Origin: an uncultured Pelagibacteraceae bacterium
GTDB lineage: Bacteria; Pseudomonadota; Alphaproteobacteria; Pelagibacterales; Pelagibacteraceae
Assembly: GCA_902632145.1 (NCBI GenBank)
Contig: CACPBH010000005.1
Location: forward strand, 1 to 39,009
Length of the DNA: 39,009 bases
Reading direction: 5' to 3'
A program made the translations under genes and the position numbers. The notes beneath the pieces were generated by a model, which was not told the DNA's origin, did not search any database, and saw only the letters and a program-made list of their open reading frames with translations. Below are positions 1 through 39,009 of this stretch, one piece after another. How positions within the stretch are numbered: the stretch's first letter is position 1; every line of letters begins with the position of its first letter.

Positions 1-657
1 GTAATTTGTAACTCCGATCCCCCAAATGTTTACAATAACTTAATAAAATCAAAAGAGGATTATGGCTTTTTATTTAAACAAAAAATTAAACGGATGGATT
101 ATTCAATGGGTTTATTCGTTTATTATTTTGGATCTAAAAAAAAATATAGAGATGTTGCTCATCACACAATTTATTTTGGAGAGACTTATGAAAAACATCT
201 TGATAAAATCTTTGAAAAGAAAATACTTTCTGATGACATAAGTTATTATTTACATCGACCATCTGCGACAGATCCTAATATGGCACCAGAAGGCCAAGAT
301 GCTTTTTATGTATTAGTTCCAGTCCCAAATAATTTGTCTAAAGTTAATTGGATTGAAGAGGGTGATAGATTTAAAGATTTAGTTTTAGATAAAATGGACA
401 AAACTGTTCTGCCTGGTATCAAAGACAATGTGGTAAGTGATTTTTATTTAACGCCTGATTACTTCGAAATAGATCTAGCTACTCTTTATGGATCTGGGTT
501 TTCAATTCAACCAAAATTTTCTCAGTCAGCTTATTTTAGATTTCATAATCAATCTGAAATATATAAAAACTTATTTTTTGTTGGCGCAGGAACACACCCA
601 GGCGCTGGAATGCCCGGTGTTCTTTCATCGGCAAAGGTTTTAGACAAATTGTTTTAA
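1..657 (+). CDS. crtI: Phytoene desaturase (CrtI-type), 3' part; frame is open from base 1
   Basis: Frame 1 is open from the window edge (VICNSDPPNVYNNLIKSKEDYGF...) into the listed ORF; C-terminal FVGAGTHPGAGMPGVLSSAKV is typical of CrtI; followed by crtB and crtY. Confidence 0.93.
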   Translation, partial: VICNSDPPNVYNNLIKSKEDYGFLFKQKIKRMDYSMGLFVYYFGSKKKYRDVAHHTIYFGETYEKHLDKIFEKKILSDDISYYLHRPSATDPNMAPEGQDAFYVLVPVPNNLSKVNWIEEGDRFKDLVLDKMDKTVLPGIKDNVVSDFYLTPDYFEIDLATLYGSGFSIQPKFSQSAYFRFHNQSEIYKNLFFVGAGTHPGAGMPGVLSSAKVLDKLF

Positions 658-1505
658 TGAAAAATAATTTATTAAAAAAACATGCTAAATCATTTTATTG
701 GGCGAGTTTTTTTCTATCGAGGAATATTTTGAATAAATGCTCATCTTTATATAATTTCTGTAGAACCTTAGATGATATAGTTGATGAAAATAATGATCTT
801 AGTTCGAAGAGAGAAATTTTCTTAAAATTTAAAAAGGATTTTGAGAATAAAAATCTTAACAATCAAATTATAAAAGATATGTGGTCAGTTATTGATAGTG
901 AAAGTATTTCTAAACAAATAATAATAGATTTATTTGATGGAGTTGAGACAGACTTAGAGGAAAAAGTACTGATTAATTCAAAAAAAGATCTTTTGGTTTA
1001 TTCTTATAGAGTTGCCGGAACAGTTGGATTGATGATGTCAAAAATCTTGAAAGTGAAAGATAAAGAGGCTTTTAAAGGTGCAATAGATCTTGGTATAGCC
1101 ATGCAACTTACTAATATTGCTAGAGATGTTTGTGAAGATAAAGCGCGAAATAGACAATATGTAAAACACGATTTTTCATCAATTCGAGCTATTATAAATG
1201 AGTCTCAACTATTTTATGAAAGATCATTTACATCTATTAGCAGTATACCAGTTAAATCTAGATTTTCAGTTATTGTTGCAAGACGAGTTTACAGAAAAAT
1301 AGGTGACTATATTCTAAAACAAAATAACATAGATAATTATAATAAAGCAGGCAAAATCTATGTCCCAGTATTGGAAAAGGTCATTCAGACTTTTTTATCT
1401 ATTATTGACTTTATTAAGTTATTATTCATTAAAAATTTAAATTACGACAATCAATTAAATCATAATATTTTAGAGCAAGAGATTAATTTGAATGAAAGAA
1501 TTTGA
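657..1505 (+). CDS. crtB: Phytoene synthase
   Basis: Squalene/phytoene synthase motifs YNFCRTLDDIVDE and AMQLTNIARDVCEDKARNRQYV; between crtI and crtY. Confidence 0.93.
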   Translation: MKNNLLKKHAKSFYWASFFLSRNILNKCSSLYNFCRTLDDIVDENNDLSSKREIFLKFKKDFENKNLNNQIIKDMWSVIDSESISKQIIIDLFDGVETDLEEKVLINSKKDLLVYSYRVAGTVGLMMSKILKVKDKEAFKGAIDLGIAMQLTNIARDVCEDKARNRQYVKHDFSSIRAIINESQLFYERSFTSISSIPVKSRFSVIVARRVYRKIGDYILKQNNIDNYNKAGKIYVPVLEKVIQTFLSIIDFIKLLFIKNLNYDNQLNHNILEQEINLNERI

Positions 1506-2559
1506 TTATATTATTATAGGAGGTGGATGCGCGGGTTTATCTTTGGCCTATGAGCTTGAAATAAATGATAAGTTAAAGGAGAAAACTTTAGCAATAATTG
1601 AAACCCGTGAAGAATATAGGAGAGACAAAACTTGGTCATTCTGGAAAGTATTTGATCATAATTTTGAAGATTGTGTAATTAAAAGTTGGAATAATTTTAC
1701 AATTAATACTACTGAAAACTCTAATGAATTAACAAATAAAAAATTTCCTTACCAAAGTATTGATAGTGGAAAGTTTTATAAAAAGATTAATTCTAAACTC
1801 TCCACAAATTCTAATATTAGTTTTTTCAAAAATCTAAACGAAGTCAATTCAGAAAATTCAATAATTTTTAATAGTATTTTTGAAAAAGAATTTGATAAGA
1901 CTGAGTTATGGCAACACTTTCAAGGTATTGAGATAGAGACACCTAAGAACATTTTCGATGAAGAAATTATAAACTTAATGGATTTTAATTGCGATCAGAG
2001 AAAAGATGTACATTTTTTCTACACCTTGCCATTTAGCAAAAATAAAGCTTTGATTGAAACTACTTGGCTATCAGATTTAGAGGATCAGAGCCTCAGAGAT
2101 TATGATCTTCAGTTAGAAAATTATATTGAGAATAATCTGGGTATAAAAAACTATAGAATTAATTTTACTGAAAAAGGAGCTATACCACTCTTTTCTCCAT
2201 CATTTAAAAAAAATAATAAAATAATTAATATTGGATCAGCTGGGGGGATGACTCGTTTAAGTACAGGTTACACTTTTTTGAACATTCAAGAACATAGTCG
2301 TTATATTGTAAAAAACATTGACAATATTGATAAAGCAAAAATATTCTCCTTAGGAAAAAAATATCAATTTTTAGATAAAGTATTTCTAAAAGTATTAAAA
2401 AAACATCCCGAAAAGATGCCTAAAATTTTTTATAATATGTTTAAAACTTCTTCTAATACAATTATAAAATTTTTATCAAATAAAAGTAATATTATTGAAG
2501 ACATAAATATTATAAGCAAAATGCCAAAATTAATTTTTTTAAAAGCATTGTTTAATTAA
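1492..2559 (+). CDS. crtY: Lycopene beta-cyclase (CrtY type)
   Basis: N-terminal FAD motif DYIIIGGGCAGLSLAYEL; DKTWSFW motif; GSAGGMTRLSTGYTFLNIQ. Confidence 0.92.
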   Translation: MKEFDYIIIGGGCAGLSLAYELEINDKLKEKTLAIIETREEYRRDKTWSFWKVFDHNFEDCVIKSWNNFTINTTENSNELTNKKFPYQSIDSGKFYKKINSKLSTNSNISFFKNLNEVNSENSIIFNSIFEKEFDKTELWQHFQGIEIETPKNIFDEEIINLMDFNCDQRKDVHFFYTLPFSKNKALIETTWLSDLEDQSLRDYDLQLENYIENNLGIKNYRINFTEKGAIPLFSPSFKKNNKIINIGSAGGMTRLSTGYTFLNIQEHSRYIVKNIDNIDKAKIFSLGKKYQFLDKVFLKVLKKHPEKMPKIFYNMFKTSSNTIIKFLSNKSNIIEDINIISKMPKLIFLKALFN

Positions 2560-3464
2560 TGGAAAATATTAACTTAAAGCACTCAATTATATTTTTTAAT
2601 TTTTGTATTTTGATAAGCCCTCTTTATCTAATGTTCAATTTTGAGCCAGTTATATTTTGCTTATTCTTAATTTTAATTTTGGGAATTTCTCACGGTGCAT
2701 TAGATAATATCAAAGGAAAAAAACTTTTAAAATTATTTGGATACAAACAAACTATATCCTTTTATCTTGCATATGTATTAATTTCATCATTTATAATAAT
2801 ATTCTGGCTGATATTTCCTAATACAATTTTATTACTATTTTTGATTGTGGCTGCCTATCATTTTGGAAAAGAAGATACAGTATTTTTTTTTAGAAAAAAG
2901 TTTTTCATATCTGAGTGTTTATTCTTCTTAAAAGGATCAACAGTAATTATGGCCCCACTATTATTAAATAGAGAGGAAACTAATGAAATATTTAGGATTC
3001 TAAATTTTAAAGTTTTTGAGGCAGGATTATTTAGTAATGAATTTTTAATTGGAATGTTATGTCTTGGTTTTTTATCATCTATGTACATTTCAAAAAAAGA
3101 AAGCACAAATCTAAAAGGTGTCATGATCATGGACTTCTTTTCTTTAATAATACTAAATCTTTTTTTATCGCCTATTTTAGCTTTTACTCTTTATTTTTGT
3201 TTTCTTCATTCAATTAGGCATTCGATTACTCTTATTTTTGAGTTAGATAGATCTTTCAAGCCAGGACTTAAAAAATTTATAATTAAAGCTATCCCTTTAA
3301 CTTTTGTAACTGCAGTAATATTTTTATTTGCAATATATATTTTAAATAACTTTTTTAAGCTTGATGAGGCTATTTATAAGGTAATATTTATTGGTTTGGC
3401 GTCACTTACTTTTCCGCATATATTGTTAGAATATTTTTTAGAAAAAAATGAAAAAAGAACTTAA
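2559..3464 (+). CDS. blh: Beta-carotene 15,15'-dioxygenase, Brp/Blh family
   Basis: Polytopic membrane protein with conserved His motifs GISHGALDN, AYHFGKED and FLHSIRHS; directly downstream of crtY. Confidence 0.9.
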   Translation: MENINLKHSIIFFNFCILISPLYLMFNFEPVIFCLFLILILGISHGALDNIKGKKLLKLFGYKQTISFYLAYVLISSFIIIFWLIFPNTILLLFLIVAAYHFGKEDTVFFFRKKFFISECLFFLKGSTVIMAPLLLNREETNEIFRILNFKVFEAGLFSNEFLIGMLCLGFLSSMYISKKESTNLKGVMIMDFFSLIILNLFLSPILAFTLYFCFLHSIRHSITLIFELDRSFKPGLKKFIIKAIPLTFVTAVIFLFAIYILNNFFKLDEAIYKVIFIGLASLTFPHILLEYFLEKNEKRT

Positions 3465-4392
3465 AATTTATTTAGCTTCACCAAGAGGATTTTGTGCTGG
3501 TGTTAAAAGAGCAATTGAAATAGTTGAAAAATCTATCAGCAAGTTTGGAGCTCCGGTATATGTTCGTCATGAAATAGTTCATAATAAACAGGTTGTTGAA
3601 GAGTTAAAAGAAAAAGGTGCAATTTTTGTCGATGAATTATCTGACGTAGATGACGCAAGTAGACCTGTAATTTTCTCAGCTCATGGAGTGCCAAAGTCAG
3701 TACCAGAAGAAGCTAAATTAAAAAATTTATCCTTTGTAGATGCAACGTGTCCACTAGTTTCAAAGGTTCACAGAGAGTCGGAACAATTAAATAAAAATGG
3801 GTTTGATATATTGTTAATTGGACATAAAAATCATCCTGAAGTTATTGGAACAATGGGTCAGCTTCCAAATGAATCAATTAAACTAATCGAGACTAAAAAT
3901 GATGTTGATCTGCTAAAAGAAAAAGATTTTAAAAAACCTCTAGCATATATTACCCAAACAACTCTGTCTGTAGATGATACAGCTGAAATAATTGAAGCTC
4001 TTAAAAAAAAGTTTCCGAAAATTAAAGGCCCTATTAAAGAAGATATATGTTACGCAACTACTAACAGACAGTCCGCAGTAAAAGAGATAGCTTCCAAGTG
4101 TGATATGTTTTTTGTAGTGGGTAGTCGTAACTCTTCTAACTCTGTCAGATTAGTTGAAGTTGCAAAAAAAGCAGGTTGTAATAATTCTCATTTGATGCAT
4201 TCTGAAAAAGAAATTCCTTTTAATGAAATAGAAAAATCTGAAATTATCGGAATATCTTCTGGAGCGTCTGCGCCAGAAAAGCTTGTTCAAACTTTGTTGG
4301 ACAGTTTAAGAAAAGATAGAAACGTTTCTATTGAGGAAGTAACAGTTGCAGAAGAAAAAGTTGTATTTAAATTGCCGAAAGAACTTAATTAA
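3448..4392 (+). CDS. ispH: 4-hydroxy-3-methylbut-2-enyl diphosphate reductase
   Basis: SPRGFCAGVKRAIEIVE, FSAHGVP, DATCPLVSKVH and GISSGASAPE motifs. Confidence 0.96.
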   Translation: MKKELKIYLASPRGFCAGVKRAIEIVEKSISKFGAPVYVRHEIVHNKQVVEELKEKGAIFVDELSDVDDASRPVIFSAHGVPKSVPEEAKLKNLSFVDATCPLVSKVHRESEQLNKNGFDILLIGHKNHPEVIGTMGQLPNESIKLIETKNDVDLLKEKDFKKPLAYITQTTLSVDDTAEIIEALKKKFPKIKGPIKEDICYATTNRQSAVKEIASKCDMFFVVGSRNSSNSVRLVEVAKKAGCNNSHLMHSEKEIPFNEIEKSEIIGISSGASAPEKLVQTLLDSLRKDRNVSIEEVTVAEEKVVFKLPKELN

Positions 4393-5360
4393 TGGCTGTC
4401 TATACAAAGTTAAATCAAAAAAAGATTGAGGAAATTTTATCTAATTATAGTTTAGGTAAGTTGGACTCATTCAAAGGAATTGAAGAAGGTATTGAAAATA
4501 CAAATTTTTTTTTATCAATTAATAAAAAAAAATTTATATTAACTATTTACGAAAAAAGAGTTAAATCTGCTGATCTTCCTTTTTTTTCTGATCTAATGTC
4601 ATCTTTAAATAAAGCTAGCTTTAAATGCCCTGCTCCTATTTCTAATAATAAGAATGAAACTATTACAAATTTTGAGGGTAAAAAATTAATGATCGTCTCA
4701 TTTCTTGAGGGAAAAGCAAAACAAAATTTATCTCCAGCTAACTGTAAATCAATCGGATCTGAAATAGCTAAAATGCATGAGCTCACAAAGAATTTAAAAC
4801 TAAAACGACAAAATGACTTATCCATAAATTCATGGAGAAAATTATTTAATTCAGTCAAAGATAGATGTGAAAATATACATAAAGATCTGCCAAGATTAAT
4901 AGAGGAAAATCTTAATAATGTGGAAAAAAATTGGCCAAAAAATCTACCAAAAGGAATAATCCACGCAGATTTATTTCACGACAATATTTTTTTTATTCAA
5001 GATAAATTTAGTGGTGTGATAGACTTTTATTTTTCATGTGAAGATTTTTTTGCGTTTGAAATCGCTATTTGCTTTAACGCTTTGTGTTTTGACGGTCTAA
5101 AAAGTAATTTAAGTTTTAACGTTACTAAAGCAAAAAACTTTATAGACGGATATACTTCTATTAGAAAATTAACTGATGAAGAATTAAATAATATTAAGGT
5201 TCTATCTCAAGGCGCTGCTTTGAGATTCTTGTTAACTCGAGTATTTGACTCATTAAATAAAGTTGAAGGAGCAATTGTTAAAATTAAAGATCCAATGGAG
5301 TATTTAAAAAGATTAGAATTTCACAAGAATGCAAAAAATCATGAGGATTATTTTTTTTAA
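4392..5360 (+). CDS. thrB: Homoserine kinase type II (APH-like fold)
   Basis: MAVYTKLN N-terminus, GIEEGIENTNFFL, GIIHADLFHDNIFF; order ispH-thrB-rnhA is common in Alphaproteobacteria. Confidence 0.9.
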   Translation: MAVYTKLNQKKIEEILSNYSLGKLDSFKGIEEGIENTNFFLSINKKKFILTIYEKRVKSADLPFFSDLMSSLNKASFKCPAPISNNKNETITNFEGKKLMIVSFLEGKAKQNLSPANCKSIGSEIAKMHELTKNLKLKRQNDLSINSWRKLFNSVKDRCENIHKDLPRLIEENLNNVEKNWPKNLPKGIIHADLFHDNIFFIQDKFSGVIDFYFSCEDFFAFEIAICFNALCFDGLKSNLSFNVTKAKNFIDGYTSIRKLTDEELNNIKVLSQGAALRFLLTRVFDSLNKVEGAIVKIKDPMEYLKRLEFHKNAKNHEDYFF

Positions 5361-5782
5361 TGAAATTAAAGATTTATACTGATGGCGCTTGCTCTGGAAA
5401 TCCTGGGAAAGGAGGTTGGGCAGCAATCATATTAGATGACTCTGATCAATCTAAGATTTCTGGAAGTGAAAATAATACAACTAATAATAGGATGGAATTA
5501 ATGGCTCCAATCATGGCATTAAAAAAAATAAAAAAGAAATCAGAGATTACAATTTTTACTGACTCGAAATATGTGAAAGATGGAATAACTGATTGGATTA
5601 AGAAGTGGAAAGTTAATAATTGGAAAAGTTCAAACAAGAAACCAGTTAAAAATAAAGATCTTTGGATTAAATTGGATAATGCTTGTCTAAAACATAAAAT
5701 TACTTGGAAATGGGTTAAGGCACACGCTGGCAACAAATATAATAATCTTGTTGATGAGTTAGCAGTTTCGAACACTAAATAG
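5360..5782 (+). CDS. rnhA: Ribonuclease HI
   Basis: IYTDGACSGNPGKGGWAAI, NNTTNNRMELMAPI, FTDSKYV, KWVKAHAGN. Confidence 0.95.
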   Translation: MKLKIYTDGACSGNPGKGGWAAIILDDSDQSKISGSENNTTNNRMELMAPIMALKKIKKKSEITIFTDSKYVKDGITDWIKKWKVNNWKSSNKKPVKNKDLWIKLDNACLKHKITWKWVKAHAGNKYNNLVDELAVSNTK

Positions 5783-6260
5783 ATTTTAAAAAGCTTTCGG
5801 CTGAAGATAATTTACAAGTAGCTGTTTCTTTTTCTTCCTCTACTTTTTTAACTTCGCCTTTGTCCACAAGCATAGTGTATCTATTTGATCTAATTCCTAA
5901 TCCTTTTTCCGATTTATCTACTTCTGCTCCAATAGCTTTTGTAAATTTAAGAAAGGGATCGCCAGCCATAAAAATTTTACTCCCAGCATTTTGGTTTTCA
6001 CCCCAAGCCTTCATAACATTGGGATCATTTACAGCGATGCATATAATTTTTGTAATTCCTTTTTGAGTAGCTAAATCATAATTTTTTATATACCCAGGAA
6101 GATGAAGAGCCGAACAAGTTTTAGTAAAAGCTCCAGGCATACCTAAAATAATAGTCTTGCCTTTACAAAGATCTGAAATATCAATTTTTTTTACATCATT
6201 ATTTTGGTCAAGATAAAATAACTCCGAATTAGGTAGTTTGTCTCCTATTTTTATTCTCAT
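5775..6260 (-). CDS. Peroxiredoxin, Prx5/redoxin type
   Basis: GMPGAFTKTCSALHLPGY active-site region; KFTKAIGAEVD. Confidence 0.88.
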   Translation of the reverse strand: MRIKIGDKLPNSELFYLDQNNDVKKIDISDLCKGKTIILGMPGAFTKTCSALHLPGYIKNYDLATQKGITKIICIAVNDPNVMKAWGENQNAGSKIFMAGDPFLKFTKAIGAEVDKSEKGLGIRSNRYTMLVDKGEVKKVEEEKETATCKLSSAESFLKSI

Positions 6261-7633
6261 TGAATTTTGCCCAAAATATAATTTTTTACTTCTGAATTTG
6301 AATTCCTGATAATATCAAATGTTTCCTTTTTATCTATATTCAATTTTAAATGCTTAGGTAAGTCTAAATTTTTTCCTATGGCTTTTTTAATAGTATCGTT
6401 AAACTTATAAGGATGAGCTGTACCAAGAACAACTATATCTCCTAAATTTTTAAAACTTTTTGCTGCTCCTACTCCAGTAGCAGTATGAGGATCAATTATA
6501 AATTGATGCTCTTTATAAATTTCATTAATTATAGATACTGTCTCTTCATCTGTAACTTTTACTGCTTCAAAATCCTTTTTAATTTTATCGATTTCTTTTT
6601 TTTCTAAATTGAATATATTTTTTGATGATAGATCATTCATTAATGATCCTACCTTACTATCGCTCTCATCTAATATATAATAAAGCAGCCTCTCAAAATT
6701 ACTGGCAACTTGTATATCCATACTTGGTGTAATGGTTGCTTTCACTTTATCAGGTTTATATTCTCCTGTATTAATAACTCTTTGTAAAATATCATTTTTA
6801 TTCGTAGCGACTATAAGTTTATTAATTGGTAAACCCATTTTTTTTGCAACGTATCCAGCATAGATATCTCCAAAATTACCAGTTGGTACTGAAAAGCTTA
6901 TATTATTTTTTTTTAATCTAAAGAAAGAATAAAAATAATAAACAATTTGACAAACAATTCTCGCCCAATTGATAGAATTTACGCCTGACATATTTATTTT
7001 CGATCTAAAACTATTTTCATTAAAAAGCTCTTTTACAATTTTTTGACAATCATCAAATGAACCCTCAATAGCTATATTATAAATATTAGCTCCACCAATT
7101 GTTGTCATTATTTTTCTTTGAATATTTGAAATCTTATTGTGTGGATGTAGTACAAAAAGATTTATATTTTTTCTATTGCTTAAAGCAGCTATAGCCGCTG
7201 AACCAGTATCTCCTGATGTAGCAACTATGACATTTACAGTTTTATCTTTAGCGACTTCTAAATGGTCATACATATTGCCAATTACCTGCATTGCAATGTC
7301 TTTAAAAGCTAAAGTGGGTCCATGATAAAGTTCGAGAAGATTTATATTTCCAATTTTTTTTATATTTACGACTTCTTTATCTTTAAAACTACTATAAGAT
7401 TTTTGTATCAGTGAGCTAAGTTCGTCCTTTTTAATTTCACCTGAACAGAAATTAAAGATAATTTCTGAAGCAAGTTCGTTATAATTTAGTTGACTTAAAT
7501 TATTAAGTTCTTCTTGACTATACTTCTTGATTTCAGCAGGCAAAAATAACCCTCCGCCTGGTGCAAGTCCTCTTAAGAAAATATCTTTAAAGCTAAATTC
7601 TAAAGATTTATCTCTAGTGCTAAAATAATTCAT
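6257..7633 (-). CDS. thrC: Threonine synthase
   Basis: MNYFSTRDKS, HGPTLAFKDIAMQ (PLP lysine), VATSGDTGSAAI, SVPTGNFGDIYAGY. Confidence 0.95.
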   Translation of the reverse strand: MNYFSTRDKSLEFSFKDIFLRGLAPGGGLFLPAEIKKYSQEELNNLSQLNYNELASEIIFNFCSGEIKKDELSSLIQKSYSSFKDKEVVNIKKIGNINLLELYHGPTLAFKDIAMQVIGNMYDHLEVAKDKTVNVIVATSGDTGSAAIAALSNRKNINLFVLHPHNKISNIQRKIMTTIGGANIYNIAIEGSFDDCQKIVKELFNENSFRSKINMSGVNSINWARIVCQIVYYFYSFFRLKKNNISFSVPTGNFGDIYAGYVAKKMGLPINKLIVATNKNDILQRVINTGEYKPDKVKATITPSMDIQVASNFERLLYYILDESDSKVGSLMNDLSSKNIFNLEKKEIDKIKKDFEAVKVTDEETVSIINEIYKEHQFIIDPHTATGVGAAKSFKNLGDIVVLGTAHPYKFNDTIKKAIGKNLDLPKHLKLNIDKKETFDIIRNSNSEVKNYILGKIQ

Positions 7634-8328
7634 TTTTTTCTTCTAAAATATAAATAATAAAAAATTATCGAGATTGATATTGCATACCATGTTATAGCAT
7701 ATTTAAGGTGATTATTTGGCACATCTATACTTATCTTTTTAGGAAGTGGCGTCTTGGCTTTATTATCCTCCAAAAAAATTACAAACTCATTAAATTGCTC
7801 TCCCGTAGCTTCTTTTAAATCTTCTAAATTTAATGAAAACCAAATATTATTTAAAATATCATTATCTGGTTTAAATATACTTGGTTTATAAATTTCTCTT
7901 AAAAGACCAATTATTTCACTATCACTTTCTGCTTTAGAGTTTATGCTTGCGCTGCCTTTTAGTTCTTTTTTAATCCATCCTCTATTAATTAAAACATTTT
8001 GATTTTTATCAGTCCTAAAAGGAGTGACTACATCATATCCAGGTTTTCCACTTTCATTCAAGCTATAAAGGTAAATTTGCTTATCAAAATTAAATTTTCC
8101 TTTAGCGCTTACTCTCTGATAATTCTTTTTAATTGAGTCAGAGTATTCTATTGGTTTAGAGTCTAATCCAAAAGTAATTTCGCTTATTAGTTCTAGCTTC
8201 CATTGCAATCTATAAAGTTGCCAAGTTCCTAAAGCACAAAATACCGTTACAAAAAAAATAACGAATAGTTGAAATAAAAATGCTCTTTTCAATTTGAGAT
8301 TAGCTTCCCCAAATATAGATCGCAGCAA
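7630..8328 (-). CDS. SURF1-family cytochrome oxidase biogenesis protein
   Basis: N-terminal TM with LGTWQLYRLQWKLELI, VLINRGWIKKE, C-terminal HLKYAITWYAISI; next to ctaE. Confidence 0.9.
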   Translation of the reverse strand: MLRSIFGEANLKLKRAFLFQLFVIFFVTVFCALGTWQLYRLQWKLELISEITFGLDSKPIEYSDSIKKNYQRVSAKGKFNFDKQIYLYSLNESGKPGYDVVTPFRTDKNQNVLINRGWIKKELKGSASINSKAESDSEIIGLLREIYKPSIFKPDNDILNNIWFSLNLEDLKEATGEQFNEFVIFLEDNKAKTPLPKKISIDVPNNHLKYAITWYAISISIIFYYLYFRRKK

Positions 8329-9091
8329 ATAAGAATAACCAAACTACGTCAACAAAATGCCAGTACCAGGCTGCTGCTTCAAATCCAAAGTGGTGTTGGG
8401 GCGTCGAGTGGCCTCTCATTGATCGAAACAAACAAACTGCAAGAAAAACTGTTCCGACAATTACATGAAAACCATGAAAACCGGTCGACATATAAAATGT
8501 GGAACCATAAATTCCACCATCTAAAGTAAATGTTGCATGATGATATTCATAAGCTTGAAAACAAGAAAATATAAATCCTAAAAATACTGTTGCGATCAAA
8601 CCATTTACTAATCCTTTTCTGTCATTTTCTAACATTGCATGATGCGCCCAAGTTACAGTAGTTCCTGATAATAATAAAATTAGAGTATTGATTAATGGGA
8701 TATCCCAAGGATCAAAAGTTTTGATATCTGCTGGCGGCCATATACCGCCTATAGAGTCAGGTGGAAATAAACTAGCGTTAAAGAAAGCCCAGAACCAAGC
8801 AACAAAAAACATTACTTCAGAGGCGATAAATAATGTCATACCGTACCTGTGTCCAATTTGAACTACTGGAGTATGATGACCTTGATGTTCTGCTTCTTCT
8901 ATAACATCTCTCCACCACATAAATGCACCATAAACTACTAACGCAAAACCAATCAAAAGTAACCAAAGTGCTTTAGAGTGAAAGTAATAAACTGCTCCAA
9001 AAGCTAAGACTAAAGTTGCAATTGAAACATAGATCGGCCAAGGACTTGGGTCAACTAAATGGTAATCGTGTTTTGGTTTTTCTGCTGACAT
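8300..9091 (-). CDS. ctaE: Cytochrome c oxidase subunit III
   Basis: HDYHLVDPSPWPIY, SEVMFFVAWFWAFFN, FHGFHVIVG, HFVDVVWLFLFAAIYIWG. Confidence 0.96.
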   Translation of the reverse strand: MSAEKPKHDYHLVDPSPWPIYVSIATLVLAFGAVYYFHSKALWLLLIGFALVVYGAFMWWRDVIEEAEHQGHHTPVVQIGHRYGMTLFIASEVMFFVAWFWAFFNASLFPPDSIGGIWPPADIKTFDPWDIPLINTLILLLSGTTVTWAHHAMLENDRKGLVNGLIATVFLGFIFSCFQAYEYHHATFTLDGGIYGSTFYMSTGFHGFHVIVGTVFLAVCLFRSMRGHSTPQHHFGFEAAAWYWHFVDVVWLFLFAAIYIWGS

Positions 9092-9642
9092 TATGTGTTA
9101 CTCTTTTCATAATAGCCTGATGAAAAAAAAGTAAAAGACAAAGTTACATCAGACATATTTTTAGTTTTATTATCATCAACGACTTTAGGATCCAAGAAAA
9201 ATGTTAATACAAACTCTTTTTTTTCACCTGGTTGTAAAGTTTGTTTTTCAAAACAAAAACAACCTATCTTATTCAGATAAATACCAAATGGTGATGGAGA
9301 TACATTAAATGTTGCTGACCCTGAAGAAATTTCATTGCTAGGATTTTCAACGTTAAATTTAACTGTGTGAACTTCGCCTGGTTTTAAGTTTAAAGTATTC
9401 ATCTCAGGATAAAATTTCCAATCTAAAGTGCTATTAATGTTTGTATCAAATCTCATTTTATAGTCTTGGTTTACTATAATTTTTGGAATTTCTTTGTCAG
9501 TAGCGTTTTGAGTAGTTCCACCGAATCCTGTTACTCTGCAAAACAAATCATATAAAGGAACTGCTGCAAAAGACAATCCAAGCATTAGTAAAAATATCGA
9601 TACTAAAGCGATAGGTGTTAAGTTTTTTTTGCTTATATTCAT
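9091..9642 (-). CDS. ctaG: Cytochrome c oxidase assembly protein CtaG (Cox11-type)
   Basis: AAVPLYDLFCRVTGFGGTTQ; IGCFCFEKQTLQPGE copper-binding motif. Confidence 0.95.
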   Translation of the reverse strand: MNISKKNLTPIALVSIFLLMLGLSFAAVPLYDLFCRVTGFGGTTQNATDKEIPKIIVNQDYKMRFDTNINSTLDWKFYPEMNTLNLKPGEVHTVKFNVENPSNEISSGSATFNVSPSPFGIYLNKIGCFCFEKQTLQPGEKKEFVLTFFLDPKVVDDNKTKNMSDVTLSFTFFSSGYYEKSNT

Positions 9643-9755
9643 TATATTTCTCTATTATAAATTCCGATATTGTAGAAAGTTAATACAAATAAAAAAATCA
9701 TAAATAAGATTAATATTAAAGCTGTTATTAGGTTTTTTTTCTTTTTGTTCATCAT
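9642..9755 (-). CDS. Small 37-aa single-TM protein, candidate CoxF-position protein (not in supplied ORF track)
   Basis: Manual reverse-strand translation: MMNKKKKNLITALILILFMIFLFVLTFYNIGIYNREI*; its TAA shares an A with the ctaG ATG (TAATG); fills the ctaB-ctaG gap exactly. Confidence 0.7.
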   Translation of the reverse strand: MMNKKKKNLITALILILFMIFLFVLTFYNIGIYNREI

Positions 9756-10672
9756 ATTATTTTTAAAAAATTATCAATGAATAAAATTAAGAAAATAAAA
9801 AACAAATAAAAAATTGAGTATATGAAAATTTTTCTCGCTATTTTATTTGAAATACTTGGTATTTTAGACCTATATAATCTAAAACATAAATAAACATAGT
9901 ATGCAGACATCATAGAAGATATGGATAGATAAAATACGCTAGCAAAATTTAAAAAGTAGGGTGCAATTATTGCAGGTAGCATCATTAAAGCATAAAAAAG
10001 TATATTCACCTTTGTTGTTTTTGTTCCAGAAATTATAGGGAGCATTGGAATTTTCGCTTTTTTATAATCACTTGATTTATATAAACTTAACGCCCAAAAA
10101 TGTGATGGTGTCCATAGAAAAATAATTAAAAATAAAATTATTGGCTCAACGGATATACTTCCGGTTGCTATTGTCCATCCAATAACAGGTGGTAATGCCC
10201 CAGCTGCACCACCTATAACAATATTTTGTGGAGTTTTCCTTTTTAACCAAATCGTATAAATAAAAAAATAAAAAGCAATTGTTGAGGCTAATAAAATTGC
10301 AGAAATTAAGTTAGCTGAAAAATAAATTATGCTTACTGACAAAGCTGATAAAACTATACCAAAATATAAAGCTTGATTTTTTTTTACTTTTCCAGTTGGG
10401 ATTGGTCTTAAACAAGTTCTGCTCATCAAGGCGTCTAGGTCTGACTCATACCACATATTAAGAGTTCCAGCAGCTCCAGACCCGATAGCTACAGCTAAGA
10501 GAGAAATACAAGCAGATGTGAAGTCTACATTAATCGGTGCTATTAATAAACCTACCATACATGTAAATAGGACAAGAGACATTACTCTAGGTTTCATTAA
10601 GTTAAAAAATGAACTTAGGTCTAATGCTAAACCAAGTTTAGAGTTTCTAGATTTTATACTTATCTGGCTCAA
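9752..10672 (-). CDS. ctaB: Protoheme IX farnesyltransferase
   Basis: UbiA-family: NLMKPRVMSLVLFT, NMWYESDLDALMSRTCLRPIPTGKV, TPQNIVIGGAAGALPPVIGW. Confidence 0.95.
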   Translation of the reverse strand: MSQISIKSRNSKLGLALDLSSFFNLMKPRVMSLVLFTCMVGLLIAPINVDFTSACISLLAVAIGSGAAGTLNMWYESDLDALMSRTCLRPIPTGKVKKNQALYFGIVLSALSVSIIYFSANLISAILLASTIAFYFFIYTIWLKRKTPQNIVIGGAAGALPPVIGWTIATGSISVEPIILFLIIFLWTPSHFWALSLYKSSDYKKAKIPMLPIISGTKTTKVNILFYALMMLPAIIAPYFLNFASVFYLSISSMMSAYYVYLCFRLYRSKIPSISNKIARKIFIYSIFYLFFIFLILFIDNFLKII

Positions 10673-10673
10673 A

Positions 10674-13102
<2,429 letters not shown>

Positions 13103-13153
13103 GAGTTTTTATACAGCTTTTAGATGATTTCACAATTTCAATTAATGCGACAA

Positions 13154-13864
13154 TTAATGAAAGTTATTGATAAAATTTACTAGTGAAATCGCGCTTATTG
13201 CAGCGGTATCAGACCTTAGAATGTTTTTAGATAAAGTAAAAGGTTTTACCGCTCTATTTTGTAAGATTAATTCACGTTCCACTGAAGAGAAATCACCCTC
13301 AGGGCCAATCAAAATACAAAAAGATTTAACATTTTTAAGATCTTCGGTTTTTAAGTTTTCTTTTGAATTAACGTCAGCAAATAAAATTTTTGAGTTTTCA
13401 TCAAACGTTAATAAAAAATCTTTTAATTTGATAACATCACTGATATTTGGAGGCACAAGTTGATTAGATTGTTCGGTCGCTTCAATGACTATTTTTTTTG
13501 CTCTATCAAGATTTAATTCTTTAACTTCTGTTCTTTCTGAAATTATTGGAATAATTTTACTTATACCAAGCTCTGTAGCTTTTTGTAAAATATTATCCAT
13601 AGGAATTTTTTTAACTAAGCAAATAGCTAGCTCGGTTTTAGATAAATTATTAGCTTCTTTAATTTTTTCTAAAAACCTAACTTCAACTCTATCTTTGTCT
13701 AAAAAAATTATTTCGCTTTTCCATTCTCCATTTTTATTAAAAAAATTTAAGTTTGAGCCTCTTTTAAGTCGCATGACATTAACAATATAATGAGTGTGCT
13801 CTTTACTTAACAAACTTGTATTATTTTCTAGTATACTGTCTGGATGATATAATCTAATATTCAT
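13154..13864 (-). CDS. rsmE: 16S rRNA m3U1498 methyltransferase (RsmE)
   Basis: KKIPMDNILQKATELGISKIIPI, LIGPEGDFSSVE, ILRSDTAAISAI. Confidence 0.93.
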   Translation of the reverse strand: MNIRLYHPDSILENNTSLLSKEHTHYIVNVMRLKRGSNLNFFNKNGEWKSEIIFLDKDRVEVRFLEKIKEANNLSKTELAICLVKKIPMDNILQKATELGISKIIPIISERTEVKELNLDRAKKIVIEATEQSNQLVPPNISDVIKLKDFLLTFDENSKILFADVNSKENLKTEDLKNVKSFCILIGPEGDFSSVERELILQNRAVKPFTLSKNILRSDTAAISAISLVNFINNFH

Positions 13865-13910
13865 TAATATCTATAATATAAACAAATTTTGAAGATATAA
13901 AGGAGCTTTA

Positions 13911-14147
13911 ATGAAAAAAGGAAATAGAGCTGGAGATTCCCCAATAGGCATTGATGTATTAGAGGGAAAATCTTATTTTTGGTGTACTTGCGGAATTAGT
14001 TCTAAGCAACCTTTTTGTGATGGTTCACATAAAGGAACTGAGTTTGTGCCTTTAAAATATTTAGCAGATCAATCTAAAAAAGTTTTTTTCTGCACATGCA
14101 AACAAACAAATGATCAACCATTATGTGATGGTTCACATAATATTTAA
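13911..14147 (+). CDS. CDGSH iron-sulfur protein with two tandem CDGSH motifs
   Basis: CTCGISSKQPFCDGSH and CTCKQTNDQPLCDGSH; SD-like AAGGAG upstream. Confidence 0.92.
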   Translation: MKKGNRAGDSPIGIDVLEGKSYFWCTCGISSKQPFCDGSHKGTEFVPLKYLADQSKKVFFCTCKQTNDQPLCDGSHNI

Positions 14148-14150
14148 TAG

Positions 14151-14813
14151 ATGATGAAAACAAAAGCAGTAGTGTTTGACGCTTACGGTACATTATTCGA
14201 TGTAAATTCAGCTGCTGAAAAATGTAAAGATAAAATTGGAGCTAAGTGGGAAACGTTTGCAAATTTTTGGAGAACTACTCAACTTGAATACACTTGGTTA
14301 AGAAGTTTAATGAAAAAACATAAAAATTTTTGGGATATTACCGAAGACAGCTTGGATAAATCAATGAAAGTATTTAATATTGACAAAAAAATGAAAAATG
14401 ATTTGCTAAGTCTTTACAAAGTTTTGTCTCCTTATCCTGAAGTAAAAGGAGTCTTGAAAGATTTAAAAAATAAAAAACTCAAACTTGGTATACTTTCTAA
14501 CGGGACCCCTGATCTTCTGAATGAATTAGTTAAAAGCAATAAGTTAGATAATCTATTTGATGATCTTTTTTCTATTGAAGATGTAAAAATTTATAAACCT
14601 GACCCAAGAGTTTATGAACTACCGATTAAGAAATATAAAATTAAATCTCATGAAGTTACTTTTTTAAGCGCAAATACATGGGATGTTTCAGGTGGTGGAC
14701 ACTTTGGATATAATTCTATCTGGGTTAATAGACATAATTCAGTATTTGATATCCTCGATTTTCAGCCAAAAAATGAGATCAGCAATTTAACGCAGCTACT
14801 TGATATAGTTTAA
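14151..14813 (+). CDS. Haloacid dehalogenase type II / HAD-superfamily hydrolase
   Basis: VVFDAYGTLFDV, GILSNGTPDLL, YKPDPRVYEL, SANTWDVSGGGHFGYNSIWVNR. Confidence 0.9.
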   Translation: MMKTKAVVFDAYGTLFDVNSAAEKCKDKIGAKWETFANFWRTTQLEYTWLRSLMKKHKNFWDITEDSLDKSMKVFNIDKKMKNDLLSLYKVLSPYPEVKGVLKDLKNKKLKLGILSNGTPDLLNELVKSNKLDNLFDDLFSIEDVKIYKPDPRVYELPIKKYKIKSHEVTFLSANTWDVSGGGHFGYNSIWVNRHNSVFDILDFQPKNEISNLTQLLDIV

Positions 14814-14834
14814 ACTTTCATTATAAATATTTCT

Positions 14835-15677
14835 ATGTCTCAAATTGAAGTAAAAAAAATTGTTAAAGCCTTAAATGCCTCAGATGGTGCAGGAGTAAAA
14901 TTAAAAAGAAGCATAGGAACTCCAGAAGCAGATTATGTCGATCCATTCTTAATGCTTGATGAATTTGGTTCTGAAAATAAAGATGATTATATCGCTGGTT
15001 TTCCTCCTCATCCACATAGAGGAATAGAAACAGTAACTTATATGTTAAGTGGAGAGTTTGAACATCAAGATAGCACTGGAGCTAAAGGCATTATGACATC
15101 TGGAGATGTACAATGGATGAAAACTGGAAGAGGAATTATTCATTCCGAAATGCCTGCTATGAAAGAAGGTAAGTTATTAGGCTTTCAACTTTGGATAAAT
15201 ATGCCAGCTAAAATGAAAAAGAACAAGCCTGAATACCTTTATATAAAAGGAAATGAGCTCGGACAACACGAAGATAGTGAGAAAATTGTAAAAGTAATCG
15301 CAGGCAATTACGAAAAAGCTGAAGGACCAGAGAAAAATCATAACGTTGATCCCATTTATTTTCATATAATTTTAAATGAGAAAAAAGAATTTAACTGTGA
15401 TGTTCCATCAGGACATAACTCTTTTGTATACCTATTAAAAGGAGAATTAAATATAGGAGAAAAAGCCCACAATAAAACAGCTGACTCAAACTTAATATTA
15501 TTAGAGCGAGGGACTAAATTAAAAATTAAAGCAAGCAAAAAATCTGAATTTTTATTTATAGCTGGTAAGCCCATTGGCGAACCTATCGCAAGAGGCGGGC
15601 CGTTTGTGATGAATACAAAAGCTGAGATACTTGAGGCTATTCAAGACTATAACAACGGAACATTTGCTAAATATTAA
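14835..15677 (+). CDS. Pirin family protein
   Basis: DPFLMLDEFGSE, FPPHPHRGIETVTYMLSGEFEHQDSTGAKGIM, GRGIIHSEMP, GKPIGEPIARGGPFVMNT. Confidence 0.94.
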   Translation: MSQIEVKKIVKALNASDGAGVKLKRSIGTPEADYVDPFLMLDEFGSENKDDYIAGFPPHPHRGIETVTYMLSGEFEHQDSTGAKGIMTSGDVQWMKTGRGIIHSEMPAMKEGKLLGFQLWINMPAKMKKNKPEYLYIKGNELGQHEDSEKIVKVIAGNYEKAEGPEKNHNVDPIYFHIILNEKKEFNCDVPSGHNSFVYLLKGELNIGEKAHNKTADSNLILLERGTKLKIKASKKSEFLFIAGKPIGEPIARGGPFVMNTKAEILEAIQDYNNGTFAKY

Positions 15678-15702
15678 AAGTTAAAGTACGTTCCCGAAAA
15701 AA

Positions 15703-16677
15703 ATGTCTAAATCTATCGTAATTAAAAAAAACGGAGGTCCCGAAGTATTAGAACTTCAGGATGTAAACGTTGCTTCCCCGAGTGCTGATGAAATTAAAGT
15801 TACAAATCATGCAATTGGTTTAAATTATATTGATACTTATCATAGATCTGGTTTGTACCCCATCAATTTGCCTAGTGGTATTGGTTTGGAAGCTGCTGGA
15901 AAAATTGATGAAGTAGGTTCAAATGTTTCTGAATTTAACAAAGGTGACAATATTGCATACGCCTCTGTTCCGTTAGGAGCTTATGCTCAGCAAAGAATAA
16001 TCCCATCAAAAATAGCTGTTAAAATTCCAGATGGAATTTCACACGAGTTAGCTGCAACCTTAATGACAAAAGGTTTAACTACTAATTATTTACTTACCAA
16101 AACTTATAGGCTTAAAGCTGGTGAAACAGTTCTTTTTCATGCAGCGGCTGGAGGAGTCGGCCAAATTTTTGCTCAATGGGCTAATAGTATTGGAGCAAAA
16201 GTAATTGGAACAGTCGGCTCTGACGATAAAATCAAAATAGCTGAAGAAAATGGTTACTCTCACGTAATTAATTATACAAAAAATAATTTTGCTAAAGAAG
16301 TTATGAAAATTACAAATAATAAAGGTGTGCCTGCAGTTTTCGACGGAGTTGGAAAAAAAACCTTTCATGGATCACTAGAGTGTCTCTCAACAAGAGGGAT
16401 GATGATAAGTTTTGGAAATGCATCCGGACCTTTAGATCTTGTTAATGTTCCTAAAGAAATCCAACCCAAAGGGCTATACTTGACACGACCTTCTATCGGA
16501 CAATATTTTAGTAATAGAAAAGAACTTCAAATCGGCGCTGATCAAATTTTTGAAAAGGTTAAATTTGGAAAAATAAAAATTAGAATTTCAAAAAAATATA
16601 AACTTGCAGATGCTAAAAATGCACACGCAGATCTAGAAGCAAGGAAGCTAATAGGACCGGCAATTTTAATTCCTTAA
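15703..16677 (+). CDS. Zinc-free quinone oxidoreductase, MDR family
   Basis: NHAIGLNYIDTYHRSGLYP, AAAGGVGQIFAQWANSIGAKVIGTVGS. Confidence 0.92.
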   Translation: MSKSIVIKKNGGPEVLELQDVNVASPSADEIKVTNHAIGLNYIDTYHRSGLYPINLPSGIGLEAAGKIDEVGSNVSEFNKGDNIAYASVPLGAYAQQRIIPSKIAVKIPDGISHELAATLMTKGLTTNYLLTKTYRLKAGETVLFHAAAGGVGQIFAQWANSIGAKVIGTVGSDDKIKIAEENGYSHVINYTKNNFAKEVMKITNNKGVPAVFDGVGKKTFHGSLECLSTRGMMISFGNASGPLDLVNVPKEIQPKGLYLTRPSIGQYFSNRKELQIGADQIFEKVKFGKIKIRISKKYKLADAKNAHADLEARKLIGPAILIP

Positions 16678-16937
16678 TGTCAAAAAAAATAATTTCTCCT
16701 TGTATTAGTATTTGTAAAACTGATCCTGTAACTGGCTACTGTTATGGATGTGCAAGAACCAACGAAGAAAAAAAAAAGTGGAAAGATGAAAATGTAAGTG
16801 AAGAATGGAAATTAGAGAATCTTAAAAAAATAAAATCACGAATGCAAGGATGGCAATTAAGCACTTTTGAGGAGTCTTACAATCATAAAATTAATCAAGG
16901 AATTTCAATTTTTAAAAAAAAACTCTTAGAGGGTTGA
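16677..16937 (+). CDS. DUF1289 family Cys-rich protein
   Basis: SPCISICKTDPVTGYCYGCARTNEE followed by W-rich segment. Confidence 0.88.
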   Translation: MSKKIISPCISICKTDPVTGYCYGCARTNEEKKKWKDENVSEEWKLENLKKIKSRMQGWQLSTFEESYNHKINQGISIFKKKLLEG

Positions 16938-16938
16938 T

Positions 16939-17349
16939 CTATAAATCTCTTTTCATAGAGTCCATGTCGCTGAGGTGATATTTTAACGCTTCATTTGACA
17001 TTCTAACTTCCTGTAAAAATAAGAAAATTGAAATTATCATGCATATACAGCACAATGCAAAACTTAATCTAGCGTAAAATGTTAAGTTCAAATATAATAA
17101 CAACACAGTTAGCATATTAAATAAAAATCCAAATGAAGAGAAACCCATTACATATTTAAGAAAGTTAGTTCTTTTATTTAAAACATGAAGTTGTTTTTCT
17201 AACTCTGGTGGAACTTTTTTTTCGAAAGTAAATTTGTCATGTAGTTGCCGAATTAATGCGCTTAAAGTATGAAAACGGTTGCTATACATAGTCATCATTA
17301 AAGGTATAGCCGGAAACATTAAAGCAGCTACTGTGTAATCTATATCCAT
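16939..17349 (-). CDS. DUF2721-like membrane protein
   Basis: Three predicted TMs, AALMFPAIPLMMTMYSNRFHTLSALIRQLHD. Confidence 0.75.
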   Translation of the reverse strand: MDIDYTVAALMFPAIPLMMTMYSNRFHTLSALIRQLHDKFTFEKKVPPELEKQLHVLNKRTNFLKYVMGFSSFGFLFNMLTVLLLYLNLTFYARLSFALCCICMIISIFLFLQEVRMSNEALKYHLSDMDSMKRDL

Positions 17350-17402
17350 ATCGAATCAAATTGATTATGAAGATAGTGTTTGATATTTACAAGAGATATT
17401 TC

Positions 17403-18263
17403 ATGTCACAATTAAAAATTTTTATTGAATTAACACGTCTTACTAAGCCTATAGGTTTTATGTTATTATTTTGGCCATGTTCTTGGGGTTTAGCGTCTGC
17501 ATTTAAACTTGATCAAAATCTGTATTTATTTCTTATCCATTTAATATTATTTTTTTTAGGTTCAGTTTTAATGAGAAGTGCTGGATGCATAGTTAATGAT
17601 ATAGTTGATAGAGATTATGATAAAAAAGTTGCTAGGACTAGACTCAGACCACTAGCTGCTGAAAAAATTTCAATAAAAAAATCATTACTGTATGTATTAA
17701 TTCTTTGTTTTTTTGCGTTCTTAATTCTTATTCAATTTAACTTTTTAACAATTATACTAGGATTGGGTTCAATGTTTTTCGCTTTTACATACCCATTCAT
17801 GAAAAGAATTACTTACTGGCCCCAATTATTTTTAGGATTAACATTTAATTGGGGGATAATAATGGGTTGGACTTCAATTATTCCTAATATCACGACAGAT
17901 ATATTGGTTCTTTATATTTCGGCCATATTTTGGACATTGGCCTATGACACGATTTATGGAGCTCAAGATATGTCTGACGATGAGATTATAGGTTTAAAAT
18001 CAACCTCAATTAAATTTAAAGATAATATGAAACTTTTCATCGGTACAAGTTATTTTATATCATCAATTGGTTTAATTTATTTTTTCAGAAATTATATTGG
18101 GCTAAACATTTTAACAATTTTTTTAATTTTTTTTTACTTAACTTTAATTTGGCAAATTATAAAATTTAATAAAAATGATGCACTTAACTGTTTGAATACT
18201 TTTAAATTAAATAATTATTCTGGCATGTTATTATTTGCAACTGTACTTTTGAAAAATATATAA
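17403..18263 (+). CDS. ubiA: 4-hydroxybenzoate polyprenyltransferase (start taken at MSQLKIF)
   Basis: GFMLLFWPCSWG, RSAGCIVNDIVDRDYDKKVARTRLRPLAA, DTIYGAQDMSDDEIIGLKSTSI. Confidence 0.93.
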   Translation: MSQLKIFIELTRLTKPIGFMLLFWPCSWGLASAFKLDQNLYLFLIHLILFFLGSVLMRSAGCIVNDIVDRDYDKKVARTRLRPLAAEKISIKKSLLYVLILCFFAFLILIQFNFLTIILGLGSMFFAFTYPFMKRITYWPQLFLGLTFNWGIIMGWTSIIPNITTDILVLYISAIFWTLAYDTIYGAQDMSDDEIIGLKSTSIKFKDNMKLFIGTSYFISSIGLIYFFRNYIGLNILTIFLIFFYLTLIWQIIKFNKNDALNCLNTFKLNNYSGMLLFATVLLKNI

Positions 18264-20006
18264 ATGAAATTTGAAGAATTAAAAATCATATTAAAGCGAC
18301 TTTATAGAGAATACATTAAGAAACATTTGAAGAAAATCTTAATTGCATTAGTTTTATCTTTGATATTAGCTGCCAGCACTTCTGGTATAGCTTGGCTTCT
18401 TGATCCTGCAGTAAAAAAGATTTTTATTGAACAAAATAAAGTTTTTGCTTGGACAATTCCTCTATTAATTATTATTGCTTTTTCTAGTAAGGGATTGTCA
18501 CTTTATTTTGCAAGATTAAATATTCTAAGAGTAGGCGAAGAAGTGGCTGGAGAACTTCAGAAAAAAATTGCATCCAATATTCTTTTATCAGACATCAAAA
18601 CTCTAGATAACAGACATTCAGGAAAATATATTTCAAATGTCATGTATGATACCCACCATGTAAAAAACTTAGTGAGCACCGGTGTGCTAAATGTTATGAA
18701 AGATAGCTTTTCAGTAATTGGTTTAGTTTCATTAATGTTTTATCAAAATTGGAAGTTGGCTTTGTTTGCAATTATGATGATGCCTCTAGCAGGTGGTTTG
18801 GCTAGATCATTGGGAAAAAGAATGGGTAAAGCAACTTCAGTAGCTGGTGAGTCTTCTGGAAACCTAGCAACGTTTTTAGCAGAAATTTTTAAAGCTTCTA
18901 AAATGATAAGAATATATCAAAAGGAGAGTGTTGAAGACGAAAAAGCAAAAAACGTAATAGATGATCTTGTTGAAAAAAATATAAAAATTGGAAGTGTGAT
19001 GATCAGAGCCACACCAATTATGGAAATTTTAACTGGTTTTATGATTGCAGGCTTTATAATCTTTTCGGGAAAACTTATTGCAGCAGGAGAATTAGGGGTG
19101 AACAATTTTTTTTCTTTTTTAGCCGCTATGATGCTAGCATATCAGCCAATAAGATCTCTTGCTACTTTAAACATGGCTGCTTATCAAGGAGCAGCTGCAT
19201 TTAAAAGAATAAGTAGTATAATTGATAATAAAATTGAAATAATTAATAATAACGATTCTTCTCAATTGAATTTAAAAAATTCAGAAATAAAATTTAGTAA
19301 CGTTAGTTTTAAATATGACTCCACAAAGGAAAAAGCAATAAAAGATATTAGTTTTGGAATTCAGGGGAATACCATGACCGCATTTGTTGGTCATAGTGGT
19401 GCTGGCAAAAGTACAATTCTTAATTTATTACCAAGGTTCTATGATCCTCAAAATGGAAAGATTGAAATTGACGGCCAAAATATAAAAGAGGTATCTCTTA
19501 ACTCGTTAAGAAAAAATCTCTCAATGGTTAGCCAAGACGTAATTTTATTCGATGAGACAGTTAAAAATAATATCTCATATGCAAAATCAAACGCCTCCCA
19601 TGAAGAAATTGTGAAAGCTTGTAAATATGCTGCCGCAGATGAATTTATTCAAAAATTGCCCAATGGCTACGATACATTAATAGGTGAAAATGGAGTTCGA
19701 TTATCTGGTGGACAAAAACAAAGAATTTCAATAGCAAGAGCAATCCTAAAAGAGTCTCCAATTATTCTTTTAGATGAAGCAACTTCATCGCTTGATACTG
19801 AGTCTGAAGAGATTGTCCAGAATGCAATTTTAAATTTAACAAAAAATAAGACTACTTTAGTTATTGCCCACCGTCTTTCTACTATTCATAACGCAGATAA
19901 AATATTTGTATTAAAAAATGGAGAAATAATCGACTCAGGAAATCATGATTTTCTAATTAAAAAATGTGATGAATATAAATTATTATATGAAAAGCAATTA
20001 AAATAA
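18264..20006 (+). CDS. MsbA-like lipid A/exporter ABC transporter (TMD-NBD fusion)
   Basis: Walker A GHSGAGKSTILN, LSGGQKQRISIARAI, Walker B IILLDEATSSLD; upstream of waaA-lpxK-lpxL. Confidence 0.92.
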   Translation: MKFEELKIILKRLYREYIKKHLKKILIALVLSLILAASTSGIAWLLDPAVKKIFIEQNKVFAWTIPLLIIIAFSSKGLSLYFARLNILRVGEEVAGELQKKIASNILLSDIKTLDNRHSGKYISNVMYDTHHVKNLVSTGVLNVMKDSFSVIGLVSLMFYQNWKLALFAIMMMPLAGGLARSLGKRMGKATSVAGESSGNLATFLAEIFKASKMIRIYQKESVEDEKAKNVIDDLVEKNIKIGSVMIRATPIMEILTGFMIAGFIIFSGKLIAAGELGVNNFFSFLAAMMLAYQPIRSLATLNMAAYQGAAAFKRISSIIDNKIEIINNNDSSQLNLKNSEIKFSNVSFKYDSTKEKAIKDISFGIQGNTMTAFVGHSGAGKSTILNLLPRFYDPQNGKIEIDGQNIKEVSLNSLRKNLSMVSQDVILFDETVKNNISYAKSNASHEEIVKACKYAAADEFIQKLPNGYDTLIGENGVRLSGGQKQRISIARAILKESPIILLDEATSSLDTESEEIVQNAILNLTKNKTTLVIAHRLSTIHNADKIFVLKNGEIIDSGNHDFLIKKCDEYKLLYEKQLK

Positions 20007-21293
20007 TTGATGATTTTAATTTATAAATTTTTTACAAATATTTTTTATCCATTTCTTATACTTTTCACTTTTTTTAGAAAAATAAGAAAAAAAGAAGATC
20101 CTATTAGATATAAAGAAAAGGTATTCGCAAGTTCTTTTAAGATAAGTAGAAAAAAAAATTCTAAGTTGATTTGGTTCCATGCTGCTAGTGTTGGGGAGAT
20201 GAATAGTATTATTCCTATTATTAATGAGCTTAAAAAAAACAATGATAATTTTGAATTTTTGATAACAACTGTTACTTTGAGTTCTGGCAATTTGATTAAA
20301 AAGAAATTACAAGATAGCAATAATATTCATCACAGATACTTTCCACTTGATGTGGATTTTTTAATCAAAAAGTTTTTAGAAATGTGGAGACCAAATATCG
20401 TTTTCTTTGTAGACTCAGAAATATGGCCAAATTTAATAATGAATCTTCATAAAAACAGCATACCTTTCTCAGTGATTAATGCGAGGATAACAAAAAAAAC
20501 TTTTAAAAGATGGTTTTTATTTAAAAAAACTGCAAAGGTAATTTTTAGCAAGTTTAAATTATTTTTAGCATCTAATAAAGAAACTATAAATTACTTAAAT
20601 AAGTTAGGCGCAAGCAATATTGTGTATAATGGAAACATAAAACTTTTGAGTGAGATAGATGTAAAAAGTATAAGCAATTTAAACAAACTAGCTCTTAAAA
20701 AAAATAAATTTTGGCTCTCTGCAAGCACCCACGATGGAGAAGAAGATTTTTGCTTAAAGACCCATTTATTATTAAAGAATGAGTTTAATAAATTAAAAAC
20801 TTTAATTGCTCCTAGACATATTAACAGATCGGAAAAGATAAAAAAATTATGTGACAACTACAACCTTAATTCTCAAATTTTAAATGAAGATGATTTAATA
20901 AATGATGAGTCTGAAGTAATAATTATTAATTCATTTGGAATTTTGAATCAGTTCTACAAATATGCAAATAGCGTTTTTGTTGGAAAATCAACTTTAAAAA
21001 TTCTAAAGAATGTCGGGGGTCAAAATCCAATTGATGCTGCAAAACTTGGTTGTAAAATCTACCATGGTCCTTATATATACAATTTTTCAGAAATTTACGA
21101 AATTCTAAAAAATCTAAAAATTTCAAATCAAGTCAACTCACCAGAGGAACTTTTTAGTTATTTAAAGCAGGATTTGGTCCAATCTAAAGAAGTAAACACT
21201 GAAGTTAATTCATCAATTAATAATTTAAGTAATGAGATATTCGAAATTACTATGAGTAACATAAATAGATTTATATTAAATGAAGCTTTATAA
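20007..21293 (+). CDS. waaA: 3-deoxy-D-manno-octulosonic acid transferase
   Basis: LIWFHAASVGEMNSIIPII, FVDSEIWPNLI, NARITKKTFKRW, GGQNPIDAAKLGCKIYHGPYIYNF. Confidence 0.93.
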   Translation: MMILIYKFFTNIFYPFLILFTFFRKIRKKEDPIRYKEKVFASSFKISRKKNSKLIWFHAASVGEMNSIIPIINELKKNNDNFEFLITTVTLSSGNLIKKKLQDSNNIHHRYFPLDVDFLIKKFLEMWRPNIVFFVDSEIWPNLIMNLHKNSIPFSVINARITKKTFKRWFLFKKTAKVIFSKFKLFLASNKETINYLNKLGASNIVYNGNIKLLSEIDVKSISNLNKLALKKNKFWLSASTHDGEEDFCLKTHLLLKNEFNKLKTLIAPRHINRSEKIKKLCDNYNLNSQILNEDDLINDESEVIIINSFGILNQFYKYANSVFVGKSTLKILKNVGGQNPIDAAKLGCKIYHGPYIYNFSEIYEILKNLKISNQVNSPEELFSYLKQDLVQSKEVNTEVNSSINNLSNEIFEITMSNINRFILNEAL

Positions 21294-22206
21294 ACCTAAA
21301 TTTTGGGATCATAAAAATTTTATATCTCTTTCTTTATTCCCGGTGAGCTTAATCATTCAATTAATTATTTTATTAAAAAAAAAATTTACAAAAGTATCCA
21401 GTTTTAAAATACCTATTGTGTGCATAGGAAATATTTATGTTGGTGGAACAGGAAAAACACCACTATCTATTTTAGTTTCAAAAGAATTATCTAAAATTGG
21501 AAAAAAACCAGTCATTATAAGAAAATATTATAAAGAACATATAGATGAGCATTCTTTGATTAAAGAAAATTTTAGTCATTTAATTTTGAATTCAGATAGG
21601 ACTGGTGCTATCCAAGAAGCTCAGAATAAGAATTTTGATACAGCTATATTAGATGATGGATTTCAAGATTATAAAATAAAAAAAGATCTTAGTATTATTT
21701 GTTTCAATTCAAACTTTGAAGGAAACGACTTTGTAATTCCTGCAGGTCCACTTAGAGAAAACCTGAATTCCATAAAAAATGCTCAAATTATAGTTATAAA
21801 TGGATATAAAAATTTAAAGTTTGAAAAAAAAATTTTGGAAATAAATAATAATATTGATATTTACTACTCAAAATACAAAGCAATTAATTATACTAAATTT
21901 AGTCAAAAGGAGCTACTAGTAATTGCTGGTATTGGAAATCCAGAAAATTTTTTAGAGTTATTAAATAGTCACAAACTAAAAATAGCAAAAAAATATATTT
22001 TTCCAGACCATTATACTTTTAGTAAAGAGGAGCTTAATAATTTTAAAAGTGAGGCTAAAAAAAATGGTTATCAAATTATTTGTACTGAAAAAGATTATCA
22101 TAGAATTAAAAAGTACAGTGTTGATGAAATAGACTTTTTAAGAGTAGAATTAGTTTTAGAGAAAAAAGAAACACTTATAAAAAAGATCCAGGATATTTAT
22201 GATTAA
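21280..22206 (+). CDS. lpxK: Tetraacyldisaccharide 4'-kinase
   Basis: VCIGNIYVGGTGKTPLSI, AILDDGFQDYKIKKDLSI, VIAGIGNPENFLELL, FPDHYTFSKEEL. Confidence 0.95.
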   Translation: MKLYKPKFWDHKNFISLSLFPVSLIIQLIILLKKKFTKVSSFKIPIVCIGNIYVGGTGKTPLSILVSKELSKIGKKPVIIRKYYKEHIDEHSLIKENFSHLILNSDRTGAIQEAQNKNFDTAILDDGFQDYKIKKDLSIICFNSNFEGNDFVIPAGPLRENLNSIKNAQIIVINGYKNLKFEKKILEINNNIDIYYSKYKAINYTKFSQKELLVIAGIGNPENFLELLNSHKLKIAKKYIFPDHYTFSKEELNNFKSEAKKNGYQIICTEKDYHRIKKYSVDEIDFLRVELVLEKKETLIKKIQDIYD

Positions 22207-23056
22207 ATTTTTCACTTATTTCATACAATCAATAATAATTTATATATTTTTTATTTTAGGAAAAATTTTGGGAATCACACTTAGTCGAAAACTTTTTTCA
22301 TATCTTTTTTTGAAAATTGGACATAATTTTAAATCAAAAAAATTAATAGAATCAAACTTAAATATTTATTCAAAAAGTCTTACAGAAATAAAAAGAGATG
22401 AGATAATCTCCGGTATGTGGAAAAACTATGGGAAAACTTTTATTGAATATATATTTCTGAATTATTTTAAAAAAGATAATACTCATATGAAAATTGAAGG
22501 TGCGGACAAGTTGGAAAACGTTTTAGAATTAAAAAAACCTGTAATATTCGTTTCAGGTCACTTTGCCAATTATGAGTTAATGTCTATGGAGATAGTGAAG
22601 AAAAACATAAATCTTGCTACGATATATAGACCTCTCAATAACTATTTTTTAAATCCTTTTATGGAATATTTAAGAAGAAAATATGTATGTAAAAACCAAA
22701 TTAAAAAAGGAGTAAGTGGTGTAAGAGAAGCAATTGAATATTTAAAAAAAGGTTACAGTATTGCTTTGATGATAGACCAAAGGGTTAGTGAAGGAGAAAA
22801 AATTAATTTTTTTGGGAAATCTGCATTGACTACAACTTTACCTGCGCAACTTGCCTTAAAATTTGATTTATCTATTATTCCAGTTTTTATTGAAAGAGAC
22901 CAAAATGATAATTTTAAGATAAAATTTTACCAAGAAATTGATCCTAAAAGCTTTAATAATAAGTCTACCTTAACTGATAAATTAAATAAAGTTATTGAAG
23001 AAATGATAATCTGTAGGCCTGAGGGATGGATATGGACGCATAATAGATGGAAATAA
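22199..23056 (+). CDS. Lipid A biosynthesis acyltransferase (LpxL/HtrB family)
   Basis: VSGHFANYELM, TIYRPLNNYFLN, MIDQRVSEGEKINFFGKSALTTTLPAQLALK, PEGWIWTHNRWK. Confidence 0.93.
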   Translation: MIKFFTYFIQSIIIYIFFILGKILGITLSRKLFSYLFLKIGHNFKSKKLIESNLNIYSKSLTEIKRDEIISGMWKNYGKTFIEYIFLNYFKKDNTHMKIEGADKLENVLELKKPVIFVSGHFANYELMSMEIVKKNINLATIYRPLNNYFLNPFMEYLRRKYVCKNQIKKGVSGVREAIEYLKKGYSIALMIDQRVSEGEKINFFGKSALTTTLPAQLALKFDLSIIPVFIERDQNDNFKIKFYQEIDPKSFNNKSTLTDKLNKVIEEMIICRPEGWIWTHNRWK

Positions 23057-23057
23057 T

Positions 23058-23255
23058 TTAAATTTTTTTATTGGTTTTATATCTTTCATTTGCTTCTATA
23101 GGTGAAAAATAAGCCTCCTGTAATTCAACATTCCAGTAATTTAAGTCTTTCAATAATATTTTTTTTCCTGAAATAGCACATAAAACATGATCACCCTCTT
23201 CCACAATGTCAAAAGAATTGTGTTTAAAAATAAGTTTAGCTTTTTTTTTAGTCAT
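23058..23255 (-). CDS. DUF2093 family protein
   Basis: FDIVEEGDHVLCAISGKKILLKDLNYWNVELQEAYFSPIEA. Confidence 0.85.
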   Translation of the reverse strand: MTKKKAKLIFKHNSFDIVEEGDHVLCAISGKKILLKDLNYWNVELQEAYFSPIEANERYKTNKKI

Positions 23256-23283
23256 CTTTAAATTATATAATATTTTATCTTAC

Positions 23284-24552
23284 ATGAATATCGGATTAAT
23301 AGGTAGTGGTGGTAGAGAGCATGCTCTTTGCAAAAAATTATATGAGTCAAAGTTATGTAAGAAAATATTTTGTTTCCCTGGAAACGCAGGAACAGAAATT
23401 TTAGCAAAAAATATAGAAGTAGATGTGCTTAATTTTACCAAACTTCTTAGGTTGATAAAATTACATAAAATAGATTTAGTTTTAGTAGGGCCCGAGGAAC
23501 CCTTGACTTTAGGAATTGTCAATTTTCTAACTAAAAATAAAATCAAAGTTTTCGGCCCTTCTAAATATGCTGCAAGATTAGAGGGATCAAAGGCTTTTAT
23601 GAAAAAAATATGTAAAGAAAATAATATCCCCACTGCTAAATTTCGAATATGCAAAAATAAAAGACAAGTTGTTAAATTTTTAAAAAGTTCAAGATTGCCA
23701 ATAGTTGTTAAAGCAGATGGACTCGCAGCAGGAAAAGGAGTGACTATATGTAAAACAAAAAAACAAGTTTTAAACGTATCTGAAAAAATTTTTAAAGGGA
23801 AGTTTAAATCTTCAAATAAATTAGTTATTGAAGAATTTTTAGTTGGAGAAGAGGCAAGCTATTTCTTAATTGTCGATAAAAATAGTTTTAAATTTTTTGG
23901 CACTGCACAAGATCATAAAAGGGTCGGAGAAAAAGATATTGGGCCTAATACTGGTGGAATGGGTGCTTATTCACCGGCTCCTATTATTAACAAAAATTTA
24001 GAAAAGAAAATTATTAATAAAATCGTAACACCCACGTTAAAAGCTCTAAGAAAAGAAAATCATCCGTATACAGGTTTTCTTTACGTTGGCTTGATGATAA
24101 TTAAAAATGAACCGTACTTAATTGAGTACAACGTGAGAATGGGTGATCCCGAGTGTCAGGTTATATTGCCGAGGCTTAGGACTGATCTTTTAAAAATAAT
24201 TAAATTTTCAATTAACAACAATCTTAAAAAAATAAATATTAAATGGAGTAAAGAAAAAAGTATGACAATAGTTTTGTGCTCAAAAGGTTATCCGGGTAAA
24301 TACAAGAAAAATATTTTAATCAGCAACTTTAAAAATTTAAAAGAAAATAAAAAAGATATTGTTTACCATGCTGGCACAAAAATTATTAATGGAAAACTTT
24401 TATCTGTTGGTGGTCGGGTTTTAAACTTTACTTCTTCCGGGAATAATCTTTTTAAGGTGAGAGAAAAAATAATTAAAATGATTAAAAAATTAAAATGGAA
24501 GAGTGGATTTTTTAGAAAAGATATAGGTTGGAAAGTTTTAGTTAGAAAATGA
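23284..24552 (+). CDS. purD: Phosphoribosylamine-glycine ligase (start taken at MNIGLIGSGGREH, not the upstream ATG at 23206)
   Basis: NIGLIGSGGREHALC, VVKADGLAAGKGV, DHKRVGEKDIGPNTGGMGAYSPAP, YNVRMGDPECQVILPRL. Confidence 0.95.
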   Translation: MNIGLIGSGGREHALCKKLYESKLCKKIFCFPGNAGTEILAKNIEVDVLNFTKLLRLIKLHKIDLVLVGPEEPLTLGIVNFLTKNKIKVFGPSKYAARLEGSKAFMKKICKENNIPTAKFRICKNKRQVVKFLKSSRLPIVVKADGLAAGKGVTICKTKKQVLNVSEKIFKGKFKSSNKLVIEEFLVGEEASYFLIVDKNSFKFFGTAQDHKRVGEKDIGPNTGGMGAYSPAPIINKNLEKKIINKIVTPTLKALRKENHPYTGFLYVGLMIIKNEPYLIEYNVRMGDPECQVILPRLRTDLLKIIKFSINNNLKKINIKWSKEKSMTIVLCSKGYPGKYKKNILISNFKNLKENKKDIVYHAGTKIINGKLLSVGGRVLNFTSSGNNLFKVREKIIKMIKKLKWKSGFFRKDIGWKVLVRK

Positions 24553-25103
24553 GAATTATAGGTGGAAGTTTAAAGGGTAGAATTATACAGTTCTTAAAAA
24601 CAAAAAATACTAGACCTTTAAAGGACTCTGTAAGAGAAAATATCTTCAATATTTTATCTCACTCAAATGAAATTAGTGTAGAGCTAAAAAACGCATTTGT
24701 TCTGGATCTTTATTCGGGAATTGGATCTTTTGGTTTAGAATGTTTGTCAAGAGGGGCTAAAATGGTTACGTTTGTTGAAATCGACTTTGAAGCCTTAAAA
24801 ATACTAAAAGAAAACTTATTAAAATTGTCTATCCATAAACATACAGAAATAATCAAAAATAGAATTGAAAATATTAAAAAATGGAAAAAAAAATATAATA
24901 TTTTTTTTTTAGATCCACCATTTAAAGATTTACGATTTATTGATAATTTAAAAGCATTAAAGAACCAAAAAATTTATAAAAAAAATCATTTAATAATTAT
25001 TCACAGAGAAAAAAATTCTAAAGATGATTTTGAGGGTATATTAAAGATCCTCAATGAAAAAGTTTATGGTCGTTCAAAAATAACTTTTGCTTTATTTAAG
25101 TAG
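24549..25103 (+). CDS. rsmD: 16S rRNA (guanine966-N2)-methyltransferase
   Basis: MRIIGGSLKGRII, TRPLKDSVRENIFNIL, VLDLYSGIGSFGLECLSRGA, FFLDPPFK. Confidence 0.93.
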   Translation: MRIIGGSLKGRIIQFLKTKNTRPLKDSVRENIFNILSHSNEISVELKNAFVLDLYSGIGSFGLECLSRGAKMVTFVEIDFEALKILKENLLKLSIHKHTEIIKNRIENIKKWKKKYNIFFLDPPFKDLRFIDNLKALKNQKIYKKNHLIIIHREKNSKDDFEGILKILNEKVYGRSKITFALFK

Positions 25104-26309
25104 GTATTTTTTTGTAACTACTTTGACCTGTTCCACTGCAGGTTGATTAAAAGGATTTATATTTGTTAATTTACCAATCAAAATTGTTTCTAAAATGAAA
25201 TAAGAAAATAATTGTCCCAGAGTTTCCACATTATCTTTTTTTAATTTGAACTCTCTAAAAGAGATTCTATTTTTTCTTAAAGTTTCAATTAAAGCGTTTT
25301 TTTGCGCTAATTTAATTTGATTTAGACTTTTATTGTTTATAAAAAATTTCTTTTTATTTAAAAATTTATTTACACTTAATTTTTTAGTTGGTTTTTCATC
25401 AATACTAAAAATTATAAATAATTTATCTTTGGGACCATCCAAGTAGAGTTGTAAAAGACTGTGATGATCTTTAGGTACATTGGATACTATTGGAAAAAAT
25501 CCTTGGCTTTTTTTTCCTAAGCTCTCGGCAATCAGCTGCTGAGCCCAAAAAAGAAATTTAGTTAAATTTTTTGAGTAATTAAGAAATACTAAGTTAGACA
25601 TTTTTTTTTGGATTAGAATGTTCGCAAGTTTTGTAGAGCTGTCTTTTAAGGGCTCGTTATTTGAAATATATTTATATATATTTTTTCTGAGTTTAAACAT
25701 ATTAATTCCCATAAAATATGCTGGTACAAGTCCAACATCTGATAATACAGAGTATCTTCCTCCTATATAATTTTTATGTTCAATAAAGAATAGATTTAAT
25801 TTTTTTGTAATATTAAAAAGAATGCTTTCTTTCTTTTCTGTAATAACGATTATATTTTTAGATTTTTTTTTAAGAATATCTAAATAAAATAAATTCGCAA
25901 GTGTTTCAGTAGTATTTCCTGATTTAGATATAACAATGAAAAGAGTTTTTTTGATTGTAATTTTTTTTTTTACTTTTTGAATCTTAGCAATATCTAAATC
26001 ATTCAAAAAATAAAATTTTTTTTTGGCATTTTTTTTTAAATATTCATATATTGCTTCTGACCCGAGAATCGAACCTCCCATTCCGATTAGAACTACAGTG
26101 TTAAATTTTCTAAATTTTTTAAGATTACTGATTTTTGTACTTAATTTGTAATTTTTGTTGAAAAGATAGAAGAATTGATTTGGAGTTTTTAACTTATTAT
26201 TTATTTGAACAAATAATTTTTTATATTTTGAATTCAATTTTTTACCCACTTTAGAATTTAAATGGGTTTTTTGTATATAGTCTTTTATTTCTAGATTATT
26301 CTCTCTCAC
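25092..26309 (-). CDS. pgi: Glucose-6-phosphate isomerase
   Basis: VLIGMGGSILGSEAIYEYL, VISKSGNTTETLANL, IGGRYSVLSDVGLVPAYFMG, NPFNQPAVEQVK. Confidence 0.92.
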   Translation of the reverse strand: MRENNLEIKDYIQKTHLNSKVGKKLNSKYKKLFVQINNKLKTPNQFFYLFNKNYKLSTKISNLKKFRKFNTVVLIGMGGSILGSEAIYEYLKKNAKKKFYFLNDLDIAKIQKVKKKITIKKTLFIVISKSGNTTETLANLFYLDILKKKSKNIIVITEKKESILFNITKKLNLFFIEHKNYIGGRYSVLSDVGLVPAYFMGINMFKLRKNIYKYISNNEPLKDSSTKLANILIQKKMSNLVFLNYSKNLTKFLFWAQQLIAESLGKKSQGFFPIVSNVPKDHHSLLQLYLDGPKDKLFIIFSIDEKPTKKLSVNKFLNKKKFFINNKSLNQIKLAQKNALIETLRKNRISFREFKLKKDNVETLGQLFSYFILETILIGKLTNINPFNQPAVEQVKVVTKKYLLK

Positions 26310-26617
26310 TTACGAATTTTATCGATTATTGACTTTTCAACTGAGCTAGATTTATTCGTCTCTGATTGATCTGCCTCAGATTTTTTTAAAATTTTTCTAA
26401 TTTGATCTTTATCATTAATTTGAGTTTTATTTGAAGAACCTGGTTTAGGGATTTTGTTATAATCTGGAGGTAGTATAAGAGGTTGTTTCTTTTTAACTAA
26501 AAACTCATCAGTCGTTTTTACTTTTTCGTTTCGTAAAACTTGTCCAGCCTCTTTCATAGAGGTACATGATGTTACAATAAACATCAAAAAAGTTATAAAT
26601 AAAATTATTTTCATCAA
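26306..26617 (-). CDS. Small lipoprotein, DUF3035-like
   Basis: Signal peptide with lipobox-like FIVTSC; LPPDYNKIPKPGS; 4-nt overlap with lspA. Confidence 0.75.
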   Translation of the reverse strand: MMKIILFITFLMFIVTSCTSMKEAGQVLRNEKVKTTDEFLVKKKQPLILPPDYNKIPKPGSSNKTQINDKDQIRKILKKSEADQSETNKSSSVEKSIIDKIRK

Positions 26618-27108
26618 TTATTTTTAATAAAAATTTCTTTCATAATAAAACAAATTATACCAATTGTAATAAAAATGTCTGCTGCATTGAACGTAAACCA
26701 ATGAAAATTACCGTAATGAAAGTCAATAAAATCCGGCACAGCTTTAAAAGTAATTCTATCGTAAAAATTTCCTAAAGCCCCGCCTATAATTAATGAAAAA
26801 ATCGTTTTATCAAATTTATCAGATTTTAAGGCTAAAAATATTAAAAAAATAATCACAGCAAATATTAAAAGAGAAATTAAGTTGTAATAAAAGCTTGAAT
26901 TAAAACTAAGTAGTCCAAAACCAATTCCAGTGTTCCAGACAAGATCAAAATTTAAAAATTCATTTATGAAGTAAACATTATCATTGAAATTTTCAACAAT
27001 TTTAATTTTTGAGTATCTATCAATACTAAAAGTGAGAAGAAGAATAATAAGAAAATAAAAATTTTCTTTTTTTAAAATTTTATTTTTCATTTCTTTAAGG
27101 TTGATCAA
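26614..27108 (-). CDS. lspA: Lipoprotein signal peptidase (signal peptidase II)
   Basis: IIGGALGNFYDRI, FNAADIFITIGIICF; DxxxK near N-terminus. Confidence 0.93.
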   Translation of the reverse strand: MINLKEMKNKILKKENFYFLIILLLTFSIDRYSKIKIVENFNDNVYFINEFLNFDLVWNTGIGFGLLSFNSSFYYNLISLLIFAVIIFLIFLALKSDKFDKTIFSLIIGGALGNFYDRITFKAVPDFIDFHYGNFHWFTFNAADIFITIGIICFIMKEIFIKNN

Positions 27109-27122
27109 AGTATTTTTATATT

Positions 27123-29852
27123 TTATTGAAGAACTTTAGAGCATCTTTCACATCTGTTTTCCAAAATTTTCCAACATCTTTCACATTTCTGTCCCTGGGC
27201 TTTTTTTACCTCCACCTTAATTTCATCATTATTTGATAATTCTTTTTTCGCTTTTGAAACAATAAAATAATCTTCTAAATCTAATTTATCAAGAAGTTCA
27301 AATTTCTCTTTATTTAAAATCAGTTTTATTTCAGCTTCTAAACTTGATCCGATTTCTTTATTTGACCTCTTATCCTCTATTGCAATGTTTGCTTCTTGTT
27401 TAATTTTGAATAAATTCGTCCATTTTTCATTTAACTTATCATTCTTCCAATTAGATGGAATTTTTACAAATTCATTTTCATGGATACTTTCGCTAGTATC
27501 CTTACTCACTAAACTATAGATTTCCTCAGTGGTAAAAACTAAAATTGGGGCAAACCATTTTAACAAGCTTTCTAGAATGATGTTGAGAACAATTACACAG
27601 TTTTTTCTTTTTGTGGAGTTTAAGCTATCGCAGTAAAGAACATCTTTCCTGATGTCAAAATAAAATGAAGAAAGATCTAATGTACAAAAGTTTAAAAGGT
27701 CTTTATATAATTTATGAAAATTATAATTTTTTAAATTTTCATCAATGGAGTCTCCGATAATAAATAGTTTATGTAAAATGAACTGTTCTAGCTCATCCAT
27801 TTTATTAATTTGAATTTTACTAAAATCTTGTTTTTCAAATTTATCTTTTAGATTTCCAAGCATAAATCTGAAAGTATTTCTGATTTTTCTGTAGGACTCG
27901 GCGTGTTGAATTAAAATATTTTTATCAATTCTCAAATCTTCTGCATAATCTGATGCTGAGGCCCAAACTCTAAGAATATCTGCTCCATAATTTTTTAAAA
28001 TATCTTCTGGAGAAATTACATTTCCCATTGATTTAGACATTTTCATACCTTTTCCATCTACTACGAATCCGTGAGATAGAATACTTTTAAATGGTGCTCT
28101 ACCTCTTGTACCGCAAGACTCTAATAAAGAAGAATGAAACCATCCCCTATGTTGATCAGATCCTTCAAGGTACATATCTGCAGGCCAATTTAAATCTTTT
28201 CTCTTTTCTAATACAAAGCTGTGTGTAGAGCCGCTATCGAACCAAACCTCAACAATATCATTTAATTTATCATAATCATTTGGATTGTATTCATCACCTA
28301 GAAAAACTTTTGGATCATCTGTGAACCAACAATCAGAGCCTTGTTTTTCATAAACTGAGGCTATTTTATCAATTACCTTTTTATCTTTTAATGGTTCTTT
28401 TGTTTTTTTATTAATAAAAATTGGTAATGGTACACCCCACACCCTTTGTCTTGAAACACACCAATCAGGTCTTCCTTCAATCATAGACAATAATCTTTCT
28501 TTTCCTTTTTTTGGATAAAAGTGAGTTTCATTTATTGACTTGATCGCTTTTTTTCTTAAATCATTTTTTTCCATAGAAATAAACCATTGTGGTGTAGCTC
28601 GATAAATTAAAGGAGCTTTAGATCTCCAAGAATGAGGATAGCTATGGTTAAGTTTGTCATCTTTAAGTAATTTTTTTTGCTCTTTTAGTTTTTGTATAAC
28701 TAAATCATCTGCTTTAAAAATATGTGTATTCGTAAAATATGGAATTTCATTAGTATATAATCCAGAATTATCTACAGTATATTTAGATGGAATATTATTT
28801 TTTAAGCATAGATTAAAATCATCAGGACCATGACTTGGAGCACAATGAACTATTCCAGTACCTTGTTCCAAATTAACAAATTGAGCATCAAGCATAGGAA
28901 CCTCATAATTATAATCTAAATTCAAAAAAGGATGATTACATTTTACCCCTTTAAACTCTGATCCTTTGAAACTTTTAAGTATTTTATAATTTTTTATTTC
29001 ACAATCTTTAGTAATCTGTTCAATCAAGTTTTTTGCAACTACGATTTTTTTTTCTTCAAAGTTTGCAAGAGAGTGAATTTCCAATACTGAATATTCGATA
29101 TTATTATTAAAAGCCAAAGCTCTATTGGCAGGAATAGTCCAAGGAGTTGTAGTCCAAATAATTACATTGGTATCTTTTAAAAATTCTTTGTTTGTCTCCT
29201 TTACCTTAAAAGCTGCATAAATAGTATTTGAGGTGTGGTCTAAGTACTCCACTTCTGCATCGGCTAAAGCAGTTTTTTCAACAGTAGACCAAAGAACGGG
29301 TTTAAAACCTTGATATAAACTACCATCTAAAAGAAATTTACCAAGTTCTCTGACGATTTGAGCTTCAGCCTCGTAACTCATTGTGGAATAGTAATTTTCA
29401 AAATCTCCTACAACGCCTAGTCTCTGAAATTCTTTAATATGAACGTCTATCCAGCTTTTTGCAAAATCTCTGCACTCTTGTCTAAAATCTTTAATAGGAA
29501 CATCGTCTTTATTTTTTTTCTTTTTTTTATACTGTTCTTCGATTTTCCACTCAATTGGTAAACCGTGACAATCCCAACCTGGCACATAAATAGAGTCTTT
29601 GCCATTCATTTGGTGAAAACGTGTAATCATATCTTTTAAAATTTTATTTAAAGCAGTTCCCATATGAATGTGTCCATTGGCATAAGGCGGACCGTCATGC
29701 AAAATAAATTTCTCCTTACCTTTGGATTTTTTTCTTAGCTTTTCAAAAATATTTTTAGTTTGCCAATTTTTCAGTATTTCAGGCTCTTTAGTAGGCAGGC
29801 TTGCTTTCATTGAAAAGGCAGTTTTAGGTAGTTGCAAAGTATCTTTAGACAT
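27123..29852 (-). CDS. ileS: Isoleucyl-tRNA synthetase (start taken at MSKDTLQLPKTAF)
   Basis: HDGPPYANGHIHMGTALNK (HIGH), GMKMSKSMGNVISP (KMSKS), WDCHGLPIEWK, C-terminal Cys knuckles CERCW..CERC. Confidence 0.97.
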   Translation of the reverse strand: MSKDTLQLPKTAFSMKASLPTKEPEILKNWQTKNIFEKLRKKSKGKEKFILHDGPPYANGHIHMGTALNKILKDMITRFHQMNGKDSIYVPGWDCHGLPIEWKIEEQYKKKKKNKDDVPIKDFRQECRDFAKSWIDVHIKEFQRLGVVGDFENYYSTMSYEAEAQIVRELGKFLLDGSLYQGFKPVLWSTVEKTALADAEVEYLDHTSNTIYAAFKVKETNKEFLKDTNVIIWTTTPWTIPANRALAFNNNIEYSVLEIHSLANFEEKKIVVAKNLIEQITKDCEIKNYKILKSFKGSEFKGVKCNHPFLNLDYNYEVPMLDAQFVNLEQGTGIVHCAPSHGPDDFNLCLKNNIPSKYTVDNSGLYTNEIPYFTNTHIFKADDLVIQKLKEQKKLLKDDKLNHSYPHSWRSKAPLIYRATPQWFISMEKNDLRKKAIKSINETHFYPKKGKERLLSMIEGRPDWCVSRQRVWGVPLPIFINKKTKEPLKDKKVIDKIASVYEKQGSDCWFTDDPKVFLGDEYNPNDYDKLNDIVEVWFDSGSTHSFVLEKRKDLNWPADMYLEGSDQHRGWFHSSLLESCGTRGRAPFKSILSHGFVVDGKGMKMSKSMGNVISPEDILKNYGADILRVWASASDYAEDLRIDKNILIQHAESYRKIRNTFRFMLGNLKDKFEKQDFSKIQINKMDELEQFILHKLFIIGDSIDENLKNYNFHKLYKDLLNFCTLDLSSFYFDIRKDVLYCDSLNSTKRKNCVIVLNIILESLLKWFAPILVFTTEEIYSLVSKDTSESIHENEFVKIPSNWKNDKLNEKWTNLFKIKQEANIAIEDKRSNKEIGSSLEAEIKLILNKEKFELLDKLDLEDYFIVSKAKKELSNNDEIKVEVKKAQGQKCERCWKILENRCERCSKVLQ

Positions 29853-30756
29853 TTTTAGCTTTCTTAATATCAAATTTAATTTGTTTTTTTAAATAATCAA
29901 AATTTTTAAATTTTTTTTCTGGTCTAATAAATTTTTTAAAACTCACACTAATTACTTTATTATATAAATTTCTATTAATTCCAAAGATATTCGTCTCTAA
30001 TAATAAATTTTGGCCATTAAAGGTAGGTCTATAACCAACATTAGCCACTCCATTTTTATTAAAATCACTAGTTTTCACTTTTACAGCGTATACGCCAAGT
30101 CTTGGAATTACATAATTTCCCATTTTTAGATTACATGTAGGGAAACCAATTTTTCGGCCTCTTTTTTGTCCTTTAATAACTTTTCCATCTACAGACCAGT
30201 TTCTATTTAATAATTTATTTGCCTCTTTAATTTTTCCTTCTTTAATTTTTTTTCTAATTAAAGTTGAAGAAATTACATTATTTTTTTTTTTAAAAGGTTT
30301 GACAATTAAATTTCTGTAATTGAATTTTTTTCCAAATTTTTTCAAAATTCTTATATTTCCTTTTCTTTTAAAACCAAATCTAAAATTATTGCTTACATAT
30401 AAGTATTTACATTTTGTTTTTTTAAATATTATTTTCTCAATAAATTTTTCAGCTGTTAATCGTGAAAATTTTTTATTAAATTTTCTTATTATTAAAAAAT
30501 CAATTTTAAGTTTTTTAAACTGATTTATTTTTTGATCTAAGGAATTGATTCTATGATTTTTTATTTTTTTGTTAAAAAACATTACAGGCATTGGTTCAAA
30601 AGTCATTATACCAAAAGGTAATTTATTTTTATTTGCTTGTTGTTTGGCGTCTCTGATAACTTTCTGATGGCCAAGATGTATCCCATCAAAGTTTCCTATT
30701 GCAAGAACACCTTTGCAATGTTGATTTTTTAGATTAGTGTTTCTATAAATTTTCAT
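29845..30756 (-). CDS. ribF: Bifunctional riboflavin kinase/FAD synthetase
   Basis: LAIGNFDGIHLGHQKVI, ISSTLIRKKIKEG, KRGRKIGFPTCNL. Confidence 0.94.
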   Translation of the reverse strand: MKIYRNTNLKNQHCKGVLAIGNFDGIHLGHQKVIRDAKQQANKNKLPFGIMTFEPMPVMFFNKKIKNHRINSLDQKINQFKKLKIDFLIIRKFNKKFSRLTAEKFIEKIIFKKTKCKYLYVSNNFRFGFKRKGNIRILKKFGKKFNYRNLIVKPFKKKNNVISSTLIRKKIKEGKIKEANKLLNRNWSVDGKVIKGQKRGRKIGFPTCNLKMGNYVIPRLGVYAVKVKTSDFNKNGVANVGYRPTFNGQNLLLETNIFGINRNLYNKVISVSFKKFIRPEKKFKNFDYLKKQIKFDIKKAKNV

Positions 30757-30757
30757 A

Positions 30758-31564
30758 TTACCAAGTTAATTCTTTTTGAAAAAAATCTATTTTAACGTTG
30801 TATGTTTTTAAAAGATTGCTTAAATCAGAGATTTTATTCAATTCATCTCTATGAACTCCATCTGTGATAAATATACAATCTAAGTTTAAATTATTAGCTC
30901 CTTTTATGTCTGTTCTTAAATTATCTCCAATAGCTAAGACTTTTTCTTTTTTACTAAAGCATAAATTATAAACTTCGGGATAAGGTTTTCCGAAATAGGA
31001 AACTTTTCCTCCAAGTTCCTCAAATATTTTAGCTATTGAGCCGGCGCATAACTCTTCTATATCGCCTCTATGAACAGTTAAATCAGGATTAGTACAAATT
31101 AATTTTTTTGATATATGATTTCTTAAAAAATCTTTATAGTAATTTAAATCATCTTCATGATCATCAAATAAACCAGTACACAAAATAAAATCACATTGTT
31201 CAATATTTGTTATATTTTCCTTAACTTTATCAAACACAGACGTATCTCTAGGTGGCCCTAAATGAAAAAAAGTTTTTCCAAATTTGTTTTGATTTATTGC
31301 ATGCATTGCAGCCTCACCAGAGGTCATTACGTTTGATAGAAATTTTTTATTCATCCCCATTTTTAATAAAAAATTAGTCACTTTCAAACTGGGTCTTGGA
31401 GCATTAGATAAAAAAACAATTTTTTTAGATTTATTATTTAAATTCTCAATTGTTTCCATAGCTTTTGAATTCAAAGTTATTCCATTGTGTATCACCCCCC
31501 ATAGGTCAATTACGAAAGTGTCATAGTTTTTGGATATTTCAGACAGATGATCAAGCTCTCTCAA
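30758..31564 (-). CDS. HAD-superfamily hydrolase (TIGR01459-like)
   Basis: FVIDLWGVIHNGI, VFLSNAPRPS, VLAIGDNLRTDIKGANN; upstream of ribF. Confidence 0.88.
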   Translation of the reverse strand: MRELDHLSEISKNYDTFVIDLWGVIHNGITLNSKAMETIENLNNKSKKIVFLSNAPRPSLKVTNFLLKMGMNKKFLSNVMTSGEAAMHAINQNKFGKTFFHLGPPRDTSVFDKVKENITNIEQCDFILCTGLFDDHEDDLNYYKDFLRNHISKKLICTNPDLTVHRGDIEELCAGSIAKIFEELGGKVSYFGKPYPEVYNLCFSKKEKVLAIGDNLRTDIKGANNLNLDCIFITDGVHRDELNKISDLSNLLKTYNVKIDFFQKELTW

Positions 31565-31637
31565 TTTGTTTACTCTTTCTTTTGTTTTTACTATTACAAA
31601 ATATAGTATTTTCGAGGTTTTTTAATGATTTTTGCCC

Positions 31638-31666
31638 CTTGAAATCTTGTTAAAAACACACCATAT
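31638..31666 (+). promoter_or_regulatory. Sigma32 (RpoH)-type heat-shock promoter for groESL
   Basis: CTTGAAA (31638-31644), 14-nt spacer, CACCATAT (31659-31666), close to consensus CTTGAAA-N(13-15)-CCCCATnT; ~35 nt upstream of groES ATG. Confidence 0.7.
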
Positions 31667-31701
31667 CAGCACTACATTAACATTTATAGGAGAAAATACG
31701 T

Positions 31702-31998
31702 ATGAAATTTAGACCTTTGCATGATCGTGTGCTTATCAAGGTATTAGACAGTGAAGAAAAGACTGCAGGTGGAATTATTATCCCTGACACAGCAAAAGAA
31801 AAACCTCAAGAAGGTGAGGTGATTGCTGTAGGACCTGGTTCAAAAAATGAAAATGGGAAAGTTGCTCCAATGGACGTGAAAGTTGGAGACATTGTACTTT
31901 TTGGAAAATGGTCTGGTACTGAAGTGAAGATTGATGGTAAAGAATATAGCATTATGAAAGAGTCCGACATAATGGGTATTTCAAAAAGTAAAAAATAA
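31702..31998 (+). CDS. groES: Co-chaperonin GroES
   Basis: [44 protein letters not shown]. Confidence 0.98.
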
Positions 31999-32005
31999 CA
32001 TTTAG

Positions 32006-33673
<1,668 letters not shown>

Positions 33674-33681
33674 ATTTTTAC

Positions 33682-34359
33682 CTACCCAAAAGATTTTAAA
33701 AAAGGCTGCAATTTCGCAGCCTTTTTTTTTGCAATAAATAAACATGCTTTTGAACTAAGTATCATGCCATCTTTAAGGACTCTTAAATTATTATCAGCCA
33801 AAGTTTTGCCTGTTGATGTAATGTCAGTAATAATTTCTGAAGAACCTATAAATGGGTAAGTTTCAGTTGCACCAAGGCTATATATCAACTTATATTGAGT
33901 AACTCCTTTAGAAATTAAGAAATCATTGGTTAAATTTGGATATTTCGTAGCAACTCTTAATCTAGCGTTTCTTTTAGATCTTACATCAAATGATATTTCT
34001 TCAAGATCAGCAATTGTCTGAACATCTATCCAGTCATCAGGCACTGCAATAACTAAGTTGGCATAACCAAAGTCAAGTTTTTTTTGAATATTTATTCTGG
34101 CTTGTAAATTTTGATCAGATTCTTTTAAAAGATCTAACCCAGACACACCCATGTCTAATGTTCCATCTCCTAATCTTTGAATAATTTCTTTAGCATGAAG
34201 AAAAATAATTTTAATTCTAGGATTATTTTCAATAGTCCCAAAATAATTTCTCTCTTTTTCACTATTTAGAATCTTAAGTCCTTTATCATTAAAAAAAGAT
34301 ATTGCTTTATCTTTTAAACGTCCTTTACTTGGTAGGCCTATAGTAATTAAATCCTTCAT
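33682..34359 (-). CDS. hisG: ATP phosphoribosyltransferase, short (HisZ-dependent) form
   Basis: TIGLPSKGRLKDKAISFF, DMGVSGLDLLKE, 225 aa; overlaps hisZ by 4 nt. Confidence 0.95.
   Translation of the reverse strand: MKDLITIGLPSKGRLKDKAISFFNDKGLKILNSEKERNYFGTIENNPRIKIIFLHAKEIIQRLGDGTLDMGVSGLDLLKESDQNLQARINIQKKLDFGYANLVIAVPDDWIDVQTIADLEEISFDVRSKRNARLRVATKYPNLTNDFLISKGVTQYKLIYSLGATETYPFIGSSEIITDITSTGKTLADNNLRVLKDGMILSSKACLFIAKKKAAKLQPFLKSFG
33700..33730 (+). terminator. Intrinsic terminator of groESL, lying inside hisG coding sequence
   Basis: GGCTGC (33704-33709) AATTTC GCAGCC (33716-33721) followed by T9; A-tract on the other side gives a U-run on the minus strand too. Confidence 0.9.
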
Positions 34360-35393
34360 ATATTTTTTAAGTTAATAGCAGCACCAACAGCAGGGATATT
34401 CTTTTTTGCACCTAGACTTTTAAGTAAATCGTCATATCGACCACCCCTAGCAATTTCTTTATTTCCTGAAAATACTTCAAATACAATTCCAGTATAATAT
34501 TCCACATCTCTGCCAAAATTCGCGATGAAAAGAATATCTTGATTAATTTTTTTTAAACTGAGTATAGACTTAAAATCCTTAAATATATTTGTTTTAAGAT
34601 TATTTTTTTTGGCAAAATCCAATAGCTTTTCATCAAGTTTATATAGTTTACAATTAATTTGTAAAAAGGTTTTAATAATTTTAACAATTTTTTTTCCATC
34701 GGTAAAAGATCTTGGATCTTTCAGCTTTTTATCAAATCTTTTTAAAATTTCGGATATTGATCTTCCGGCAATTATTTTATCCTGATCCAATTTTTTCATT
34801 TCATAAAATCTTTTTTTATCTTCATCAAAAGTAACTGCATCAATATCTGTATTTTTTTCTAATCTTTTTAAAAGCTCTTCAAAATAACTTGGTCTCCAAA
34901 AGTGTCTTATTAGTCTAAGCTTCCATCTTTCGGGCATATCTAATGCATTTATCAGACGTTTAAATAAGCCAATGTCTCCAACTTTGATTTTAATTTTTTT
35001 CTTTTTAATTTTTTTTACTGAACTCAAAATTGTACTTATAACCTTATGATCATCTTGAGTTTGATTTTTTGAACCTAAAATTTCAATACCAAGTTGATCA
35101 TTAATAAAATTAGATCCTTTTTTGTTAGATCTTCTATAGGCTTGTCCAGAGTAATAAATTTTAGAAGATGACTTCTTTTGCAAAAAACTGATGCATGATG
35201 CTACAGTTAAATCTGGTCTTAAACACATCGTTTTTCCATTTTCACTGTTAAAAGTAAGCATAGAACTTCTAAATTTTTCTCCAGACCTCTCAATTATATA
35301 GTCTGAGTCTAAAAGAACATCAGGTTCAGATAAAACAAAACCATTGCTTTTAAAAGTTTTTATTATTATTTCAGATAATTTTTTTGATTTCAT
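34356..35393 (-). CDS. hisZ: ATP phosphoribosyltransferase regulatory subunit
   Basis: HisRS-like catalytic fold without anticodon domain: CLRPDLTVASC, YYTGIVFEVF, ARGGRYDDLL; adjacent to short-form hisG. Confidence 0.93.
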   Translation of the reverse strand: MKSKKLSEIIIKTFKSNGFVLSEPDVLLDSDYIIERSGEKFRSSMLTFNSENGKTMCLRPDLTVASCISFLQKKSSSKIYYSGQAYRRSNKKGSNFINDQLGIEILGSKNQTQDDHKVISTILSSVKKIKKKKIKIKVGDIGLFKRLINALDMPERWKLRLIRHFWRPSYFEELLKRLEKNTDIDAVTFDEDKKRFYEMKKLDQDKIIAGRSISEILKRFDKKLKDPRSFTDGKKIVKIIKTFLQINCKLYKLDEKLLDFAKKNNLKTNIFKDFKSILSLKKINQDILFIANFGRDVEYYTGIVFEVFSGNKEIARGGRYDDLLKSLGAKKNIPAVGAAINLKNI

Positions 35394-36705
35394 TTACTAA
35401 TTCTTTAATTTCAATTGATAGTTCTTTACCAGAACTAAGATTTCTTAGAGTTGGTTTGCCTGATTTAATTTCATTCTCACCATACAAAATAACAGCTGGT
35501 GATTTAATTTTGTTAGCATACTCCATTTGTTTCTTTAATTTTCCTTCTCCGGGATAAATTTCTGAACTGATATCAGCATTCCTTAATATTGCTTGCACAT
35601 TAATGTACTCTTTCATTAAATTTTTATCAAAAATACAAATCACAACAGGTTTAGATTGTTTAATTTTGAATTCCTTTTTTTGCATTAAAGCATAAACCAA
35701 TCGATCTAGTCCGATTGATATGCCTGTAGCTGGAGCATCATAATTTCCGAAGTTGTTAACTAAATTATCATATCTCCCGCCGCCTCCAATAGAGCCGAAT
35801 TGGATTACCTGACCTTTGTTATTAGTAACATCAAATTTTAAATTCACCTCAAAGATCACTCCAGTGTAATATTCTAGTCCTCTAATAATTGACGGATCAA
35901 ATTCGAAATTATTAAAATTATAATCTTTTAAAATTTTTAATATCTCAATTAGATCCTCTGTTTCAGGTAATTTTTTCTTGAGTGTTTCTTCTATTGTTTG
36001 AATGTCGTTAGCTTTTAAATTCGCACCTTTTGTGAAGTCTCCAGATTTATCTTTTCTTCCTTCTCCTAATAGTTTTTTTACTTCATCCCAACCAAGTCTA
36101 TCAATTTTATCTAAAGCTCTTAAAGCAGTAAGTTTTTGATCGTTATCTTTTGCATTTATCTTTTTAAACAAACTTTCAGTAATCTTTCTTGATGATATCT
36201 TGATTATATAATCTGATTTTGATAAACCGCACTTCTCGAGAATTTCTGAAATCATTACACACAATTCAGCATCTGCTTGTAAACTTTTAGTACCAACAAA
36301 ATCAGCATCGAATTGTAAAAATTCTCTAAATCTCCCTGGACCAGGTTTTTCATTTCTCCAAACAGTGCCTAGTTGATATCTTTTAAATGGTTTTGGGATT
36401 TCTAAATAATTTTTTGCAACATATCTTGCTAGAGGTGCTGTAAGATCATACCTTAACGATAACCACTTAGTTTCATCCTTAAATGAAAAAACACCTTCAT
36501 CAGGTCTATCTTTATCAGGTAAAAATTTGCCAATACTATCTGAATACTCAAAACTTGGCGTTTCGAGATATTGAAAACCGTATTTGATCATCACTTCTTT
36601 AATATTAGAAATTATAAAATCACGTACGAGTAATTCTTTTTCTTGTCTGTCTACAAACCCTAATGGAAGTTCTTTAGAAGGTTTGCTCTTTTTTTCTTTT
36701 GTCAT
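35371..36705 (-). CDS. hisS: Histidyl-tRNA synthetase (start taken at MTKEKKSKPS; the longer ORF reads into the tRNA)
   Basis: LRYDLTAPLARYVA, GTVWRNEKPGPGRFREFLQFDADFVG, GRYDNLV, GISIGLDRLVYAL. Confidence 0.96.
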   Translation of the reverse strand: MTKEKKSKPSKELPLGFVDRQEKELLVRDFIISNIKEVMIKYGFQYLETPSFEYSDSIGKFLPDKDRPDEGVFSFKDETKWLSLRYDLTAPLARYVAKNYLEIPKPFKRYQLGTVWRNEKPGPGRFREFLQFDADFVGTKSLQADAELCVMISEILEKCGLSKSDYIIKISSRKITESLFKKINAKDNDQKLTALRALDKIDRLGWDEVKKLLGEGRKDKSGDFTKGANLKANDIQTIEETLKKKLPETEDLIEILKILKDYNFNNFEFDPSIIRGLEYYTGVIFEVNLKFDVTNNKGQVIQFGSIGGGGRYDNLVNNFGNYDAPATGISIGLDRLVYALMQKKEFKIKQSKPVVICIFDKNLMKEYINVQAILRNADISSEIYPGEGKLKKQMEYANKIKSPAVILYGENEIKSGKPTLRNLSSGKELSIEIKELVNEIKKII

Positions 36706-36709
36706 TTTT

Positions 36710-36786
36710 TGGTACAGCAGGGTGGATTCGAACCACCGACCCCTAGTTCCACAAACTAGTGCTCTAACCAACTGAGCTACTGCTGC
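36710..36786 (-). tRNA. tRNA-His(GUG)
   Basis: GCAGCAG TA GCTCAGTTGGTTAGAGC A CTAGT TTGTGGA ACTAG GGGTC GGTGG TTCGAAT CCACC CTGCTGT A CCA; anticodon GTG; encoded CCA. Confidence 0.97.
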
Positions 36787-36840
36787 ATCCCTGTTATTTT
36801 TATCTTAATTTTAGTTAAATTTATATATTTTTGATTATAA

Positions 36841-36858
36841 GCTAAGCAATAGCTTAGC
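36841..36858. repeat. Perfect inverted repeat GCTAAGC-AATA-GCTTAGC upstream of tRNA-His
   Basis: 7-bp arms, 4-nt loop, overlapping a TATAAT-like box on the minus strand (complement of attata at 36834-36839). Confidence 0.7.
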
Positions 36859-36961
36859 GTGCATTCTGTGTGAATGTGATCTTAATGTTGAAATGACTTT
36901 CTTTTTTATAATCATGATTCTTTATTAAAAAAAAATTGTGACTTTTTCAAGATGAAATTAG

Positions 36962-37004
36962 CGGGACAATAAAAAAATAGTAAAGACTACTGTTTAATGT
37001 CCCG
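36962..37004 (-). terminator. Structured hairpin downstream of cspA (possible cspA terminator or 3' RNA structure)
   Basis: CGGGACA/TGTCCCG outer stem, then TAAA/TTTA and TAGT/ACTA inner stems with AAAG loop; begins 26 nt after the cspA stop. Confidence 0.55.
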
Positions 37005-37030
37005 ATAATCAGTGATTTTGGAAATTTAGA

Positions 37031-37243
37031 TTAAGATGTTTTCTGCAGTTTTACTGCTGAAGGACCTTTTTCTGTGCTCTCCACTTCAAACGTTAACTCA
37101 TCACCCTCGTTTAAATACTTTAAACCAGCTTCTCTAACCGCAGAAGAATGGACGAACACGTCTTTTTCTTTGTCTTCTCTTTCAATGAAACCATATCCTT
37201 TAGTACCATTGAACCACTTCACTTTACCTTTTAGTGTACTCAT
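37031..37243 (-). CDS. cspA: Cold-shock domain protein
   Basis: [31 protein letters not shown]. Confidence 0.95.
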
Positions 37244-37376
37244 ATTTATTGTTTTTCCTTATTATTATTAACTTCAACTAACCATTAGTTAGTCTTGAGA
37301 CCCTTAAATAGATTTACACGATGGAAGTCAATAGGAGAAAAATATTATTTGCCGCAATTGTTTTTATGCAACAATG

Positions 37377-38483
37377 CTAAGATAATAAGGCTAATAAGCC
37401 GATTATAACTACAACTCCAAACCCTGCGTAAACATATTTATTTTTATTTATTTGAGATTTAAGTTTGTTGAAGACAGAACCTTTATAACTTAATCCTCCG
37501 TCAGTAATATTAGAAGATTTGCTGAACCCTTGATCTCTTCCTATTTGTAAAAATTTAGATTTTCTGTGATCATATATTTCTTCTTTACTAAAACTTTCAA
37601 AATTTTTTAAATTTTTAACAATTGAAAACTTAATATCTGCAGCTATAGCTTCTGGGTCTCTATGAGCGCCTCCTAATGGTTCCGGAATTACCTCATCAAT
37701 TATTTTTAATTTTAGTAAATCTTTAGCAGTAAGTTTCATAGCTTCAGCGGCCTGTAAAGATTTACTTGGATCACGCCATAAAATAGATGCACAACCTTCT
37801 GGAGATATTACTGAATAAATTGAATTTTCTAACATTATAACTTTATTTGAAGATGCCAAAGCAATTGCTCCGCCGGATCCTCCTTCTCCAATTATTATAG
37901 AAATATTTGGAACTGTTAATGACATGCAGCATTCAATTGAATTTGCAATAGCGGAAGCTTGCCCTCTTTGTTCGGCTCCAATACCTGGGTAAGCTCCTGG
38001 AGTATCAATAAAACTTATAACGGGTATTTGAAATCTATCGGCAAGTTTCATTAACCTTATACATTTTCTGTATCCCTCTGGACGCATCATCCCAAAATTT
38101 CTTTCAATCCTGCTATTAAGATCCTCTCCTTTTTCCTGCCCAATAATTAAAACTGATTTATTATCTATCAAACCAAATCCAGCAATTACAGATTTGTCGT
38201 CTCCGAAATATCTATCTCCGGAGAGTAAAGTAAATTGTGAAAATATTTTTTTAATATAAAAATTTGCTTTAGGTCGGTCTTCATGTCTTGCTACTTGTGT
38301 GCGTTGCCAGCTGTTAAGATTAGAATATATCTCCTCTAATTTTTTATTAATTTCTTGCTGAGTATTCTTAATTTTATCTGTGTCAACTTCAGATATCCCC
38401 TCTGAACCAAAAGGACTTTTTAACCCATCTACCTCTTGCTCTAAAGCTTTTATTTCTTTTTCGAAATCTAAATAGTTTTTCAT
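37377..38483 (-). CDS. accA: Acetyl-CoA carboxylase carboxyltransferase subunit alpha with C-terminal hydrophobic extension
   Basis: YLDFEKEIKALE, HEDRPKANFYIKKIF, FIDTPGAYPGIGAEQRGQ, GEGGSGGAIALA; extra tail ends KYVYAGFGVVVIIGLLALLS. Confidence 0.96.
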   Translation of the reverse strand: MKNYLDFEKEIKALEQEVDGLKSPFGSEGISEVDTDKIKNTQQEINKKLEEIYSNLNSWQRTQVARHEDRPKANFYIKKIFSQFTLLSGDRYFGDDKSVIAGFGLIDNKSVLIIGQEKGEDLNSRIERNFGMMRPEGYRKCIRLMKLADRFQIPVISFIDTPGAYPGIGAEQRGQASAIANSIECCMSLTVPNISIIIGEGGSGGAIALASSNKVIMLENSIYSVISPEGCASILWRDPSKSLQAAEAMKLTAKDLLKLKIIDEVIPEPLGGAHRDPEAIAADIKFSIVKNLKNFESFSKEEIYDHRKSKFLQIGRDQGFSKSSNITDGGLSYKGSVFNKLKSQINKNKYVYAGFGVVVIIGLLALLS

Positions 38484-38494
38484 AAAATGTTACA

Positions 38495-38513
38495 ATAATA
38501 ATAGTATTATTAT
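38495..38513. repeat. 19-nt perfect odd palindrome in the accA/glcB divergent intergenic region
   Basis: ATAATAATA-G-TATTATTAT; flanked by a wider TTACAATA (38490-38497) / TATTGTAA (38523-38530) inverted repeat. Confidence 0.6.
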
Positions 38514-38543
38514 ATTATAAAATATTGTAAAGATCGGCTCATA

Positions 38544-39009
38544 ATGAAAATGGTAGAAAAAAGTGGCTTAAAAGTTAGTTCAACTCTCCTCGAATTTATA
38601 AATAACGAGGTGATTCCGAACACTAACATTGATATTGATAAATTTTGGAACAAATTTTCGGAAGTTGTTCATGAATTGTCGCCAATCAATAAAGCTTTAA
38701 TTCAAAAAAGAGAAATAATACAAAAAAAATTAGACGATTGGCATAAATCAAATAAAGGTAAAGACTTTAATAAAAAAGAATACGTAAATTTCTTAAAATC
38801 AATCGATTATTTAATTGAAGAAAAAAACGACTTTAAGATAGAAACAGCCGATGTCGATGAAGAAATTTCCTCTATTGCAGGACCTCAGCTAGTGGTCCCA
38901 GTGGACAACGCTCGTTATGCATTGAATGCTGCAAATGCACGTTGGGGGAGTTTATATGATGCACTTTATGGCACAGATATTATATCAGGAAGTATAGGAA
39001 AAAGTTGGG
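38544..39009 (+). CDS. glcB: Malate synthase G, 5' part (runs off window)
   Basis: Open frame from ATG 38544: MKMVEKSGLKVSSTLLEFINNEVIP...SIAGPQLVVPVDNARYALNAANARWGSLYDALYGTDIISGSIGKSW. Confidence 0.93.
   Translation, partial: MKMVEKSGLKVSSTLLEFINNEVIPNTNIDIDKFWNKFSEVVHELSPINKALIQKREIIQKKLDDWHKSNKGKDFNKKEYVNFLKSIDYLIEEKNDFKIETADVDEEISSIAGPQLVVPVDNARYALNAANARWGSLYDALYGTDIISGSIGKSW

Follow-up and report, generated by a model that had tools for sequence, protein, structure and literature searches.

The window analysed here is a stretch of 39,009 nucleotides from an uncultured bacterium of the Pelagibacteraceae (SAR11). On its minus strand lie, in order, csp (cold-shock protein), a 244-nt gap, tRNA-His, hisS, hisZ and hisG. 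hisS (35374..36705) encodes a histidyl-tRNA synthetase (HisRS) of 444 aa that matches TIGR00442 with 372 bits (cutoff 287). It is overlapped by hisZ (34356..35393, minus strand), encoding the ATP phosphoribosyltransferase regulatory subunit, which is in turn overlapped by hisG (33682..34359, minus strand), encoding ATP phosphoribosyltransferase (TIGR00070). hisZ was found at 80/80 related loci and hisG at 76/80, the other four being short loci (3.3–4.8 kb). The tRNA-His(GUG) gene (36710..36786, minus strand) was identified by ARAGORN and Rfam (71.9 bits) and has an encoded CCA. It has no G-1, a T preceding G1, and it carries G1:U72 and A73, which fits an RRCH-type tRNA-His/HisRS pair (no templated G-1); tRNA-His of this kind, without templated G-1 and with A73, is already known for most SAR11 (PMC3937112). 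The gene was single-copy in both genomes fully scanned for tRNAs, one of which is only ~55% complete. Together with the elements upstream of the tRNA, the locus reads promoter-like element, His leader, tRNA-His, hisS, hisZ, hisG. Many of the genomes compared are closely related single-cell or metagenome assemblies, and the locus counts given here are not counts of independent events.

At the tRNA-His/hisS junction the minus strand reads CTGCTGTA-CCA-AAAA-ATGACAAAAG, with CCA at 36712-36710, a spacer of AAAA (36706..36709), and the hisS ATG at 36705..36703. The coordinates and letters given for this junction in the original prediction were correct. That prediction also called for the spacing to be compared across relatives. 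At the hisS loci first collected, tRNA-His lay 3–5 nt ahead of the ATG in 110/110. When each distinct junction was counted once, leaving out two loci with altered tRNA ends (L172 and L174), the spacer measured 3–6 nt in 107 of 108 distinct Pelagibacteraceae junctions and exactly 4 nt in 89, and the short spacers were 91% A. A pattern search of 248 family genomes, together with later loci, placed the short junction in about ten genera. It persisted where HisRS identity to that of the window is low (genus g7, mostly ~42–46%) and also survived replacement of the tRNA body. The tight tRNA-His/hisS junction is not a local accident. The sole long spacer (28 nt; L149, 1469-1575) contains an SD-like AGGA ~10 nt before the ATG, and the locus amounts to a natural experiment on junctions that lack an SD.

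The earlier claim that the junction leaves no room for a Shine-Dalgarno (SD) sequence was upheld, as no AGGA, GGAG or GAGG occurred within 20 nt upstream of the hisS ATG at 131/131 loci. Neighbouring genes in the same window (groES, groEL and csp) do carry AGGAG or AAGGAA. Between the hisS ATG and the conserved LPLGF block, no in-frame ATG, GTG or TTG was present in 100 of 101 distinct loci, and the remaining locus has a GTG at codon 2. A start further into hisS, carrying an SD of its own, is therefore excluded. Co-transcription of tRNA-His and hisS would be close to forced, because no promoter would fit into a 4-base gap and one inside the tRNA is unlikely. The coding sequence (CDS) directly follows the tRNA 3' end with neither promoter nor SD between them, which is the geometry of tRNA punctuation. 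Given the missing SD, a processed mRNA with a leader of 0–5 nt is the natural reading for hisS, and if the tRNA is processed this geometry would force a leaderless message.

Tight tRNA-CDS junctions, counted where an ORF of 80 or more codons begins with ATG within 10 nt of a tRNA, are ordinary in SAR11. They were found at 8/27 and 5/16 tRNAs in two SAR11 genomes and at 0/31 tRNAs in a control alphaproteobacterium (3.7 Mb). For tRNA-Leu(CAA) the spacing was 4 nt in both SAR11 genomes. Read by eye and not as a database call, the genes behind the other tight SAR11 tRNAs presumably resemble trigger factor (tig), TypA/BipA, NAD kinase, CoA ligase and others. Since tight junctions also precede unrelated genes, the junction alone is no argument for a His-specific gate, and junction spacing was dropped as proof of His-specific control. 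The original prediction thus stands in part: co-transcription and a processed, short-leader hisS mRNA remain the likely consequence of the geometry and the missing SD, and a His-specific gate drawn from the junction alone does not survive. The general pattern would fit streamlining combined with tRNA-punctuated, leaderless mRNAs. At loci L131, L141, L143, L146, L224, L230, L236, L237, L238 and L241, tRNAs for Gly, Leu (three times), Pro, Met, Gln, Arg and Glu were seen 2–8 nt before an ORF start, a distance into which an SD would not fit.

Between csp and tRNA-His, 48 nt upstream of the tRNA in the window, lies a short ORF with clustered His codons, MIIKKKVISTLRSHSHRMHAKLLLSL* (26 codons; 36835..36915, minus strand). 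An equivalent His-codon ORF was present at 145/145 distinct readable family loci, mostly with at least three His codons (for example MKNIVLNHTHHHTHAKHGLGN and MIKKYISTHRHHPHAEHALSY), and leader DNA matching the pattern occurred once per genome. In 94 same-genus loci the distance from the ATG to the last His codon was 48, 51 or 54 nt, always a multiple of three. The distance from the last His codon to the tRNA (75–84 nt, counting the first tRNA base) was not confined to multiples of three. The peptide HSHRMHA[RK]LLLSL is near-invariant, and synonymous positions vary where the amino acids hold (Ser as TCT, TCG or TCA). The in-frame length changes and the synonymous variation under fixed amino acids argue that the leader is translated. 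A short ORF with clustered His codons upstream of hisS-hisZ-hisG is the arrangement expected of an attenuator. This leader, which the original prediction did not see, is a likelier candidate than the junction for control by charging state. Rfam returned no His leader and no other known element upstream in the window, and no T-box upstream of hisS at either the gathering or a relaxed threshold.

Ahead of the leader, TTGAAA (36950-36945) and TAATAA (36927-36922), 17 nt apart, form a promoter-like element, P1 (36922..36950, minus strand). In the window the leader ATG lies 6 nt past the -10-like hexamer (6–7 nt across loci), and the distance from TTGAAA to the ATG is 34–36 nt in same-genus loci (35 or 36 in 89/90). 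This spacing suggests that the leader message begins at its ATG, so that the leader ORF would itself probably be leaderless. A generic promoter consensus scan of the window does not list P1. A second -10-like element, GATAAA, of uncertain function, was recognised by sequence comparison 12 nt before the tRNA (36799..36804, minus strand); it recurs as GATAAA or TATAAA (TATAAA in other genera) about 10–13 nt before the tRNA, with no recognisable -35, and may supply basal tRNA-His. It falls within an AT-rich block between leader and tRNA (TATATAAATTTAA...ATTAAGATAAA, window 36799-36834) whose conservation within the genus is stronger than the -10 element alone explains. Upstream, between csp and the leader, is an inverted repeat, CGGGACA...TGTCCCG (window 36962-37004), with a 3' arm conserved within the genus and no U-tract; it is a possible SAR11-style terminator of csp.

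Two hairpins overlie the leader. H1 (CATTC-ACACA-GAATG; 36862..36876, minus strand) covers His codons and has compensated variants in a few loci (CACTCT/AGAGTG and CACACT/AGTGTG). H2 (GCTAAGC-TATT-GCTTAGC; 36841..36858, minus strand) covers the end of the ORF, and the last His codon (CAC, 36859..36861) stands directly against it. The gap between this codon and the stem was -2 to 0 nt in 144/145 loci, the exception (L039) having CAA there. H2 is always paired within the genus, and about 20 arm pairs were seen family-wide, many of them compensated (GCTAGGC/GCTTAGC, GCTGGC/GCTAGC, ATAGCC/GGCTAT, GCAAGC/GCTTGC and ATAGCTG/CAGCTAT). Both hairpins are present in one fold, and the pair together has a z-score of -4.4 against shuffles. 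No U-tract follows H2: the tail is TTATAATC or similar, and of the 121 loci with the H2 pattern 119 have no more than four T in 8 nt and only two have five; some g7 loci reach 5–6. A terminator scan gave no match at the leader hairpin in the window. Classical intrinsic termination is therefore not supported, and the candidates to consider are Rho, an unusual terminator or an effect on RNA stability. No convincing candidate for an antiterminator was found at the leader. Overlapping CATGC-TAA-GCATG alternative pairings are visible in some genera. A long-range stem, P0, joining the leader start with TTATAATCA, appears in the MFE fold but is broken without compensation in many loci and was rejected.

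The leader has a counterpart outside the family. Sister family f2 is arranged as tRNA-Phe, tRNA-His, an opposite-strand gene and then hisS ~1.4 kb off, with no tRNA-His/hisS junction, and hisS is preceded by SD-like sequences. There (L111-L130) hisS lies directly behind its own His leader (MIVFTHHHIHI or MIKLLHHHYHI), the sequence of which is unlike that of the Pelagibacteraceae leader; the leader end (HHHYHI* or HHHIHI*) is followed by a hairpin of the GTTTGCTGA or TCAGCGGAC type and then by the SD. A His leader before hisS in f2 supports the view that hisS is linked to a His leader within this order. This association may predate the insertion of tRNA-His between leader and hisS, a direction of change that the comparison would suggest. 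Further afield, hisS was absent from the loci of 20 class-wide tRNA-His pattern matches outside the family, and no tRNA-His or His leader was seen close to hisS at 28 alphaproteobacterial loci of other families. On these two samples, tRNA-His/hisS adjacency was dropped as a general alphaproteobacterial trait.

Taken as a whole, the locus reads with reasonable probability as a single histidine-responsive operon, comprising a promoter, a leaderless His leader with hairpins, tRNA-His, hisS, hisZ and hisG, in which tRNA processing would free a leaderless hisS mRNA. When charged tRNA-His is scarce, the leader ribosome would stall on the His codons and cover H2, and transcripts would continue. When His-tRNA is plentiful, the ribosome would complete the leader, H2 would form and less transcript would continue, whether the output is exerted by termination, Rho or RNA stability. 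The readthrough RNA would carry tRNA-His, which RNase P would cut at its 5' end, and 3' maturation would cut in or beside the A-rich 3–6 nt spacer, leaving a hisS-hisZ-hisG mRNA with a 0–5 nt leader. The freed mRNA would be translated leaderless and SD-less. One sensor would thus probably control tRNA-His, the hisS product and the first reaction of histidine synthesis jointly. The locus most likely works like a His leader-peptide attenuator and is not classed as a canonical intrinsic-terminator attenuator. Strong attenuation of a tRNA-His that appears as a single copy in the examined genomes would leave the cell starved of this tRNA unless there were basal readthrough or a second promoter; the tRNA-proximal -10-like element, which counts against the single-operon reading, could give leader-independent tRNA-His and hisS transcripts. 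A wider version is put forward tentatively and is possible without being favoured: uncharged tRNA-His, acting via the leaderless leader peptide, would switch on one RNA for tRNA-His, its synthetase and the committed His enzyme, tRNA excision would replace the ribosome-binding site, and tRNAs would punctuate mRNAs at a quarter to a third of SAR11 tRNA loci.

The junction could instead be explained by pure streamlining, with intergenic DNA squeezed out, hisS expressed from the tRNA promoter through an ordinary non-SD start, and a junction without regulatory role. Such junctions are common in SAR11 (the 8/27 and 5/16 above), stand before unrelated genes and in some cases keep equally stable spacing. 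However, streamlining leaves the conserved upstream His leader and hairpin unexplained, as well as how a ribosome could initiate only 4 nt away from an unprocessed, folded acceptor stem, and it is rather unlikely as the whole account. The opposite emphasis, that hisS translation is governed at the junction by maturation or charging of tRNA-His, with the leader in a secondary role, draws on the 3–6 nt spacer held in 107/108 junctions across deep divergence, and on the sole long spacer (L149, 28 nt) having AGGA, as if a long spacer needs an SD. Identical geometry before non-cognate genes speaks against it, and leader peptides are the known type of charging sensor, one of which is present here; a gate at the junction seems decidedly improbable.

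Slightly less improbable is a His leader that yields a short RNA of its own or works in trans, as for rnTrpL/peTrpL of Sinorhizobium, with tRNA-His-hisS transcribed mainly from the tRNA-proximal promoter. The TATAAA/GATAAA element ~10–13 nt before the tRNA is conserved across genera, and S. meliloti trpL, an RNA starting at its ATG whose peptide is active in trans (PMC7298713), offers a precedent. But this element is without the TTG-type -35 that precedes several other SAR11 tRNAs, and the leader is kept ahead of the hisS operon in every genus examined. A hisS promoter inside the tRNA gene is very hard to credit. Nothing specific favours it, the G+C-rich acceptor and T arms offer no -10-like hexamer at a suitable distance, and in one genus (g7) the tRNA body has been exchanged several times for unrelated bodies with the junction unchanged.

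In E. coli pheST, a synthetase operon is likewise controlled by a leader peptide with many codons for the cognate amino acid, but unlike the SAR11 locus it has an intrinsic terminator and no tRNA gene. In mitochondrial tRNA punctuation the tRNA 3' end determines where the following mRNA begins and gives leaderless messages, whereas SAR11 is a free-living bacterium in which only some genes are tRNA-flanked and the processing is predicted from sequence. Known his attenuators include E. coli hisL and the Bacillus His leaders before his operons and hisS-paralogue/hisZ genes (PMC2965389, PMC9413887). The SAR11 locus shares with them a short clustered-His ORF directly upstream of His-metabolism or HisRS-family genes and followed by an RNA hairpin; it differs in having the cognate tRNA gene between leader and hisS, and in a hairpin that abuts the last His codon, extends over part of the ORF and shows no U-tract terminator. 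The alphaproteobacterial trpL leader of S. meliloti, whose transcript 5' end is the leader ATG and whose peptide acts in trans (PMC7298713), resembles the SAR11 leader in its start, which in SAR11 is suggested by promoter spacing only; however, it is a Trp leader for trp genes, with no tRNA reported between leader and target. SD-less leaderless initiation is common in alphaproteobacteria, with 375 leaderless mRNAs in Caulobacter and 171 in S. meliloti (PMC4117421), but those ends are transcript 5' ends, whereas the SAR11 hisS end would arise from tRNA processing.

The main text of a Pelagibacter structured-RNA survey (PMC2704228) contains no hisS, histidine or leader peptide. No report of tRNA genes within leader-controlled synthetase operons was found in the open-access papers searched, and within the literature searched the SAR11 His leader is previously unreported. 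SAR11 bacteria are among the most abundant cell groups in the ocean and are known for having few regulators. If the single-operon reading is true, a conserved amino-acid sensor would govern a tRNA gene, a synthetase and a biosynthetic entry enzyme via one transcript, an unusual logic because the sensor's own reporter molecule, the tRNA, would be a product of the circuit. The SD-less tRNA-CDS junctions also make it possible to test mitochondrial-style punctuation directly in a free-living bacterium that is in culture.

In genus g7 (L162-L201), the tRNA-His body before hisS was swapped repeatedly for unrelated bodies, with the GTG anticodon and the G1:U72-A73 end kept. Nearly all of these tRNAs end G1:U72-A73-CCA, 4–6 nt ahead of the hisS ATG; some of the bodies were missed by ARAGORN, and one form has the T-loop AGCGTAA. 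The pattern looks like repeated remodelling of tRNA-His beside its synthetase. At L174 the tRNA-His-like sequence upstream of hisS ends ...GGGTACATCACAAAATG with no encoded CCA, so CCA addition would have to follow cutting at A73. One g7 genome (G097; L148/L153) carries a g1-like HisRS, with 72% identity to that of the window, behind a g7-type tRNA-His, which suggests that hisS was transferred across genera.
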